Program-made: the position numbers and the translations under genes
Part shown: one piece after another, positions 1-64,000 of the stretch
How positions within the stretch are numbered: the stretch's first letter is position 1
Layout: each line of letters begins with the position of its first letter
DNA from: Rhodobacteraceae bacterium (ex Bugula neritina AB1)
GTDB lineage: Bacteria; Pseudomonadota; Alphaproteobacteria; Rhodobacterales; Rhodobacteraceae
DNA: 64,000 nucleotides
Direction of reading: 5' to 3'
NCBI GenBank assembly: GCA_001730095.1
Contig: MDLF01000067.1
Span: 1-64,000, forward strand
Notes under the pieces: generated by a model
Told to the model about the DNA's origin: nothing
Databases searched by the model: none
The model's input: only the letters and a program-made list of their open reading frames with translations

Positions 1-269
1 ACCCGTCAGCAGAATTAGTTCCTTAACCGCTCGCAGTAAGTCTTTTGGGATTGGTCAGCACTGCCCTTCTTCTCGCCAAAAACTAGGTCATGTTGCCAAA
101 TGGCAAAACCAGAGACGGATTGACGTGATGTCGATGATCGACATGCTGCGGCAGAAAATTGTGACTTTCAAGGCAGTAGCGGTTGTTGGATCGATTCAAA
201 CCACCGCTGCGGCGCGAACATAGGTCCGGTCCGAATTGGCGAACGGCAAGTACCGCCCGCCAACATGGT
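1..269. other. left edge, no supported gene
   Basis: No convincing coding sequence, RNA or repeat is visible before the recombinase stop codon. The composition is more AT-rich than most of the window. It may be the 3' flank of an integrated element, but no att-like duplication or tRNA end can be seen here. Confidence 0.4.
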
Positions 270-902
270 TCAAATGTCGATTTGCTCGGCGATGCTCAGC
301 GCATCTTCAAGTTCGACGCCAAGATATCTGACTGTGCTGTCAACCTTGGTATGTCCGAGCAGAAGTTGAACCGCTCTGAGATTTCCGGTTTTGCGGTAAA
401 TCTCTGCTGCTTTGGTCCGGCGCAGCGAATGGGGGCCGTATCCACTGGGTTCCAGCCCGATCGCGGCCACCCAATCCCGCACAAGCCGGCCATATTGGCG
501 TGTTGAGATATGCGGGCGGTCATGAAACCTGCTGGGAAACATGAAACGGCAGCCGATCATTTCCGGTGACTTGACCCACGAGGCAATCGTATCGCGCGTG
601 TTTTCAGAGAATTCGAACTGAACGGGCCGCTTGGTTTTGCTCTGGATCACAGACACGCGTTCGCGAAGGCGATCATCCCTCACTAGGTCAGTGACGGCCA
701 GTTTGACCAAATCGCATCCGCGAAGCTTGCTATCAATTGCCACATTGAACAGTGCCAGATCGCGCAGGTTGCCAGCCAGTTCGAGCCGTGCGCGGATCGC
801 CCAGACCTGTTTCGGCAACAGTGGTCGTTTCTGGCCGATGATCCGGCCCTTGTTCCAGGCTCTTCGTTTCGGGGTGACAGCGGGAAGTTGGACTCTTGGC
901 AT
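270..902 (-). CDS. tyrosine recombinase / integrase (orphan)
   Basis: A 210-residue catalytic-domain-type tyrosine recombinase, the family that cuts and rejoins DNA through a 3'-phosphotyrosine. The expected catalytic residues are in order: Arg61 in LRGCD, a lysine in the SKTKRP hairpin near 89-91, the HxxR box His158/Arg161 in HSLRR, His184 in LLGH and the nucleophile Tyr193 in VRYLG. The N-terminal core-binding domain is short, so this is a compact form. The ATG at 902 is preferred; an in-frame start 42 bases upstream adds an uncharged Gly/Met leader with no family resemblance. No tRNA, excisionase or phage gene adjoins it, so it looks like an orphan or the remnant of a mobile element. Confidence 0.85.
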   Translation of the reverse strand: MPRVQLPAVTPKRRAWNKGRIIGQKRPLLPKQVWAIRARLELAGNLRDLALFNVAIDSKLRGCDLVKLAVTDLVRDDRLRERVSVIQSKTKRPVQFEFSENTRDTIASWVKSPEMIGCRFMFPSRFHDRPHISTRQYGRLVRDWVAAIGLEPSGYGPHSLRRTKAAEIYRKTGNLRAVQLLLGHTKVDSTVRYLGVELEDALSIAEQIDI

Positions 903-994
903 GATTTGCCCTCCAATCCTTCCGCCAAACCCAGACATCAGCACAGCGCTGACGCCTCAGTCTACTGGTGGTTTGAATGGCCGCTACGGGTTGC

Positions 995-1903
995 TTATGT
1001 ATCATTGGTCAGAAAATCCCGGAGCTTCTTCGTGGATTGAGAAAGCGGCGCATTTTCCTTGCAGCACAAAAAGTAGGATTTCTTGGGGGTCAGGCCAACT
1101 TCACCAATTCTGACAAGCTTGCCGGACTGAAATTCAGTTTCAAGCAAGTCCGAATTTGCCAGAACGATGCCTTCGCCCTTGAGCGCCTTGCCGACCGAAT
1201 GAACGTAGCTGTTGCACGGGATTGTTGACCATGCGGATATGTCGGCAAAACCCGTTTGCCTGAGCCAAATCTGCCAGTTGATCCAATCTGGTGTGAGGTT
1301 CGCGTATTCCAAAAGCGCGGGTTCATCGCCTGTCAGCGCGGCTCCATCAAACATTGCTGTGGTTTCCGCCAGTTTTGCAATCTCCGGCGTTGCAGCAGGT
1401 ACCAGTTCGCCGCTTAGAAGGGTGATGGCGTCCCAGCCCGGCACCTTTCCGTCGCAATAGACGATCGCAAGATCATGGGTTTCCGACAAAAGCTCGGCTG
1501 TGCTGTCAGTTGTCGACACGCTGACATTGCAAGACACATCGCTGAGCGAGAATTCTTTGAGTTGCCCGTATAGCCAAAACATCGAGACCGCCGCATTCGC
1601 CGCAATGCGCACCACGGGCTGCTCCGGGGCTTTGACCTTGTCGATGGCGCGTTCAAGGAAATCGAGCGCAATTTCGACATCCGCTGCCAGACTGGTGCCT
1701 GCTTCGGTGATCTGCAAGGCACGCCCATCGCGGGAAAAAAGTGGCGTTCCAAGCCAGTCTTCGAACCGTTGTATGCGTTTGCTGACGGCGGCCTGCGTCA
1801 CAAACAGCTCTTCTGCGGCACTGTTCAGGCTGCGATTGTTCGCGACCGCGTTGAAAAACAGCAGGCTGTCAAGCGGTGGTAGGGATCTGCGATATGATTT
1901 CAT
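995..1903 (-). CDS. LysR-family transcriptional regulator
   Basis: 302 residues with the standard LysR plan: N-terminal winged helix-turn-helix (about 10-70, with LNSAAEELFVTQAAVSKRIQ as recognition region) and a C-terminal periplasmic-binding-like effector domain (about 95-295). It is divergently transcribed from the four-gene operon starting at 2001, with 97 bases between the starts, and most likely controls that operon in response to its substrate or an intermediate. The sequence before the start holds a CCTGAGG palindrome core rather than a strong Shine-Dalgarno sequence. The GcvA-like N terminus is suggestive only; the effector cannot be read from the sequence. Confidence 0.9.
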   Translation of the reverse strand: MKSYRRSLPPLDSLLFFNAVANNRSLNSAAEELFVTQAAVSKRIQRFEDWLGTPLFSRDGRALQITEAGTSLAADVEIALDFLERAIDKVKAPEQPVVRIAANAAVSMFWLYGQLKEFSLSDVSCNVSVSTTDSTAELLSETHDLAIVYCDGKVPGWDAITLLSGELVPAATPEIAKLAETTAMFDGAALTGDEPALLEYANLTPDWINWQIWLRQTGFADISAWSTIPCNSYVHSVGKALKGEGIVLANSDLLETEFQSGKLVRIGEVGLTPKKSYFLCCKENAPLSQSTKKLRDFLTNDT

Positions 1904-1958
1904 TCCCTGAGGTTATGTATTTGGCAGACAAATACTAGCGTTTTCTATTCCTGAGGAA
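1904..1958. promoter_or_regulatory. paired CCTGAGG palindromes, likely LysR operators
   Basis: Two related dyads lie between the divergent starts. TTCCTGAGGAA at 1948-1958 is a perfect 5+1+5 inverted repeat, and TCCCTGAGG at 1904-1912 carries the same CCTGAGG core next to the regulator start. Centres are about 45 bases apart, consistent with a LysR activation plus autorepression arrangement. A TATAGT sequence at 1968-1973 could be the -10 of the operon. Assignment to this LysR is inferred from position. Confidence 0.45.
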
Positions 1959-2000
1959 AACATGAAGTATAGTCTTGTTGAGCCGATGGGAGGATAACGC

Positions 2001-3002
2001 ATGTCCACAACTGATAAGCACCTGAAAGCGGGTTCTAGCAAGGAATGGAACTGGCATCCGGACCTGCCGGTTGCTGTCACACCGCTGTTTTCCTGGCCGC
2101 CGCAGCCTGTGGCAACGCTGCGCTGGTTTGCGACCAATTGGCTGCCGATGACCGAATACCTGATCTATGCGCTGATGGCCTGGGCTACGTGGGCGTGGCT
2201 GGTGCCTCCGCTGGAGCAGATGCAAAGCCTAAGTTGGGGCTGGGTGCTGCAGCTATGGGCGCGCAACCTGATCCTGATGACCCTTTTTGCCCAAGGGCTG
2301 CACCTCTGGCTGTACGGGTGGAAGAAACAGGAGGACGATTACAAGTTTGACCGGCGCGGACTGGCCAAGAACGCGCGGATCTTCCTGTGGAATGATCAGT
2401 ATTGGGACAATGTCACCTACACGCTGCTGTCTGGCGTCACGATCTGGACGTGCTACGATGCCGTTGTTTGGATGGGATATGCCAATGGCTGGGCACCGAT
2501 GATCACGGTGGAGAGCAACCCGGTCTGGTTCTTCGCCCTGTTCCTGCTGATGCCCGTCTTTCAGTCCTTCCATTTCTATTGGCTGCACCGCGCGCTGCAC
2601 ATCCCGTGGATCTACAAGCGCGTGCATGCGGTGCACCACCGCAGCGTTTCAATCGCGCCATGGTCCGGGTTTTCGATGCACCCGATCGAACATATCGGCT
2701 ATATGGGGCTGCTGCTGATCTTTCTTGTTGTTCCCGCGCACCCCATACATTTCATCTTCATGGGCTATTGGCTGGCGCTGGCGACGGCCACATCCCATGC
2801 CGGGTTCGAAAATCTGGTGCTGAGGGACAAGGCCCATCTGAAGATCGGATCGTTCCACCACCAGCTGCATCACCGGTATTTCGAGTGCAACTACGGCAAT
2901 CCGGAAATGCCCTGGGACAACTGGTTCGGCAGTTATCACGACGGCAGCCCCGAGGCGACGGACCGTGTGCGCGAAACCAAGAAACGGATGCACGGAAAAT
3001 GA
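2001..3002 (+). CDS. fatty acid hydroxylase / sterol desaturase superfamily membrane protein
   Basis: 333 residues with several hydrophobic helices (about 50-72, 85-105, 137-160, 175-195, 232-262) and the histidine clusters that bind a di-iron centre in this superfamily: HRALH (His196, His200), HAVHH (209-213), HPIEH (227-231) and HHQLHH (286-291). Relatives insert oxygen into or desaturate lipid or small-molecule C-H bonds (sterol C4/C5 enzymes, carotenoid hydroxylases, alkylglycerol monooxygenase). A GGGAGGAT Shine-Dalgarno sits 9 bases before the ATG. The next gene overlaps its stop codon (ATGA), so it heads a translationally coupled operon. The substrate is unknown; the downstream dehydrogenase and kinase suggest a small hydroxylated compound. 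Confidence 0.85.
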   Translation: MSTTDKHLKAGSSKEWNWHPDLPVAVTPLFSWPPQPVATLRWFATNWLPMTEYLIYALMAWATWAWLVPPLEQMQSLSWGWVLQLWARNLILMTLFAQGLHLWLYGWKKQEDDYKFDRRGLAKNARIFLWNDQYWDNVTYTLLSGVTIWTCYDAVVWMGYANGWAPMITVESNPVWFFALFLLMPVFQSFHFYWLHRALHIPWIYKRVHAVHHRSVSIAPWSGFSMHPIEHIGYMGLLLIFLVVPAHPIHFIFMGYWLALATATSHAGFENLVLRDKAHLKIGSFHHQLHHRYFECNYGNPEMPWDNWFGSYHDGSPEATDRVRETKKRMHGK

Positions 3003-4000
3003 GTGTCTTGCTGTCCCCCCAGGGCGCCCGTGTATTGATCTGGAATGCGTTGACCGGCAGCGGCACCGCGCCAGAGAACGCAGGGTATTTCACTGACGCC
3101 ATTCTGGATACCGAACTGTCCGGATTGGAGGGCCACGGGTTCTACTGGCTGCAATATTACTGCGCCCATCTGCGCAGCGGCAAGGTGGATGGCAAGGTCG
3201 TCCCGCAGATCGAGGCGCTGTCCGACACCAGCTTTCGCGTGGATGCGCGGCACGGGTTCGCCCATCCGGCGATTGAGGCCGGGTTCAAACATCTGATCCC
3301 GGCGACCAAGGCGCATGGGGTTGCGGCGATGGGCGTTCATAATTCCTATAATGCTGCAACTTTGGGATTTCACACCGGGTATCTTGCGCGCGCAGGCCTT
3401 CTGGCCATCGGTGCAACCAATGCTGTTCCTACCGTTGCGCCGGTCGGCGGCAAGACCCCGATCATCGGAACCAACCCCATTTCCTATGCAGTGCCTGCTC
3501 CGAATGGCGGGATAGCCTTTTTGGTTGATCAATCGGCAACGCAGGTGGCCTGGACCGCGGTGAAACGTGCTGCCGAAGAAGGCGAACCGATCCCCCTGGG
3601 CTGGGCGCTGGATGCGAATGGCGATCCCACAACCGACGCCGGAGCCGGGCTTGACGGATCGATGGCACCCGCGGGCGGCGTCAAAGGGTTCAGCATCGGG
3701 CTGTTGGTTGAGGTGCTGTGCGCCGCCCTTGCCGGGGGCAAGCTGGGGCCGGATCAGGGGTCATTCACCGACAATGACGGCAAGCCGATCGATAACGGCC
3801 AGTTCTTTGTGGCTTTTGATCCGGGTAAACTGTCTGGCGGCGGTTTTGATCAGACGATCACTGCGCTTGTGGCCTCCATCACCGAACAGGACGGCGCCCG
3901 TCTGCCAAATGCGCGGCGCGAGGCGAACAAGCAGCACCTTGCAAAACAGGGCATTCCGATTGAGTCAGAGCTTTATGAAACGCTGAAAGGGTTCGCATGA
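2999..4000 (+). CDS. Ldh-family NAD(P)-dependent 2-hydroxyacid/imino dehydrogenase
   Basis: 333 residues of the malate/L-lactate dehydrogenase (Ldh_2) family, which is unrelated to classical LDH and includes malate, ureidoglycolate, sulfolactate, 2,3-diketogulonate and piperideine-carboxylate oxidoreductases. Visible signatures are LEGHGFY near the N terminus (His46 at the catalytic histidine position), the APVGGKTPIIGTNPISYAVP segment and the C-terminal GGGFDQTI segment. The ATG overlaps the preceding stop by one base pair register (ATGA). A long open frame extends upstream in this frame but is a shadow of the hydroxylase gene. The substrate is probably an alpha-hydroxy or alpha-keto acid; the exact one cannot be told. 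Confidence 0.88.
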   Translation: MSVLLSPQGARVLIWNALTGSGTAPENAGYFTDAILDTELSGLEGHGFYWLQYYCAHLRSGKVDGKVVPQIEALSDTSFRVDARHGFAHPAIEAGFKHLIPATKAHGVAAMGVHNSYNAATLGFHTGYLARAGLLAIGATNAVPTVAPVGGKTPIIGTNPISYAVPAPNGGIAFLVDQSATQVAWTAVKRAAEEGEPIPLGWALDANGDPTTDAGAGLDGSMAPAGGVKGFSIGLLVEVLCAALAGGKLGPDQGSFTDNDGKPIDNGQFFVAFDPGKLSGGGFDQTITALVASITEQDGARLPNARREANKQHLAKQGIPIESELYETLKGFA

Positions 4001-4845
4001 CCGAGGTGGAGTTGCGGGACTTCCTTGCCAAGCAAGGGTTGGCAGATAGCAGGGCGGAGGTTCTCAAACTCAAAGGCGGCTATCTCAATAGCGTCTGGCG
4101 CGTAACTGCCCCGGACCGATGCCTTGTTGCCAAGGAGTTTGCCAAGCCCATGACCGGCACACTCTTTCCGAACCTCCCCGAAGATGAAGCAGAGGCCCTG
4201 CGCCGCCTTGCTGGGCTGGACGTTGCCCCTGATCTGGTCGGGTTCTGGCCGGAAGCCTCGCTGCTTGTCTATGACTTCGTCGAGGGGGACATGTGGGACG
4301 GCGACATGGCAAGCGTCGCGCGCCTTCTTTTGCGCAAGGAGGTCGCTGATCCGGCAGGATTTCGCACTGTCCCCCTCGCTCCCCGGGACATCATTGCCGA
4401 AGGGGACGCCCTGTTTGCCCGCTGCATCTCGCCGCCAGATGTCATCCCACCACCACAGGCCAAGGTGCCGCCACCTCAAAGGCTCTCACTGATCCATACG
4501 GATATCGGCGTGAACCTCGTTGGCGCGGGGTCAGGCCTGCGCCTCATTGATTGGCAATGCCCGGCTATCGGCGATATCTGCGAAGACATATACAGCTTTC
4601 TATCGCCCGCATTCCAAATCCTCGGCGAACGCGCGCCCTTGACCGATACACAGGCCCGTGACTTCTGGGATACCCTCGCGCGCCCTGACCTAGAAGAGCG
4701 ATACGCCTTGCTACGGCCCGCCTATGCCTGGCGCTTCGCGGGATACTGCGCATGGCGGGCGGACGTTCTGGAAGATGCCGCTATATGCGCCCGATACCGA
4801 CGCGCGCTCGCAGAAGAATTGATTTACATGGGGCATCAGGCATGA
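3997..4845 (+). CDS. aminoglycoside/choline-kinase-type phosphotransferase
   Basis: 282 residues of the APH/ChoK protein-kinase-like fold. The glycine-rich region is KLKGGYLNSVWRV (about 25-36), the ATP-binding lysine is likely in LVAKEF, the catalytic loop reads HTDIGVNLV (His167, Asp169, Asn173; the usual form is HGDxHxxN) and the metal site is LIDW with Asp185. The Gly to Thr change in the loop is tolerated in the family. It overlaps both neighbours by ATGA junctions. In this operon it most likely phosphorylates a hydroxyl of the small molecule handled by the flanking dehydrogenase and isomerase; antibiotic resistance is unlikely given the context. Confidence 0.8.
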   Translation: MTEVELRDFLAKQGLADSRAEVLKLKGGYLNSVWRVTAPDRCLVAKEFAKPMTGTLFPNLPEDEAEALRRLAGLDVAPDLVGFWPEASLLVYDFVEGDMWDGDMASVARLLLRKEVADPAGFRTVPLAPRDIIAEGDALFARCISPPDVIPPPQAKVPPPQRLSLIHTDIGVNLVGAGSGLRLIDWQCPAIGDICEDIYSFLSPAFQILGERAPLTDTQARDFWDTLARPDLEERYALLRPAYAWRFAGYCAWRADVLEDAAICARYRRALAEELIYMGHQA

Positions 4846-5810
4846 TCGTTGAAACCACAATCCACAGTTTCAGCCTATGGCATCACTTTGCCCATAAGCC
4901 GGATTTTGACGCCATCGCCTTTGCCGAACTGGCAAGGTCAATGGGATTTCAGGGCATCAGCCTATCGCTGAACAATGAAAACTACCGCCATCTGGGCGGG
5001 CGTGAGTCTGAACGGATGGATCGGCTGCGCGCCTATCTGACAACCCACGGTATGAGCCTGGAGGTGGACACCTCGGGCACGGCCCCTGCACATATGTCGG
5101 AGATGCTGAACGTCGCCCATCGCATGGGAGCGACTTCCCTTCGTACTTACACTCGCCATGGCGGTGCGGTGGGGAAGATGATGCAAAACACGAGCGATGA
5201 TCTGGCGGCGGTCATGCAAGAGGCCGCCGATCTGGGCGTGATCATCGTGCTGGAAAACCACGAAGATTTCACTGGCCCGGAATTGGCGAAAATCGTCGAA
5301 CAGGTGAGCCACCCCAATCTGAAAATCCTCTACGACTACGGCAATTCACAGATGGTTCTGGAAGACCCAATCGCAGCACTCGACGCGGTGTTGCCCCATG
5401 TCTATTCCGTCCATTTTAAGGATCACGTGATGATCCGGGCGGAAGATGCAGGCCAGCTTACCGTTGCAGGCGTTCCGGTGGGCGACGGCTTCCTGCCCCT
5501 GACCGAATTGACCCGCCGCTTGCTGGATCAGGGCTTGCGGCGCTTCACGTATGAAAACGTCTGGGCCTACAGCGCACCCATTCAAGAGGGTCGCAAGGCG
5601 CTGAATGGTGTGAACCTGGGAGAGGGTGCATTTGCCTATCTCGATCCACCCTTTAGCCCGGCGCACGCCATATTGCAGCAATCCGTATTCAGCCCGCAAA
5701 TGCTCGTTGATCTTGAATTACAAGCCCTGCACCGGGGGCATGAAGGCTTTCGGCGGGTTCTGAGAAAGCTCGGCGCAAGCGGAGACTGGGATATCCGGGA
5801 AATCTATTGA
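4842..5810 (+). CDS. xylose-isomerase-like TIM-barrel sugar-phosphate isomerase/epimerase
   Basis: 322 residues of the AP-endonuclease-2 / xylose isomerase-like TIM-barrel superfamily. Metal-binding type motifs are visible in order: LENHEDFTG (Glu and His on a strand end), ILYDYGNS and VYSVHFKDH. The true start is the ATG overlapping the kinase stop at 4842; an upstream in-frame extension lies inside the kinase gene. Family members isomerise or epimerise sugars, inosose or hydroxypyruvate-like substrates using a divalent metal. It is the last intact gene of the operon; an IS5 end begins 91 bases after its stop, so downstream operon genes may have been lost. Confidence 0.83.
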   Translation: MIVETTIHSFSLWHHFAHKPDFDAIAFAELARSMGFQGISLSLNNENYRHLGGRESERMDRLRAYLTTHGMSLEVDTSGTAPAHMSEMLNVAHRMGATSLRTYTRHGGAVGKMMQNTSDDLAAVMQEAADLGVIIVLENHEDFTGPELAKIVEQVSHPNLKILYDYGNSQMVLEDPIAALDAVLPHVYSVHFKDHVMIRAEDAGQLTVAGVPVGDGFLPLTELTRRLLDQGLRRFTYENVWAYSAPIQEGRKALNGVNLGEGAFAYLDPPFSPAHAILQQSVFSPQMLVDLELQALHRGHEGFRRVLRKLGASGDWDIREIY

Positions 5811-5953
5811 CACTATGGGCCAGCGGAATCGCCAGACGTCTCGATTTGGATGGAAAACACATCATTTGAAGGTCCGCTTGCAGATGTTACGTACTTTCGT
5901 GGCGCTGTTGCACAAATCAGCTGATGAGCGCAGTTCCCCTTTCCCGAACGCAC

Positions 5954-6923
5954 TTATCCCAGGGCCATGGTGACCGTGATGCCGAGGGCAGTGAAGCGGT
6001 TCATGACCGCCGCACGGATCTGAACTTCGGCAACCTGGCGGTCGAAGTCGCGGGACATCAGCCTCTGTCCGCGCAGCTTCACGCAGTTCATTTTCGTCTC
6101 CACCCTGCTTCGTCGGTGGTAGCCGCTCCAGTTCCGCCACAGCGTCCGACCAAGATGCTTTGACGTCCGCAGGATCTCGTTCCACGCCCAGGCTCCTGCC
6201 GTGTCCGGCTTCCAGGGCCTTGCGTTGCGGCGGGGCGGGATGATTGCTGCCGCTCCGCGGTCGGCGACGGCGTCATGGCAGGCGCGCGTGTCGTAGGCAC
6301 CGTCCGCTGTCACGGTGGCGATCTCCTGATCCGGAGGGATCTGGGCAAGCAGGCCCGGCAGCATCGGCGCGTCGCCGACATTGCTGGAGGTGACCTCGAC
6401 CGCCCGGATCTCCAACGTTTCCTCATCAATCCCGAGGTGGATCTTGCGCCAGACCCTTCGTTTCGAGCCGCCATGCTTGCGCGTGTGCCATTTATCAACC
6501 GGCAGGTGATGTTTGCATCACCGAGAGGGGGCCTTCGCCTTCCACCTTGATGCCGGTGCTGTCTACGAGCAGATGCAGCTGCCCCTTGGAACCGCGATAC
6601 GGGATGGTCACGTTCAAAGTCTTTTGGCGACGTGACAGAGTGCTGAAGTCCGGCACGGACCAGCCCAGCCCGGACAGTTCGAGTAGGCTCGCCACGAAAC
6701 CTGTCGATTGGCGGAGCGGCAGCCCGAGGAGGGCCTTGAGGGTGAGGCAGGCCTGGATTGCAGCGTCGCTATAGGCCTGCTGACGGCCACGGCGCCCCGA
6801 CGGAATGGCTTCCCACTGCATCGAGGGGTCGAACCAGACGGTCAGCGATTCACGCTGCCTCAATGCTTGATTGTAGCTTTGCCAGTTGGTCGTCTTGTAG
6901 GTAGTCTTCGGAGGTCTGCTCAT
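5954..6923 (-). pseudogene. IS5-family transposase, disrupted
   Basis: Two pieces of one DDE transposase. The N-terminal piece (6495-6923) starts MSRPPKTTYKTTNWQSYN and reaches the first Asp box LLVDSTGIKVEGEG, then hits a stop. The C-terminal piece resumes in another frame with WHTRKHGGSKRRVWRK, followed by the second Asp box TADGAYDTR and the YHRRSRVETKM box carrying the catalytic Glu. Between them, roughly 6493-6530, sits a net insertion of about 37 bases that shifts frame and adds a stop. The protein is therefore not made whole. Confidence 0.85.
6493..6530. repeat. 37-base hairpin-bearing insertion inside IS5 transposase
   Basis: The transposase reading expected across this point (GEGE then WHTRKHGG) is interrupted by about 37 extra bases. 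They contain a perfect 7-bp hairpin, GGTGATGtttgCATCACC at 6505-6522. This could be a footprint of an excised element or a small palindromic insertion. Confidence 0.5.
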
Positions 6924-6989
6924 GCCTTCCGGCTACTACATTGGACTCACGAGGTGAATCCCTCACCCCTTTGTGCAACAAGGCCGCTG

Positions 6990-7335
6990 TAGCGTCATCG
7001 CGGCGTGCAGTACGCAGGCGGAGAATACCGCAAACTGCTCGGGGCGGCACGCATCACGCAATCCATGAGCCGCACCGGAGAATGCCTAGATAACGCACTG
7101 ATAGAGAGTTTCTTTGCTTCACTGAAAAAGGAACTGGTTCACCGGGAGCGCTTCAAAACGCGCGTCCAGGCAAAGGCTGCGATCTTCGAATACATAGAGG
7201 TCTTCTACAATCGCCAACGGCGTCATTCCGCCATCGGCTACCAAACACCCGCGCAAGCATACGAAACCATGACTTGGAAAAGCGCAGCATAGGGTCAATA
7301 ATCAAACTGTCCGGATATCGGGACGAACTCCACAT
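6990..7335 (+). mobile_element. IS3-family fragment (3' end)
   Basis: Only the last third of an IS3-type element is present, abutting the right end of the IS5 copy. The likely terminal repeat region is TGTCCGGATATCGGGA at 7307-7322. The left end and the orfA gene are absent from the window. Confidence 0.6.
6993..7292 (+). pseudogene. IS3-family transposase OrfB, C-terminal fragment
   Basis: The fragment begins with RGVQYA (from the HSDRGxQY region of IS3 OrfB), continues with ITQSMSRTGECLDNA and the ESFFASLKKEL box carrying the third DDE residue (Glu), and ends with FYNRQRRHSAIGYQTP, all hallmarks of IS3/IS51/IS407-like transposases. About two thirds of the protein, including both catalytic aspartates, is missing, so it is inactive. 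The truncation point coincides with the IS5 right end. Confidence 0.85.
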
Positions 7336-7456
7336 TCATCGGTGTAAAATTCGGCCAAATCCAAACCGCCCGTTCGCCGCGACCGGGATCGACCATCGAG
7401 GAGCGGACGAAGATGCGGTTCTTCGGAGGCAGCTGCGTGTCCGCTTCTGAGCTGCT

Positions 7457-7945
7457 TCAATTCGTGATTTCAATGCCGTTAGTTTTAGTCCAGTGGTCAA
7501 ATGCCACCACGATCTTCCCGTCCTCAGCCTCAAATTCTGAAACTGCGTCGCGAGAACCCACATATTGTACTACTTCCAGAATTGGGGTTCCGACATACAT
7601 TCCGTTAGCCATGTGCTTTTGCGTTCGCTCTAGGATTTCTTTTTCATCTTGAGGACTATGATTAAACTCACATGACCCGTATCGGCCCCAGTTGTTGAGA
7701 ATGATCGAACATAGGTGATTTGGATCTCTCACAAGTGTGTCATCTCCAAGCCAATGTCCAAGCCCTTCAACGTCAAACACGCGCGCTGCAGTTCCTTTGT
7801 CGCATTTCTCCTGGGTCAAAATCCAAGACAAGACTTTATCTTCATGATCGTAGTTCCATGTCATTACTACACGGTGCCAAGTCTCCGGTGTTTGTTTAGT
7901 CAACCAATCAATGATTGTGTCGGGCTGCCCTGCCTGCACGATCAC
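7457..7945 (-). CDS. DUF4274-domain protein, possibly split by a nonsense codon
   Basis: 162 residues from a GTG start. It contains the DUF4274-like segment TWNYDHEDKVLSWILTQ followed by CDKGTAARVFD and a C-terminal beta-rich region with no known catalytic motif. Function of the family is unknown. An in-frame ATG lies 48 bases upstream (7993) and reads MKKMDALFKYWEDPN before a TAG directly in front of the GTG, so the natural protein may have been about 16 residues longer and is now interrupted. A GGGAAG sequence 11 bases before the GTG could support re-initiation. The gene is clearly lower in GC than its neighbours, pointing to transfer with the IS cluster. Confidence 0.65.
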   Translation of the reverse strand: MIVQAGQPDTIIDWLTKQTPETWHRVVMTWNYDHEDKVLSWILTQEKCDKGTAARVFDVEGLGHWLGDDTLVRDPNHLCSIILNNWGRYGSCEFNHSPQDEKEILERTQKHMANGMYVGTPILEVVQYVGSRDAVSEFEAEDGKIVVAFDHWTKTNGIEITN

Positions 7946-8243
7946 CTAGTTCGGATCTTCCCAATACTTGAAGAGCGCATCCATCTTTTTCATGTCATCG
8001 ACCAATCTGCTTTAAACGGTTTTTAAGCCACCCAACTACAGCGGCTCAGCGCCCTGATCCGGGTTATTCGTTGAGGCCGACATTGGTTGCATCGCAGTAA
8101 ATGGTCAAGAAGGACTATTTTGGCATCTTCGCTGCCTTCTGCATGAACGTTCGTTTTCTGGGTTTGGGTCAGAAATCTGACAAGAAGGTCAGCTTTGCTT
8201 GGCATTTTATAGGTAAACTCACCGCGAAAGACAGGGGGTTCAG

Positions 8244-8576
8244 ATGATCCGGGCTTTCCGCAACCTGATCGAACGGCAGCTTGCCAAGGCGCAGGTCGAG
8301 GGCCAGCTGCAGGGGCTGGAGGGCGCAGGCAAGCCCCTGCCCGACCGCAGCAGCGAAACACATGTGGACGCCGGGCTGGCGGCAGGCCTGCGGATCATGG
8401 CGCAGGCAGGCGTGGTGCCACAGGAGTTTACACTGAAGGAACAACTGGCTGAGGCGCGCCGCAATTACACCGGATTGACGGTTCCCGGGCAGCGCAAGGC
8501 GGCAATGGCGCGGATCTCGGATCTGGAAATGCGCTACAACATGGCGCGGGATGCGCGGAAATCCTTCTTCCGTTAG
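8244..8576 (+). CDS. DUF1992 (DnaJC28-like conserved domain) protein
   Basis: 110 residues matching the DUF1992 / DnaJ-homologue-subfamily-C-member-28 conserved domain: an N-terminal helix IRAFRNLIERQLAKAQVEG, then GAGKPLPDRSS, then LRIMAQAGVVPQEF. No J domain is present; the bacterial versions consist of this domain alone and have no established role. It ends 80 bases before the aldolase gene and reads the same way, but no shared function is known. Confidence 0.8.
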   Translation: MIRAFRNLIERQLAKAQVEGQLQGLEGAGKPLPDRSSETHVDAGLAAGLRIMAQAGVVPQEFTLKEQLAEARRNYTGLTVPGQRKAAMARISDLEMRYNMARDARKSFFR

Positions 8577-8656
8577 CGCAACACCCCGTTGTCTCCTGCG
8601 GGATTCGCGCTATAGACAGCCCCAAGACAGACCATTCCAAAGAAGAGTGACGCATT

Positions 8657-9559
8657 ATGGCAAAAGACGCTTCTGTGCAGCAGGCACAACTCGACCGCAT
8701 CGCCTCCGGCAAAGGCTTCATCGCTGCGCTGGACCAGTCGGGTGGCTCCACCCCAAAGGCGCTGGCGCTTTATGGCGTGACCGAAGACGCTTATTCCGGC
8801 GACGAGGAGATGTTCGCCGAAATCCACAAAATGCGCACCCGGATCATCACTTCGCCGAGTTTCACCCAGGAGCGTATCCTGGGCGCGATCCTGTTCGAGA
8901 AAACCATGGACGGCGAAATCGAAGGCAAGCCGACCGCGGATTTCCTGTGGGACAGCTGTGGCGTGGTGCCGTTTCTGAAGGTGGACAAGGGTCTGGCCGA
9001 TGAAGCCAACGGCGTGCAGATGATGAAGCCGATGCCGGAGCTGGGCGCGCTGCTGGCGCGCGCGGGCGACAAAGGCATTTTCGGCACCAAGATGCGTTCG
9101 GTCGTCAAGGACGCCAATGCAGCAGGCATCAAGGCGGTTGTGGCCCAGCAGTTCGACGTGGGCCAGCAGATCGTTGCGGCCGGCCTGGTGCCGATCATCG
9201 AGCCGGAAGTGGACATCAACTCTGCCACCAAAGCCGAGGCCGAAGAGATCCTGAAGGCGGAAATCAAGGCGCAGCTGGACGCTTTGCCGGCGGACGCCAA
9301 AGTGGCGCTGAAGCTGACCATCCCGAGCCAGGCGGGCCTCTATGATGATCTGGCCGACCACGCCAATGTTGTGCGTGTTGTGGCATTGTCCGGCGGCTAC
9401 ACCACCGATGACGCCTGCGCACGCCTGTCGCAGAACGCCAAGATGATCGCTTCTTTCAGCCGCGCGCTGACCGAAGGCTTGAACGTATCGATGTCCGCTG
9501 CGGAATATGATGCCGCCCTGGGCGCCAATATCACCAAGATCTACGACGCCTCGCTGTAA
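8657..9559 (+). CDS. fda: class I fructose-bisphosphate aldolase
   Basis: 300 residues of the bacterial class I aldolase family, cleaving fructose-1,6-bisphosphate to glyceraldehyde-3-phosphate and dihydroxyacetone phosphate through a Schiff base. Visible motifs are [14 protein letters not shown] (substrate-binding), [21 protein letters not shown] and [10 protein letters not shown], in which Lys219 is the probable Schiff-base lysine. Metal ligands of class II aldolases are absent. Cytoplasmic, glycolysis/gluconeogenesis. It is a single-gene unit closed by a strong terminator. The product name is secure; the symbol varies (fda/fbaB) between genomes. Confidence 0.93.
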
Positions 9560-9584
9560 GATTTCCGGACCCCGGAAACGAAGA

Positions 9585-9609
9585 GGCCGCGCATCTGCGC
9601 GGCCTTTTT
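9585..9609 (+). terminator. intrinsic terminator after the aldolase gene
   Basis: A perfect 9-bp stem (GGCCGCGCA / TGCGCGGCC) with a 2-base loop followed by five T residues, 25 bases after the aldolase stop. Confidence 0.9.
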
Positions 9610-9617
9610 CGTTGAGG

Positions 9618-9893
9618 TCAATACCCGTTCCGCCCGGCACAGCAGACGGCCAGCACCAGACCGGCGCCGCTGAGAAACGGCAGCCAGAAAAACCGCAGCG
9701 CAGTGAGGGTGAACCAGCCTGGCTGGTCTTCGGGCGCCTGACCCGCACCGCCGAGCCAGACCCAGAAGACCAATGCGGAGGCCGAGATCAGCACCCCGCA
9801 TATGGCCAGCAGCCAGCGGACTGTGCTAGGCATCCGGCCTTCGGGCGGATAGGGGCGCTCTGCTGCCCGGCTGGCGGCAAGCCATCCGCTCAC
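9618..9893 (-). CDS. small two-helix membrane protein
   Basis: 91 residues with a hydrophilic N terminus, one membrane helix at about 27-48 (WLLAICGVLISASALVFWVW) and a second near 62-85. It starts with GTG and overlaps the preceding gene's stop (GTGA), so it is probably co-translated with it. No family is recognised. Confidence 0.55.
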   Translation of the reverse strand: MSGWLAASRAAERPYPPEGRMPSTVRWLLAICGVLISASALVFWVWLGGAGQAPEDQPGWFTLTALRFFWLPFLSGAGLVLAVCCAGRNGY

Positions 9894-10096
9894 GCCGCTT
9901 CGGTCAGCGATGGGCGCAGGCCGGTGCAGCTGACGGTGTTTTCATTGACCGCCAGATACTGCTGCGCCGCCTCCCGGTCGCCAAAACTGAGCGCCTCGTC
10001 ATAAAAATAGGTGATCCGGTCCCCGGTCCGGGACAAGAGGGCGCCGCTTTCAAACGAGATAAACCATTTCTTCTGCACCAGTTGCATCAGCCTCAC
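9890..10096 (-). CDS. small conserved-looking hypothetical protein
   Basis: 68 residues, soluble, with a compact alternating pattern (KKWFISFESGALLSRTGDRI ... YFYDEALSFGDREAA) but no recognised domain. An AGGAGTGAG Shine-Dalgarno precedes the ATG closely. It is the first gene of a two-gene unit with the membrane protein that overlaps its stop. The function is unknown. Confidence 0.6.
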   Translation of the reverse strand: MRLMQLVQKKWFISFESGALLSRTGDRITYFYDEALSFGDREAAQQYLAVNENTVSCTGLRPSLTEAA

Positions 10097-10497
10097 TCCT
10101 TTCTGAAGCCCGGCAGTGGCCCCTGACCACCACCGGTTCTATTGCAGTTTTCCAGGCCGCTCCCTGCCGTCCGGCGACCCGTGCTGGTCCGTCGACTGCA
10201 GATTTCCAGAGACTGGGTTGGTCACTTTCGCGCCCTGTTGAAGGCAGAATTCGCCCGCAGATGTTACCAATAGGTTAACGGGAATTGGCGTTGATTTTAC
10301 GCGGCATTTTCCCGCCGGCGGGCGGCGGTTTCCCGCCTGCATGAGCGGATTTACGGACAATTTGGCGAAATTCCGCTGTTGCAGTCTCCAAAGAAGTTTC
10401 CGGAGTGCGAACCGCTGCTTGGCCCGCCGCCGACGGAGCCGTGCGGCAGGCAGCGGGCATGGGTATTTTTGACCAGAAAGAAGCCGGAGGGCGCGGG
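10097..10497. other. 400-base gap, no gene seen
   Basis: Open frames here are short or are extensions of shadows from neighbouring genes. GC palindromes occur (for example CCCGCCGGCGGG near 10310), and one AT-richer stretch around 10265-10300 may hold a promoter for the small-protein pair. No RNA motif was recognised. Confidence 0.4.
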
Positions 10498-11283
10498 TCA
10501 ACCGAAATCGGGCGGGCGTTTTTGCAGCCCTGCTGCCACGGCCTCGATCTGGTCGGGCTTGCCGATCAGGTCCAGCTGTTCGGCGCTTTCGCGCAGCAGC
10601 ACATCCGCCTGCGAGGCGCCGCTTTCGACATAGGCAATCAGCCGTTTGGCGGCCCGCACGGCAGCGGGGCTTTTGCTTGCGATGTCCAGCGCCAGCTCCT
10701 GTGCGCGGCTGAGCGGGCCGGGAGTCAGCTCTGTCACCAGCCCCCAGTCCAGCGCCTGCGCCGCGTCGACCTTCTCGGCTGTGTAGGTCAGGCGGCGCAG
10801 CACGTCTGAGCGCAGCAGGTGCGGCAGAAGCGCCATGCCGCCCATATCGGGGATGAGTCCCCATTTCATTTCCATCACCGACAGCTGTGCCTCTGGGTGG
10901 GCGATGCGGATGTCAGCGCCCAGTGCGATCTGCAGCCCGCCGCCGAAACAGGCGCCGTGAATGGCCGCGATCACCGGCATGGGCAACCGGCGCCAGATCA
11001 TCGCCACCTCCTGAAAGGCATTGGCGTCCGTGTGGGTGCGTTCCATGATCAGGGAGCTGAGGTCGCGCTGCGCAAAACCCGCCAGTGCCGCCATGTCGAG
11101 ACCCGCGCAGAAGCTTTTTCCGGCGCCCGACAGCACCACCGCGCGGGCGTCTGATGTGGCCACCTCCTGCCCCGCGGCGATGATGGCTTCGATCATCTCC
11201 TCGTCCAGGGCGTTGTGCTTGTCCGGGCGGGCAAGCGTAACATAGGCAATGTGGTCCTTGTAGCCGATGGTGACTTTCTTCAT
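10498..11283 (-). CDS. crotonase / enoyl-CoA hydratase-isomerase family protein
   Basis: 261 residues of the crotonase superfamily, acting on acyl-CoA thioesters. The oxyanion-hole segments are SFCAGLDM (about 57-64) and HGACFGGGLQIALGAD (about 108-123); the second carboxylate site is in MEMKWGLIPDMGG. At the position of the first catalytic glutamate of true enoyl-CoA hydratases (GGGxE) it has Gln, so simple hydration is doubtful and an isomerase, hydrolase or decarboxylase role is possible. It is convergent with nothing obvious and starts close to the 3' end of the strictosidine-synthase-like gene (73 bases away, same strand). Confidence 0.85.
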   Translation of the reverse strand: MKKVTIGYKDHIAYVTLARPDKHNALDEEMIEAIIAAGQEVATSDARAVVLSGAGKSFCAGLDMAALAGFAQRDLSSLIMERTHTDANAFQEVAMIWRRLPMPVIAAIHGACFGGGLQIALGADIRIAHPEAQLSVMEMKWGLIPDMGGMALLPHLLRSDVLRRLTYTAEKVDAAQALDWGLVTELTPGPLSRAQELALDIASKSPAAVRAAKRLIAYVESGASQADVLLRESAEQLDLIGKPDQIEAVAAGLQKRPPDFG

Positions 11284-11355
11284 GGCTGCTCTTCCTCAAT
11301 CCGGTTTGCGCTCAGCGTGCCCCGGGCGCGGCGGAGATGCCAGCCCTACCTGAAG

Positions 11356-12420
11356 TCAGGGCTGCAGCGGCATCCGGGCGAACCAGGGCGAGTCGAGGGT
11401 CATGACATAGAGTTGCCCATCCATCACCTTGCCGCCGGTGGTAACGCCGAGGCGCCCGTCCGGGTCCTGCAGGCTGCGCAGGATGTTGCCCTGCCCGTCG
11501 ATCTGGATCAGCATGCCGCGGTGGATCGGCGCCGGGCGCACCAGCGGGCCGAGGCGCCAGATGATTTTCCGCACAGCCGGGTACGGCATCAGTTTCTCTG
11601 AGGGCACCCGCGGGCTGGCGAAGGCGAGCCAATAGGTGCCGTCGCCCTGGGCCTCCAGATTGTCCGGATAGCCGGGGAGATTGTCGAGGAACACCTCCTG
11701 CTGGCCTGCACGGTCGCCCTTGAGCCAGAGCCGGTGAACGCGGGCGCGACCGGTTTCGTTGATCAGCAGGAATTCCTCATCCGGCGACAGGGCAACGCCA
11801 TTGGTATAGACAAAGCCGGTGGCGATTTTTTCCGCCGTGCCGTCCGGATGGATACGGGCCACATAACCGGTGTTTGACTGTTCCCAGATAGTCAGGATCG
11901 AAGTCGGCTTGGTTCCGCCCATGGTTTCCGGGTCGAACCGGTCTGAGGAGTTGGAGAAATAGATGGTGCCGTCCTGTGCCACATCCAGCTGGTTTGCATA
12001 GATGATCGGCGCGCCTTCGAGGGTTTCCGCCACCGGTTCCAGCGTGCCGGGGCCGGTCCAGCGCAGAATGCCGCGGAAACTGTCGGCGATGTAAAGCGCC
12101 CCGTCCGGGCCAGCCTTGAGCCCCAGCGGGCGGCCGCCGAGGCGGTCAGCCAGCACCGGCTCCTCCCCGTCGATACGGTAGAGGCTGCCGGACAGGCTGG
12201 TGGTGTAGATGGCGCCATCCGGGGTTCGGGCGATGTCCTCTGGCCCCAGTTCGCCGTCTGGCAGATGGACCAGAGCAGCCGCATCCAGCGCGTTGTTTTC
12301 TGCGTAACTGCCGGTGAAATCAGGCGCTGCGGGCGGATCATATGCGATGGGATCAACCGGCACCGGCCAGAACAGGATGTAGCCAAGGGCGACGGTCAGC
12401 AGGGCCAGGGCAATGCGCAT
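11356..12420 (-). CDS. SMP-30 / strictosidine-synthase-like beta-propeller protein
   Basis: 354 residues starting MRIALALLTVALGYILFWPV, a signal anchor or uncleaved signal peptide, followed by a six-bladed beta-propeller with repeated units such as ARTPDGAIYTT, KAGPDGALYIAD, VAQDGTIYFS and FVYTNGVALSPDEEFLLINET. The last two motifs match the strictosidine synthase-like (SSL) group, whose bacterial members are mostly lactonases or arylesterase-like and calcium-dependent. It is probably periplasmic or membrane-tethered. The ATG at 12420 is chosen because it begins the signal anchor; the open frame continues upstream into the region antisense to the next gene. Confidence 0.83.
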   Translation of the reverse strand: MRIALALLTVALGYILFWPVPVDPIAYDPPAAPDFTGSYAENNALDAAALVHLPDGELGPEDIARTPDGAIYTTSLSGSLYRIDGEEPVLADRLGGRPLGLKAGPDGALYIADSFRGILRWTGPGTLEPVAETLEGAPIIYANQLDVAQDGTIYFSNSSDRFDPETMGGTKPTSILTIWEQSNTGYVARIHPDGTAEKIATGFVYTNGVALSPDEEFLLINETGRARVHRLWLKGDRAGQQEVFLDNLPGYPDNLEAQGDGTYWLAFASPRVPSEKLMPYPAVRKIIWRLGPLVRPAPIHRGMLIQIDGQGNILRSLQDPDGRLGVTTGGKVMDGQLYVMTLDSPWFARMPLQP

Positions 12421-12514
12421 GAAGGAATTCCTTTGAAATCTGCGCGCAGGTTGCGCCGGCCGGAGCGGCAACGCAAGCCTTGCCCGGTGTGCTTGCATAG
12501 GCTTATCTGCGGCA

Positions 12515-13624
12515 ATGACTGGTCCCCGATATACCCCGCTTGCACATTCCCTGCCTGCCACCGTGCCGTTTGTCGGCCCCGAGACACAGGAGCGTGCCCG
12601 TGGCCAGGGTTTTGCCGCGCGGCTGGGGGCAAATGAGAACATCTTTGGCCCCTCGCCCAAGGCACTGGCGGCGATGGCACAGGCCGCAGCAGAGATCTGG
12701 AAATACGGCGATCCGGAAAGCCATGATCTGCGCCATGCCTTGGCGGCGCATCACGGTATCAGCCCAGCGCATATCATTGTCGGCGAAGGCATCGACGGGC
12801 TGCTGGGCTATCTGGTGCGCCTGCTGGTGGGCGCGGGCGATGCGGTGGTGACCTCGCTGGGGGCCTATCCGACCTTCAACTATCATGTGGCGGGGTTTGG
12901 CGGGGTGATCCACAGGGTACCCTACAAGGATGACCGCGAGGATTTTGAGGCGCTGTTTGCCAAGGCGGCGGACGTGGATGCCAAGATCGTCTATCTGGCC
13001 AATCCGGATAATCCGATGGGAAGCTGGCACAAGGGGGCGGATATCGCGGCGGCGCTGGACCGGCTGCCTGCGGGCTGCCTCTTGCTGCTGGATGAGGCCT
13101 ATGTGGAATGCGCGCCGCAAGGCACTGCGGCGCCAGTGAGTGCGGATGACATGCGGGTGATCCGCATGCGGACCTTCTCCAAGGCTTATGCGATGGCGGG
13201 GGCGCGGGTGGGCTATGCCATCACCCACCCGGAGCTGATCGCCGCCTTCAACAAGGTGCGCAATCATTTTGGTATGAACCGGGCCGCGCAGGCAGGCGCG
13301 CTGGCGGCGCTGCAGGATCAGGCGTGGCTGGCGGAGGTGCTGGCGCAGATTGAAGCGGCGCGGGTGCGGATTGCTGAGATTGCAGTGGAGAACGGGCTGA
13401 CCGCCCTGCCCTCAGCGACCAATTTCGTGGCCATTGACTGCGGACAGGACGGACGTTTTGCCAAGGCTGTGCTGGACGGGCTGGTGGATCAGGGGATCTT
13501 TGTGCGGATGCCCTTTGCCGATCCGCAAAACCGCTGCATAAGGGTGAGCTGCGGGCCTGCGAGGGAGCTCAATGCCTTTGCTGCGGCGCTGCCCCAGGCG
13601 CTGGCGACAGCACGCGCCGGCTGA
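12515..13624 (+). CDS. class I/II aminotransferase, histidinol-phosphate aminotransferase-like
   Basis: 369 residues of fold-type I PLP enzymes. It has the N-terminal RLGANENIFGPSPKAL segment typical of HisC relatives, the PLP-contact region VYLANPDNPMGSW, the LLLLDEAYVEC aspartate/tyrosine pair and the Schiff-base lysine in RTFSKAYAMAGARVGYA. Many alphaproteobacteria carry a main hisC plus paralogues like this one, used for aromatic or other amino acids, so the substrate is left open. It is divergent from the SSL gene with about 95 bases between starts. Confidence 0.87.
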   Translation: MTGPRYTPLAHSLPATVPFVGPETQERARGQGFAARLGANENIFGPSPKALAAMAQAAAEIWKYGDPESHDLRHALAAHHGISPAHIIVGEGIDGLLGYLVRLLVGAGDAVVTSLGAYPTFNYHVAGFGGVIHRVPYKDDREDFEALFAKAADVDAKIVYLANPDNPMGSWHKGADIAAALDRLPAGCLLLLDEAYVECAPQGTAAPVSADDMRVIRMRTFSKAYAMAGARVGYAITHPELIAAFNKVRNHFGMNRAAQAGALAALQDQAWLAEVLAQIEAARVRIAEIAVENGLTALPSATNFVAIDCGQDGRFAKAVLDGLVDQGIFVRMPFADPQNRCIRVSCGPARELNAFAAALPQALATARAG

Positions 13625-13714
13625 TTTCTGCCGGCAGCCTGTTGATCGCGCCGGTTTTACCGGACATTCACCCCTCCCGGCCTACTATCGAAGGATCTCA
13701 CCGGGAGAATTGTC

Positions 13715-13909
13715 ATGCGGGACCCTGAACTGCCGGACGCCATGCCGGATTTCTTTACCGCCGCGATCATGTTTGTCGGCATCAACCTGATGTGGATCTT
13801 CTTTGTTGTCTGGGTGCTGTACGGTCTGGTGCCGGTTCTGGTGCTGGCTGTGCTGATCAACCACTTCATCACCCGGCTGGAGATCAGGCTGAACTCGCAA
13901 AAAGCGTAG
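13715..13909 (+). CDS. small single-pass/hairpin membrane protein
   Basis: 64 residues: an acidic start (MRDPELPDAMPD), a long hydrophobic stretch from about 14 to 50 that could form two short helices, and a basic tail ending NSQKA. A GGGAGA Shine-Dalgarno lies 9 bases before the ATG, and the reading frame has the codon bias of the neighbours. No family is recognised. Confidence 0.65.
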   Translation: MRDPELPDAMPDFFTAAIMFVGINLMWIFFVVWVLYGLVPVLVLAVLINHFITRLEIRLNSQKA

Positions 13910-13940
13910 ACACTGCCGCCGACGACCTGGCCCAAGCCTG

Positions 13941-15149
13941 CTAGCGGCCTGCCAGCACCTTTGTGGCGGCCTCCAGCGCACCACCCCCATGCGGGATGTC
14001 CAGCGCGGTGAGGCCGGCTTCAATGCCGCCCAAAAGACCCATCACCATTTGTCCGTTCACATGGCCCATATGGCCAAGCCGGAAGTATCCGTGCCAGTCC
14101 GGGCTGCCCGATGGCGCCATGCCAAGGCCGATGCCCAGCGTAAGCCCCATATTCTGCTCGACCCAGCTGCGCAGGCGGGTGCCGTCCGGTGCGCCGATGT
14201 CCAGAGCCGTCACCGCGTGGGAGCGTATGGGCCGGTCCGCCACGTTCATCCGCAGCGGGCCGTCTGCCCCCCAGGCTTCACAGGCGGCCCAGATGGTTTC
14301 CGCCAGATGAACATGGCGGTTCCAGGTATTCTCAATGCCTTCGCCATGGATCATGTCCAGCGCCGCGCGCAGGCCATAAAGATGGTGAGTGGGCGCAGTG
14401 CCGCCGAAATACTGGTAGAATTCCTGCGGGTTGGCGCGCGGCTCCCAGTCCCAGTAACGGCTGACGCGCGGCAGTGCGCGCCGCGCCGCGGCGGCTTTGT
14501 CATTGAAAAACACAAAGCTGATGCCCGGCGGCATCATCAGCCCCTTCTGGCTGGCGCTGACCATGACATCGACGCCCCAGGTGTCCATCTCGAACCGTTC
14601 ACATCCCAGCGACGCGATGCAATCCACCATCAGCAGCGCCGGGTGGCCGGCCTCATCCAGCAGGCGGCGCAGGCCTGCGATGTCATTCCGGATGGAGCTG
14701 GAGGTGTCTACATGCACGCCCAGAACCGCCTTGATGCGATGCGCGGTGTCGGCGGCCAGAGCCTCAGCGACCCTTGCCATGTCCCAGGGGGCGCTGGTGC
14801 CGAAGTCGAGAACCTTGGTCTCAATCCCCAGACCCTGGGCCATTTCCGACCAGCCAATGGCAAACTGCCCCGAGGAGGGCACCAGCACCAGATCGCCGGG
14901 CTGCAGGGTGTTTTGCAGTGCCGCCTCCCAGGCGCCGTGACCGTTGGAGATGTAGATGGCGGCGTGGTGATCTGTGCGCGCCACCCGGCGCAGGTCCGGA
15001 ATGAGACCTGCGGTCATCTCGACCAGCGCGCCCGCATAAATATTGGGAGACGGGCGGTGCATTGCCTGCAGCACCTGATCGGGGACCACCGACGGGCCTG
15101 GTATGGCCAGATACTGACGCCCGGTCGCTACGTTCACTGATCCGCTCAT
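13941..15149 (-). CDS. class V aminotransferase, serine-glyoxylate / alanine-glyoxylate type
   Basis: 402 residues of the class V PLP aminotransferase group, closest by eye to serine-glyoxylate aminotransferase, which moves the amino group from serine to glyoxylate to give hydroxypyruvate and glycine (serine cycle, photorespiration-like salvage). Diagnostic segments are IPGPSVVPDQVLQAMHRPS, SNGHGAWEAALQN, VDCIASLGCERFEMD (PLP aspartate) and VSASQKGLMMPPG with the Schiff-base lysine. Length is normal. It is monocistronic and divergent from the ABC exporter. Without the rest of the serine cycle in view, the physiological substrate pair remains an inference. Confidence 0.87.
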   Translation of the reverse strand: MSGSVNVATGRQYLAIPGPSVVPDQVLQAMHRPSPNIYAGALVEMTAGLIPDLRRVARTDHHAAIYISNGHGAWEAALQNTLQPGDLVLVPSSGQFAIGWSEMAQGLGIETKVLDFGTSAPWDMARVAEALAADTAHRIKAVLGVHVDTSSSIRNDIAGLRRLLDEAGHPALLMVDCIASLGCERFEMDTWGVDVMVSASQKGLMMPPGISFVFFNDKAAAARRALPRVSRYWDWEPRANPQEFYQYFGGTAPTHHLYGLRAALDMIHGEGIENTWNRHVHLAETIWAACEAWGADGPLRMNVADRPIRSHAVTALDIGAPDGTRLRSWVEQNMGLTLGIGLGMAPSGSPDWHGYFRLGHMGHVNGQMVMGLLGGIEAGLTALDIPHGGGALEAATKVLAGR

Positions 15150-15355
15150 GTTTGATGATACCTAACTGGGCACGGCCCAAAATTTGCCGCGGTTGAACCA
15201 TAGCGGCACAGTAGCGGGACTGCCTGCGGCGTCAATTCCCGGCGACGTAAGGTCACGGCGAAGTGCTTGCGCCCTGCCGCCCACCTGCTTAAATGGCGCA
15301 GGAACGACAGGGAAAGGCCCGCAATGACACGAATTTCCTGCCGGGAAGCGCTGAC

Positions 15356-17215
15356 ATGAGCCAGAAACCACACAAGTCCTCAAAAGAACTGTTTGGCTGG
15401 CTGTGGCGCGGATATCTGCGCCATTACATCGGTCTTCTGGGCATCGCCGTGATCTTCATGCTGATTGAGGGCGCCACCATGGGCGCGCTTGGCTACATGA
15501 TGCAGCCGATGTTCGATCTGGTGTTTGTCGCAGGCAACTCCACTGCACTGGTCTGGGTCAGCCTGGCGTTTCTGGCGATCTTCACCCTGCGCGGCATCTC
15601 CAGCGTCACCCAGAAGGTGCTGCTGAGCAAGGTCTCGCAGACCTCTGCCGCGCATCTGCGCAAGGACATGCTGGCGCGGCTGATCCGCCAGGATCCGGCG
15701 TTTCACCAGCAGCACCCGCCGGGGCTGCTGCTGCAGCGGGTGCAAAGCGATGTGGGCGCAATCAATTCGGTCTGGCAGGCGGTGATCACCGGCGCAGGAC
15801 GCGATCTGGTGGCGCTGGTCGCGGTGCTGGGCGTGGCCTTCAGCATCGACTGGCGCTGGACGCTGATCCTGCTGGTCGGGGTGCCGGTCCTGCTGCTGCC
15901 GATCTCCACCATCCAGCGTTATGTGCGCAAGAAAGCGTCGCGCGCGCGTGATCTGGGCGCCGATCTGGCCACCCGGCTGGACGAGATTTTCCATGGCATC
16001 GTGCCGGTCAAGCTGAACCGGCTGGAAGATTACCAGACCCGCCGCTTTGGCGAACGCCAGGACGAATTTGTCAAATCCGAAGTAAAGGCGGCTCTGGGCA
16101 CCTCGTCCATTTCGGGGATGACCGACATCATGGCCGGGGTCGGCTTTATGGCCGTGCTGCTTTATGGCGGCAATGAGATCATCGCCGGGGAAAAGACCGT
16201 GGGCCAGTTCATGAGCTTTTTCACCTCGATCGGGTTGTCGTTTGAACCGATGCGGCGGCTGGCCAATATTTCCGGCGTATGGCAGAGCGCGGCAGCGGCG
16301 CTGGAGCGGATCAAGGAACTGCTGGATGCGCCGATCCTGCTGAGCGAACCTGCGGAGCCGAAGCCGGTGCCGGAAGGCTTGCCCGCGATCCAACTGGAAG
16401 CTGTCGAGCTGAGCTACGGAGAGGCAAAGATCCTGCACGGGTTGAACCTGGTGGCTGAGGCCGGCCAGACCACCGCGCTGGTGGGGGCATCAGGGGCGGG
16501 CAAGTCGACGATCTTTAACCTGCTGACACGAATGGTGGACCCGCAGGGCGGTGCCGTCAGCGTCGGCGGGGTCGAGGTGCAGGATCTGAACACTGCCGAT
16601 CTGCGCGGACTGTTTTCCGTCGTGACACAGGAAGCGCTGCTGTTTGACGAGACCCTGCGCGAGAACATCGTTCTGGGGCGCACCGATGTCAGCGATGAGG
16701 AGCTGCAGGCCGCGCTTGATGCCTCACATGTGGCGGACTTCCTGCCCAAGCTGGAACATGGTCTGGAAACACGGGTCGGGCCGCGCGGCTCGGCGCTGTC
16801 GGGCGGTCAGAGGCAGCGGGTGGTGATTGCCCGCGCCCTGCTGCGCAACACTCCGGTTCTGTTGCTGGACGAGGCGACGTCGGCATTGGATGCGCAGTCG
16901 GAAAAAGTGGTGCAGCAGGCGCTGGACAAACTGGCCGGCGGGCGCACCACGCTGGTGATTGCGCACAGGCTGTCGACGGTCCGCAATGCGGATAAGATCG
17001 TGGTCATGGATCGTGGTCGGGTGGTGGACCAGGGCAGCCACGGTGAATTGCTGGAGCGCGGCGGCATCTATGCCGATCTCTACCGGCTGCAGTTCCAGGA
17101 CGGCAAGACCGTGGTGGACAACGCCGGGGTGGCGGCGCAGGTGCCCGAAAACATCCGCGGCAGCGACGCCGAGGCCGGCTGGCTGCGCCGCTTTGCCCGC
17201 AAGGTGTTCGGGTAA
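15356..17215 (+). CDS. ABC exporter, MsbA-like half transporter (permease-ATPase fusion)
   Basis: 619 residues: six transmembrane helices in about 1-320 followed by an ATPase domain. ATPase motifs are Walker A GASGAGKST, signature LSGGQRQR, Walker B VLLLDEAT and the switch histidine in IAHRLST. The architecture is that of MsbA/lipid exporters, which work as homodimers in the inner membrane. The ATG at 15356 has a GGGAAG ribosome site; an open extension upstream begins within the promoter region. It is immediately followed on the opposite strand by a glycosyltransferase, hinting at envelope work, but the cargo cannot be read. Confidence 0.88.
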   Translation: MSQKPHKSSKELFGWLWRGYLRHYIGLLGIAVIFMLIEGATMGALGYMMQPMFDLVFVAGNSTALVWVSLAFLAIFTLRGISSVTQKVLLSKVSQTSAAHLRKDMLARLIRQDPAFHQQHPPGLLLQRVQSDVGAINSVWQAVITGAGRDLVALVAVLGVAFSIDWRWTLILLVGVPVLLLPISTIQRYVRKKASRARDLGADLATRLDEIFHGIVPVKLNRLEDYQTRRFGERQDEFVKSEVKAALGTSSISGMTDIMAGVGFMAVLLYGGNEIIAGEKTVGQFMSFFTSIGLSFEPMRRLANISGVWQSAAAALERIKELLDAPILLSEPAEPKPVPEGLPAIQLEAVELSYGEAKILHGLNLVAEAGQTTALVGASGAGKSTIFNLLTRMVDPQGGAVSVGGVEVQDLNTADLRGLFSVVTQEALLFDETLRENIVLGRTDVSDEELQAALDASHVADFLPKLEHGLETRVGPRGSALSGGQRQRVVIARALLRNTPVLLLDEATSALDAQSEKVVQQALDKLAGGRTTLVIAHRLSTVRNADKIVVMDRGRVVDQGSHGELLERGGIYADLYRLQFQDGKTVVDNAGVAAQVPENIRGSDAEAGWLRRFARKVFG

Positions 17216-17265
17216 ACTGTTGCACACCGAGAGCTCTGCCCGGCCAACTCGCCGAGCAGAGCTGT

Positions 17266-17946
17266 CTACTTCTGATACGCTTTTACCAAGTTTTCAGGCG
17301 CAACACCCAGAAAGTACCGCATCAGCGTCCAAAGGTTCCGGCCCCCGCGCCGCAGCCAACCAGCGCGCTGATAGCGCGCGGCGCTGGTCAGGGCGGCACA
17401 GGACAGCACAGCGATCCCTTGCAGGCGGCGGACCAGAGCCACATCCTCCATCAGCGGCTGATCGGGGTACCCGCCTGCGGCCTCATAGGCGTCGCGGCGG
17501 ATCAGCAGGGCCTGATCACCATAGGGCAGCGCAAACAGGCGCGTGCGCAGATTGGCCCAGCCTGCGACCCAGGCAGGCATCACCCCGCGCGCCCGAAAGC
17601 GCAATCGGAAACAGGCAGGACGCCCCTGCCCCTGCAGCAGATGGTCCGACACGGCTTTGGCCCAGCCGGGTTCCAGATGGGTGTCCGCATGCAGAACCAG
17701 CAGCCAGTCCCCCCGGGCTGCCGCGCAGCCCCGGCGCAGCTGACCGCCGCGCGATGGCGCAGCGGTGATCCACTCAGCGCCAGAAGCTTCGGCAATGGCG
17801 CGGGTGGCGTCGGTGGAGCCGCCATCGGTCACCACCAGTTCCCGGATCAGACCCGCCGCCAGCCCCTCCATCAGGTGTTCCAGCGTGGCGGGCAGCTCTT
17901 CTGCGGCATTCAAAACCGGGATCACGATACTGACAGGCGCTGGCAT
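17266..17946 (-). CDS. family 2 glycosyltransferase, TIGR04283-like
   Basis: 226 residues with a GT-A fold: VSIVIPVLNAAEELPATL at the N terminus, VTDGGSTDATRAIA for nucleotide binding, APSRGGQLRRGCAAARGD, and the LHADTHLEPG metal-binding DxD-like segment. The SRGGQLRRG plus LHADT combination is characteristic of the TIGR04283 group, some members of which are annotated for arsenosugar biosynthesis. No arsenic gene is nearby, so that role is not claimed. The ATG at 17946 is used; the frame upstream runs antisense through ygfZ and is not real. Confidence 0.82.
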   Translation of the reverse strand: MPAPVSIVIPVLNAAEELPATLEHLMEGLAAGLIRELVVTDGGSTDATRAIAEASGAEWITAAPSRGGQLRRGCAAARGDWLLVLHADTHLEPGWAKAVSDHLLQGQGRPACFRLRFRARGVMPAWVAGWANLRTRLFALPYGDQALLIRRDAYEAAGGYPDQPLMEDVALVRRLQGIAVLSCAALTSAARYQRAGWLRRGGRNLWTLMRYFLGVAPENLVKAYQK

Positions 17947-18045
17947 AGGCTGGTCCTTTGCGGATTTGCTGTTTTCTTCCGCCCTGCTTCCTATATCACT
18001 GGGCCAGTCAGTGAAACGCCGTAGATGGCAATCCGGAGACCAGAC

Positions 18046-18789
18046 ATGAGCGACCGCCGCATCCTGCGCCTGAGTGGCGCCGACACCCGCAGCTTTCTGC
18101 AGGGGCTGGTGACCAGCAATGTGGAGCGTTTGGGCGACCCGGACAGCGGGCTGGTCTATGCCGCCCTGCTGACCCCGCAGGGCAAATACCTGGCGGATTT
18201 CTTTCTGGCAGCAGAGGGAGATGCGGTGCTGCTGGACGTAGAGGCGTCGCTGGCAGATGGGCTGATGAAGCGGCTGAACATGTACCGGCTGCGGGCCGAT
18301 GTGCAGGTCGGGATGACGGACCTGCAGGTGAAACGCGGCACCGGCACAGCACCTGCGGGCGCGCTGGCGGATCCACGCCATGCAAACATGGGCTGGCGGC
18401 TGTATGGGGCCGAGGGCGGTGACGACGGCAGCGACTGGGACGCGATCCGGGTTGCCCATTGCATCCCCGAAACCGGCATCGAGCTGGGGCCGGACAGCTA
18501 TATCCTGGAAGCCGGGTTCGAAGCGCTGAGCGGCGTCGATTTCCGCAAGGGCTGCTATGTCGGCCAAGAGGTGACCGCGCGGATGAAGCATAAGACCGAA
18601 CTGCGCAAGGGCTTGCGCAGAGTTGATGTTGCAGGCGTTGCCCCGGTGGGAACCGAGATCACCGCAGACGGCAAGGCAGCAGGCACATTGTTCACCCAAT
18701 CGGGCGGCAAGGGTATTGCCTACCTGCGGTTTGACCGCGCCAAGGGAGAAATGCAGGCGGGTGATGCCCGCATTACGCTGCAGGCGTGA
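18046..18789 (+). CDS. ygfZ: tRNA-modifying / iron-sulfur repair protein YgfZ (GcvT-like folate binding)
   Basis: 247 residues related to the glycine-cleavage T protein. The diagnostic KGCYVGQE motif is present (about residues 172-179), with the cysteine needed for function in Fe-S cluster maturation and repair. RILRLSGADTRSFLQGLVTSN at the N terminus is also typical. YgfZ uses tetrahydrofolate in maintaining Fe-S enzymes such as MiaB. The ATG at 18046 has GGAG upstream; an alternative ATG 21 bases earlier is possible. A GTG-initiated kinase remnant overlaps its stop codon. Confidence 0.88.
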   Translation: MSDRRILRLSGADTRSFLQGLVTSNVERLGDPDSGLVYAALLTPQGKYLADFFLAAEGDAVLLDVEASLADGLMKRLNMYRLRADVQVGMTDLQVKRGTGTAPAGALADPRHANMGWRLYGAEGGDDGSDWDAIRVAHCIPETGIELGPDSYILEAGFEALSGVDFRKGCYVGQEVTARMKHKTELRKGLRRVDVAGVAPVGTEITADGKAAGTLFTQSGGKGIAYLRFDRAKGEMQAGDARITLQA

Positions 18790-19043
18790 ACAGGCTGAAC
18801 GATACCGATCAGTTTCTGCTGGGTGCAGAGGTTGCCCATGCCCGCCCGCTTCATGGCGGCGATTTGTCAGAAGGGCAGCTGCAGAAGCTGACTGATGACC
18901 GCCAGACTGTGGCCAAGACCACCCCGCGGGCCGGGTGGGTATCCAGAATGCTGCAGGCGATCGGTACGGCTGGGCAGGCCTGGCGGCTGACAAGCCTCTG
19001 TTCATTTCCTCGCGCTAGGGTCGCGGGCGAAACCTGCGGATGA
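18786..19043 (+). pseudogene. fructosamine-kinase family protein, 5' remnant
   Basis: The frame starts with GTG overlapping the ygfZ stop (GTGA). The first 60 or so residues match the N terminus of fructosamine kinase family proteins, including ARPLHGGDLSE (substrate/ATP loop) and TVAKTTPRA with the conserved VAK lysine, then SRMLQAIG. After that the sequence stops resembling the family and ends at residue 85 instead of about 265. The catalytic loop and Asp are absent. This is the 5' remnant of a deglycating kinase that was probably co-transcribed with ygfZ. Confidence 0.7.
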
Positions 19044-19063
19044 TCTGCTGAAAGGATATCAGG

Positions 19064-19609
19064 ATGCGACTGATCATGGGTCTTTGCCTTGCGGCGCTGG
19101 CAGCCTCGCCCGGCTGGGCAGAATATTGGAGCTATAAGGACTGGAACGTTTCAGTTGAGCCGCATGAAACCGAGCAGGACAGCTATCTGATCTGCCGCGC
19201 CTGGACCGGTGGCGATGGCGATCCGGTTCTGGAGGTCTCGGCCTTCTCCGGCGACGCCGGGCCGCCGGATTTCTACCCGATGGCCAAGGTGCAAGAATAT
19301 GCCCCGCGCCATCACCCGACGCTGATGCAGCAGGGCGGCACGGTGGATTTCCTCTTTGATTTCGACCGCAGCTTTTCGGTTGAGGCCGGGATCAATTCCT
19401 GGATCAGCGAGGAGGGGCTGGCCGAGGCCGAAACCGCGCTGCGGTTCCAGGACCATCTGCCGATGCTGCAGGCGATGCAGCAGGGCCGCTGGGTCGAGAT
19501 CTGGACCGGCAGCAATATGTTCTACGAGGCTTCGCTGAGCGGGTTCACTGCGGCCTATGGCAAAATGATGGATGAATGCGGCTTTAGCCTGGCGCTGCCT
19601 GCCCGCTAA
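19064..19609 (+). CDS. periplasmic hypothetical protein
   Basis: 181 residues with a cleavable signal peptide (MRLIMGLCLAALAASPGWAE, cut after about residue 19). The mature part has two cysteines (about positions 47 and 173) that may form a disulfide, and alternating aromatic/acidic strands suggesting a small beta-rich domain. No family was recognised. An AAGGAT Shine-Dalgarno precedes the ATG. It is a single-gene unit closed by a hairpin at 19629. Confidence 0.75.
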   Translation: MRLIMGLCLAALAASPGWAEYWSYKDWNVSVEPHETEQDSYLICRAWTGGDGDPVLEVSAFSGDAGPPDFYPMAKVQEYAPRHHPTLMQQGGTVDFLFDFDRSFSVEAGINSWISEEGLAEAETALRFQDHLPMLQAMQQGRWVEIWTGSNMFYEASLSGFTAAYGKMMDECGFSLALPAR

Positions 19610-19628
19610 CAGCCTGCAGCGCGGAAAA

Positions 19629-19660
19629 CAGGAGCGGCCCGGTCGGCCGCTCCTGTATTG
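19629..19660 (+). terminator. terminator hairpin after the periplasmic hypothetical
   Basis: CAGGAGCGGCC and its exact complement GGCCGCTCCTG are separated by 5 bases and followed by TATTGTT. It lies between convergent genes and may serve both. Confidence 0.75.
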
Positions 19661-19681
19661 TTCTGCTGCCTGCGGCGCAGA

Positions 19682-21661
19682 TCAGAGCTTGATGCGGAAC
19701 GCGGCAAAGCCGCCCTCGCCGTCCCCGGCGTCCTCAAGCGTGACACCTTTGACACTGTCTGCATAGCCGCGGGCCTTGGGGCCGGTTTCAAACAGAACAG
19801 TGGTGTCCTGAAGCGGGGCAAAGGACCAGTTGGCATCCGCCTTGGGGTCGATTGTGCCGCGTTCGAGGATGTAGCGCACGATCACATCCCGGTTGGTATC
19901 TGGCGCCTCGAACACAATGGTATCGCCTTTGGCACCCGGGAAAGCACCGCCGCCCGACGCGCGGTAGTTGTTGGTGGCAACGATGAATTCCATCGTGTCC
20001 TCCAGCGGCGCGCCGTTGAATTCCAGGTTCACGATCCGTGCCGCATCCGGGTTCACCACTTCACCCTTGGGACCAAAGCGCGGCGGCTGCGACAGGTCGA
20101 TCTGATAGGTCACCCCGTCCATCACATCGAAATTGTAGGACGGGAACGACGGGTTCAGCAGCGCTGCATCCTTGGAACCGGGCGTGATCTGGTTGAACAT
20201 TCCGGCAGAGCGTTCCAGCCAGCCGCGCACCTGGGCGCCGGTGACCCGCACGGCCCGGACCGTATTGGGATAGAGATAGAGGTCGGCAACATTCTTGATG
20301 GCCACATCGCCAGCCGGAACATCGGTGTAATACTCCGGCCCGCCCCGGCCGCCTGCCTTGAATGGTGCAGCTGCCGACAGCACAGGAAGACCTGCGTGCC
20401 CGGTCCCTTTCAGCATCTCTTCGACATACCATTTCTGCGCAATCGAAACGATCTGCACCGAAGGATCATCCGCCACCAGCGCAAAATAGCTGTGCAGCGG
20501 CGCTGATGTCTTGCCGACAGCGCGGCGGACATATGCCAGGGTCTCTTCGTGCTCGGCAGCAACCGAGGCAAGCACGGCGTTGTCGTCTTTGGCCAATGCG
20601 GTGATGGAGCGGTCCTCGTTGCGTTTGGAAATCGGCCGGGCCTCTGCCGTGGCGGTGATCACGCGCCATTCGTTGCCGTCGCGTTCCAACAGCAGGTCCA
20701 TCACGCCCAGATGGGACCCCCAGAACCCGCCCATAACGGCCGGCTTCCCCATCAACGTCCCGTTTTCAACATCAACTCCCGGCCGACCGTCAAAGGCCGG
20801 AGACGGAAACACCAGGTGATTGTGGCCTGTCACCAGCGCATCAATCCCGTCCACGGCTGCCAGGGCGACCGACGCATTCTCCATCCCGTCGCTGTGATCG
20901 GCCTCTCCGATCCCCGAATGCGACAGAGCAATAATCAGATCGCAGCCGCGCTCCTTCATTTCCGGCACAAAGGCTTTGGCGGTCTCGACAATGTCGCGGG
21001 CCTGGACCTTGCCTTCCAGGTGCTTGCGGTCCCAGTTCATGATCTGCGGCGGGGTGAAACCGATCACCCCCACCTTGATCGGCAGCTTGGAGCCATCGCC
21101 CATTTCCATCTCCCGCTCGAGGATGGTGTAGGGCTTGAACAGAGGTTTGTCGCTGCGCGGGCCGCTGCCAAGCTCTTTGGCAACATTGGACAGCACAACA
21201 GGGAAATCGGCGCCAGCCAGAGCTTTGTCCAGGAAATCCAGGCCGTAGTTGAATTCATGGTTGCCGAGTGTCGCCGCATCATAGCCAATGGTGTTGAACG
21301 CGTTGATCACCGGGTGGCTGTCGCCGTCTTTCATGCCGCGCTCATAGGCGATGTAATCACCCATTGGATTGCCCTGCAGGAAGTCACCATTGTCGACCAG
21401 CAGCGAGTTGGCGGCTTCTGCGCGGATATCGTTGATGATCGAGGCGGTGCGGCTCAGCCCGACGGTGTCGCGCGGCTTGTCGGCATAATAGTCATAGGGG
21501 AAGACATGGACGTGAATATCAGTGGTTTCCATGATCCTCAGATGGGCTTGGTTTCCGGCGGCGGCAACTGAAAATGGATGCAGCGATATCAATGCGGCAC
21601 CGGCTGTTGACCGGGCAAGAAACTGACGGCGCGAAAGGGCTGAACTATTGGGTTTTTGCAT
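19682..21661 (-). CDS. cpdB: 2',3'-cyclic-nucleotide 2'-phosphodiesterase / 3'-nucleotidase
   Basis: 659 residues, periplasmic. The N terminus has a twin-arginine signal (SRRQFLAR, then a hydrophobic stretch to about residue 35). The metallophosphoesterase domain shows the TTDIHVHVFPYDYY, VDNGDFLQGNPMGDY, LGNHEFNYGLDF and LSHSGIGEADHSD and GHNHLVFP metal sites; the C-terminal nucleotidase domain carries NNYRASGGGAFPG. It hydrolyses 2',3'-cyclic nucleotides from RNA decay, then 3'-nucleotides, so it scavenges phosphate and nucleosides. Length agrees with E. coli CpdB (about 650). Confidence 0.93.
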   Translation of the reverse strand: MQKPNSSALSRRQFLARSTAGAALISLHPFSVAAAGNQAHLRIMETTDIHVHVFPYDYYADKPRDTVGLSRTASIINDIRAEAANSLLVDNGDFLQGNPMGDYIAYERGMKDGDSHPVINAFNTIGYDAATLGNHEFNYGLDFLDKALAGADFPVVLSNVAKELGSGPRSDKPLFKPYTILEREMEMGDGSKLPIKVGVIGFTPPQIMNWDRKHLEGKVQARDIVETAKAFVPEMKERGCDLIIALSHSGIGEADHSDGMENASVALAAVDGIDALVTGHNHLVFPSPAFDGRPGVDVENGTLMGKPAVMGGFWGSHLGVMDLLLERDGNEWRVITATAEARPISKRNEDRSITALAKDDNAVLASVAAEHEETLAYVRRAVGKTSAPLHSYFALVADDPSVQIVSIAQKWYVEEMLKGTGHAGLPVLSAAAPFKAGGRGGPEYYTDVPAGDVAIKNVADLYLYPNTVRAVRVTGAQVRGWLERSAGMFNQITPGSKDAALLNPSFPSYNFDVMDGVTYQIDLSQPPRFGPKGEVVNPDAARIVNLEFNGAPLEDTMEFIVATNNYRASGGGAFPGAKGDTIVFEAPDTNRDVIVRYILERGTIDPKADANWSFAPLQDTTVLFETGPKARGYADSVKGVTLEDAGDGEGGFAAFRIKL

Positions 21662-21792
21662 GGGATCTAATTTCCGAAGTTGCAGAACATCTCATCTCAA
21701 CCGTTTTGCCGCGGGTGGGCAATACAAACATGACAGCTTGCCGCTTTTGTGTTGGCAGAGCGGCAGTTCCCCGCCGCTGCAGCACCTGCCAA

Positions 21793-21825
21793 ACAAAAAG
21801 CCCCGCGCGGTTTGCACGGGGCTTT
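21793..21825 (-). terminator. intrinsic terminator of efp
   Basis: Stem AAAGCCCCG / CGGGGCTTT with an 11-base loop; read on the minus strand it ends in CTTTTTGTTT, 33 bases after the efp stop. Confidence 0.85.
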
Positions 21826-21857
21826 GATCATTGGGGAACATCGGATCCGGCAGAGGT

Positions 21858-22421
21858 TCAGGCGCGCTCGGAATATTCCATGGTCTCGGTGTTCACGACG
21901 ATCATCTCGTCCTGGCCGACGAAGGGCGGCACCATGACCTTGACACCATTGTCCAGGATCGCGGGCTTGAAGGAATTCGCCGCGGTCTGGCCTTTGACGA
22001 CCGGCTCGGTCTCGACGATCTTGCAGGTGACTTTCTGCGGCACGGTCGCGTTCAGCGCCTCGGCCTCGTAAAACTCCACCACGATGGTCATGCCGTCCTG
22101 CAGGAACGGGCGGCGGTCGCCCAGAAGCTCTGCGGGCAGTTCGATCTGCTCATAGGTTTCGGCGTCCATGAACACCAGCATGCCGTCGCTCTCATAGAGA
22201 AACTGCTGGTCCTTCTGCTCGAGACGCACGCGCTCCACCTTGTCGGCGGAACGGAAGCGTTCGTTCAGCTTGGAGCCGTTGCGCAGGTTGCGCATCTCGA
22301 CCTGGGCAAAGGCACCGCCCTTGCCGGGTTTGACGTGATCGACCTTCACCGCCGCCCACAGGCCATCGTTGTGTTCCAGCACGTTGCCGGGACGGATTTC
22401 GTTGCCGTTGATCTTGGGCAT
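21858..22421 (-). CDS. efp: elongation factor P
   Basis: 187 residues, the standard length. EF-P binds between the P and E sites and relieves ribosome stalling at polyproline. The N-terminal domain shows the KPGKGGAF loop, whose lysine is the site beta-lysylated by EpmA in many bacteria; the OB domains carry [21 protein letters not shown] and the C-terminal [21 protein letters not shown] signature. It is monocistronic with its own terminator. Neither epmA nor epmB is in the window. Confidence 0.97.
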
Positions 22422-22640
22422 GGGAAAATGCCTTTCGGATGGTTGTTGAAAACTTGCAAGCCCCTATATCTGGCAGGCTGATCGCTGGCAAGACAAGGAT
22501 ATGGTATGGAGGATCTGTGAAGAAGATATGCGCAAATTGCATGAAAGCTATGCATCTGCGCTCTATCCGAATCGTCACACTTCCGTCATAAGCAGCCCAA
22601 CGCCGAAAATTGCAATAGCAAGAACAACAAGGGATACGAG

Positions 22641-22958
22641 ATGCGAGATTTCGTAGACGGCACCGCTTACAATAACGAACAGGGCAACCGTGCCCGCAAA
22701 CTGTTTGCTGCGGTTGTGCTGGCCGCGCTGGATGATGCCATCGCCGACGACAAGAAATACGGCAATGGCCCGGAACAGATCGCCCGCTGGGCGCGCTCAC
22801 GCGATGGTCGCGAAGTGCTGTCCTGCGCCGGTATCGACCCGAACGAACGGGTTGTGGAAGGCTTGATGGACTTTGTGGGCCGCGGTGTGCGGACCTCTGT
22901 TGCTCTGTCGCGTGAAGAAAGCGAACGCCGCAACGCTGCGCAGGCTGAAGCTGCTTAA
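22641..22958 (+). CDS. DUF6280-type conserved small protein
   Basis: 105 residues, acidic at the C terminus (SREESERRNAAQAEAA), predicted all-helical and soluble. The segment NNEQGNRARKLFAAVVLAALDDAIADD is familiar from a Rhodobacteraceae-restricted family, remembered as DUF6280, of unknown role. It is divergent from efp with about 220 bases between starts and is followed by a strong terminator. Confidence 0.75.
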   Translation: MRDFVDGTAYNNEQGNRARKLFAAVVLAALDDAIADDKKYGNGPEQIARWARSRDGREVLSCAGIDPNERVVEGLMDFVGRGVRTSVALSREESERRNAAQAEAA

Positions 22959-22984
22959 GGCTTCCCTTGCGCATTGCTGAAAAG

Positions 22985-23010
22985 CGCGCCCTTAGGGGCG
23001 CGTTTTTCTT
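22985..23010 (+). terminator. intrinsic terminator after the DUF6280-type gene
   Basis: CGCGCCC TTAG GGGCGCG followed by TTTTTCTTTT, about 27 bases after the stop codon. Confidence 0.9.
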
Positions 23011-23149
23011 TTGGCAGCCACGGGTTCCGTAAGGTCAGCTTGTCGCGCTGCAGCCGCTGTGGGACGCTTGCGGCACAGCCCCCATGGACGGCTGCGTCTA
23101 ACCTGCTATGCAGGCCCGTGAAGTGCGGGACACAGGCAGGGAGCGGTTG

Positions 23150-24604
23150 ATGGCACGTGCAATCATGATCCAGGGCACCGGCAGCAATGTCGGCAAGTCA
23201 CTGCTGGTGGCAGGGCTGGCGCGGGCCTATGTGCGGCGCGGGCTGCGGGTGGCGCCGTTCAAGCCGCAGAACATGTCCAACAATGCCGCCGTCACCCCCG
23301 AGGGCGGCGAGATCGGCCGGGCGCAGGCTTTGCAGGCCCGAGCAGCCAGACGAGCCCCCCATACCGATATGAACCCGGTGCTGTTGAAGCCGGAAACCGA
23401 CACCGGCGCCCAGGTCATCGTGCAGGGCAAGCGGCGCGGCACCCAAGGCGCCGGATCCTTCATGCGCGACAAAACGGGCCTGCTGGAGGCGGCGCTGGAG
23501 AGCTTTCACCGGCTGGCGGCGGATGCCGATCTGGTGTTGATCGAGGGCGCGGGATCCCCTGCTGAGACCAACCTGCGCAAGAACGACATTGCCAATATGG
23601 GCTTTGCCTGCGCCGCCAAGGTGCCGGTAGTGATTGCCGGCGACATCCACCGCGGCGGGGTGATTGCGCAGATTGTCGGCACCCATGCCGTGCTTGAACC
23701 GCAGGACCTGGAACGGGTCGCAGGCTTCATGGTGAACCGGTTCCGCGGCGACATCAGCCTGTTTGACGCTGGCCGCGATGATATTGCCGCACGCACCGGC
23801 TGGCCATCCTTGGGCGTGGTGCCGTGGTTCTGGGACGCCTGGAAGCTGCCGGCCGAGGACATGATGGACATCGCCTCGCGCAAGGGCGGCGCCTGCAAGG
23901 TGGTGGTGCCGCAGCTGGAGCGGATGGCGAATTTCGACGATCTGGATCCGCTGGCGGCAGAACCTGCAGTGACAGTGGAGATCGTGCCGCCCGGCCGCGC
24001 CCTGCCCGGCGATGCGGATCTGGTGATCATCCCCGGCAGCAAGTCGACCATCGGTGACCTGGCCTATCTGCGGGCACAGGGCTGGGACATTGACATCCTG
24101 GCGCATTACCGCCGCGGTGGCCATGTGCTGGGCTTATGCGGCGGCTATCAGATGCTTGGGCAGACCATCGACGACCCCGAAGGCGTCGACGGACGGCCCG
24201 GCAAGGTCGATGGGCTTGGTCTTTTGGACGTTCACACGGTGATGGCGGGTGAGAAACGGGTCACCCTGACCGAAGCGGTCACGCGGGACGGCAATCTGCC
24301 AGTCAATGGTTATGAGATCCACATGGGCCGCACCGAAGGCGCCGATTGCAACCGCGCCTGGTTGGACATTGACGGTCGGGCCGAAGGCGCGGCGTCAGCT
24401 GATGGGCGGGTCAAGGGCTCCTACCTGCACGGTCTGTTTTCCGCAGATGCCTTTCGTGCCAGCGTGCTGGCAAGCCTCGGGGCAGAAAGCCAGGCAGGCT
24501 ATGAAGACGGTGTCGAGGACACGCTGGATGCGCTGGCGGACCATCTGGAGCGCCATATGGACCTGGACGGCCTGTTGCAACTGGCCCAGGACGTTCGGAC
24601 ATAA
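23150..24604 (+). CDS. cobQ: cobyric acid synthase
   Basis: 484 residues. CobQ amidates adenosyl-cobyrinic acid a,c-diamide at four carboxylates with glutamine and ATP, in cobalamin biosynthesis. The N-terminal synthetase domain begins [20 protein letters not shown] (P-loop) with [22 protein letters not shown]; the C-terminal glutaminase domain has the nucleophile in [10 protein letters not shown] and the later histidine in KGSYLHGLF. The ATG at 23150 with an AGGGA site is preferred over an upstream in-frame start. No cobalamin riboswitch was recognised in front, and no other cob gene is adjacent. Confidence 0.95.
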
Positions 24605-24786
24605 CAGCAGCAGCGGAGCTTACGGCCTTCGACGTTCTCTGCCGCCTTCGCGTTTGCCCTTGCTGATGCCAACAACTGTCGAGCCGGGTGCCGTGTCATG
24701 GCTGTACCGCCATCGCCGACTCGCAGCGGCCTTGATGCAGGGTCCGCTGTGACCCAGGCATCAGTTCAGTTGGTGAAAGCGTCGGG

Positions 24787-24815
24787 AAAGGGGCAGATCC
24801 CCCTTTTTTGTTTTG
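24787..24815 (+). terminator. terminator between cobQ and the popZ-like gene
   Basis: AAAGGGG CAGAT CCCCCTTT followed by TTTGTTTTG; oriented to end cobQ transcripts from 190 bases upstream. Confidence 0.7.
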
Positions 24816-24870
24816 AGCGGTGTTTAGAGCAGAACGCGGGTTGCAGACCCCGCTCTGCACAGAGTCCGGA

Positions 24871-26199
24871 TCAGAGCAGATCGTTGGCTGCCAGCGCGCG
24901 TTGGATTTCGCGGCGGACCAGTTTGCGCACGTTTCGAGTGATACGCTCCCCCAGCGGTCCTTGCAGTTCTTCGCGGACGATGGACGCCACCAGATCACGC
25001 AGGCTGTCCTCGTCAATATACCCGTCGCTGCCCTCTGCCAGCGTTTCCAGCGTCCCGCCTGTGACTGCGTCTTCCACCACAGTTTCAACCGAGGCACCGG
25101 CCAAATCCCGCTCCGGATCCCAGTTCTGATCCCCGGCCTGATCAACGCCCTGTTCACGGGTCTGATCAACGCCTTGTTCACTGGCCTGATCCCAATCAGC
25201 AGCCTTGCTGTCCCTGGCAGCGGCAAAGTCTGGCTCCGCGTCCAGCTCTGGCTCCGCAGCGGCGACAGCATCATCGGCATGGTCGTCTTGCCGAGGCTCA
25301 GGACGTCGCCGCAGAGGCGCGTCGCGCCATTCGATGGTGTCGGGGCCTGCAAACGGCGCCTCGGTCTGGCTGTCCGGTTCCCACTGCTGCTGGACGCTGT
25401 CTGCCGCGGCAGAGCTGCGCGCTTCGAGCTCCGCGATTTTACGCACAACAGAGGCCGCGCGACCGCGCGCGGTACTGTCCCCAAGGCTTTCATCCTTCAA
25501 CCGGACAGGTGCAGCTTCGGCAGGTGAAACTTCGGCAGGCCCAGTTTCAGCAGGTACAGCTTGGGCGGGTGCATCTTCGGCGAGCGATGCGTCTGAAAAC
25601 GCTTCTTGCGCCTCGGTCATTTCTGCGGCACCGGGGTCGGCGACGGCAGCAGCAGCAAACAGGGTGGTCTCTGGGTCGCCCCAAGGGGCCTGGTTTTCGG
25701 CCTGCGCTGCCTCTTCGTCTTTCACCGCGTCTTCAGTTTCGCCGATGTCCAACTGTTCAGCGCCGCTCAGCTCCATACCGGCAGGCGCAACCTCCAGGTC
25801 TTCAGCATCATCCTGCCCGGAATTTTCGGCGAACCGTTCACGGTGATGCCGGAAGGCCAGCGGCGGCTCTTGTGCCAGCATTTCTGCAGGCTCGGCAAAA
25901 TCAGCTGCCCTGTCGCCTGCGGCCGTGCCTGCATCGGTCGGCTCAGCCTTGCCTGCGCCGGGGGCATCTGGCTGCGAATCAGCTTCTGCTTGTATTTCCG
26001 GCTGCACGGCAGCCTCTGTCGCGGCTGCCACCGGGCGACGGCTGGCGACATCTGGATTCTGCACCCGCAGGGCTGGTGTCAGCATCAACCGGGTGGCAGG
26101 ATCCGGCGTTGCCGACTGGCTGCGGGTGTCTTCGCTCACCAAGCGGCGGATTGAGGACAATACATCTTCAATCTCAGCATGGGTAACTGGGTCGGACAT
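24871..26199 (-). CDS. PopZ-like (DUF2497-type) polar organising protein, long acidic linker
   Basis: 442 residues in three parts: an N-terminal helix HAEIEDVLSSIRRLVSED, a very acidic Ala/Glu/Asp/Pro/Gln-rich disordered linker of about 340 residues with short repeats (SEQGVDQ, REQGVDQ; AEVSPAEAAPV-like units), and a C-terminal helical region from IDEDSLRDLVASIVREE to LVRREIQRAL. This plan matches PopZ of Caulobacter, which self-assembles at cell poles and tethers centromere complexes, although PopZ is under 200 residues. The gene order pcm-tolC-this gene repeats, as remembered, the Caulobacter neighbourhood of popZ. PopZ identity is inferred from plan and synteny. Confidence 0.65.
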   Translation of the reverse strand: MSDPVTHAEIEDVLSSIRRLVSEDTRSQSATPDPATRLMLTPALRVQNPDVASRRPVAAATEAAVQPEIQAEADSQPDAPGAGKAEPTDAGTAAGDRAADFAEPAEMLAQEPPLAFRHHRERFAENSGQDDAEDLEVAPAGMELSGAEQLDIGETEDAVKDEEAAQAENQAPWGDPETTLFAAAAVADPGAAEMTEAQEAFSDASLAEDAPAQAVPAETGPAEVSPAEAAPVRLKDESLGDSTARGRAASVVRKIAELEARSSAAADSVQQQWEPDSQTEAPFAGPDTIEWRDAPLRRRPEPRQDDHADDAVAAAEPELDAEPDFAAARDSKAADWDQASEQGVDQTREQGVDQAGDQNWDPERDLAGASVETVVEDAVTGGTLETLAEGSDGYIDEDSLRDLVASIVREELQGPLGERITRNVRKLVRREIQRALAANDLL

Positions 26200-26276
26200 T
26201 ATCTAATAACCACTCTTGCCTCTTGCAGAGGAGTGTAGCGGCCTTCCCGTCGCCGCACAACAGATAGGATGAGTTG

Positions 26277-27701
26277 TCAGTTCCGCCCCAAGGCCTTGAG
26301 TACACGGTCAAGATCCTTGCCGCGTTTGCTGTGTTGGGCTGGCGCGTCCTTGACCAGGTTATAGTAAAGCGTGGGATCATAGATCTCCACTGCCAGGCCA
26401 AGATGTTCGGCGGTCAACAGGCCCTGAGACTGCAACAACTGGTAGGCCGCGATTGCCTGGCCGGCGCGTGAGTTCACCTGTTCGGTCTGGGCATCCAGAT
26501 ATTCCTGCTCTGCCTGCAGCACGTCCAGCGTGGTCCGGGCCCCGAGGGTGGCCTCTTCGCGGATACCGTCAAAGGCGACCTTGGATGCGCGCACCCGTTC
26601 ACCGGAGGAAATCAAGCTGACCCGAGCCGTTTCAGCGTTGTAAAAAGCGGCACTGACGGCCTGTCGCACCGAACGCTGTGTGTTGATAAGGGCACCGCGC
26701 TCTGCATCAGCGCTGGCAATGGCGCGGCGCCGTGTGGCGGCATTGCGACCGCCGGTATAAAGCTCCTGGGTCATCACGACCGACGCCGTTGCAGTCGAGC
26801 CGATGCCGTCGCCATCATTGATGCTGTCGCTCAGCCCTGCGGTGGCACTGAAGGTGACATCTGGCCCAAGGGCGCGGGTTGCCGCCTGCACCAAAAGATC
26901 CGCCGCCTTGACCGCATGCTGCTGGCTCAGAAGATCCGGCTGGTTGCGCAGTGCGATGGATTGCGCCTGATCAAGTGATGCCGTGCGCGACGGCAGGCGG
27001 GGCTGGCCTGCAATGCGGCCAGGCGCGTGGCCGACAATCTGCTGATAGGTCGCGCGGGCGGTCAGCAGAACGCCCTCGGAATCGGTCAGATTGGCACGGG
27101 CGGCAGCCACCCGGCTTTGGGCAAGCGCCACATCGGTGCGGGTCACTTCTCCGACTTCGAACCGGTCCTGAGCCGCTTTCAGTTCTTCTTGCAGCAGGCG
27201 CAGGTTGTTGCGGCGCAGGGCCACATTTTCCTGCCCCTGCAGGACACCGACATAGGCCTGCACCGCGGCCAGCAGCACCTGCTGCTCGATACCAAGGAGT
27301 TGCTGGCGAGTGGCGAGCACCAGTGCCTGAGCAGACTCCTTGCGCAGGCGGGTTTCGCCGCCGTCATACAGCAGCTGGGTCAGTTGCAGCTGGGTGCTGA
27401 TGTCATTGTCTGTCAGCTCATTAAAGCCGGAAAACTGGCCGGACCCACGGGAGTAATTGTGGCTTGCAGTCACCGTCCATGCGATCAGCGGCCGCAACCG
27501 CGACAGCGCGATGGCGACATCTTCATCTGCGGCGCGCAGCAAAGCCCGGTTCTGCTCCAGAAGGCCGCTGGTCTTATAGGCGCCGATCATTGCATCGGAC
27601 AGGTTGTCGGCCGCTGCCTTCAGCGGCATCAGGGCCGTGGCTGCGACACCACCGGCAAACACAAAAGCCTTAAACACACTCGCAGGAAATTTCATTCGCA
27701 T
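26277..27701 (-). CDS. tolC: TolC-family outer-membrane efflux/secretion protein
   Basis: 474 residues with a signal peptide (MRMKFPASVFKAFVFAGGVAATALMPLKAAA, cut near 31) and the twofold-repeated long helices and beta strands of TolC: AMIGAYKTSGLLEQNRALLRAADEDV at the start of the first repeat, QSIALRNQPDLLSQQHAV at the second, and the EATLGARTTLDVLQAEQEYLDAQ signature. It is an outer-membrane trimeric channel for type I secretion or efflux; no membrane-fusion or inner-membrane partner is next to it. The ATG at 27701 has an AAGG site 6 bases upstream. It lies between pcm and the popZ-like gene on the same strand. Confidence 0.88.
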   Translation of the reverse strand: MRMKFPASVFKAFVFAGGVAATALMPLKAAADNLSDAMIGAYKTSGLLEQNRALLRAADEDVAIALSRLRPLIAWTVTASHNYSRGSGQFSGFNELTDNDISTQLQLTQLLYDGGETRLRKESAQALVLATRQQLLGIEQQVLLAAVQAYVGVLQGQENVALRRNNLRLLQEELKAAQDRFEVGEVTRTDVALAQSRVAAARANLTDSEGVLLTARATYQQIVGHAPGRIAGQPRLPSRTASLDQAQSIALRNQPDLLSQQHAVKAADLLVQAATRALGPDVTFSATAGLSDSINDGDGIGSTATASVVMTQELYTGGRNAATRRRAIASADAERGALINTQRSVRQAVSAAFYNAETARVSLISSGERVRASKVAFDGIREEATLGARTTLDVLQAEQEYLDAQTEQVNSRAGQAIAAYQLLQSQGLLTAEHLGLAVEIYDPTLYYNLVKDAPAQHSKRGKDLDRVLKALGRN

Positions 27702-27832
27702 CGGTTGCCTTATCTTTTGCCGCGCCGCCAGCCGCGGAGAGTTATTCACAGTTCCAGGCCCCGCTTTGCGCTGCGCCCGGTCAATCTATATCTATTGCGA
27801 CTTTGCCCCGCCGCAACATCCGCCCCGGTTTC

Positions 27833-28486
27833 TCAGAGCACGAATTCCTGTGCAGCAGCAAAGCCCGGCAGCACCGGTGCGCTGGCATTGAATTCAAACC
27901 GCCAGGAGATCCGGCCGCCGGTCTTGTAGCCAATCTTCACTTCGCCCAGCGCGCCTGTCACCATCAGCGCAGCAACACGGCCGCCGTCCTTCAGCTGGTC
28001 CAGCAGCGCGGCAGGCAAATCCTCGACACCGCCCTGCACCAGGATCACATCATAAGCCCCATGCTCCGCTGCGCCTTCGGCCAGCGGGCCAGTGTGCACA
28101 ATGGCATTGTCGGCGCCGGTCTCAGACAGCAGTTCCTGGGCTTCCGCTGCCAGTGTCTCATCTTCCTCGACACCAATCACCATCTGCGCGATCCGTGCGG
28201 CAACAGCCGTGGAATAACCCAGCCCGCAAGCCACATCGAGCACCAGTTCGTCGTTCTGCAGATCCACCGCATCCAGCATCTTGGCCAGAGTGCGCGGCTC
28301 CATCAGCACCCGGCCGCCACCCAGCGGCACATTCTGGTCCGCATAGGCCGCCTCGCGCTGCGCATCAGGTACAAATGCCTCCCGCGGAACTGCCAGCATG
28401 GCATCGATGATCGGGTATTTGGTGACATCCGAGGGACGGATCTGGGTATCCACCATCATGCGGCGGCGCTCGGTGAAATCTGGCAT
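27833..28486 (-). CDS. pcm: protein-L-isoaspartate O-methyltransferase
   Basis: 217 residues of the PCMT family, which uses S-adenosylmethionine to methylate isoaspartyl residues in aged proteins and start their repair. Motifs: the substrate region MVDTQIRPSDV, PREAFVP, the SAM-binding VLDVACGLGYSTAVAA followed by the acidic GVEEDE, and the post-motif YDVILVQGGVEDLP. It is the first gene of a same-strand row with tolC and the popZ-like gene. This alphaproteobacterial subgroup is somewhat diverged from E. coli Pcm. Confidence 0.88.
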   Translation of the reverse strand: MPDFTERRRMMVDTQIRPSDVTKYPIIDAMLAVPREAFVPDAQREAAYADQNVPLGGGRVLMEPRTLAKMLDAVDLQNDELVLDVACGLGYSTAVAARIAQMVIGVEEDETLAAEAQELLSETGADNAIVHTGPLAEGAAEHGAYDVILVQGGVEDLPAALLDQLKDGGRVAALMVTGALGEVKIGYKTGGRISWRFEFNASAPVLPGFAAAQEFVL

Positions 28487-28710
28487 CTGCTAAACTCATT
28501 TGTTCAGTCGGTCAGGCCGGTTGTGGCATATCCCGGCAACCACGGCAACGGGGCCTTTGCGCTGTAAGGGCCAAAGTGGTGCACCGCTGCTGCGGCGCAA
28601 CTGGTCCTTGCAGGGCGCCGCAAAAAGGCCAGCCCCCCGCAGGGTGCTGGCACTGGAAAGATCAGGGGCAGCGCTGCAGCAGACGGCAGCACCGCTGAGC
28701 TGCAGCAAAA

Positions 28711-29025
28711 CTAAAGCGCGCAGGACTTGCAGAAAGGAGAGGCCGGGCGCTGATCCAGCCAATCGTCGCCCATGTCGTCGCCGCAAATCCGGCAATAGCC
28801 GTAGGAGCCGTCGCGCAAGCGCGTCAAGGCCGCCTCGATCCGCTGCAGTTCCTCCAGGCTGGCCTGGGGCAGTACCTCGATCCCACAGCCAGCAGAGCGT
28901 TCTGATTGCGGCTGCCGGTGTGAGCCCATGCGGGCCGCATCGGGCACCTCAGCAGACCGGGACAGCAGCCCGGACAGCTGCAGCCGCCGCGCTTCAAGCA
29001 TTTGTTCTCTGGCGGAAAAGTTCAT
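28711..29025 (-). CDS. DksA/TraR-family C4 zinc-finger protein
   Basis: 104 residues. The C-terminal zinc finger is complete: CRICGDDMGDDWLDQRPASPFCKSC (four cysteines in the CxxC-x17-CxxC form, quoted positions about 78-102). Upstream is a short helical hairpin (LEELQRIEAALTRLRDGSYGY). It is shorter than DksA (about 150 residues) and resembles TraR-like members that bind the RNA polymerase secondary channel; whether it does so here is inference. A second family member is encoded 147 bases upstream on the same strand. Confidence 0.85.
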   Translation of the reverse strand: MNFSAREQMLEARRLQLSGLLSRSAEVPDAARMGSHRQPQSERSAGCGIEVLPQASLEELQRIEAALTRLRDGSYGYCRICGDDMGDDWLDQRPASPFCKSCAL

Positions 29026-29110
29026 CGTCCATGCCCTCCAGTTCAGGTTTCGCGCTTTGTTGGTCCCCGGTCAGTTTTATCTCGTTGCCCGCAATCAAGG
29101 TACTCGCGAT

Positions 29111-29135
29111 TTAAGGGGAGTGCACTACCCCTTAA
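29111..29135. promoter_or_regulatory. 25-base palindrome upstream of a DksA/TraR gene
   Basis: TTAAGGGGAGTGCACTACCCCTTAA is a near-perfect inverted repeat: arms TTAAGGGG and CCCCTTAA flank a central AGTGCACT that is itself a palindrome. It sits 86-110 bases upstream of the gene starting at 29025 and is not followed by a T run on the strand that would matter, so it looks like an operator rather than a terminator. The protein that binds it is unknown. Confidence 0.5.
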
Positions 29136-29172
29136 GTTGCAAATTTCAAGTAAATCCCTTCTGAAACCCCAT

Positions 29173-29505
29173 TCACCCCTGCCCCGCCGCTACCCCGGCA
29201 CAGGACTTGCAGAACGCCGCCGCAGGCAGCAGATCAAGCCGCGCTGCGGATACCTGCACACCGCAAGCAGTGCAGATCCCATAGGTTCCCGCCCGCATCC
29301 GCTCCAGCGCAGCACCGATCCGGCGCAGCTCGTCCTGCTCTGCCTTGCCGAGGCTTTCCAGCACCTCGTCACCCTGGCGTTCAGTCGCGCGGTCCTCCCA
29401 GTCCTGCGGCATCGGCGCATCCAATGAATGCTCCACCATGTTCAGATGCGCGATCAGTTCCGCGCGGCGCGTCTCCAGCGCCTGTTTGCGGCTGGTTAGA
29501 TCCAT
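29173..29505 (-). CDS. DksA/TraR-family C4 zinc-finger protein (second copy)
   Basis: 110 residues. It starts MDLTSRKQALETRRAEL, a helix, continues with DEVLESLGKAEQDELRRIGAALERM and ends in a zinc finger with CTACG and FCKSC pairs, separated by SAARLDLLPAAA. The ATG at 29505 is preferred because a GGAGGGCGG site lies just before it; an ATG 15 bases earlier would place that site inside the gene. Tandem position with the neighbouring homologue suggests duplication followed by divergence. Confidence 0.83.
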   Translation of the reverse strand: MDLTSRKQALETRRAELIAHLNMVEHSLDAPMPQDWEDRATERQGDEVLESLGKAEQDELRRIGAALERMRAGTYGICTACGVQVSAARLDLLPAAAFCKSCAGVAAGQG

Positions 29506-29725
29506 GTTTCCGCCCTCCATTTGCTATGTGCCAACAGGGTAGCCCCACTGGCTGGCGGCGGCCTTGACCTTGCTCAAACAGGCGGTGCGCAATCTGCTGG
29601 TGCCCTTTTCCCGGCCTACAAACCCCTTGGCCTTCGACGCTTCCACCTCTCAATTCCTCTGGCCTGAACCGAGGCGGCTTGCTAGACAGCCCGGCAAGAC
29701 AAAGCAGACTTGAGGAGTTTCGGGG

Positions 29726-29863
29726 ATGATCCGGATTGCTGTATGTGCGCTGATGCTGCTGGGGCTGGCAGCCTGCGAGACCGCCAAGGGCGCGGGGCGC
29801 GATATTTCCAAGGCCGGCCAGGCGATCAGCGGCGCAGCACAGGACGTGCAGGACGCGCTGTAA
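29726..29863 (+). CDS. entericidin EcnA/B-like small lipoprotein
   Basis: 45 residues, too short for most gene callers. It begins MIRIAVCALMLLGLAAC, a lipoprotein signal with the lipobox LAAC (acylated Cys17), followed by ETAKGAGRDISKAGQAIS, the pattern of entericidin A/B family proteins. In enterobacteria these form an antidote/toxin pair affecting envelope integrity in stationary phase; alphaproteobacteria usually have one copy of unknown role. A TGAGGAG site lies 9 bases before the ATG, and a terminator follows the stop by 24 bases. Confidence 0.85.
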   Translation: MIRIAVCALMLLGLAACETAKGAGRDISKAGQAISGAAQDVQDAL

Positions 29864-29886
29864 GGTTTACTGGTTCCGAGAGACAC

Positions 29887-29916
29887 GCCCGGTCTTTGCA
29901 CCGGGCCTTTTCTTTT
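29887..29916 (+). terminator. terminator after the entericidin-like gene
   Basis: GCCCGG stem, 8-base loop, CCGGGC, then CTTTTCTTTT. It also lies just past the stop of the convergent gene at 29923. Confidence 0.85.
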
Positions 29917-29922
29917 GCGAGG

Positions 29923-30180
29923 TCATTCAATCCCAAGCATCCTCTTCGCCTCGGCCAGAATGGCAACCGAGGACGCATGATCGCCGCCGTCATGCAGGCT
30001 TTGCCCCTCGGCGCGCAGCTCCTGGACTGTGGCCAGATCCGCGTCGCCGAGGCTGGTTCCCGCCGCAATCGCGGCGTCAATCTTGGCCATATCTGCCGGA
30101 CACTGTCCGGCGAGCGCCGGGGACGCCAGCAGGCACAGAACTGCTGCCAAGGTGGAGAGTTTCGCTGTTTTGGGTGTCAT
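29923..30180 (-). CDS. small periplasmic hypothetical protein
   Basis: 85 residues with a clear signal peptide (cut after LASPALA, about residue 24). The mature 60 residues are helical, with one cysteine at GQCPADM and the pattern LGDADLATVQELRAEGQSLHDGG then SVAILAEAKRMLGI, which resembles a short TPR-like hairpin. No family is recognised. It is convergent with the entericidin-like gene. Confidence 0.75.
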   Translation of the reverse strand: MTPKTAKLSTLAAVLCLLASPALAGQCPADMAKIDAAIAAGTSLGDADLATVQELRAEGQSLHDGGDHASSVAILAEAKRMLGIE

Positions 30181-30503
30181 GAGGCCATCCTCCGCAAGTT
30201 TGCCTGAAACGTCAGACTGGGCTGAGGATAGCAGTTTTGCCGCAGGGTTTCAGCCGGGGCAGCGGCGAGAGGGGGGAACCGGCGGAGCTTGGCGCATGGG
30301 GTTCGGCGGGTTTTGGCCGGAGTGATCAGAGGCGCCCTCTCGGCGGCGGGCAGGATTGCCCGCCCAACGGTTCGATGCAGGCGGCCGCGAGGACGCGATA
30401 ACTGGACCTGTCGGACCTGTGCGCCCGTCAGATCCGCCGCGGAGATTTTGAGACTTTCGTTCAAGTCACCGCAGCGGCCAAAGGCCTGCACGCGGCGCTG
30501 TAG

Positions 30504-31469
30504 CTATTCCGCGATCACCCGAAAACCACCCGCCAAAAATGGCATCTGCTGCACCGCGGGGTCGATCATATGGCTTTGAACCAGCCGCCGTACCGTCTCA
30601 GCCACATCGCGCGGCACACGGTCGGCCCAGTCGGCAGCGGTGAACAGGGAAATGGTCCGCGACATCTCGCCAAAGGGCAACGGGAAGGCGTCGATCTGGT
30701 CATGGAAACGCGCAGCCCGCATATAGCCCAGCGGCGTGGTGACAGCCCAGCCGATCCGCCGCGCCACCATCGCCATCAGCGCCAGATGCGAGCCGACTTC
30801 AAACCGGTCCTCGAACTCCAGCTTCTGACGTACCAGCAGCCCTTCGATCTGCTGCGAGATCAGCTGCTCGCGGGCGTAGCGCAGGAAAGGCAGCTCGCGA
30901 AGCTGCTCTGCGGCCTGCGCCGCATCGGATACCGCGCCGCGCGGCGCCACCAGAATGAAGGGATCGCGCACCAGCGGGTATTCCACCAGCCCTTCATGCA
31001 GGCCGCCGGCGGTGGCGGCCACGGCAATATGCAGCTCCCGTGCCTCCATCGCCCGCACAATGTCATGGCTGGAGGCGGTGATCATCTTGAAGCGGCACTG
31101 GGTCAGGCTGTCGGCCAGGATGGTGGCCAGCCGCGGCGTCAGATCATTGTCGAAATCATCGATCAGCCCGATCGACAGCGCCTGCAGATGGGTGAGATCC
31201 ATCACCGTCAGCTCGCTCTGCGCCAGCCGCAGCTCACTCAGAACTGCCTCAGTTCGTGCCAGAAAACTGCGGCCCGCAGCCGTCAGCACCATCGGGCGGC
31301 GGCCATGGTCGATCAGCTCGCTGTCCAGCGCCTTTTCCAGGTTGCGCATCTGTTGGCTGACGGCGGGCTGGCTCAGCCCGGTTATCTCTGCGGCCTGCGC
31401 CACTGACCCGGTCTTGGCCAAAGCCTCAAACACTTCCAGCCCGCGTAAGGAAACACCTTTGATCAACAT
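30504..31469 (-). CDS. LysR-family transcriptional regulator
   Basis: 321 residues. The helix-turn-helix (about 5-65) is typical: ALAKTGSVAQAAEITGLSQPAVSQQMRNLEKAL. The effector domain includes a MEARELHIAVAATAGGL segment and VARRIGWAVTTPLGYMRA. No divergent gene faces it and the next gene upstream reads the same way, so its target cannot be guessed from position. A 261-base gap upstream contains its promoter region and the terminator of nothing on its own strand. Confidence 0.88.
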   Translation of the reverse strand: MLIKGVSLRGLEVFEALAKTGSVAQAAEITGLSQPAVSQQMRNLEKALDSELIDHGRRPMVLTAAGRSFLARTEAVLSELRLAQSELTVMDLTHLQALSIGLIDDFDNDLTPRLATILADSLTQCRFKMITASSHDIVRAMEARELHIAVAATAGGLHEGLVEYPLVRDPFILVAPRGAVSDAAQAAEQLRELPFLRYAREQLISQQIEGLLVRQKLEFEDRFEVGSHLALMAMVARRIGWAVTTPLGYMRAARFHDQIDAFPLPFGEMSRTISLFTAADWADRVPRDVAETVRRLVQSHMIDPAVQQMPFLAGGFRVIAE

Positions 31470-31665
31470 GCAATCGCTCCAATACCTTAGGCCGTTCTTT
31501 GCGGTTTGAGGATGCGCGGGTCAAGTGTGGCAATCCTGCGGGTTTTCCCCCTTGCGAAAATGCCGCAGAGCAGATGCATTATTTGCCAGCAGAGGCGCTG
31601 GCAGCGCATTACCCCCCGGACGGACAAAACCGCCAGGCCATCGCGCGATTGTCATCCAGCCAACC

Positions 31666-31690
31666 CAAAAAGGCGCCCCGCAGGGACGCC
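31666..31690 (-). terminator. terminator of the small secreted-protein gene
   Basis: On the minus strand GGCGTCCC TGC GGGGCGCC is followed by TTTTT, about 40 bases after the stop of the gene at 31731. One mismatch is present in the stem. Confidence 0.75.
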
Positions 31691-31730
31691 CTCCATCACC
31701 ATGACACTGGGTCGGTGCTGGGCCGGTGGC

Positions 31731-32042
31731 TCAGCCGCAGCTGCGCGTCGCGTGATCGCCAAACGCCTTGTAGCGCTCCCACAGGCGTTCGTCGCTGTGG
31801 TTGCTGGACTGGCGCACCACCTGTGCCTGATGCGGATCGGCAAACCATTTGGAGACGGTTTTCCGCTCTGACCGTGTCAGGCTGCGGTTGGCAACTTTCT
31901 GAATGCAGTTGCACAAGGACGGCGAGGCCGCAGAGCGGTCCGACTGGCGGCAGGCGCGTTCAATGGCGCCGGCCTCGGCCTCTGGTGGCGCCATCAGGCC
32001 CAGGGTTCCTGCGCATAGCGCGGCGGTCAGGAGAAATTTCAT
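31731..32042 (-). CDS. secreted four-cysteine hypothetical protein
   Basis: 103 residues with a signal peptide (MKFLLTAALCAGTLGLMAPPEAEA). The mature protein has cysteines in RACRQ, LCNC and the C-terminal RSCG, likely forming disulfides, and the segment VANRSLTRSERKTVSKWFADPHQAQ, which I recall from a conserved Rhodobacteraceae family. Relatives are sometimes labelled arginine transporter in databases, for which nothing in the sequence gives support. Probably periplasmic. Confidence 0.78.
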   Translation of the reverse strand: MKFLLTAALCAGTLGLMAPPEAEAGAIERACRQSDRSAASPSLCNCIQKVANRSLTRSERKTVSKWFADPHQAQVVRQSSNHSDERLWERYKAFGDHATRSCG

Positions 32043-32206
32043 CCGGCTCGAGCCCCATTTTTTTGAAAAGCGGGTCTGATGCCCGCGGAACTGGGAGCAG
32101 TATGGCGCAAGCCGGCGCGCGATTCAATCTTGGTAAACGGGGCCTTTACAGAGACGGGCAGGCAGAGGCTGGAGCGCTGGATTGCCCGCCCCAGCCTCTG
32201 CCGGTT

Positions 32207-32389
32207 TCAGGCCTGGTTCGGCCCGCGCATCGCACGCACGGCCTGGCGCACGGCTTTCCAGTCCGCGGCCTCACTGTCCTTGCCGGCCTCTGCGCAGGCT
32301 CGCATCTTCTGCGCCGCCTCCGCTTCGGCCTTGCCGCCATGCGCGGCATAAAGCGCACGGGCATATTCACTTGCTTTGATGGCATCCAT
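32207..32389 (-). CDS. small helical hypothetical protein
   Basis: 60 residues, all-helical and Ala-rich: KASEYARALYAAHGGKAEAE then QKMRACAEAGK. A GGAGGACAA site precedes the ATG at a normal distance, and the frame has typical GC3 bias, supporting a real gene. No family name is known to me. Confidence 0.7.
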   Translation of the reverse strand: MDAIKASEYARALYAAHGGKAEAEAAQKMRACAEAGKDSEAADWKAVRQAVRAMRGPNQA

Positions 32390-32599
32390 GCGGGTTGTCC
32401 TCCTTTGCTTGTGTCACCCACCAGAGGGTCGCGCGTCTCGCGGAATAAGAGCAGTATAGCGCATTTTGGCGCGGCCTGCAGGGAGTGGGGAGAATTTGAG
32501 ATGTTTGGGAGGCGCGGGAAAGGCAGTACAGATTGTTCAGGTGCCAAGCAGTGGCCGCGATACGCGGAGGGCAGTGCCCGGTCCGAGGGCGGGTGCATA

Positions 32600-32656
32600 G
32601 CGCCCGCCCGTGGGGGCGGATCGGGCGCTGCCCGGCGTTCCGCCGGGCGGATCGTT
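32600..32656. repeat. palindromic dispersed repeat, copy A
   Basis: A GC-rich unit with two hairpins (GCCCGCCCGTGGGGGCGG and GCCCGGCGTTCCGCCGGGC). The same unit appears inverted at 40437-40490 with only a few differences, so this is a REP-like intergenic family. This copy overlaps the 3' end of the orphan gene at 32655. Confidence 0.7.
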
Positions 32657-34073
32657 AGATTTCAATAGGGTTTCCCGCCAGTGCCATTGCGTTTGCAGGA
32701 GCCTCTATGGAAGGCGACGATACGTCACCGAAAATTATGTTCCGGTAATTGGAGATGTTCTCAAGTCGGCGCTGCATGCCTTCGATATCTCCGCTCACGA
32801 ACCACAGGCCGGTGCAAAGAGCCGCGTACAGTTGCCAGCCGCCCAGGCTTGTGCCCAGTTGTTTCTTGAAAGCGTCGGAGAAAACCGAGGGTTTAGCGGC
32901 ACTGGCTTTCTGAAGTTCGTTTTCAAGCTGAGCAACTTTTGCGTTTAGTCGGCCAATTTCGGCGCGAAGCTGATTTTCTGTTTCACTCGCAATGGCCCGG
33001 TCGCTGGGGGCATCCTGAATTGTTGAATTCACTGCCAGCAGCAGAGCAGGCAAAGCCGCCAGAGGCTCCAGCGCTTCAGGGAGCGCATTGGCACCGGTTT
33101 CCGCATGAAAGCGTTCGATACTCTGGATGACTTGCGCGGCGAGGCCTTGCAGGCTTGAAGAGGCAATAATCCGGTTTTCGAATAAGTGGCTTACGGACTT
33201 GGGTTCGAGTTCAGCATATCTCTCTTTGGCAGGCGTAAGGTCATAATAGTCCTCGCAAATGCGTGCGATTTCGTCGGCGACAGTTACCGGTCCAGCGTTC
33301 CAGACTGAATCATCGATCAGCGCAACCCGGCGCTGGAGGTCCCAGTCGAGCGGTTTTCCATCTAGGAAACCTTGGTACCAATCTATCCAGAAACTCCACG
33401 TCGCGGGCGTGTGACGAGTTAGCGTTACGGTTTTCCACAGGGTTGCAGTAGGCATGTAATGTGAAGCTGCCTTTGCAAAGAGCCTATCCGTCAGCAGGTA
33501 TTGTCTTCCACCTTTTAAGGCGCTGCGTGTGTCACGGAGATGGGAGCCGAGCGAAACCAGCATTAATCTTGCAGTTGGATCAAGTGCTTCATCCGCCATT
33601 GCAGGTGGAGAGAATAACGGGGATGTAGATGCGGCATTCTCGACTTTGAACGCATGATCGAATGTCCAAGTACAGCTCGAACCCACGTCACGGGAAACCC
33701 TAAGAGACATCAAGGCGAACAAGATTGCTGAGGCTGCTTCATAGCTGGGAGACAGATGGCCAACATTGCGCGTTGCCGCCTGCAGCCTATTCGACATTCC
33801 TTCCCAGTTAGTGGTGTTGTCTGACACTTGGAAGTAGCAGGAAACTGAAGCGCGCAAAGTTGCTTGGCAGCAAAGCAGCACGAACTCTTCGAGTTTAGAC
33901 TGGAGCTCAGTCTTGTCGTCGAAGTCCTCCGGAAGATGAAGGAGTTGTGTAAACACGGCTGGCAGCGTGTGTAGTGCGCCCCGTGTAGCAATTGTCGTAG
34001 CCAGTTCCGGAACGTTGGTCTCGAGCCAGTTTCCCAACTCGGAAAACGACCTAATATCGTCAAGTTCGTCCAA
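32655..34073 (-). CDS. unrecognised 472-residue protein, likely acquired
   Basis: 472 residues, soluble, mostly helical. Visible landmarks: an acidic start MDELDDIRSFSELGNWLETN, a cysteine-containing helix EFVLLCCQATLRASVSC, a Trp-rich middle (ATWSFWIDWYQGFLDG), a coiled coil near 375-400 (ETENQLRAEIGRLNAKVAQL) and an amphipathic C-terminal helix LGGWQLYAALCTGLWFV. No enzymatic motif is seen. GC content is visibly below the flanks, and its end abuts a palindromic repeat, suggesting horizontal acquisition at this intergenic site. It is divergent from lepA. All-helical orphans with such coiled coils occur in several defence and GTPase-associated systems, but no partner gene is present, so no function is assigned. 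Confidence 0.75.
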   Translation of the reverse strand: MDELDDIRSFSELGNWLETNVPELATTIATRGALHTLPAVFTQLLHLPEDFDDKTELQSKLEEFVLLCCQATLRASVSCYFQVSDNTTNWEGMSNRLQAATRNVGHLSPSYEAASAILFALMSLRVSRDVGSSCTWTFDHAFKVENAASTSPLFSPPAMADEALDPTARLMLVSLGSHLRDTRSALKGGRQYLLTDRLFAKAASHYMPTATLWKTVTLTRHTPATWSFWIDWYQGFLDGKPLDWDLQRRVALIDDSVWNAGPVTVADEIARICEDYYDLTPAKERYAELEPKSVSHLFENRIIASSSLQGLAAQVIQSIERFHAETGANALPEALEPLAALPALLLAVNSTIQDAPSDRAIASETENQLRAEIGRLNAKVAQLENELQKASAAKPSVFSDAFKKQLGTSLGGWQLYAALCTGLWFVSGDIEGMQRRLENISNYRNIIFGDVSSPSIEAPANAMALAGNPIEI

Positions 34074-34158
34074 TCGAGTTTACTCACCCTAACAAAATTG
34101 TACCGCGAACCTACACGTCCGCTTGACCAAGGCAACAATCCAAATCATATGCCGTACC

Positions 34159-35958
34159 ATGACTGACCTCGCCAAAATCCGCAATTTCTCCATCGTCGCC
34201 CATATCGACCATGGCAAATCCACCCTCGCCGACCGGCTCATCCAGGAGACCGGCACGGTCAAGGACCGCGATATGAAGGAGCAGCTGCTCGACTCGATGG
34301 ACATCGAGCGCGAGCGCGGGATCACCATCAAGGCCAACACCGTGCGCATCGACTATCAGGCGGACGACGGTGAGACCTATGTGCTGAACCTGATCGACAC
34401 CCCTGGCCATGTCGATTTCGCCTATGAGGTCTCCCGCTCCATGCGCGCGGTCGAAGGCTCGCTTTTGGTGGTCGACAGCTCGCAAGGGGTCGAGGCGCAG
34501 ACGCTGGCCAATGTGTATCACGCGATGGAGGCCGACCACGAGATCGTGCCGCTGCTGAACAAGATCGACCTGCCGGCCTCCGACTGCGACCGGGTGGCGG
34601 AGCAGATCGAGGATGTGATCGGCATCGATGCCACCGGCGCCATTCAGGTCTCGGCCAAAACAGGCCAGGGCATCCGCGAAACGCTGGAGGCCATCGTCAC
34701 CGAACTGCCCGCGCCGCAGGGCACCCGCGATGCGCCGCTGAAGGCGATGCTGGTGGATTCGTGGTACGACGCCTATCTTGGCGTGATCGTCCTTGTGCGC
34801 ATCATGGACGGCACCCTGAAAAAGGGCATGCGGGTCAAGTTCATGTCCAACAACACCCTGCACCACGTGGACCGCATCGGCGTGTTCCGCCCCGAGATGC
34901 AGATGATCGACGAATTGGGCCCCGGTGAGATCGGTTTCCTCACCGCCTCGATCAAACAGGTCCGCGACACCCGCGTCGGTGACACCATCACCAATGACCG
35001 GGGCGGCTGCGAGGTGGCGCTGGACGGCTTCAAACCCGCCCAGCCGGTGGTGTTCTGCGGGCTGTTCCCGGTCGATAGCGCTGAATTCGAAGACCTGCGC
35101 GACGCCATCGACAAGCTGGCGCTGAACGACGCGTCCTTCTCGTTCGAAATGGAAACCTCCGCCGCACTTGGTTTTGGCTTCCGCTGTGGTTTCCTGGGCC
35201 TGTTGCATCTCGAGGTGATCCGCGACCGGATCGAGCGCGAGCATGGCATCGAACTGATCACCACCGCACCCTCGGTGATCTACCACATCTACATGAAAGA
35301 CGGTGAGAAGATCGAGCTGCACAACCCCGCCGACATGCCCGATCCCTCCAAGGTCGACCACATGGAGGAGCCGCGCATCAAGGCCACCATCATGGTGCCG
35401 GACGAATATCTGGGCGATGTGCTGAAGCTGTGCCAGGATCGCCGCGGCATCCAGGAAGATCTCACCTATGCAGGCTCGCGGGCCATGGCGGTCTATGACT
35501 TGCCGCTGAACGAGGTCGTCTTTGACTTTTACGACCGCCTGAAATCGGTGACCAAGGGCTATGCCTCCTTTGACTACCAGATGACTGGCTACCGCGAGGA
35601 CAATCTGGTCAAGATGTCGGTGCTGGTGAATGACGAGCCGGTGGACGCGCTCTCCACCATGGTGCACCGCGACCGGGCTGAGATGCGCGGCCGCGCCATG
35701 TGCGAAAAGCTGAAAGACCTGATCCCGCGCCACATGTTCAAGATCCCGATCCAGGCGGCCATCGGCGGCAAGGTGATCGCGCGTGAGACCCTGTCGGCGC
35801 TGCGTAAGGACGTGACCGCCAAATGCTACGGCGGCGACGCCACCCGGAAGCGCAAGCTGTTGGACAAGCAGAAAGCGGGCAAGAAGAAGATGCGCCAGTT
35901 TGGCAAGGTGGACATCCCGCAGGAGGCGTTTATCTCCGCCCTCAAAATGGACAGCTGA
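34159..35958 (+). CDS. lepA: elongation factor 4 (ribosome back-translocase LepA)
   Basis: 599 residues, the normal length. A translational GTPase with G1 AHIDHGKST, switch-I region [13 protein letters not shown]3 DTPGH, G4 NKID and G5 SAKTG, then EF-G-like domains and the LepA-specific C-terminal region [25 protein letters not shown]. It acts on stalled ribosomes and in 30S biogenesis. The ATG at 34159 is chosen by family length; a short in-frame extension exists upstream. It is monocistronic with a terminator 165 bases later. Confidence 0.97.
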
Positions 35959-36122
35959 GCACTGTCCAGGAAACGCTCCGGGGGCGCGTTTCAGGTGCCA
36001 AGGCGCCGAAGCCCTGTCGGCTGGCCTCAGGCCGCGCGGGCGAAAGCGGTTGGCACAGCCAACTGCATGCCCACCCGGGCCTGTTCTGCGCCGGAAACAC
36101 CACACATTCAAACGCAACCGAC

Positions 36123-36145
36123 ACGGGGCCACGGCCCCGTTTTTC
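36123..36145 (+). terminator. intrinsic terminator downstream of lepA
   Basis: ACGGGGCC AC GGCCCCGT followed by TTTTC; a perfect 8-bp stem. Confidence 0.85.
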
Positions 36146-36179
36146 ATGTCTGCAATTGCTAAAATACCCTAGATGGCCC

Positions 36180-36860
36180 ACGTCCGCCATCGCCTGACGA
36201 CACGTCTTCGCCTTCCGCTCCGCCGCAGACGCCCGAGACCCCGCCGATACCGCCCCACTTCTGACCCGCTGTGCCGAAGTCGATTTCCGGGGTGGGACGT
36301 GTTCGCAGGCACCCTATGTCTCGGCCACCGACGCCAACACGCGTCTTTGCAAGAAATCATCGGGAGCAGGCGCGATGCTGCGCATGTGGCGCTGGCACGG
36401 CTGCAGGCAGCGCATTCAAGCGAAGTTATGATCGCGACCCAGAATGTGGATGGGCTGCACAAGACCGGTGGCGCGCAACATGTTCTGCATAGGCACGGCA
36501 CGCTGGCGGGGGCCTTTTGCGCCACCTGCAGCCACCGCAGGGCTGCCGCCGACAAAAGATGCAGACAGGCCAACCCTGCCCTGCCTGCGGGGCGGCGCAA
36601 TGTGGTCTGGTTCGGCGAGATGCCATATTTCATGGAAGATATCTGCGTGCCTCTGGCAGCGACGGGCATCTTTGCCACTATCGGCACCTCGGGCGTGGTC
36701 TAGCCCACCGCGACCTTTGTCGATGAGGCGCATCTGCCCGGCACCCATACGGGGCGTCTGAGCCTGCACACGTCCGCAACGGCTTCCCGCTTTGCAAAAT
36801 GCCGTTCCGACCCCGCCAGAGAGGCAATGCCTGCCTGGATGGCAGAGCTGCTCACCTAGT
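36180..36860 (+). pseudogene. cobB: sirtuin NAD-dependent deacylase (CobB-like), decayed
   Basis: Scattered sirtuin segments remain in more than one frame: ATQNVDGLHKTGGAQHVLHRHGTL (TQNVD plus the HG catalytic histidine, quoted from 36428 on), FCATC for the first zinc pair, QPCPACG for the second pair in a shifted frame, NVVWFGEMP, and AIGTSG-like FATIGTSGVV, followed by an in-frame TAG at 36701 and then a recognisable C-terminal tail PTATFVDEAHLPGTHTG. The N-terminal GAGxSxxSG NAD loop cannot be found. Several frameshifts and a stop make it non-functional. Confidence 0.8.
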
Positions 36861-36956
36861 CCCAGGCGGCAAAAAGCCCGCCGCAGGGGCGGGCTTTGGG
36901 CGCGAAGGAGGGCTGCAGCGCAGCCTGACGCCGCGCCCGCCCTGCCCTGTCATGGA

Positions 36957-37460
36957 TCAGTTGGAATGGCCGGAATGATCGCCACCATGGCCGGTGTGTT
37001 CACCATGGCCTTCGGCCTTGCGCTCCAGATCAACCGGAACCTCGATCTCGATCTCGCCCGCCTTCTCAAACACCAGCGTGAGTTTCACCGCATCGCCGTG
37101 GCTCAGCGACTGCGTTAGCCCCATGAACATCACATGATCACTACCGCGCTTCAGCGAATGGGACCCGCCCGCAGGCACCGCAAAGCCTTCCTCAACATGC
37201 ATCATCTTCATGACGCCATCGCCGCTTTCCTTGTGAGTGTGCAGTTCAACCCGTGCCGCCACGTCGGAACGCACAGCGATCAGCTGGTCGTCCGCTGCAC
37301 CTTTGTTCATGATTTCCATGAAGGCCGCGCCGGCCTTGGCCGTCGGGGAAGACACCCGTGCGTATGGGTCATGGACCATGATCATGGCATCGCCCGCAAA
37401 GGCAGAGGTGGCAAAGGCAGCGGCAGCCGCGGCTGCAAAGACAACAGACTTCAGGGACAT
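36957..37460 (-). CDS. periplasmic copper chaperone PCu(A)C family
   Basis: 167 residues with a signal peptide (cut after ATSAFA, about residue 22). The mature domain carries the copper site: the HTHKESGDGVMKMMHVEEG segment and SHSLKRGSDHVMFMGL (Met and His ligands of the H(M)x10Mx21HxM type). A His-rich tail (GHGEHTGHGGDHSGH) may add copper binding. PCu(A)C delivers Cu(I) to cytochrome oxidase Cu(A)/Cu(B) centres. The ATG at 37460 is chosen so that the signal peptide is intact. It follows the DUF2946-like gene by 56 bases on the same strand, suggesting an operon. Confidence 0.88.
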   Translation of the reverse strand: MSLKSVVFAAAAAAAFATSAFAGDAMIMVHDPYARVSSPTAKAGAAFMEIMNKGAADDQLIAVRSDVAARVELHTHKESGDGVMKMMHVEEGFAVPAGGSHSLKRGSDHVMFMGLTQSLSHGDAVKLTLVFEKAGEIEIEVPVDLERKAEGHGEHTGHGGDHSGHSN

Positions 37461-37516
37461 TTCCTGTCTCCTCATAGGTGGTTTTCAAATTTCAAACAGA
37501 TGGTATGCGAGGCCGC

Positions 37517-37867
37517 TTAGGCCACAGGCGGCGGCGCGCGGGCGCAGGCGTCCGGGATGAACTGCACCGTGGCCTGGGCAGCATCAAATTCCGTGCTTGC
37601 CGTGCTGCAGCCCCCTACCGGCAGACCCAGGGTCACCGGCGGCGTCACCGCGTCCAGCACATGCATCATGCAGTCGGGGCAGCTGTGCGGCGGCGTGACC
37701 GGCTGGCCTTCGCTGTCCACATAGATGGCCACAGGGCCTGTGCCGGTGCAGATCACGATCCGCCCGGCAGCATCACGCTCGCCCTGCCGGGCCGCCGCGC
37801 TGTGGGCTGTCAGAGCGACTGTCAGGGCCAGGATTAGGCCAAAGAATATGCGCAGAGTATGCATCAT
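37517..37867 (-). CDS. DUF2946-like secreted protein of the copper operon
   Basis: 116 residues: an N-terminal hydrophobic segment (RIFFGLILALTVALTAHSAAA), then a periplasmic domain with VICTGTG, the CPDCMMH dithiol motif and a further cysteine pair (GGCSTAST ... DACARA). The CPDC motif and the pairing with a PCu(A)C gene fit the DUF2946 group found with copper trafficking genes. Several Met codons at the start (37888, 37867, 37864) make the exact beginning uncertain. Confidence 0.75.
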   Translation of the reverse strand: MMHTLRIFFGLILALTVALTAHSAAARQGERDAAGRIVICTGTGPVAIYVDSEGQPVTPPHSCPDCMMHVLDAVTPPVTLGLPVGGCSTASTEFDAAQATVQFIPDACARAPPPVA

Positions 37868-37937
37868 CACCGGCAGATATGCCCCCAAGGCGCGGCACCT
37901 GCAAGGCCCGGATCTGCGGCAGATTGTGCAAACGCAA

Positions 37938-37967
37938 ACACCGTGCAGGGTTTCCCCTGCACGGTGT
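37938..37967 (-). terminator. terminator of rpmB
   Basis: ACACCGTGCAGGG and CCCTGCACGGTGT form a perfect 13-bp stem with a 4-base loop; on the minus strand it runs into TTTGCGTTTG, 38 bases after the rpmB stop. Confidence 0.85.
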
Positions 37968-38005
37968 CCAAAATCCGATCCGGTGAAGGGATCAGGCCAA
38001 GCCGA

Positions 38006-38296
38006 TCAAGCCTCTGCGGTTTGTGCCTTGGCGATCTCTTTCTTCACTTTCAGCGCTGCCGCTGACAGTTCTTCGTCCTTGGCTTTGGCCAGGAACGCGT
38101 CCAGACCACCACGGTGGTCGACCGAACGCAGCGCAGCAGCGGAGATCTTCAGTTTGACACCGCGGCCCAGGGTCTCGGACTGCAGGGTCACATCATTCAG
38201 GTTCGGCAGAAACCGGCGGCGGGTTCTGTTTTTGGCGTGGCTGACATTGTTGCCAGTCATCGGGCCTTTTCCGGTCAGTTCGCAACGGCGCGACAT
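38006..38296 (-). CDS. rpmB: 50S ribosomal protein L28
   Basis: 96 residues. The signature [21 protein letters not shown] and [11 protein letters not shown] is diagnostic for L28, a small protein of the large ribosomal subunit. Alphaproteobacterial L28 is longer than the 78-residue E. coli protein, as here. The ATG at 38296 with an upstream AGGAAGAAG site is clear; the open extension upstream is not homologous. No rpmG (L33) lies next to it. Confidence 0.97.
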
Positions 38297-38445
38297 ATCT
38301 TCTTCCTTCGTTTCTGTAGGGCCGGAGCAGATCCGGACCAAATCACAAGGGGCGCCGCCATTGGCTGCGCCCGAAAACTGGTCCGCTGCTCTTACGCTCA
38401 ACCGGCAACAGCGTCAAGTGATTCAACTCAGCTTTCTTGCGGGCG

Positions 38446-39249
38446 TTACTGCCCCTTTTTGGGAGCCGCCGCAAGCCTCTCCAGCCCGGCATCCGCAGCC
38501 GCCCCAAGCAGTGGCCTGCGGCGCTGGCGGGCCACACGCGCCAGCCTTTGCCAATAGGTCGGCGACTGGCGCCGCCGAGACCGGTGCAGCTGCAGAACCC
38601 GCGCCGCAGTCAGCGGCCCCTCGCGCAGCAGCGATTGCAGGTCCCAGAAGCTGCCGCCCTCGCGGATAACCTGGCTGGCCGGATGGCCCCCGCAGGACAG
38701 GCGGCACAGCTGAAGGTCCGAAAACACTGCCTGGACAAACAATGCATGGCTCAGATCCATCTTGCGGAACGGGTCGAACAGCACCACCCCCTGCAAGTCA
38801 TGGCGGCCATAGCGGATCAGATCACCCAGCGCCTCATCGAACCTCTCAGCCTCCTTGCGGCGCCGGTCATGCGGCACCACACCCCGGGCGATGGTGTACT
38901 GGGGAGAAACCGCAATCAGCCGTTTCAGGTGCAAGGCCGTCGAAAACCGCAGCGCACCGTAACCGCCCATGGAAAACCCCATGGCGCAGACGTCCTCATA
39001 CCCTTTGGTCAGGTCCTTCAGATCGCGCGACAGCGCCTTGGTTTCGCCATTGATATACCAGTCGTTATAGCGGGGCTGAATGTGCAGATGCGCATAGCCG
39101 TGCCGGGTCATGTTTTTCACCGGGCCACGGTCTTCGAACTCTCCGGCGACGGCTACCCGCTGACGGAAGGTCACAAACAGGCGGTCCGCGCCCGGATTGA
39201 ACAGCGAGGCGCGCAGCTTTTCACCGTCAAAGACCCGGGTTTCCTGCAT
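38446..39249 (-). CDS. alpha/beta-hydrolase-fold hypothetical protein
   Basis: 267 residues. The nucleophile-elbow GFSMGGYGALRFS (Ser about 92) and nearby histidines suggest an alpha/beta-hydrolase fold, but the rest does not match a named esterase family; the C-terminal third is Arg-rich (RSRRRQSPTYWQRLARVARQRRRP), which is unusual. It starts 6 bases after the meaB stop on the same strand, so the two are probably co-transcribed. The function is unknown. Confidence 0.75.
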   Translation of the reverse strand: MQETRVFDGEKLRASLFNPGADRLFVTFRQRVAVAGEFEDRGPVKNMTRHGYAHLHIQPRYNDWYINGETKALSRDLKDLTKGYEDVCAMGFSMGGYGALRFSTALHLKRLIAVSPQYTIARGVVPHDRRRKEAERFDEALGDLIRYGRHDLQGVVLFDPFRKMDLSHALFVQAVFSDLQLCRLSCGGHPASQVIREGGSFWDLQSLLREGPLTAARVLQLHRSRRRQSPTYWQRLARVARQRRRPLLGAAADAGLERLAAAPKKGQ

Positions 39250-39255
39250 CAGATC

Positions 39256-40233
39256 TCAGCCTTTCAAATGGTCCTGCAGCATCTGCTGCGCCGCCGCTGC
39301 CGGTGTCAGCGCGCCGCCGGCAACCTGACCGGACAGATCAGCCATAGCGGCCTGGGCACTGGCGGTGTGCAGCCGCGCCAGCAGCGCCTGGCGCACCTCC
39401 TGGTCGAACCAATAGCAGGACTGATCGGCGCGGCGGCGGTCCCAGTGGCCGTTTTCGCGGCGCCAGGCCGTCAATGTCTGCATTTCCTCCCAGGCCTGTT
39501 CCAGCCCGTGCTCCTCCACCGCCGAGACCATCAGCGCCTTCGGGAAACCTTCGGGGTCCTGCGGCCGCTTGCGCAAAAGACGCAAGGCGCCGGCATAATC
39601 GGCGCAGGTGCGGGTGGCTACGGGTTTCAGCGGGCCATCAGCCTTGTTCACCAGAATGAGATCGGCCATTTCCATGATGCCGCGCTTCACCCCCTGCAGC
39701 TCATCGCCGCCGGCAGGCGCCAGCAGCAAGAGGAACAGATCCGACATTTCCGCCACCACGGTTTCCGACTGGCCAACGCCAACGGTTTCGATAAGCACCA
39801 CGTCAAATCCCGCTGCCTCGCACAGGGCAACCGCCTCGCGGGAGCGGCGGGCAACGCCGCCCAGATGGCTTTGGCTTGGCGAAGGCCGAATAAAGGCGTT
39901 GCGTTCACGGCTGAGCCGTTCCATCCGGGTCTTGTCGCCCAGAATGGACCCGCCCGAGCGCGCAGAACTGGGATCAACCGCCAGCACGGCCACCCGCAGG
40001 CCAAGACCGGTCAGCTGCATGCCAAAGCTTTCAATGAAGGTGGATTTGCCCACGCCGGGCGTGCCCGACAAGCCGATGCGCAGCGACTGGCGCTTGTGTT
40101 TTGCCAGCTCCGACAACAGCTCTCCCGCTTTGGCGCGATGATCCTCGCGGCCGCTTTCCACCAGGGTGATGGCACGGGCCAGCGCCCGGCGGTCGCCATC
40201 AAGGATCTTCTGTGTCAGCTGTTCGATGTCCAT
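39256..40233 (-). CDS. meaB: methylmalonyl-CoA mutase-associated GTPase MeaB
   Basis: 325 residues of the MeaB/ArgK G3E-type GTPase family, which chaperones adenosylcobalamin loading and protects methylmalonyl-CoA mutase. Motifs are Walker A GTPGVGKST, AVDPSSARSGGSILGDKTRM, VLIETVGVGQSE and base-recognition LVNKAD. The ATG at 40233 fits the family N terminus. The mutase itself is not in the window. Together with cobQ at 23 kb it points to B12-dependent propionate or ethylmalonyl-CoA pathway metabolism. Confidence 0.93.
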   Translation of the reverse strand: MDIEQLTQKILDGDRRALARAITLVESGREDHRAKAGELLSELAKHKRQSLRIGLSGTPGVGKSTFIESFGMQLTGLGLRVAVLAVDPSSARSGGSILGDKTRMERLSRERNAFIRPSPSQSHLGGVARRSREAVALCEAAGFDVVLIETVGVGQSETVVAEMSDLFLLLLAPAGGDELQGVKRGIMEMADLILVNKADGPLKPVATRTCADYAGALRLLRKRPQDPEGFPKALMVSAVEEHGLEQAWEEMQTLTAWRRENGHWDRRRADQSCYWFDQEVRQALLARLHTASAQAAMADLSGQVAGGALTPAAAAQQMLQDHLKG

Positions 40234-40436
40234 GCGCGTCTTCCTGTCGTAATGGGCGGACCTTGGCGCAAGCCGCACCGCAAAGTCCAGCCCCTGCTAT
40301 CTGCCGCGCAACCTACATCAGCCAAGGCCGCAGAAAAGGCGGCAAATCCGCCGCGCTTGGTGCAGTTTGCGCAGTGGGAGTAACGGATCGACACCCCAAA
40401 CGCGCTGCAAAAACTATCACGCAAACGGACTGGTCC

Positions 40437-40490
40437 GCCCGGCGGCACGCCGGGCAGCGCCCGTCCGCCCCCATGGGCGGGCCCTGCCCT
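40437..40490. repeat. palindromic dispersed repeat, copy B
   Basis: Inverted near-copy of the unit at 32600-32656: reverse complement contains GCCCGCCCATGGGGGCGG and GGGCGCTGCCCGGCG. It lies in the divergent promoter region between meaB and hrpB. Confidence 0.7.
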
Positions 40491-40563
40491 TAGCGCGTTT
40501 TTCCGAGGCACGGCTCCGTACACACCGCTAGACCTCTCCCGCGCCTTTGGCGATAAGGCAGGG

Positions 40564-43011
40564 ATGACCAGATTGCCGATCGAAGACGCCCTCCCCGAAC
40601 TTTTGGACGCCCTGCGCGCCCGCGGCCGTGCCGTGCTGCAGGCGCCACCCGGTGCGGGCAAGACCACGCGGGTGCCGCTGGCGATGCTGGAGGCTGGGCT
40701 GACCGCAGGCAGGATCGTGATGCTGGAACCCCGCCGCCTTGCCGCCCGTGCAGCTGCCGAGCGGATGGCGGAAACGCTGGGAGAACAGCCGGGCGAAACC
40801 GTTGGCTACCGGGTGCGCGGCGATGCGAAAACATCCAAAGCCACCCGCATCGAGGTGGTGACCGAAGGCATCCTGACCCGGATGCTGCAATCGGACCCGG
40901 ATCTGCCAGGCGTGGGCGCAGTGATCTTTGACGAATTCCACGAACGTTCGCTGAACGCTGATCTGGGCCTTGGCTTATGCCTGGAGGTGGCGGGCGCGCT
41001 GCGCGAGGATCTGATGCTGGTGGCGATGTCGGCAACGCTGGATGCAGCCCCTGTCGCGGCACTGATGGAGGCGCCGCTCGTCACATCCGAGGGCCGCAGC
41101 TACCCGGTGGAGACCCGTTGGCTGGAGCGCCCCCTGCCCGCGCAAGCGCGCCGCGTGGATGCGCTGGTCGATCTGGTGGTGCAGGCGGAAAGAGACACCA
41201 AGGCAACCGGCGGCGGCATTCTGGTGTTCCTACCCGGCGAAGGAGAGATTCGCCGCGCCGCCGGCGCTTTGGAGAAACGCCTGCCAGGCCACTGCCATAT
41301 CCGACCCTTGTTCGGCGCCCTGCCCTTTGCCGAGCAGCGCGCAGCGATCCAGCCCGAAACACAGGGCCGCAAGGTGGTGCTGGCGACTTCAATCGCAGAA
41401 ACCTCGCTGACCATTCAGGACATCCGCGTGGTGGTGGATATGGGGCAGGCACGGCGGGCGCGCTTTGATCCGGGTTCCGGCATGTCGCGGCTGGTGACCG
41501 AGAAGGTGACCCGCGCCGAGGCCACCCAGCGCCAGGGCCGTGCGGGCCGGGTCGCGGCAGGCATCTGCTACCGGCTGTGGACCAAGGGCGAGGAAGGTGC
41601 GCTGATGGCGTTTCCGCCCGCCGAGATCGAAAGCGCCGATCTGACTGCGCTGGCGCTGGAGCTGGCGCTGTGGGGCGCTGTGCCGCAAGACCTGTCGTTC
41701 CTGACCCTGCCGCCTGCCGGTGCGATGGCAGAGGCGCAGGCGCTGCTTGCCATGCTGGGCGCGCTGGATGGGCAGGGGCGGATCACCCGGCATGGCAAGG
41801 CGTTGTCGGCATTGCCCGTACACCCGCGCCTTGGCCATATGCTGCTGCAGGCAGGGTCCGCCGCTGCGCCTCTGGCCGCGCTATTGGGTGAGCGTGATCC
41901 GCTGCGCGGCGCACCTGCAGATCTGTCGCTGCGGCTGAAGGCACTGAAAGATCCCAAAGGGTTTGAACGCAATCACCCCTATCAGCTGAACCGCCCGGTG
42001 GTGGAGCGGATCAAGAGTGAGGCGCGGCGGCTTGAGAAACAGGCAGGCCGCAGGGATGCGGGGCTGTCCGCCGCCACCATGGCGGCGCTTGCCTATCCCG
42101 ACCGCGTGGGCCAGCGCCGCCGGGGCGACGCCCCCCGGTTCGTGCTGTCAGGCGGCAAGGGCGCGGTTCTGGATGGCGGCGATACGCTGGCGGGGGCGCC
42201 TTTCATCGTGGCACTGGACACGGACGGCAACCCGCGCGAGGCACGGATTCGGATGGCCGTGCAGATTTCGCCAACGGACATACGAGAGCAGTTTGCCGAG
42301 CAGATCGCCTGGGAGGACAGCTGCGAATGGTCCAAACGCGACCGCCGGGTGGTTGCGCGCCAGCAGGAGCGGTTCGGAGCCGTGGTGCTGGACGACCGGA
42401 TCTGGAAGGACGTGCCTGCGCAAACTGTGGCAGAGGCCATGCTGGACGGCGTGCGCGACCTTGGCCTGCGGCTCTCGGGGGCGGCAGCGCGGCTGGCGGC
42501 GCGGGTGGAACTGGTGCGCGCCGAAGGCCATGACCTGCCGGACTTTTCAATCTCCGGCCTGACCGGCAGCCTACAGGCCTGGCTGCTGCCGATGCTCGAT
42601 GGTGTGAAATCAGCCGAGGACTGGAAACGTTTCGATCTGCTGCCTGCCTTGCAGGCCGCGCTCAGCTGGGAGCAGACACAGGTGCTTGACCGCGAAGCGC
42701 CGGGCAGTTTTGTTACCCCGCTGGGCCGCAAGATCCCGATCGACTATGCCCTGGAAGTGCCGGAAATCTCCGTCCGGCTGCAAGAGATGTTCGGCGTCAG
42801 CCGCCATCCTTCGGTGGGCGGCGTGCCGCTGAAGATCACCCTTTTGTCCCCTGCCCAGCGTCCGATCCAGATCACCCGCGACCTGCCCGGATTCTGGGCC
42901 GGTTCCTATGCCGATGTGCGCAAAGACATGCGCGCGCAATACCCCAAGCACCCCTGGCCCGAAGACCCGACCGAGGCCGACCCCACGCTCCGGGCGAAAC
43001 GGCGCAAATAG
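40564..43011 (+). CDS. hrpB: ATP-dependent helicase HrpB
   Basis: 815 residues of the DEAH/RHA helicase family. Motifs in order: I PPGAGKTT, Ia LEPRRLAAR, II DEFH (a common HrpB form), III SATLD, IV LVFLPG, V ATSIAETSLTI and VI QRQGRAGR, followed by the HrpB-specific C-terminal domain with RLQEMFG and LSPAQRPIQITRDLPGFW. Its cellular role is poorly defined; it is an RNA-dependent ATPase in some bacteria. Length and domain content are complete. Confidence 0.95.
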   Translation: MTRLPIEDALPELLDALRARGRAVLQAPPGAGKTTRVPLAMLEAGLTAGRIVMLEPRRLAARAAAERMAETLGEQPGETVGYRVRGDAKTSKATRIEVVTEGILTRMLQSDPDLPGVGAVIFDEFHERSLNADLGLGLCLEVAGALREDLMLVAMSATLDAAPVAALMEAPLVTSEGRSYPVETRWLERPLPAQARRVDALVDLVVQAERDTKATGGGILVFLPGEGEIRRAAGALEKRLPGHCHIRPLFGALPFAEQRAAIQPETQGRKVVLATSIAETSLTIQDIRVVVDMGQARRARFDPGSGMSRLVTEKVTRAEATQRQGRAGRVAAGICYRLWTKGEEGALMAFPPAEIESADLTALALELALWGAVPQDLSFLTLPPAGAMAEAQALLAMLGALDGQGRITRHGKALSALPVHPRLGHMLLQAGSAAAPLAALLGERDPLRGAPADLSLRLKALKDPKGFERNHPYQLNRPVVERIKSEARRLEKQAGRRDAGLSAATMAALAYPDRVGQRRRGDAPRFVLSGGKGAVLDGGDTLAGAPFIVALDTDGNPREARIRMAVQISPTDIREQFAEQIAWEDSCEWSKRDRRVVARQQERFGAVVLDDRIWKDVPAQTVAEAMLDGVRDLGLRLSGAAARLAARVELVRAEGHDLPDFSISGLTGSLQAWLLPMLDGVKSAEDWKRFDLLPALQAALSWEQTQVLDREAPGSFVTPLGRKIPIDYALEVPEISVRLQEMFGVSRHPSVGGVPLKITLLSPAQRPIQITRDLPGFWAGSYADVRKDMRAQYPKHPWPEDPTEADPTLRAKRRK

Positions 43012-43210
43012 AACGCCCGCAGCGCGCCGCAGGCGCGCTGCCCGGCCCAACGGCCGGCCGGGCATCTGTGATGCCCGGATCGGCGGGCGGGAGACCCGGA
43101 TCCGGGTCAAACAGCTGCTGCGCCTGCCTTGCAACTCCGGGCAAGCGGGCGTAGATTTCCACAATTGCACACAAAACACGGGACTATCCCCAACAACAAA
43201 GGCAGCCCTC

Positions 43211-43669
43211 ATGACAACCCACCTGACCCGCGCCTGGGAAGAGATCATCAAACCAATGCTGCAACGGCCCGCCCGCGTGCAGGTTGCCGCCCTGTGCAGC
43301 CGCTCCGGCGCTGACGGCAAGGAGGTTCTGATGATCACCAGCCGCGGCACCGGCCGCTGGATCCTGCCCAAAGGCTGGCCGATCGAGGGCAAGGACGGAC
43401 CGGAATCCGCTCTGCAGGAAGCCTGGGAAGAAGCGGGCGTAAAGGCCAACGGCATCTCGCCGCAGCCGGTCGGCGAATACCATTTCACCAAGCGCCACGA
43501 CAATGGCACAGAAGAACCGGTGACCACGCTGATCTTCGAAGCCGAGGTGGCGCAGCTTGAGGATGATTATCCGGAATCCAGCGAGCGCACCCGCCAGTGG
43601 ATGAAACCGGCTGAGGCGGCAGATCTGGTCGACGAGCCTGAATTGCAAGAAATCCTGCGCCGTTTGTAA
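43211..43669 (+). CDS. Nudix hydrolase (diphosphoinositol-polyphosphate/ApnA type)
   Basis: 152 residues with the Nudix box in GWPIEGKDGPESALQEAWEEAGV (Gx5Ex7REUxEExGU; the usual Arg before the first catalytic Glu position is Gln-Glu-Ala-Trp here, an accepted variant). It hydrolyses a nucleoside diphosphate linked to another moiety; the RWILPKGWPIEG entry resembles enzymes acting on diadenosine polyphosphates or diphosphoinositol phosphates. The ATG at 43211 is used, since the longer frame overlaps the hrpB end. It is 90 bases upstream of the phosphate transporter gene. Confidence 0.85.
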   Translation: MTTHLTRAWEEIIKPMLQRPARVQVAALCSRSGADGKEVLMITSRGTGRWILPKGWPIEGKDGPESALQEAWEEAGVKANGISPQPVGEYHFTKRHDNGTEEPVTTLIFEAEVAQLEDDYPESSERTRQWMKPAEAADLVDEPELQEILRRL

Positions 43670-43677
43670 CAGTTGTA

Positions 43678-43693
43678 TGACATTTTTATGTCA
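43678..43693. promoter_or_regulatory. TGACAT-TTTT-ATGTCA palindrome upstream of pit
   Basis: A perfect 6-bp inverted repeat, 67 bases before the pit start and 8 bases after the Nudix stop. Its TGTCA half sites resemble halves of a Pho box, but Pho boxes are direct repeats. It may be an operator for the transporter. Confidence 0.35.
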
Positions 43694-43759
43694 GATGCTT
43701 GATCCGTTTCCAAAGCGGGGGTAGGCGCGTGCGCAGACCCCGGAATCAGGAACGCGACG

Positions 43760-45241
43760 ATGAGCAACGAAGATCAGCGCCCGCAATGGAACACGCTGGA
43801 TAAGGATCTGAACAGGATCTCCCAGCTGGAACTGGCCACAAGCTATGCCTCCCGCCCGCTGGTGGCGCCCGGCATCGCGCTGGCCTTCATCGTTTTGGCG
43901 GGCCTCGCGGCCGGCGTTTTCTTCGGCGGCTCAGCGATGAGCATGGTGGTGATCGCCGCGGCCGCCTTTGGCGCCTATATGGCGATCAACATCGGCGCCA
44001 ATGATGTGGCCAACAACATGGGCCCCGCAGTGGGCGCAAATGCGCTGACCATGGGCGGCGCCATTCTGATTGCCGCCATCTGTGAAAGCGCAGGCGCGCT
44101 GCTGGCAGGCGGCGACGTGGTTTCCACCATTTCCAAGGGCATCATCGACCCGGCAGCGGTGTCCAGCAACAGTATCTTCATCTGGGCCATGATGGCAGCG
44201 CTGATTTCCTCGGCGCTGTGGGTGAACCTTGCGACCTGGGTCGGCGCGCCGGTCTCCACCACCCATTCGGTTGTGGGCGGCGTGCTGGGTGCCGGTGTCG
44301 CTGCAGCCGGGACCGCCGCGGTGAACTGGCCCACAATGGGCAAGATCGCCGCCAGCTGGGTGATCTCGCCGGTGCTGGGTGGTGTTATTGCCGCGCTGTT
44401 CCTTGCCTTCATCAAGGCCAAGATCATCTATCAGGATGACAAGATCGCCGCCGCCCGTCGCTGGGTGCCGGTGCTGGTCGCCGTCATGGCCGCCGCCTTT
44501 GGCGCTTATCTGGCTCTCAAAGGCCTGAAAAAGATCATCAAGATCGACCTGCAGACCGCGCTTTTGATCGGCGCTGCCGTCGGTGCGCTGGCCTATGTCA
44601 TCACCGCGCCGCTGATCAAGCGCCAGTCCGAGGGCATGGAGAACCGCAACAAATCGCTGAAGGCGCTGTTCGGCCTGCCGCTGGTGATTTCCGCAGGCTT
44701 GTTGTCCTTTGCCCATGGCGCCAATGACGTCGCCAATGCGGTCGGCCCGCTGGCCGCCATCGTGCATGCCACCGAATTCGGCGATTTTGCTTCCAAGGTG
44801 GCGATCCCGACCTGGGTGATGGTGATCGGTGCCTTCGGCATCTCCTTTGGCCTGTTCCTGTTCGGCCCCAAGCTGATCCGCATGGTTGGCAGCCAGATCA
44901 CCAAGCTGAACCCGATGCGCGCCTATTGTGTGTCGCTGTCCGCAGCGATCACCGTGATCGTGGCCAGCTGGCTGGGCCTGCCGGTCTCCTCCACCCATAT
45001 CGCGGTTGGCGCGGTCTTTGGTGTCGGTTTCTTCCGCGAATGGCACATGGAGCGCCGCCTGAAAAAGACCGCCGCAGGCCGCCCGCCGGAAAAACGCATC
45101 GCGCCGGAAGAACGCCGCCGCCGCAAGCTGGTGCGCCGCAGCCATTTCATGACCATCGTCGCTGCATGGGTGATCACCGTGCCCGCCGCAGCACTGTTGT
45201 CGGCCGTGATCTATCTGCTGCTGAACACTTTCGTCGGCTGA
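43760..45241 (+). CDS. pit: inorganic phosphate transporter, PiT family
   Basis: 493 residues with about ten membrane helices and both PiT signature repeats: GAYMAINIGANDVANNMGPAV (first half) and LLSFAHGANDVANAVGPLAA (second half). It imports metal-phosphate with protons across the inner membrane. A hydrophilic N terminus of about 35 residues and a basic loop near the C terminus (RLKKTAAGRPPEKRIAPEERRRRKLVRR) are additional. It is closed by a strong terminator. No PhoU-like (DUF47) gene, the frequent partner, lies next to it. Confidence 0.93.
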   Translation: MSNEDQRPQWNTLDKDLNRISQLELATSYASRPLVAPGIALAFIVLAGLAAGVFFGGSAMSMVVIAAAAFGAYMAINIGANDVANNMGPAVGANALTMGGAILIAAICESAGALLAGGDVVSTISKGIIDPAAVSSNSIFIWAMMAALISSALWVNLATWVGAPVSTTHSVVGGVLGAGVAAAGTAAVNWPTMGKIAASWVISPVLGGVIAALFLAFIKAKIIYQDDKIAAARRWVPVLVAVMAAAFGAYLALKGLKKIIKIDLQTALLIGAAVGALAYVITAPLIKRQSEGMENRNKSLKALFGLPLVISAGLLSFAHGANDVANAVGPLAAIVHATEFGDFASKVAIPTWVMVIGAFGISFGLFLFGPKLIRMVGSQITKLNPMRAYCVSLSAAITVIVASWLGLPVSSTHIAVGAVFGVGFFREWHMERRLKKTAAGRPPEKRIAPEERRRRKLVRRSHFMTIVAAWVITVPAAALLSAVIYLLLNTFVG

Positions 45242-45264
45242 TCCGCACGGCTTCCGCTGACAGG

Positions 45265-45294
45265 CCCCCGCAGCAACTGGCTGCGGGGGTTTTT
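45265..45294 (+). terminator. intrinsic terminator after pit
   Basis: CCCCCGCAGC and GCTGCGGGGG form a perfect 10-bp stem with a 5-base loop, followed by five T residues. Confidence 0.92.
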
Positions 45295-45313
45295 CTTTGC
45301 CAGACGCTGTTTC

Positions 45314-46033
45314 CTAGAAGCGCTCTACCCAGGGCCGCAGCACCAGCTCATCGCTCCAGGCAGAGCGGTGCTGATGAATCAAATGCATGTATTCCTGTGC
45401 AATCGCATCCGGGTCCAGCATGCTGTCGGGGTTGTCCGCTGCCTCCACCCGCTCCGGACGGGCAGCGTTGCGGATGCCGCCGTCGATATTGACCCAGGCC
45501 ACATGGATGCCCTTCGGGTGCAACTCTCGTGCCATTGCCTGCGCCAGCCCGCGCTGCGCGAATTTTCCCATCGCAAAGGGCGCCGATTGGGCAAAGCCCT
45601 TTACGCCAGCTGAGGCGCCGGTGAACAGGATAGTGCCGCGCCGCCCGTCTGCAGGCTGCTGCGTCAGCATCCGCCGGGCCGCCGCCTGCCCCAGCAAAAA
45701 GGCGCCATAGGCGGTGATATCAACCGCATTGCGCACCGCCACCGGGTCCAGTTCTGCAACAGGCCCGCGCAGCCGTGCGGAAGGATTGTAGCAGGCAACT
45801 CGCAGATCGCCTGGCAGGCCCTCAACCAGCTGGCTGATGCCGTCTGCATCGGTGCCGTCCAGCTGATGCAGCGCGGCGCCGGTTTCGGCGGCCAGCGCGT
45901 CCAGCTTGGCTGTATTGCGTGCGGTGAGATGCAGCGCATAGCCCGCTCCCGCCAGCGCCCGGGCAAAGGAGGCCGACAGCCCGGCGCCTGCCCCTATGAT
46001 CAGAGCCTGCGGTTTTGATGACATGTCTGCCAT
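45314..46033 (-). CDS. short-chain dehydrogenase/reductase with Tyr-to-Phe active site
   Basis: 239 residues of the SDR Rossmann fold: cofactor loop GAGAGLSASFA near residue 14, NPSA at the NNAG position, catalytic Ser in FTGASAGVKG. At the catalytic YxxxK site it reads SAPFAMGKFA, so Lys is kept but Tyr is replaced by Phe. Related SDRs with the same change are known in alphaproteobacteria, so the substitution is probably a family trait rather than damage; classical redox chemistry is doubtful. The start at 46033 has GGAGAGG upstream. The substrate is unknown. Confidence 0.83.
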   Translation of the reverse strand: MADMSSKPQALIIGAGAGLSASFARALAGAGYALHLTARNTAKLDALAAETGAALHQLDGTDADGISQLVEGLPGDLRVACYNPSARLRGPVAELDPVAVRNAVDITAYGAFLLGQAAARRMLTQQPADGRRGTILFTGASAGVKGFAQSAPFAMGKFAQRGLAQAMARELHPKGIHVAWVNIDGGIRNAARPERVEAADNPDSMLDPDAIAQEYMHLIHQHRSAWSDELVLRPWVERF

Positions 46034-46157
46034 TCGCCCTCTCCCATAATTGCCAGATAGATGCTGACGGGAAACCGGACATGGCACAAGAGGCTACCAG
46101 AGCTGGCCCGGCCAGGGTAGGCAAGAGTGAGCAAGGCTAGCTTAGGCCACAAAGTGC

Positions 46158-46676
46158 TTACTTGCCTCGGCTCCTCAAGAAGACTGACTGCAAATCCCCG
46201 GCCTTCTGCGGGGTTTTCAGTATGATTGGCGCAATAGGCTGGCCATCTTTTGAAAGAGCATGCTGCATGAAAACCGGTGTATCTGCAGGAATGAGCGTTT
46301 CGCTGCGGGCCGTCTCCAGAAAGATATGCTTGCTGTTCTGAGGTTGGATTTCCAGCCAGCCCGGATCATCCAGTGTGCCACTGAATACTCCCACAGCCCC
46401 CTCGAAGCGTTCAAAAGTCTGAAACAGCTTGGTGCCGCAGGCCTCACAAAATCCGACTTGTATCTCCATGCCGCTGCCCGCAGAGATATGCGTAAAACGC
46501 TTGGGATCGCCTTTGATCAGCCTAAAGTCTGCAGCAGCAAACGCCGGTTGCACCATATAGGCAGCCCCTGTGGCACGTTGGCAGTAAGTGCAATGGCACA
46601 TGGTCACCCCGGTCGGCTTGCGCGCGGCCTCATACCGGACCGCCTCGCACAGGCAGCCGCCTTCAATTCCTGGCAT
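46158..46676 (-). CDS. GFA-family (glutathione-dependent formaldehyde-activating-like) zinc protein
   Basis: 172 residues with the CENP-V/GFA zinc fold: GGCLCEAVRYEA, CHCTYCQRATG and CEACGTKLF supply the cysteine ligands of two zinc sites. The founding member, Gfa, was proposed to speed S-hydroxymethylglutathione formation, but most relatives have no confirmed substrate. The C-terminal 50 residues are an extension beyond the minimal domain. Monocistronic. Confidence 0.85.
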   Translation of the reverse strand: MPGIEGGCLCEAVRYEAARKPTGVTMCHCTYCQRATGAAYMVQPAFAAADFRLIKGDPKRFTHISAGSGMEIQVGFCEACGTKLFQTFERFEGAVGVFSGTLDDPGWLEIQPQNSKHIFLETARSETLIPADTPVFMQHALSKDGQPIAPIILKTPQKAGDLQSVFLRSRGK

Positions 46677-46772
46677 GGAAACACCCCCTGTCCATGAAAC
46701 CCGTAGCTATAAATGGCAGAGCCCGAGGCCCGGCGCGCCGAGGATAGACCATCGACACGACTGCGGCCCCAT

Positions 46773-47171
46773 TTATCGACCTAAAACAGTCTCCACCTGA
46801 TGGCCGGCTGCGCGCCAGGCGGCCTCTGCCGCATCCAGCTCAGCGTGCCGCACCAGCAGATAGTCGCGGTAGAATGTCGAAATGGCAAAGACCCCCAGCC
46901 CGGCGTCCGAAACCGGCCGCACTGCGGACAGAACCACCCCCGGCGCATCGAAATCATAGAGGTCGGAAACCTGGAACGCCGTCCAGCCGCAGGAGCTTTC
47001 GGTATCTTTCACCACTCGCTCCGCCAGACAGACCACCGAGATTTCATCCTCGGCATGGGTCACACTCACCAGCCCCGGTCCGCCGACCCACGCGGGCACA
47101 GCAGCACCAGGCGCGAGCCGTGACACGGCGTATTCTCCGGTCAGCTCGCGCAGCAGAAGTTTCAGCTTCAT
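46773..47171 (-). CDS. ACT-domain protein downstream of argF
   Basis: 132 residues comprising two ACT-like units (CASTOR-type arrangement): VSRLAPGAAVPAWVGG then VTHAEDEISVVCLAE, and FQVSDLYDFDAPGVVLSAVRPVSDAGLGVFAISTF, the last with the LPF-like ligand loop. Such proteins bind amino acids. It begins 14 bases after the argF stop on the same strand, so it is probably the third gene of an argD-argF unit and might sense an arginine-pathway amino acid; that role is inference. Confidence 0.8.
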   Translation of the reverse strand: MKLKLLLRELTGEYAVSRLAPGAAVPAWVGGPGLVSVTHAEDEISVVCLAERVVKDTESSCGWTAFQVSDLYDFDAPGVVLSAVRPVSDAGLGVFAISTFYRDYLLVRHAELDAAEAAWRAAGHQVETVLGR

Positions 47172-47185
47172 TGCCTCAGCCGGTC

Positions 47186-48112
47186 TCAACCACCCAGACA
47201 CCAGCGCATGACAGCCTTCTGCGCATGCAGGCGGTTTTCGGCTTCGTCAAAGATCACCGATTGCGGGCCGTCCATCACGGCGGAGGTCACCTCTTCCTCG
47301 CGGTGGGCCGGCAGGCAATGCATGAACAGAGCGTCAGGTTTGGCTGCGGCCATCAGGTCATCATTCACCTGATAGGGACGCAGCATATTGTGGCGGCGTT
47401 CCTTGGACGACTGGCTGTCATGCATCGACACCCAGGTGTCGGCCACGATCAGATCAGCGCCCTCTACTGCTTTGAACGCATCCCGTTCAATGGTCACCTT
47501 GGCGCCTGCCTTGCGCGCCAGGCCGATGAATTCCTCCTCAGGATCCAGCTGCGACGGGCCGGCAAATGTGAGATCGAACCCGAATTGGCCGGCTGCATGG
47601 ATAAAGGAGGCGCAGACATTGTTGCCGTCGCCGCACCAGACCACCTTTTTGCCCTTGATCGGGCCGCGGTGTTCCTCGTAGGTCAGCACATCAGCCATGA
47701 TCTGGCAGGGATGTGTGCGATCTGTGAGGCCGTTGATGACCGGCACGTCCGAATATTCGGCCATCTCGGTCAGAACGGTTTCATCAAAGGTGCGGATCAT
47801 GATCATATCGACGTAGCGCGACAGCACGCGGGCGGTGTCTGCGATGGTCTCGCCATGGCCCAGTTGCATGTCTTTTCCGCTCAGCACCATGGTCTGGCCA
47901 CCCATCTGGCGCACGCCGACGTCAAACGACACCCGGGTCCGGGTCGAGGGTTTTTCAAAGATCAATGCAACCATCCGGTCCTTCAGCGGCAGATCATCAT
48001 CCAGTGCCGCCTTGGGGCGGCCAAGGCGGGCCTGCTTTGTGGCTTTGGCCTGATCGATGATGCTGCGCAGCGCAGCGGGGTCGGTTTTGTGGATGTCGAG
48101 AAAATGGTTCAT
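47186..48112 (-). CDS. argF: ornithine carbamoyltransferase
   Basis: 308 residues. It makes citrulline from ornithine and carbamoyl phosphate in arginine biosynthesis. The carbamoyl-phosphate loop [12 protein letters not shown], the THPCQIMAD segment, DTWVSM (ornithine-binding) and the [11 protein letters not shown] catalytic cysteine loop are all intact. The ATG at 48112 fits the family start. It follows argD by about 75 bases containing a palindromic repeat. Confidence 0.96.
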
Positions 48113-48139
48113 GACTGTATCGCTTGTTTCTGGCGAAAG

Positions 48140-48158
48140 CCGGGGGCGCCGCCCCCGG
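48140..48158. repeat. GC palindrome between argD and argF
   Basis: CCGGGGGCGCCGCCCCCGG, followed by ACCCCCGGAGTATTTTGCA. This is a repeat type often seen between genes in this bacterial group; a related form with the same AAATAC(T/C)CC and GGGGC..GCCCC parts lies at 49645-49690. It sits inside the argD-argF transcript and could act in mRNA processing. Confidence 0.6.
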
Positions 48159-48187
48159 ACCCCCGGAGTATTTTGCAAAGGTGAAGA

Positions 48188-49363
48188 TCAGGCGGATTCG
48201 ATCTGAGCCGCCGTTTTGTCCAGCCGATTGACAGCCTCGGCGATGTCCTCGTCCGTCAGGGTCAGCGGCGGCAGCAGGCGGATCACATTGTCCGCCGCCG
48301 GAACGGTGATCAGCGCATTGTCATAGCCGGCGTTCACCACATCGATGTTCGCTGCCTTGCATTTGAGGCCCAGCATCAGACCGGAGCCGCGCACCTCCTC
48401 AAAGATCTCCGGATGATCGGCACTCAGCCCTTCCAGCTTCTGCCGCAAGAGGCCCGCCTTACGGTTCACCTCTGCCAGAAAATCCGGATCAGCCACATGA
48501 TCCATCACCGCGCAGCCCACCGCGCAGCCCAAGGGGTTGCCACCGTAGGTGGAACCATGGGTGCCCGCAGTCATACCGCTGGCGGCCTCCTCCGTGGCCA
48601 GCACCGCGCCCAACGGGAAGCCGCCGCCGATGCCCTTGGCCACCATCATTATATCAGGGGCAACCCCTGCCCATTCATGGGCAAACAGCTTACCGGTCCG
48701 GCCCACGCCGCATTGCACCTCATCCAGGATCAGCAGCAGACCGTTTTCATCACAAATCTGGCGCAGCGCCTTCAGCTCAGCATCCGGCACCACACGGATG
48801 CCACCCTCGCCCTGCACCGGCTCAATCATGATTGCGGCAGTTGTTTCCGAGATGGCATTGGTCACGCCGTCCAGGTCACCAAACGCCAGATGCACAAAGC
48901 CTGGCAGCAAGGGCCCAAAGCCCTTGGTCATCTTCTCGGAGCCTGCAGCGGCGATACCGGCAGACGAGCGGCCGTGAAAGGAGCCGTCGAAAGTGATAAT
49001 CTCAACCCGCTCGGGCTGATCTTTGTCATAGAAATACTTGCGCGCCATTTTCACTGCCAGCTCACAAGCCTCGGTGCCCGAATTGGTGAAGAACACGGTG
49101 TCGGCAAACGTATGTTCCACCAGCTTATCCGCCAACGCCTGTTGCTGAGGTATGTGGTAGAGGTTGGACACATGCCACAGGTTTTGCGCCTGCGCGGTCA
49201 GCGCATCAACCAGGGCCGGATGCGCATGTCCCAGCGCATTGACCGCAATACCGGAGCCCAGATCCAGAAAGCGTCGTCCATCCGCCGCGATCAGCCAGGC
49301 GCCTTCGCCTTTGACGAATTCAAGCGGTGCACGGTTGTAGGTTGGCAGAACGGACGGGATCAT
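48188..49363 (-). CDS. argD: acetylornithine aminotransferase
   Basis: 391 residues of the class III PLP aminotransferases. It converts N-acetylglutamate semialdehyde to N-acetylornithine. Motifs are LGSGIAVNALGHAHP, FTNSGTEACELAVKMARKY, FHGRSSAGIAAAGSEK, ILDEVQCGVGRTGKLFAHE and the Schiff-base lysine in MVAKGIGGGFPLGA, then HGSTYGGNPLGCAVG. An alternative ATG at 49372 has its AAAGG site too close, so 49363 is preferred. It is the first gene of the argD-argF-ACT unit. Confidence 0.95.
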   Translation of the reverse strand: MIPSVLPTYNRAPLEFVKGEGAWLIAADGRRFLDLGSGIAVNALGHAHPALVDALTAQAQNLWHVSNLYHIPQQQALADKLVEHTFADTVFFTNSGTEACELAVKMARKYFYDKDQPERVEIITFDGSFHGRSSAGIAAAGSEKMTKGFGPLLPGFVHLAFGDLDGVTNAISETTAAIMIEPVQGEGGIRVVPDAELKALRQICDENGLLLILDEVQCGVGRTGKLFAHEWAGVAPDIMMVAKGIGGGFPLGAVLATEEAASGMTAGTHGSTYGGNPLGCAVGCAVMDHVADPDFLAEVNRKAGLLRQKLEGLSADHPEIFEEVRGSGLMLGLKCKAANIDVVNAGYDNALITVPAADNVIRLLPPLTLTDEDIAEAVNRLDKTAAQIESA

Positions 49364-49767
49364 CGGGATCATCCTTTTGGAAAGAGCAAGCCAAAGCTGT
49401 GACGCAAGCCTGGCCTGAGGTCAACGGATTTGGAAAGGAATGTGCCACCTTCAGGCACAGCAGATCAAAGGGCCGGTTACGCCTGGCGGCGTCGGCGTCG
49501 CAGAATGGTGATATATGCGCGTTTGATCATGGAGAGGTTCCATAGTGGAGGTTTTGGCAAAAGAAAACCCCTTTTGTACAACCATGCCGCCAATCCGGAT
49601 CCGGCACGGCTTTCTCCTTCCCGACTTGCTTCTTTCTGGTTTGAAATACCCCGGGGTGAATTGGCCGCAGGCCAAGAGGGGCAGCGCCCCAGTTCCTTCA
49701 AACCTGCAACGCCAGACGACGTCTTTCCTCTTGCATCCTGTGGCGGCTTGCTCCACCGCATGGAAGC
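49364..49767. other. divergent promoter region of argD and the EamA gene, no gene
   Basis: About 400 bases with no convincing coding sequence. It holds an AT-richer stretch (49505-49600) likely carrying promoters and the palindromic repeat at 49645-49690. Confidence 0.45.
49645..49690. repeat. palindromic repeat related to the argD-argF unit
   Basis: AAATACCCCGGGGTGAATT, then GGCCGCAGGCC (perfect palindrome) and GGGGCAGCGCCCC. Same layout as the repeat at 48140, in inverted orientation. Confidence 0.5.
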
Positions 49768-50688
49768 ATGCGCATCGCCACTCAGCAGAACCCCGCCCTG
49801 GCCGCCGCCCTGATCCTGGCGGCAACCACTTTCATTGCTGCCACCACCCTGCTGGCCAAGGCATTGGGTACGGATGTGCTGGGCACGCCGCTGCACCCGA
49901 TGCAGATCAGCCATGGGCGGTTCCTGTTTGCCTTCATCGGCATCTCAACCGCCGTGCTGATCCTGCGACCCAGGTTCATCCGTCCGCACTGGGGCTACCA
50001 TATCGGCCGCACCTCCTTTGGCTGGGCGGGTGTCACGCTGATGTTTGCCTCGGTTGCCTATATCCCGCTGGCCGATGCCACTGCGATCACCTTTCTGAAC
50101 CCGGTTTTCGGCATGCTGCTGGCGATCCCGCTGTTGGGCGAACGGGTCGGACCCTGGCGCTGGGGTGCTGCGCTGATTGCGATGATCGGAGCGATGATCC
50201 TGCTGCGCCCCACTCCTGCCAGCTTTCAGCCCGCAGCACTGCTGGCCCTGGGCGCGGCCGCAGTGATGGGGCTGGAGCTGATCTTCATCAAGAAACTGGC
50301 TGGCCGTGAAGGGCCGCTGCAGGTCCTGTGGTTCAACAACCTGCTGGGCGTGATGATCGCCAGCGGCGCGGTGCTTGCGGTCTGGCAGATGCCAACCCTC
50401 GCGCAATGGGGCGCGCTGGCTGCGCTGGGCCTTCTGATGGCCTGTGCCCAGGCCTGTTTCATCAATGGCATGGCGCGGGCCGATGCCTCTTTTGTGGCGC
50501 CGTTCAGCTATGCCACGCTGGTTTTTGCCGCACTCTACGATTTCCTGGGCTTTGGCGTTGTGCCGGATCGCATTTCCATGTTTGGCGCCACGATCATCCT
50601 GGCGGGCGCTGCCATCCTGGCCTGGCGCGAAGGCCGCCAGAAGCCCCAGCCTGCCGCTCCAGCAAGCAGCGACCGACCATCCGCCTGA
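49768..50688 (+). CDS. EamA-family (DMT) transporter
   Basis: 306 residues with ten predicted membrane helices arranged as two EamA repeats; the second begins near 155. Signature-like segments are VAYIPLADATAITFLNPVFGMLLA and DASFVAPFSYATLVFAALYDFLGFG. Relatives export amino acids, their analogues or other metabolites; no substrate is suggested by the context. A Pro/Ala-rich cytoplasmic tail ends the protein. Confidence 0.88.
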   Translation: MRIATQQNPALAAALILAATTFIAATTLLAKALGTDVLGTPLHPMQISHGRFLFAFIGISTAVLILRPRFIRPHWGYHIGRTSFGWAGVTLMFASVAYIPLADATAITFLNPVFGMLLAIPLLGERVGPWRWGAALIAMIGAMILLRPTPASFQPAALLALGAAAVMGLELIFIKKLAGREGPLQVLWFNNLLGVMIASGAVLAVWQMPTLAQWGALAALGLLMACAQACFINGMARADASFVAPFSYATLVFAALYDFLGFGVVPDRISMFGATIILAGAAILAWREGRQKPQPAAPASSDRPSA

Positions 50689-50795
50689 AGAAAGTTTTCC
50701 CGCAACAGGCTCCGGAACGACGCCCGCGTCGAAAACCGGCATTTTCCGGGCATGTTCCGCTCTCATCCTGACGTGCAGGAAAACAGGAGCGGCAG

Positions 50796-52046
50796 ATGCA
50801 CGAACGGCGGATTCCTGATTGGCTGCGCCACGCACCGGTGCCTTCGGTGCGGGATTTCGGAATTCTGGCCGGGCTGGAAGCGATGGTCCGCGGCATCCTG
50901 ATCTCTGTTTTTCCGCTGATCATGTACCGGGCCTTGGGAGACGCCGGGCTGGTTTCGGCCTCTTATCTTGCGGTGGGGGTGCTGTCACTGATCGCCGGGC
51001 TGATGGTGCCCGCGCTGATCCGGCTGGTACCGCGCCGATGGGCCTATAGTCTGGGCACGCTGATGTTCGTGCTGTCAGCAGCCTGCGCGATTGAGGGCAG
51101 CCCGGGTTCAGTGCTGGCCGCCCTGGCGCTCAACACTGTTGCGGCCGTCACCACCTTCATCTGTTTCAATGCCTATGTGCTGGACTACATTGCCCGGGTC
51201 GAACTGGGCCAATGCGAGACTTCACGGATGTTCTACTCAGCCCTTGGCTGGACCGCAGGGCCGATGGCCGGGGTGCTGCTGCTGGAGTGGTGGCAGCCCG
51301 CCCCTTTTCTAATCTCCGCCGCTGCTGCCCTGCTGATGCTGGCGGCCTTTTGGTGGATGCGGATGGGCAACGGCAAGCAGATCACACGCGCCCGCGGCCC
51401 GGCTTCCAACCCACTGAAATACCTGCCGCGTTTCCTGGAGCAGCCGCGGCTGATCACCGGCTGGCTGTTTGCGGTAATCCGGTCGGCGGGCTGGTGGATC
51501 TATGTGGTCTACCTGCCGATCTTTGCCATCGAAAAGGGTCTGGGAGAGGAGCTGGGCGGCATCCTGCTGTCAGCGACCAACGCCTGCCTGTTCGGCGCGC
51601 CGCTGCTGCAGCGCTGGGTGCAGCGGCATTCCATCCGGCTGGCCGTGCGCAGCGGTTTCCTGACGGTCACCCTCTGCTTTGGCGCTGCGGCTGTGTTGCA
51701 GGGCTGGCCTGCGGTGTCGGTTGGCCTGCTGATGGCAGGTTCAGCGGCGTTGATCCTGCTGGACATCTGCGGTGGGCTGCCGTTTCTGATGGCGGTAAAA
51801 CCCTCCGAGCGCACCGAGATGTCGGCGGTCTATTCCAGCTACCGGGACATTTCAGGCATTCTGACGCCGGGAGTGGCCTGGCTGGTGCTGATGGTGTCGC
51901 CGCTGGCCGGTATCTTTGCCGTCGGCTCCGCCGCCATGTGGGGGGCCGCCCTTTTGGCAGGCAAGCTGCACCCGCGGCTGGGCCGCAAGAAACCTGCAGG
52001 TGCCGAAACCGGGGAACCGGAGGCCCGAAAGCTGGCCGCCGAATAG
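50796..52046 (+). CDS. MFS transporter
   Basis: 416 residues with about 12 membrane helices and weak MFS loop motifs (PALIRLVPRRWAYSLG after helix 2). The protein lacks close resemblance to a named efflux subfamily. A CAGGAGCGGC Shine-Dalgarno lies before the ATG. It reads in the same direction as the EamA gene, 107 bases apart, but a functional link is not evident. Confidence 0.85.
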   Translation: MHERRIPDWLRHAPVPSVRDFGILAGLEAMVRGILISVFPLIMYRALGDAGLVSASYLAVGVLSLIAGLMVPALIRLVPRRWAYSLGTLMFVLSAACAIEGSPGSVLAALALNTVAAVTTFICFNAYVLDYIARVELGQCETSRMFYSALGWTAGPMAGVLLLEWWQPAPFLISAAAALLMLAAFWWMRMGNGKQITRARGPASNPLKYLPRFLEQPRLITGWLFAVIRSAGWWIYVVYLPIFAIEKGLGEELGGILLSATNACLFGAPLLQRWVQRHSIRLAVRSGFLTVTLCFGAAAVLQGWPAVSVGLLMAGSAALILLDICGGLPFLMAVKPSERTEMSAVYSSYRDISGILTPGVAWLVLMVSPLAGIFAVGSAAMWGAALLAGKLHPRLGRKKPAGAETGEPEARKLAAE

Positions 52047-52051
52047 CGGCG

Positions 52052-52864
52052 TCAGGGCTTCAGCCGGTAGCCTGTCCGCAGCATGCCCCAGGCCAGCAGA
52101 CAAACCGCAAAAGTGGCGCCGCTGCACACTGCCAGCCCCAGCAAAGGCGGGCTGTCGGAGGTGCCGATCACTCCGAATCGCACACCATCGATCAGATAGA
52201 ACACCGGGTTAACATAGCTGATCGCCTTCAGAACCGGCGGCAGGGCCTCGACCGAATAGAAAGTGCCGGACAGGAAGGCCAGCGGCGTCACGATGAAATT
52301 GGTGATTGCCGCCATCTGGTCGAACTTGTCGGCAAAGATTCCGGCCACGATGCCCACACTGCCCAGAAACGCCGCCCCCAGCACGATGAACACCAGCGCC
52401 GTCAGCGGATGCGCAGGCACGATCTGAAGCACGGCCATCAGCCCCAGTCCGATGGCCAATGCAACCAGCGTGCCCCGGACCACCGCGCCTGCCAGATAGC
52501 CCAGCAGAATCTCCAGCCCCGACAAGGGCGGCATCAGCGTATCAACGATATTGCCTTGCACCTTGGAAATCACGATGGATGACGACGTGTTGGCAAAGGC
52601 ATTCTGGATCACCGTCATCATCATGATGCCCGGCGCCAGAAAAGTCAGGAACGGCACCCCCATCACATCGCCGCGCTTGGGGCCGATGGCGATATTGAAG
52701 ATCATCAGGAACAGCCCCGCAGTGACCAGCGGCGCCAGCAGGGTCTGGGTCCAGACCGCCAGGAACCGCTTCACCTCGCGCCAGGCCAGCGCCCTGAGCC
52801 CCAGCCAGTTCACCCGCCCAAACCGGCGCGCACCCAATTCCACCTGATAGCCTTGATCCGCCAT
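52052..52864 (-). CDS. ABC-2 type transporter permease
   Basis: 270 residues with six membrane helices; the ABC2_membrane signature is in PFLTFLAPGIMMMTVIQNAFANTSSSI and FIVTPLAFLSGTFYSVEALPPVLKAISYVNPVFYLIDGVRF. Such permeases pair with a separate ATPase to export drugs, polysaccharide or lipid-linked cargo (NodJ/Yad-like). No ATPase gene is adjacent, so its partner is encoded elsewhere. The ATG at 52864 has a GGGGG site. It is convergent with the MFS gene, stops 5 bases apart. Confidence 0.88.
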   Translation of the reverse strand: MADQGYQVELGARRFGRVNWLGLRALAWREVKRFLAVWTQTLLAPLVTAGLFLMIFNIAIGPKRGDVMGVPFLTFLAPGIMMMTVIQNAFANTSSSIVISKVQGNIVDTLMPPLSGLEILLGYLAGAVVRGTLVALAIGLGLMAVLQIVPAHPLTALVFIVLGAAFLGSVGIVAGIFADKFDQMAAITNFIVTPLAFLSGTFYSVEALPPVLKAISYVNPVFYLIDGVRFGVIGTSDSPPLLGLAVCSGATFAVCLLAWGMLRTGYRLKP

Positions 52865-52986
52865 GCTGCCCCCTGTACTTTCGTTGCCCGACTGCATAAC
52901 GGCTGGGCCAATAGGCGCAAGATGCCTTGTAACTCCGCCCGCAGTGATTAGAATAGGCGATTACACGGAATTTGATGGCGGCCGCA

Positions 52987-52991
52987 GAATC
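52987..52991. promoter_or_regulatory. GANTC (CcrM) site in the gcrA promoter
   Basis: GAATC, a candidate CcrM methylation site, 33 bases before the gcrA start. GcrA acts with sigma-70 at methylated GANTC promoters in Caulobacter, so the site could allow feedback. A single GANTC can occur by chance. Confidence 0.4.
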
Positions 52992-53024
52992 CCTGGGGCC
53001 GCTATTAGCTTGGAAAGGCAACAG

Positions 53025-53624
53025 ATGTCCTGGACAGACGAGCGCGTCGAACTGCTCAAGAAAATGTGGGGCGAGGGCCAGTCGGCCAGCCAGATCGCCA
53101 AGGAACTGGGCGGCGTCACCCGCAATGCCGTCATCGGCAAGGTGCACCGGCTCGGCCTGTCCAACCGCAACAGCGGCTCAAAATCGGCAGAGCCCAAGGA
53201 AAAGGCAGCACCGGCAGCCGCAACGGCAGCCGCCGCGCCCAAACCGGCGGCCGCGCCCAAGCCCAAGCCGCAGCCCAAGACCGAGCCGGCGCGCCCGGCG
53301 GCGGCCCAGCCTGCTGCAGAGGCCAAGCCCGCAGCACCAGCACGCCGCCAGATCATCCCGGCCGGCCAGCCGCTGCCGCCGCAGCCCTCGGCCAATGAAA
53401 TCAGCCCCGAGGCGCTGGCCAAGGTCAATGAGATCGAGAAGAAGGCCAAGAAGCTGACTCTGATGGAGCTGACCGAGCGCACCTGCAAATGGCCGGTGGG
53501 CGACCCCGCCACCGAGGACTTCTGGTTCTGCGGCCTGCCCGCCAAACAGGGCAAACCCTATTGCGAGGCACATGTGGGCGTGGCCTTCCAGCCGATGTCC
53601 TCGCGCCGCGATCGCCGCCGCTGA
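53025..53624 (+). CDS. gcrA: GcrA cell-cycle regulator
   Basis: 199 residues. The N-terminal helix-turn-helix SWTDERVELLKKMWGEGQSAS and GGVTRNAVIGKVHRLGLSNR is diagnostic for GcrA, the alphaproteobacterial regulator that binds RNA polymerase sigma-70 and methylated GANTC sites. The C-terminal RNAP-binding part has CKWPVGDP, FCGLPA and GKPYCEAH. Between them is an Ala/Pro/Lys-rich linker of about 75 residues. The ATG at 53025 has AAAGGCAAC upstream. Followed by a terminator. Confidence 0.96.
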   Translation: MSWTDERVELLKKMWGEGQSASQIAKELGGVTRNAVIGKVHRLGLSNRNSGSKSAEPKEKAAPAAATAAAAPKPAAAPKPKPQPKTEPARPAAAQPAAEAKPAAPARRQIIPAGQPLPPQPSANEISPEALAKVNEIEKKAKKLTLMELTERTCKWPVGDPATEDFWFCGLPAKQGKPYCEAHVGVAFQPMSSRRDRRR

Positions 53625-53646
53625 CCGGCCCACCCTGAAAATTCCG

Positions 53647-53678
53647 AAGCCCCGGCACTGCGTCCGGGGCTTTTGTTT
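53647..53678 (+). terminator. intrinsic terminator after gcrA
   Basis: AAGCCCCGG / CCGGGGCTT stem with an 8-base loop, followed by TTGTTTTG, 22 bases after the stop. Confidence 0.88.
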
Positions 53679-53901
53679 TGGAAGACCCGTCGTTTGGCCA
53701 TTGGGCCTTCCGTTTGGCAATTGGGCTTGTGCCGCGAAATTCGTTGACCATGTCCAGGCGCATCCAGCGGTCAGCTTCTGCTGTATGGACCAAACACTCA
53801 AGACAACATTGCTGCGCGCCGCTATCCCGCAGGCAATCGCCAATTGCGGCAACTGACTGGACTGGCATCCGCCGCCTGAAACAAGCACTGTTTTCAGCTT
53901 C

Positions 53902-54837
53902 TCAACCGGTTTTTGATTGCTCTTGGTTTTTCCGCCCGCAGCGCCGCTTCACGAGGTTGATGAAGGTTTTGACGACCAAATTCGGCTCCACGCCGCGTTT
54001 GGAGACCAGCTTGATCTCGGATGTCAGATCATACTTGCCGTTCCCCACCGACCGCATCCGGCCCTGGCGCACCCAGATATCGGCAAAGCTTTCAGGCAGG
54101 TAGCCGATGTAGCGGCCGGTCAGAACCAACATGGAAACGCCTTCGATCTGATGGGCGCTTGCATTGGATCGCAGCCCCCGTGACACCGGTGCTACCAGTT
54201 CTTCGTTCAGATAGGCGCGTTTGCAAAAGTTGATCTCCGGCAGCAGCCGGTCGACTTCGGCCTGTGTGTCGGCCTCAAACAGCGGATGGCCGCGAGCGCA
54301 ATAAAGCGCGACTTTCTCCTCTGCAAGCAGCTCATACACCAAGCCGGGCTTATGCTTGTGAAACACCCCCACACCGATAGCTACACGGCCGTCCTGAACG
54401 TCCATTTCAATGTCATCCGGGGCCAGCGAGTGCAGATCAATGCTGACATCCGGCGCCAGGTCGGCAAAGTCCCTGAGCGCGTCCATCAACGGTGCGGCGT
54501 CGTTGAAGACACAATTGTCTACCGCCGCCACAGTCAGCCGCCCCACCAGTTTGCCACGAGTGCCGTCCACCGTTTCGCCAAACTGGTTCAGCGCCGCAAA
54601 CAATTTGTGCGAGGCGGCATAGACGATCTCACCCTTGTCCGTCAGCCGGAAACCCTTGCGGCCACGCTGGCACAGGCGCATGCCCAGCCGGGTTTCCAGA
54701 TCCGAAATCTGCCGCGAGATGGTGGAGGCCGAGACATTCAGGCTGATCTGCGCTGCGGAAAACCCGCGCGCTTCCACCACTGCGCAGAACACATAAAGCA
54801 GGTGCATATCGGCTTTGGAGAAGGCAGGCGGCAGCAT
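53902..54837 (-). CDS. LysR-family regulator of the guanidino-compound island
   Basis: 311 residues. The helix-turn-helix (about 12-70) reads FCAVVEARGFSAAQISLNVSASTISRQISDLETRLG; the effector domain follows. It is divergent from the amidinotransferase gene with 117 bases between ATGs, and a dyad operator lies in that gap, so control of the island is likely. The ATG at 54837 is preferred to a TTG at 54858. The C-terminal tail is basic (RRCGRKNQEQSK). Confidence 0.9.
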   Translation of the reverse strand: MLPPAFSKADMHLLYVFCAVVEARGFSAAQISLNVSASTISRQISDLETRLGMRLCQRGRKGFRLTDKGEIVYAASHKLFAALNQFGETVDGTRGKLVGRLTVAAVDNCVFNDAAPLMDALRDFADLAPDVSIDLHSLAPDDIEMDVQDGRVAIGVGVFHKHKPGLVYELLAEEKVALYCARGHPLFEADTQAEVDRLLPEINFCKRAYLNEELVAPVSRGLRSNASAHQIEGVSMLVLTGRYIGYLPESFADIWVRQGRMRSVGNGKYDLTSEIKLVSKRGVEPNLVVKTFINLVKRRCGRKNQEQSKTG

Positions 54838-54856
54838 GAGAGCACTGTACTTGCAC

Positions 54857-54889
54857 AATTACTAAAGTTAAATCCCTTAGTTTGTAATT
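54857..54889. promoter_or_regulatory. dyad operator between LysR and amidinotransferase genes
   Basis: AATTAC at 54857-54862 and GTAATT at 54884-54889 are exact inverted arms; inside them TAAAG and CTTAG add a partial second dyad. The 33-base AT-rich dyad is the size of a LysR activation site. A perfect TATAAT follows at 54900-54905, so bound regulator would overlap the -35 position. Confidence 0.55.
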
Positions 54890-54899
54890 TAATAAAAGA

Positions 54900-54905
54900 T
54901 ATAAT
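54900..54905 (+). promoter_or_regulatory. -10 element of the guanidino-island promoter
   Basis: TATAAT, perfect consensus, 50 bases before the amidinotransferase ATG. The best -35 at 17-base spacing (TTAGTT) is weak, as expected for an activator-dependent promoter. Confidence 0.5.
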
Positions 54906-54954
54906 TCGGTCAAGCCTGTCACCCAAGAACGCCGTTTCTGGGAGGCCGAGCAGG

Positions 54955-55896
54955 ATGGACGCAAGCACTCCGACAGCCAAGCGCTGGGGGATCAACAATG
55001 ACTACGCCAAGCTGACGGATGTTCTTCTGGGCAAGCCGGAATATTTCAAATGGGTCGACGCCGGTCCCCTGATCGGACGCACCCTGGCAAATGCGCATAA
55101 GACTGGCGTGCAGTTCGACCTGCAGCTGGCGATGAAGCAGCACGCGGAGATGGTGTCGATTTACGAAGACGCCGGCGTGACCTGCCATTACCTCGACAGC
55201 GACGAGGTGCTGCACCGCAATTTCTTTGCTCGTGACAGTTCCGCAATGACGCCCTGGGGCGCGCTGATCTGCCATATGCAGCTGAAATGCCGCCGGGCGG
55301 ATTATGCCACCGCAATCAAGTTCTATCAGGACAATGATATCCCGATCTGGAAATTCGCCACCGCAGGCCATTTCGAAGGCGGCGATTTCAATATCATCGA
55401 GCCGGGCCGGGTTCTGATTGGCTATTGCGGAGAGCGGTCCGAGAAAGAGGGGGCTGAACAGGTGGCCGGGTTTGTCCGCGCCGAGGGCTGGGAGGCTGTG
55501 GTGGCCCCGATCAGCCGCGAATTTGTGCATATGGACGGGCTGATCGTGCCGCTGGCGGACAAACTGGCAGTGGCCTGCATTGACGCGATGGAGCCCTGGC
55601 TGGTGGATGTCGTCAAAGGCTGGCGGATTGAGATCGTCGATGTCTCATATGCCGAGGCCAAGAACCTGGGCGTGAACCTGGTGGCACTGGGGGACGGCAA
55701 GGTGCTGTCGATGGCTGGCGCCAAGAAATTAAATGCAAAAATGCGGGCGCTGGGGTTCGAGGTCTATGACCCGGACATGTCGATGTTCACCCTTGGTGGC
55801 GGCGGCGTGCATTGCCTGAGCCAGGCGCTGTGCCGGGAAGATCCCGCAACCGCAAGCCGACGTACAACTTCCATTCGTGAAACCCCGGCATCGTGA
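54955..55896 (+). CDS. amidinotransferase / dimethylargininase-type guanidine-modifying hydrolase
   Basis: 313 residues of the guanidine-modifying enzyme (pentein) superfamily. Active-site positions can be placed: FARDSS with Asp94, GHFEGGDF with Glu141 and Asp144, VHMDG with His192 and Asp194, and the nucleophile Cys287 in GGGGVHCLSQ. The family includes arginine deiminase, glycine amidinotransferase and dimethylarginine dimethylaminohydrolase; the short length and HCLSQ ending fit a hydrolase of the DDAH/arginine deiminase side. GGGAGGCCGAGCAGG precedes the ATG. With the importer and two ureohydrolases downstream, it likely attacks an imported guanidino compound. Confidence 0.85.
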   Translation: MDASTPTAKRWGINNDYAKLTDVLLGKPEYFKWVDAGPLIGRTLANAHKTGVQFDLQLAMKQHAEMVSIYEDAGVTCHYLDSDEVLHRNFFARDSSAMTPWGALICHMQLKCRRADYATAIKFYQDNDIPIWKFATAGHFEGGDFNIIEPGRVLIGYCGERSEKEGAEQVAGFVRAEGWEAVVAPISREFVHMDGLIVPLADKLAVACIDAMEPWLVDVVKGWRIEIVDVSYAEAKNLGVNLVALGDGKVLSMAGAKKLNAKMRALGFEVYDPDMSMFTLGGGGVHCLSQALCREDPATASRRTTSIRETPAS

Positions 55897-55956
55897 TCAC
55901 GCGCCGGGTGCTTAAACCCAAAAATCCAAAGTGATCATCCAACAAGGGAGACTGAC

Positions 55957-56907
55957 ATGAAGACAGCAAAAACACTGGCCGCTGCCGCATTGACTGCCGC
56001 CATCGGCGGCACCGCCATGGCGCAGGATGTGGTGATCGGAGTGCCGAACTGGGCCTCTGTCCGCGGCACCGCCCATATCCTGAAAGTGGCGATGGAGGAC
56101 AACCTGGGCCTGTCTGTGGAGCTGCAGAACGGCACCAATCCGATTATTTTCGAAGCGATGGATTCCGGCGCCATGCATGTGCACCCGGAGGTCTGGCTGC
56201 CCAACCAGCAGAACCTGCATGACACCTTTGTCACCGGCAAGGGTACGGTGGTCTATAACCCGAATGCGGTGCTTTCGGATCAGCAAATCTGCGTCACCAA
56301 GGATACCCAGGAGCGCACCGGCATTTCGGCGCTCAGCGATCTGACCGACCCGGATATGGCAGCCAACTTTGACACCGATGGCGACGGCCGTGGCGAGATC
56401 TGGATCGGCGGGGCGGGCTGGGCCTCAACCAATGTCGAAAAGATCCGTGCCAAGTCTTATGGCTACTCTGAAACCATGAACCTGATGGAGATGGATGAGA
56501 CACTGGCGCTGGCCCAGGTCGACAATGCGGTGGCGCAGGGGCAGAACATCGTCTTTTTCTGCTACACCCCGCACCACATGTTCTCGCTCTATGACCTGGT
56601 GCCGCTGACCGAGCCTGCCTATGACGCGGCTGAATGGGATGTGAAACAGCCGACCGATGATCCGAACTGGCTGGAAAACTCCAAGGCCGGCACCGCCTGG
56701 GACGCGGCCAAGCTACATGTGTTCTATGCCGCTGGCCTGGCCGACAGCCAGCCGGAAGCCGCAGCGATGCTGGGCAAGGTGGCGCTGACCACAGAGCAGG
56801 TGAATGCTGTGGTCTATGCGCTGTCGGTTGATGGCCAGGATCCGGCCGAGTTTGCCCGCAAATGGGTCGATGAGAACGCCGATCTGGTGGACTCCTGGTT
56901 CCAGTAA
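55957..56907 (+). CDS. glycine-betaine/proline-betaine type ABC substrate-binding protein
   Basis: 316 residues of the OpuAC/ProX family with a signal peptide (cut after GGTAMA, about residue 22). Aromatic residues that could make a cation-pi cage are in GVPNWASVRGT, HPEVWLPNQ and GGAGWASTN. It delivers a cationic substrate, a betaine or here perhaps a guanidinium compound, to the membrane complex. An AAGGGAG site precedes the ATG. Within the island it follows the amidinotransferase by 60 bases. Confidence 0.88.
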   Translation: MKTAKTLAAAALTAAIGGTAMAQDVVIGVPNWASVRGTAHILKVAMEDNLGLSVELQNGTNPIIFEAMDSGAMHVHPEVWLPNQQNLHDTFVTGKGTVVYNPNAVLSDQQICVTKDTQERTGISALSDLTDPDMAANFDTDGDGRGEIWIGGAGWASTNVEKIRAKSYGYSETMNLMEMDETLALAQVDNAVAQGQNIVFFCYTPHHMFSLYDLVPLTEPAYDAAEWDVKQPTDDPNWLENSKAGTAWDAAKLHVFYAAGLADSQPEAAAMLGKVALTTEQVNAVVYALSVDGQDPAEFARKWVDENADLVDSWFQ

Positions 56908-56976
56908 CATGCCCAATCATATGTCCACAGGTGGGCGGCAGAACCGCCCGCCTGTGGACATGCGGAGACTGCTCTC

Positions 56977-58026
56977 ATGACTGACAATGTGATCACGCTG
57001 GACGGCGTATGGAAAATCTTCGGGGCGAATGCCGGTGCCGCCATGGCAGCGATCCTCGAACGCGGCCTGGGCAAGGCTGAGGTGCTGGAGGAATTCAACT
57101 GCGTCGTCGGTATTGCCGATGTGTCCTTTGAGGTGAAGCGCGGCGAAATCTTCTGTGTGATGGGCCTGTCGGGCTCCGGAAAATCCACCATGGTGCGCCA
57201 CCTGAACCGGCTGATCGAGCCCACTGCGGGCAGTATCTCGGTGCTGGGTCGCGACATGCTGACCCTGTCCGACGGAGCCTTGCGGGAAATGCGGGCGATG
57301 AACATTGGCATGGTGTTCCAGCATATGGCACTGCTGCCGCACCGCACCGTACGCGACAACGTGGGCTTTCCGCTGCAGGTGCGCGGTGAACCGAAATCCA
57401 CCCGCTGGGAGATCTCGCAGCGCTGCCTGGACAAGGTGAACCTGACCGGGTTCGAGGACCGTTTCCCGCGCGAACTGTCGGGCGGCATGCAGCAACGGGT
57501 CGGCCTGGCGCGGGCGCTGGCTTCGGACCCGGATGTGCTGTTGATGGATGAACCGTTTTCGGCGCTGGACCCGCTGATCCGGCGCCAGCTGCAGGACCAA
57601 TTCATGAAGCTCTCGGCTGAGCTGAACAAGACCACCGTCTTCATTACCCACGATCTGGACGAGGCGATCCGCATCGGCAACCGCATTGCCATCATGAAGG
57701 ATGGCCGCATCGTGCAGATCGGCACTCCGGAAGAGATCGTCACCCAGCCCGCCGACGATTATGTGCGCGACTTTGTCGAAGGCATTTCCAAGCTGAAACT
57801 GGTGTTCGCCCATTCAATCATGGTGCCGATCAGCGAGTATAAGCCCACCCGGCCCGTCAATTTCGACGAAAGCCCGCGGGCGCATCACGGCACCGACCTG
57901 GATCAGCTGATCGATATCGCCACATCAACCGAAAACGTGATTGTCATCACCAGCGATGATGGTGCCGACATCGGCGTGGTCGACCGCGCCACGCTGTTGA
58001 AAGGCATTCAAGGAGGCAAGGCATGA
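56977..58026 (+). CDS. glycine-betaine/proline-betaine type ABC transporter ATPase
   Basis: 349 residues. Walker A is GLSGSGKST, signature LSGGMQQRVGLARAL, Walker B VLLMDEPFSALDP and the switch His is in FITHDLDEA. The OpuAA/ProV-type N terminus (VWKIFGANAGAAM) and a reduced C-terminal CBS-like tail (TSTENVIVITSDDGADIGVVDR) mark it as the quaternary-amine uptake family. It overlaps the permease start (ATGA). Confidence 0.93.
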   Translation: MTDNVITLDGVWKIFGANAGAAMAAILERGLGKAEVLEEFNCVVGIADVSFEVKRGEIFCVMGLSGSGKSTMVRHLNRLIEPTAGSISVLGRDMLTLSDGALREMRAMNIGMVFQHMALLPHRTVRDNVGFPLQVRGEPKSTRWEISQRCLDKVNLTGFEDRFPRELSGGMQQRVGLARALASDPDVLLMDEPFSALDPLIRRQLQDQFMKLSAELNKTTVFITHDLDEAIRIGNRIAIMKDGRIVQIGTPEEIVTQPADDYVRDFVEGISKLKLVFAHSIMVPISEYKPTRPVNFDESPRAHHGTDLDQLIDIATSTENVIVITSDDGADIGVVDRATLLKGIQGGKA

Positions 58027-59582
58027 AAGATACCACGTTCCAGTCGCCTGACCTGAGTGTCGAACAATTCACCGTTGACAACAGCTCCTATTACGTCCGC
58101 GAATTTGCCCGCATCCAGGGCAAGACCGGCTTTGCCTGGTCGTGGAACACCATGGCCGCTGTCTGTGGCCCCCTCTGGGGAGCTGCCCGCGGTGCCTGGG
58201 GATTCTTCTGGATGTTCCTGGTGCTTGAGCTGTTTGCCCTGGTGCAGATCGGCCGGGGCCTGTGGGGTGAACTCGGCGCTGATCAGCTGACCCGCTATGA
58301 GCGCCTCCTGACCAATATCACCAAGCGCGAGGCGCAGGCGGCAGACCTGACCGCCGCAGGCGACGTCGCAGGGGCAGCTGCCAAGCTGAAGATCGCCGAC
58401 AACCTGCGCGCTGCCGCCGACAAGGCGCTGGAGGCCGCCAATGCCGCCAACAGCACCGCCCTCGCCATTCTGCTCACTGGTCTTGCCTTGATGGCAGTGA
58501 TCAAACTGGCGGAAGGTTTCTATGCCAACATATCTTACGAGGCGCAGTATCTGCGCTGGCGCTCCGGTCAGAAAGCCCAGTCAGGGATGCGCCGCAGCGG
58601 GCTGATCTTTGGCGCCATCGGCCTTGTGGCGATCTGGCCGCTGACCCTGGTGCGCTTCACCGTTGCCAAACCGGATGAGGCCGTGGCCAGCGTCACCGGC
58701 GGGCTGCTGGGCGAACGGCTGCCGATCACCGAATTTCCGATCGGCAAGGAATATTTCGCCGCGCTGTCCAAAAAGGGCGATGCCGGGTTCGATTGGCTGG
58801 CCAACAACTTTGGCGATGTGTTCGACGGGGTGACCGCCGGCATCCGCTGGGTACTGGACGGGCTGGAGGTGCTGCTGATCCAGACGCCCTGGCCCGTGGT
58901 AATGTTCGTGACCGTAGTGATGGCGCTACGCCTGGCCGGGCCGCGGGTGGCCGTTTTCACCGCCGCCTCGCTGGCCTATCTGGCCTTCATGGGCCTGTGG
59001 GAACTGGCGATGATCACAGTGGCGCTGATCGGCGCCGGGGCCTTCCTGTGCGTGGCCATCGGCATTCCGCTTGGCATCTGGTTCGGCAAGTCCAAACGCG
59101 CCTATGCCATCGCGGAACCTGTGCTGGACTTCATGCAGACCATGCCGGCCTTTGTCTACCTGATCCCGATCATCGCCTTTTTCGGCACCGGCAAGCCGCC
59201 GGGCGTATTGGCCACGCTGGTCTTTGCGATGCCACCGGTGATCCGCCTGACCGCATTGGGCATGCGCGGAGTGCCCGAAGCCACCAAGGAAGCCGCCGTT
59301 GCCTTTGGCTGCTCGCGTCGCCAGCTGCTGTTCAATGTCGAACTGCCCCTGGCGCTGCCCTCGATCATGACCGGCATCAACCAGACCATCCTGATGTCGC
59401 TGTCGATGGTGGTGATCGCCTCGCTGATCGGTGCCGAAGGTCTGGGCGCATTGATCCTGGAAGCGCTGCAATACGCGGCCAAAGGCCAGGGCCTCTTGGG
59501 CGGTCTCGCAATTCTGTTCTGTGCCATGGTCATCGACCGGATCGCACAGGGCGCCTACCGCAGAAAAACCAGCGAAAGCTGA
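58023..59582 (+). CDS. glycine-betaine/proline-betaine type ABC permease with long N-terminal extension
   Basis: 519 residues, against about 280-350 for typical ProW/OpuAB. The C-terminal 250 residues are the standard BPD permease, with the EAA-loop region GVPEATKEAAVAFGCSRRQLLFNVELPLALPSIMTGI. The first 250 carry extra membrane helices (about 42-75, 147-170, 195-215) and a periplasmic or cytoplasmic coiled coil rich in Ala/Lys/Asp (REAQAADLTAAGDVAGAAAK). The extension could contact the binding protein or regulate transport. Translationally coupled to the ATPase. Confidence 0.9.
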   Translation: MKDTTFQSPDLSVEQFTVDNSSYYVREFARIQGKTGFAWSWNTMAAVCGPLWGAARGAWGFFWMFLVLELFALVQIGRGLWGELGADQLTRYERLLTNITKREAQAADLTAAGDVAGAAAKLKIADNLRAAADKALEAANAANSTALAILLTGLALMAVIKLAEGFYANISYEAQYLRWRSGQKAQSGMRRSGLIFGAIGLVAIWPLTLVRFTVAKPDEAVASVTGGLLGERLPITEFPIGKEYFAALSKKGDAGFDWLANNFGDVFDGVTAGIRWVLDGLEVLLIQTPWPVVMFVTVVMALRLAGPRVAVFTAASLAYLAFMGLWELAMITVALIGAGAFLCVAIGIPLGIWFGKSKRAYAIAEPVLDFMQTMPAFVYLIPIIAFFGTGKPPGVLATLVFAMPPVIRLTALGMRGVPEATKEAAVAFGCSRRQLLFNVELPLALPSIMTGINQTILMSLSMVVIASLIGAEGLGALILEALQYAAKGQGLLGGLAILFCAMVIDRIAQGAYRRKTSES

Positions 59583-59607
59583 CCCCTCCCCCGGGGTGAT
59601 CCCGGAC

Positions 59608-59646
59608 TGCCCCGGTGTTGAAGATCCGGCATCGGGGCATTTTTTA
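59608..59646 (+). terminator. hairpin with T run between permease and ureohydrolase genes
   Basis: TGCCCCGGTG pairs with CATCGGGGCA (one internal mismatch) across a 12-base loop, followed by TTTTTT. It lies 26 bases after the permease stop and 20 bases before the next start, so it should reduce read-through within the island. Confidence 0.75.
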
Positions 59647-59665
59647 AAAACAGGCAGGGATACCT

Positions 59666-60655
59666 ATGGCTGATGAACACCTGAAATCCATGATGGAAAA
59701 CCTGTATTGGTGGGGCATCCCCACCATGTTCCGCTGCCCCAATGAAGGCCCGGAAAATCAGGACATTGCCTTGGTCGGCGTGCCCCACTCCACCGGCAAT
59801 GGCACAACCGAGCGCGACCAGCATCTGGGGCCACGCGCGCTGCGCAATGTCTCCGCCGTCGGGCGACGGGTGCATGGAGCGTTTCGGCTGAACCCCTGGG
59901 AGGTCGCCAAGATCGCCGATATCGGCGACGTGCCCTTCCCCCGCGCCAATGACAACGAGGACTGCATCGAGCAGATCACCCGCTTTTATCGGCAGATCGA
60001 CGCAGCAGGCGCCCGCCCCGTCTCTGTCGGCGGTGACCATTCGATCACCGGCGGCATTGTGCAGGCAATCGGCTGCGGCAAGATCACCAAGGGTGAGCCA
60101 GTCTGCTTTCTGCACTTTGATGCCCATACGGATGTGTTCACCAAGGTCGACCACTTCCTGGGCGCCAAGAAATCCGCGGCCCATTGGGGCGCCTATCTGG
60201 CGGATCAGGGCGCGGTGGATCCGCATCATTCAATGCAGATCGGCCTGCGCGGCCACCCCAGGACGCTCGACTGGCTGCAGCCCTCTTATGACTATGGCTA
60301 CAACATTGTTACCATGAAGGAATTCCGCAAACGCGGGGAAGAAGACGTGGCCGCGCAGATCAAGGATGTGATGGCGGGACGTCCGGTCTACATCACCTTT
60401 GATCTTGACTGCCTGGACCCCACGATTGCGCCCGCGGTTTCCAACCTGGAGCCGGGCGAAAAAGGCTTTGATATCGACGAGGCGGTCGCCCTGCTGCACA
60501 GCGTGCGCGGCATGAACATCGTCGGCGGCGATATCGTCTGCATGATGCCGACCAAGGACAGCCCCAATCAGATCACCGCCCTGACCGCCTCGGCAATCAT
60601 GTTCGAGATGATTTCAATGATCGCAGAAAATGTGAAGAACGGAGCAATTGCATGA
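59666..60655 (+). CDS. ureohydrolase (agmatinase/arginase family), diverged loop
   Basis: 329 residues. Binuclear metal ligands are complete: His125 in GGDHS, Asp152-His154-Asp156 in FDAHTD, Asp246 and Asp248 in FDLDCLDP. The substrate loop differs from agmatinases: after DPTIAPA it has VSNLEPGEKG instead of GTGTPxxGG, so the substrate or the quaternary role has changed. The enzyme would split a guanidino or amidino compound to urea. The next homologue overlaps its stop by ATGA, which suggests that the two act together, perhaps as a heteromer. Confidence 0.87.
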   Translation: MADEHLKSMMENLYWWGIPTMFRCPNEGPENQDIALVGVPHSTGNGTTERDQHLGPRALRNVSAVGRRVHGAFRLNPWEVAKIADIGDVPFPRANDNEDCIEQITRFYRQIDAAGARPVSVGGDHSITGGIVQAIGCGKITKGEPVCFLHFDAHTDVFTKVDHFLGAKKSAAHWGAYLADQGAVDPHHSMQIGLRGHPRTLDWLQPSYDYGYNIVTMKEFRKRGEEDVAAQIKDVMAGRPVYITFDLDCLDPTIAPAVSNLEPGEKGFDIDEAVALLHSVRGMNIVGGDIVCMMPTKDSPNQITALTASAIMFEMISMIAENVKNGAIA

Positions 60656-61632
60656 CCCGAACAGGCGACATCTTCTTCCAGCCGGTATCCGCCATGGACC
60701 TGCCCCGCTTTGCCGGTGTGCCGACCTTCATGCGGTTGCCATCGATGACCCCGGATCACCCCCGCTACGGCGAGGTGCAAATGGGGCTGATCGGGGTGCC
60801 CTGGGACGGCGGCACCACCAACCGCCCCGGCGCCCGCCACGGGCCGCGGCAGCTGCGCGACTGCTCCACCATGATCCGGGCAATGAACCCGGTTACCGGC
60901 GTGAACCCCTTCACCGCCGTCAATTGCGCCGACCTGGGTGATGTGCCGCCCAATCCGGTGGACATTCAGGACAACTTGGACCGCATCACAGCCTTTTACA
61001 GCAGCCTGAAACAGCAAGCTATCACCCCGATGACCGCGGGTGGTGATCATCTGATCACCCTGCCGATCCTGCGGGCGATGGCGGCGGATGGCCCGTTGGG
61101 GTTGGTCCAGTTCGACAGCCACACCGACCTCTTCGACAGCTATTTCGGCGGCTACAAATACACCCATGGCACCCCGTTCCGCCGCGCGGTGGAGGAAGGG
61201 CTGGTCGACCCGAAACGCTTTGTTCAGGTCGGCATCCGCGGCACCGCTTATAACTCCGAGGACATCGAGTGGGGACTGGAGCAAGGCATCCGCATCATCC
61301 GTGTGGAAGAGCTGTTTGACCGCGGCATCAAGGATGTGATGGAAGAGGTGCGTGGCATTCTTGGCAGCAAACCGGCCTATTGCAGCTATGATATCGATTT
61401 TGTCGATCCCACCTATGCGCCCGGCACCGGCACGCCGGAAGTCGGCGGTCCCAACAGCTTTCAGGCGCAACAGGTGATCCGCGAGCTGGCCGGGGTCAAT
61501 CTGATCGGCGCCGATCTGGTCGAAGTAGCGCCGCCCTTTGACGAAACGGGCGGCACCGCCTGGCTGGGCATCTCGCTGATGTTCGAACTGATGTGTGTGC
61601 TGTCCCAAGCGAGGGTCCGGCAAATGGGATAA
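60652..61632 (+). CDS. ureohydrolase (agmatinase/guanidinobutyrase-like)
   Basis: 326 residues with canonical family motifs: GGDHLIT (His133), FDSHTD (Asp155, His157, Asp159), HGTPFRRA (His172) and YDIDFVDPTYAPGTGTPEVGG (Asp247, Asp249, Glu263). This looks like an active Mn- or Ni-type ureohydrolase releasing urea from agmatine, guanidinobutyrate or a related compound. It is translationally coupled to the diverged paralogue. No urease gene is in the window. Confidence 0.9.
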   Translation: MTRTGDIFFQPVSAMDLPRFAGVPTFMRLPSMTPDHPRYGEVQMGLIGVPWDGGTTNRPGARHGPRQLRDCSTMIRAMNPVTGVNPFTAVNCADLGDVPPNPVDIQDNLDRITAFYSSLKQQAITPMTAGGDHLITLPILRAMAADGPLGLVQFDSHTDLFDSYFGGYKYTHGTPFRRAVEEGLVDPKRFVQVGIRGTAYNSEDIEWGLEQGIRIIRVEELFDRGIKDVMEEVRGILGSKPAYCSYDIDFVDPTYAPGTGTPEVGGPNSFQAQQVIRELAGVNLIGADLVEVAPPFDETGGTAWLGISLMFELMCVLSQARVRQMG

Positions 61633-62183
61633 GCCGGACCGCCCCCCAAAGTTCACCCCCATGATAGAACAGGTTCAATATCAGAAGCCTATCCTATAGG
61701 GCTCATTTGTTCATAACTGCCGCTGTTGATGGCTGCCCAAAGCCAGTTCAACCGTCCTTCAGCGTAACTGGCCGCAGAACTCCCCCGAATTTGGCCGGGA
61801 CCTGACAGTGCCCCAGCAGCCGCTGAATGTAATCGGCTTCAGGCAATACCCCCGCCGGTGAAATTCTCAGGAGGACAGTTGGCAGACGGCTTGGACGCCA
61901 AGCCTGCTGCCTGCCAAGACAGTCTGAGGACTGGATACAGCCCGCATATATGCTGGGCTGGCCAGTGCCGGGCATATGTTCAGCAAGCCCCTGTCAGCTA
62001 CATATTCAGTTGCCCCGGCCGTCTTCCCCTGCGCTGGCGCGGACTGTCTCTTGCCGCATGTGGTGATTGGCCGACAAACCGAGCGTAGCCTGCGCCAAGC
62101 ATGGCCTTGCAACATTCCCGTTTCCTTGACCTGCATGCAGGGTTTTCCGGATGTTTGCCATCAGCCAACAAATGGCCGGCGTC
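61633..62183. other. 550-base gap, no supported gene
   Basis: Short open frames on both strands lack ribosome sites and show no recognisable domain. No terminator with a clear T run was seen right after the ureohydrolase. The stretch may hold degraded coding sequence, but nothing could be identified. Confidence 0.4.
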
Positions 62184-62726
62184 CTAATTGAACCTAATTT
62201 CAGGCGCGATGAGCTGGCTGATCAGCCCACCAGTGTTCACCGCGCTATAAGTAGACCTCGGCGGGCGGGCCGCGCCGTCTACGCTGCGGCAGACCCAGCG
62301 TCTTGCCTCCATGGATTTCAATGATTGAGACAACGCCCGGTCCGTTATCGTCGGCAGGTTTCGCTTGATGTCGCTGAAATGGCTCGGAGTGTGGAGCGAT
62401 GTCAAAATTGGCAACGTCCATGAACGGCGCAGCAGAGGCTGATCCTCCTGCGTCGACACTTCATAGACCTTATGGGCAATGGCTGCCGCTGAAACTCCCA
62501 ACTGTGTAAGGCGGAATTCAGGGCGCAGCGGATGACCGTACCCTGGGTTGCGTTCAATCAATCCAATTTCAATCAGGTGGTCCATGCTTTGCGCAAAGGC
62601 GGTTCTACCGGCACCGGTCGCAGCCAACAAGGGCGCCTGCCGTCCGGCCACGCCCGAATGCAGGCACGAGAGTATGGGCATTGCCCAAGCCTTTGATGTG
62701 ACGTTGACAAGCATCTCAATGTACAT
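62184..62726 (-). CDS. HxlR-like winged-helix regulator with two related halves
   Basis: 180 residues, longer than ordinary HxlR proteins (about 100-130). Two halves look alike: SKAWAMPILSCLHSG ... LIEIGLIERNPGYG...YRLTQLG-like EFRLTQLG in the first, and RRSWTLPILTSLHTP ... SQSLKSMEARRWVCRSVDG in the second. Each matches the HxlR start (xxWxxxILxxL) and wing. It faces the VOC gene with only 39 bases between, and probably represses it. The start is uncertain: ATG at 62726 lacks a ribosome site and an ATG at 62714 is possible. Confidence 0.75.
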   Translation of the reverse strand: MYIEMLVNVTSKAWAMPILSCLHSGVAGRQAPLLAATGAGRTAFAQSMDHLIEIGLIERNPGYGHPLRPEFRLTQLGVSAAAIAHKVYEVSTQEDQPLLRRSWTLPILTSLHTPSHFSDIKRNLPTITDRALSQSLKSMEARRWVCRSVDGAARPPRSTYSAVNTGGLISQLIAPEIRFN

Positions 62727-62765
62727 AAAGTATAGTTAGTATATTTTAAATCATGAGGAAAGCCC

Positions 62766-63146
62766 ATGTCACTGGTTGAAGTCGATCAAACCATCACCAT
62801 CGCAATGTCGGTCAAAGATCGCCATCAGAGCGCAAAATGGTACGAAACCATGCTGGGATTTGAGCTGCTCTACCATGCCGATGAGGCGGGCTGGTCCGAG
62901 GTTCGGACGAATACGCCAGGTGTCACCATCGGCCTTGGCGAACACACCAAGCCAGCCCCGGGCAACTGCGTGCCAGTTTTCGGGATCGCTGATCTGGAGT
63001 CGGCACGTCAGAAACTGGAACAGGCCAAAGTCGTGTTTGATGGTGAGACGGATGTCGTCGAGGGCATGGTCAAAACCGCGACTTTCTACGACCCCGACGG
63101 CAATGCGCTGATGCTTGCGCAGGATTTGACCGGCGCAATTGCATAA
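62766..63146 (+). CDS. VOC-superfamily (glyoxalase-like) protein
   Basis: 126 residues with two beta-alpha-beta-beta-beta units: ITIAMSVKDRHQSAKWYETMLGFELLY and VPVFGIADLESARQKLEQ, ending with the typical TATFYDPDGNALMLAQDL. The final Glu found in many metal-binding members is Ala-rich here (LMLAQ), so metal chemistry is uncertain. An AGGAAAG site precedes the ATG. It is divergent from the HxlR-like gene, suggesting a small inducible unit, for example for detoxification of an electrophile. Confidence 0.83.
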   Translation: MSLVEVDQTITIAMSVKDRHQSAKWYETMLGFELLYHADEAGWSEVRTNTPGVTIGLGEHTKPAPGNCVPVFGIADLESARQKLEQAKVVFDGETDVVEGMVKTATFYDPDGNALMLAQDLTGAIA

Positions 63147-63314
63147 CATGCAGATTTTTTAAGGTATCCACGGCGCGTCTGCTTCTGGCAGGCACCGCGC
63201 CTGCTACAACTCGCGCCAATTTGGAGACTTGCGTTCGACCGCAACCAACAGCCTCGCCGCAGGCATGTAAGTATCTATATTAATTACTGAAATAGAAAAG
63301 TTACTTAGAGCGCT

Positions 63315-63344
63315 TTGCAGGCAAGGCCGTCGCCTTGCCTGCAA
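63315..63344. terminator. 13-bp hairpin between VOC and YHS genes
   Basis: TTGCAGGCAAGGC and GCCTTGCCTGCAA form a perfect stem around a 4-base loop, between convergent genes. T runs are short on both sides, so it may be a weak bidirectional terminator. Confidence 0.6.
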
Positions 63345-63351
63345 GTTTCAA

Positions 63352-63870
63352 TCAGTTCGCAACAGGCCCTTCAGACGTGAATTTGGGGATCACGCTGTCT
63401 GAGGCCGCTTTCCCCTCAATCCCCGGCCAGTTGCCTTCGGCCAGATTGATGTTGCTGGGGATGTCTTCTTCCCAGAAACCGACCACCACATCGGTGATGT
63501 TCAGATAGAGCTTGTCGTCGACAATGCGCCACAGATGCGGGTTGGCCGGTACTTTGCCCCCCTTGGAGACGCCATAGGCGCAATGGCCGTCGTACTGCGG
63601 CGCATAGTGGGCCGGGTTGGCCGCAAATTTATCGCGGTTCTCAGCCGAGGAGAACGCCCAGGTTGCGCCGTTGTAGTCCGCTGTGAATGCCGCATTGCCG
63701 CGGACCGGAGCGGTCTGAGGCGTGCCAACCGGCTTCATCTCCAGGCTGTGGTAGGCCACAACATCATAGCCCGACACCGCATAGCCGGTGCCGTCGACAT
63801 ACTGCTCCCCGGCAAAGGCCGGCAGGGCAAAGGACAGCGCTGCCGCAGCAGCAAATGCAAAACGCTTCAT
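63352..63870 (-). CDS. YHS-domain secreted protein
   Basis: 172 residues with a signal peptide (cut after ALPAFA, about residue 20). The YHS-type segment is GYDVVAYHSLEMKPVGTP, then WAFSSAENRDKFAANPAHYAPQYDGHCAYGVSKG, typical of periplasmic YHS proteins annotated in Rhodobacteraceae. YHS domains bind metal in some proteins (the C-x-x-x-Y site here has one cysteine only). The role is unknown. Single gene with promoter in the right edge region. Confidence 0.85.
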   Translation of the reverse strand: MKRFAFAAAAALSFALPAFAGEQYVDGTGYAVSGYDVVAYHSLEMKPVGTPQTAPVRGNAAFTADYNGATWAFSSAENRDKFAANPAHYAPQYDGHCAYGVSKGGKVPANPHLWRIVDDKLYLNITDVVVGFWEEDIPSNINLAEGNWPGIEGKAASDSVIPKFTSEGPVAN

Positions 63871-64000
63871 GAAATCATCCCTTTCATCGGTGATCGCTTC
63901 AAATTGGGCACCGGCAAATGATCCGGCCTTGCCCTGACATTACTGCTCTGGCGGAAAATGCGAAGGGGGGTTCACGGCTCTGTGTCCTGGGACGAGAGGA
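63871..64000. other. right edge, promoter region of the YHS gene
   Basis: 130 bases without a supported gene. A GGGATGATTTC stretch on the minus strand supplies a plausible ribosome site before the YHS start. Confidence 0.35.

Follow-up and report, generated by a model that had tools for sequence, protein, structure and literature searches.

A portable gene block of marine bacteria, a candidate guanidino-acid cassette with a divergent ureohydrolase

Marine animals and algae contain guanidino acids as nitrogen-rich solutes, whose uptake and use by marine bacteria seems poorly mapped. The closest described hydrolases are the P. aeruginosa enzymes 3-guanidinopropionase (GpuA) and guanidinobutyrase (GbuA), and the neighbours of GpuA itself are a different transporter and regulator. 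For GbuA, an Arg from the neighbouring subunit, R72, is described as facing the substrate carboxylate (PMC9772407). Metformin hydrolase (MetCaCb/MfmAB) is a heterohexamer formed by an arginase pair, of which MetCb is described as metal-free (PMC11271267). No published account of exactly the gene set presented here was recognised in the literature searched, most subscription journals being outside its scope.

Layout and portability of the block

The window analysed is a 64-kb stretch of DNA containing a seven-gene block with the following features:

53902-54858, minus strand: LysR-type regulator, transcribed divergently from PENT (LysR family match, Pfam/NCBIfam)
54955-55896, plus strand: PENT, pentein-fold guanidine-modifying hydrolase (Pfam/NCBIfam: ADI, DDAH_eukar)
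55842-55900, plus strand: candidate deletion scar at the pentein 3' end (comparison with the M20 tail of locus L040)
55957-56907, plus strand: SBP, OpuAC-type periplasmic binding protein (OpuAC match)
56908-56976, plus strand: long stable hairpin in the SBP/ATPase gap (fold -42.0 kcal/mol, without a T-tract)
56977-58026, plus strand: ABC ATPase of ProV/ChoV type (ABC_tran and ProV/ChoV models)
58023-59582, plus strand: ABC permease with a ProW/ChoW-type C-terminal half (BPD_transp_1 and ChoW/ProW models)
59608-59645, plus strand: intrinsic-terminator-like hairpin in the permease/UH1 gap (13-pair stem, six T)
59666-60655, plus strand: UH1, ureohydrolase of a distinct subfamily (Arginase match; residue alignment)
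60652-61632, plus strand: UH2, predicted GpuA-like guanidino-acid ureohydrolase (Arginase match; full catalytic set)

The genes lie where an earlier sequence-only reading had placed them, and the families it named agree with Pfam and NCBIfam matches; for the LysR gene, the TTG at 54858 is the start of the longest frame and the real start is possibly internal. That reading also called the block a self-contained island, which is borne out by nucleotide comparison with relatives: when matches >250 nt were counted, the sole homology to the window was a block at ~53.95-61.6 kb in 9/9 relatives compared, and the proposed ends fall within ~60 nt of the ends of this block in all nine. As only the block matches the window, it behaves as one portable unit in marine bacteria, placed in differing surroundings. 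A compositional island was rejected, with a GC content of 0.606 for the block and 0.615 for the window. No tRNA was found as an integration site within 40,000-64,000, and neither a guanidine riboswitch nor any other known RNA gave an Rfam match at the gathering threshold within 50,000-64,000. The gene set recurs in other genomes, with seven full-set relatives, six of which have an extra M20 gene. Features that go beyond the earlier reading are the missing guanidinium-binding Glu of UH1, an apparent gene loss between the pentein and SBP genes, and the terminator-like hairpin before UH1.

The pentein, the importer and the ureohydrolases are each also found without the others, and the LysR gene of the cluster is found in 29 of 80 pentein loci. 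The gene lists of these loci include only matches aligned over >60 residues, and loci ending at contig ends were kept in the counts, gene absences being lower bounds; the simple gene caller missed some genes, such as SBP and M20 in L190.

The component families of a betaine/choline ABC importer are all present according to Pfam and NCBIfam. The ATPase, at 341 bits, clears the 327-bit cut-off of the ProV subfamily, the SBP falls under both the ProX (75 of 215 bits) and the choline-SBP cut-off (73 of 379 bits), and the permease has an N-terminal extension of ~250 residues ahead of its ProW/ChoW-type half. The SBP retains the aromatic residues W32, W80, W155 and Y203 at cage-like positions. An importer of OpuAC/ProX/ChoX type would also suit a betaine/creatine-type osmolyte cassette, in which methylated zwitterions are imported and creatine or similar compounds are the substrates of the hydrolases, feeding sarcosine and demethylation routes. 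UH1 neighbours at other loci agree with this: MttB in 6/41 UH1 loci; in L080 a protein that a scan identified as FAD-GcvT, with genes that cluster with it or begin alike in L103, L195 and L197; and, in L207, sarcosine-oxidase-like genes named by sequence starts only. However, all three are absent from the window cluster, CuyA beside UH1 in L195 and L220 and TmpA in L080 suggest other zwitterions, and the known hydrolase of creatine is creatinase, which has a different fold; we consider an osmolyte cassette distinctly improbable. The MttB, FAD-GcvT and CuyA neighbours point to betaines or sulfonates and thereby also count against a guanidino-acid substrate.

The pentein gene and the missing M20 gene

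The pentein carries the signature R93-D94, E141-G-G-D144, H192-x-D194 and C287, residues whose roles we take to be those in ADI and DDAH. Conservation of each reaches 97% or more among 78 close relatives and 90% or more among the 11 distant ones that the simple gene caller recovered, and the catalytic Cys, His, Glu and Asp of DDAH, ADI and arginine dihydrolase are all present, consistent with the intact site claimed earlier. The best NCBIfam score (64 of 340 bits) is far under the cut-off of every named enzyme. As the protein is about equally near to NnhA, ArgZ, DDAH and ADI, its reaction is not fixed, and fold comparison using a moderate-quality model singled out no subfamily; PENT is ADI/DDAH-like and a probable deiminase. 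The distant relatives (40-50%) have mixed gene contexts that indicate no substrate.

An N-carbamoyl-amino-acid-hydrolase-type gene (M20) lies between the pentein and SBP genes in six of the seven full-set relatives and is absent from the window. Intact copies are found in L039, L040, L041, L045, L046 and L047, and M20 follows the pentein gene in 10/80 pentein loci, with a 4-nt overlap in L040. M20 scores above the cut-offs of an allantoate-amidohydrolase subfamily and of the hydantoinase/carbamoylase model, matches of the sort that could come after a deiminase. The window retains an 18-nt exact match to the M20 tail of L040, ~14 nt of it inside M20. At 55842-55900, 41 nt of unexplained filler, whose best local matches to M20 stay within shuffle scores, are followed by the presumed last M20 codons and stop, which form the end of the present pentein ORF. 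The pentein ORF now appears to terminate on the former M20 stop codon, and the segment is a probable scar of an M20 deletion. Gain of M20 by the relatives, with the gene never present in the window, is disfavoured by this tail, but the match is short, and locus L042 has neither M20 nor a leftover M20 tail. A 55% M20 relative in the same genome was rejected as the relocated gene, having equals in G200 and G340, which retain the cassette M20.

The ureohydrolase pair

The UH1 and UH2 genes overlap by 4 nt, and the proteins share 30% identity. As proposed earlier, the metal sites are intact in both, with six ligands each. UH2 was most similar to P. aeruginosa 3-guanidinopropionase (391 bits), followed by guanidinobutyrase (305 bits). 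The six metal ligands, the catalytic His and the guanidinium Glu were found in the window protein and in 18/18 UH2 sequences (distinct sequences with >42% identity to the window gene and a bit-score floor), five of which are more distant, with T/G in place of L/F beside the metal site. An Arg on the carboxylate side is likewise present in 18/18 and is absent from both agmatinases and the proclavaminate hydrolase in the alignment. UH2 is a predicted GpuA-like guanidino-acid hydrolase.

UH1 presents a different pattern. Its metal ligands (H125, D152, H154, D156, D246 and D248) are kept in all 41 orthologues (distinct sequences with >50% identity to the window gene and a bit-score floor), and the presumed carboxylate-side Arg is present in 40/41. 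The guanidinium-binding Glu column is Cys in 41/41 (C292 in the window). This column corresponds to E287 of GbuA and E277 of arginase I. The column of the HGT histidine is Ala in 41/41, with a His one residue on in the loop S170-A-A-H-W174; in the predicted model, residues 162-172 fall below pLDDT 50. Judged from sequence, UH1 is no standard guanidine hydrolase despite its full set of metal ligands, and the earlier idea of two standard linked guanidine hydrolases is not upheld. Since the ligands are invariant, a metal-free pseudoenzyme is disfavoured as the default reading. Members of the UH1 subfamily are likely annotated as agmatinase even though the key guanidine-binding residue is gone.

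Adjacent, overlapping genes, one with altered catalytic residues, recall metformin hydrolase, and UH1 and UH2 could form a single hetero-oligomeric hydrolase in which UH1 is the modified partner. The pair also occurs without an importer alongside in L198 and L202, the edge of L202 having a cut-off pentein frame. On the other hand, UH1 retains every metal-ligand residue, in contrast to MetCb, which is described as metal-free (PMC11271267), and UH2 matches of at least 65% identity occur in only 20/40 UH1 genomes, one of these matches being a fragment. UH1 as an obligate partner of UH2 was rejected on the latter count, and a heteromer appears quite unlikely. In L198 (scanned) and L202 (by clustering), the pair is flanked by Xsc-like ThDP, aldehyde-dehydrogenase and luciferase-like genes; a decarboxylase and dehydrogenase route was rejected as resemblance only, with scores under the named cut-offs.

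UH1 occurs in 29/394 genomes of the family sample and 12/385 of the class sample, each count including the genome of the window, and the subfamily extends beyond the cassette. Within the family sample, and with kinship ignored, UH1 was found in 9/12 pentein genomes versus 12/283 pentein-less genomes, assuming that both draws hold the same genomes G000-G294; the two genes are present but non-adjacent in G059, G072 and G201. This enrichment would fit a sequential pathway in which the pentein yields a ureido acid that is hydrolysed by UH1, a metal-dependent enzyme no longer binding cationic guanidinium, with UH1 and M20 as alternative second steps and UH2 serving other guanidino acids. The invariant Cys of UH1 agrees with this, as do four loci with pentein, importer and UH1 and no M20 or UH2 (L076, L079, L081, L112), a 4.5-kb contig on which pentein and UH1 are adjacent (L049, same contig as L228), and three pentein-M20-DppA loci in which no UH1 was seen (L052, L058, L072). 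Against it, G079, G184 and G269 carry UH1 and the importer without a pentein match among those listed, M20 and UH1 occur together in 6/7 full clusters, and we know of no arginase-fold enzyme that hydrolyses ureido acids; we regard the sequential pathway as unlikely. A long shot is that UH1 has a new arginase-fold activity, hydrolysing the neutral ureido acid that the pentein makes, or some other C-N bond that is not part of a guanidine, whereby pentein and UH1 would between them turn a guanidino acid into an amino acid, two ammonia and CO2, with urea never made. If true, this route would skip urea in bacteria often without urease.

An equivalent of the terminator-like hairpin between permease and UH1 was found in 10/10 full clusters, window included (L220 excluded as unusable; L042 and L081 checked separately). 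It probably makes read-through into the UH1 and UH2 genes weaker or conditional, and the two ureohydrolases could be expressed separately.

Proposed route and comparison with known systems

We lean towards reading the block as a portable catabolic cassette in which a short guanidino acid is imported and loses its amidino group both through deimination (by the pentein, with M20 where present) and through direct hydrolysis by UH2, perhaps also UH1. Block-only homology, the closeness of UH2 to GpuA, the carboxylate-side Arg, the pentein residues, M20 and the co-occurrence of pentein and UH1 support this reading; the unfixed pentein reaction, the missing Glu of UH1, the hairpin and the finding of the parts separately count against it. 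The substrates, reactions and regulation that we infer are as follows. Under control of the LysR protein at the divergent promoter, the OpuAC-type importer would take up zwitterions of the 3-guanidinopropionate, guanidinoacetate/creatine or taurocyamine type. By route A, the pentein would deiminate the guanidine to a ureido acid and ammonia, from which M20, in cassettes bearing it, would free amino acid, CO2 and ammonia. By route B, UH2 alone or together with UH1 would hydrolyse the guanidine directly to amino acid and urea, the hairpin probably tempering read-through into this pair. In this strain, loss of M20 implies that route A is broken or has to rely on some other enzyme; the urea formed by route B would probably be excreted. 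No urease was detected in the genome, and urea carboxylase gave no match at its cut-off and no full enzyme, so the earlier suggestion of urea as nitrogen source is unsupported. Import and breakdown of a guanidino compound, as first proposed, is a candidate function that gains from the putative GpuA-like UH2, the Arg in both ureohydrolases and the cage-like aromatic residues of the SBP; no evidence was found for methylated arginine or gigartinine. The cassette would offer a defined portable set comprising an importer, two competing chemistries and the natural loss of one step.

Compared to ProXWV/ChoXWV, the cassette has the same OpuAC SBP, ProV/ChoV ATPase and ProW/ChoW permease core; it differs in its SBP, which reaches neither the ProX nor the choline-SBP cut-off and has Tyr at one cage Trp column of ProX, and in the long N-terminal permease extension. 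The pentein shares the fold and the Cys-His-Glu-Asp signature of ADI, DDAH and ArgZ, but reaches at best the low NCBIfam score given above and has an importer as neighbour. Like MetCaCb/MfmAB, the block has a pair of neighbouring arginase-family genes, one of which carries changed residues at the active site, whereas both UH1 and UH2 keep all six metal ligand residues, UH1 is nearer to GpuA in sequence and fold, and UH1 often lacks a close UH2. UH2 matches GpuA and GbuA over nearly the full length, with a complete metal site, His, Glu and carboxylate-side Arg, and shares with GpuA a Tyr at the column of GbuA M161, a residue that matters for specificity. In contrast to GpuA, the UH1-UH2 pair follows genes for a pentein and a betaine-type ABC importer.

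Organization and distribution of the cassette

Pfam and NCBIfam searches confirmed the gene families that the sequence-only reading had assigned to all members of the cassette, in which the ATPase and permease genes, and also the two ureohydrolase genes, overlap by 4 nt.

Genes of the cassette
53902-54858, minus strand, LysR regulator
54955-55896, plus strand, pentein
55957-56907, plus strand, OpuAC-type periplasmic binding protein (SBP)
56977-58026, plus strand, ABC ATPase
58023-59582, plus strand, permease
59666-60655, plus strand, ureohydrolase UH1
60652-61632, plus strand, ureohydrolase UH2

The whole 64-kb window was aligned with nine relatives carrying the full set (L039, L040, L041, L042, L045, L046, L047, L190 and L194), and matches longer than 250 nt were confined to 53.95-61.63 kb in all nine, with ends falling inside the LysR and UH2 genes. 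This bears out the proposal of a self-contained unit, and the cassette is both real and portable. The flanks available for this comparison were uneven: L039-L047 extend approximately 7 kb beyond LysR and 0.5-1.1 kb beyond UH2, against approximately 1.3-2.1 kb and 6-7 kb, respectively, in L190 and L194. The GC content of the block hardly differed from that of the window. Pentein and UH1 were both missing from G238, the sole other same-genus genome among those listed.

A pentein scan of genome contigs confirmed 167 relatives, of which 80 were retained. The full seven-gene set was present at seven of these 80 loci, many of which are truncated by contig ends; among the genomes with the complete set are Roseobacter sp. 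SK209-2-6, Leisingera sp. ANG-M1 and an uncultured Ruegeria. At a minimum of 75% identity, the pentein occurred in 12 of 295 sampled family genomes, and UH1 was present in 9 of those 12 versus 12 of the 283 others (Fisher p 1e-9, or 1e-8 without the own genome; kinship ignored), a count assuming that the 394-genome draw includes the 295 genomes. The two genes were non-adjacent in G059, G072 and G201. One locus (L136:6630-8530) encodes two adjacent, convergent pentein paralogues, which share ~85% and 41% identity with the window pentein.

A gene apparently lost downstream of the pentein

In six relatives (L039, L040, L041, L045, L046 and L047) an N-carbamoyl-amino-acid-hydrolase-type gene, M20, lies between the pentein and SBP genes, in L040 overlapping the pentein stop by 4 nt. 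Its product passed the allantoate-amidohydrolase subfamily model (637 bits, cut-off 452) as well as the hydantoinase/carbamoylase model (424 bits, cut-off 204). A carbamoyl hydrolase directly after the pentein would be the expected arrangement if the pentein product were a ureido acid. Homology between the window and L040 breaks at 55841 and restarts at 55883 (L040 counterparts 8887 and 10131). The restarted stretch opens on M20's final codons and stop, and these now terminate the pentein ORF. The tail match is short (18 nt exact, ~14 inside M20) and continues into the shared SBP leader. M20 thus appears, from this alignment, to have been lost from the window cassette, leaving its tail in the pentein ORF. 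L042 likewise lacks M20. In the own genome, the closest M20 relative at another site shares 55% identity.

The ureohydrolases, their context and the fate of urea

The permease-UH1 spacer contains a hairpin of 13 pairs with a run of six T behind it. An equivalent hairpin of diverged sequence was found in all ten distinct full clusters (the window and its nine relatives) and in one of eight other loci with permease and UH1 (L200; not L076, L079, L081, L112, L193, L195 or L197). In 500 mononucleotide shuffles of the window spacer, no stem of at least nine pairs with a T-tail arose, and a permissive terminator scan of the region found no excess (4 versus 6.8 expected). With the T-run lying ~20 nt ahead of UH1, a new promoter would be less likely than read-through or attenuation.

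Among 41 distinct UH1 loci, a set enriched for pentein since 12 came from the pentein search, nearby genes encoded an ATPase in the same broad cluster as that of the importer (19), permease (18), pentein (15), SBP (15) and MttB (6). Genes for FAD-GcvT proteins, for D-cysteate sulfo-lyase (L195, L220) and for a DegT aminotransferase were further recurrent neighbours, and these contexts hint at methylated or sulfonated zwitterions as possible substrates. UH2 matches of at least 65% occurred in 20 of 40 UH1 genomes, one being a fragment. At L198 and L202, UH1-UH2 stand beside an Xsc-like ThDP enzyme, an aldehyde dehydrogenase, a luciferase-like oxygenase and AA_synth, in an unnamed pathway. At L080:1260-8891 the pentein neighbours a TmpA-type dioxygenase, an FAD-GcvT protein and MttB, which ties it to quaternary-amine clusters.

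Urea had been proposed as a nitrogen source. This is unsupported in the window strain because its genome yielded no urease alpha subunit (one weak fragment match, 22.6 bits) and no urea carboxylase above cut-off; urease was found in 8 of 17 genomes holding pentein or UH1. The own genome encodes eight arginase-family genes, yet urease went undetected there; one paralogue (C74:472259-473074) has a GbuA-like Met and Arg pattern. Use of a guanidino acid is the best reading of the cassette, and we consider it somewhat probable.

The importer

Ahead of its ProW-like domain the permease is extended by ~250 N-terminal residues (window 58023-58770), and this extension gave no Pfam match at E 0.001; permeases of relatives are of similar length. 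A very stable hairpin occupies the SBP-ATPase gene gap (56908-56976) and possibly serves uneven mRNA stability. Creatine supports growth of Roseobacter denitrificans Och114 without the known transporter CreT, according to PMC8864220, which leaves room for another importer. The SBP is an OpuAC protein scoring below the cut-offs of ProX and the choline SBP. Residues W32, W80, W155 and Y203 are conserved in 97-100% of 31 SBPs. In the alignment ProX has Trp at the columns of W80 and W155 and also at that of Y203, and a cation cage is plausible.
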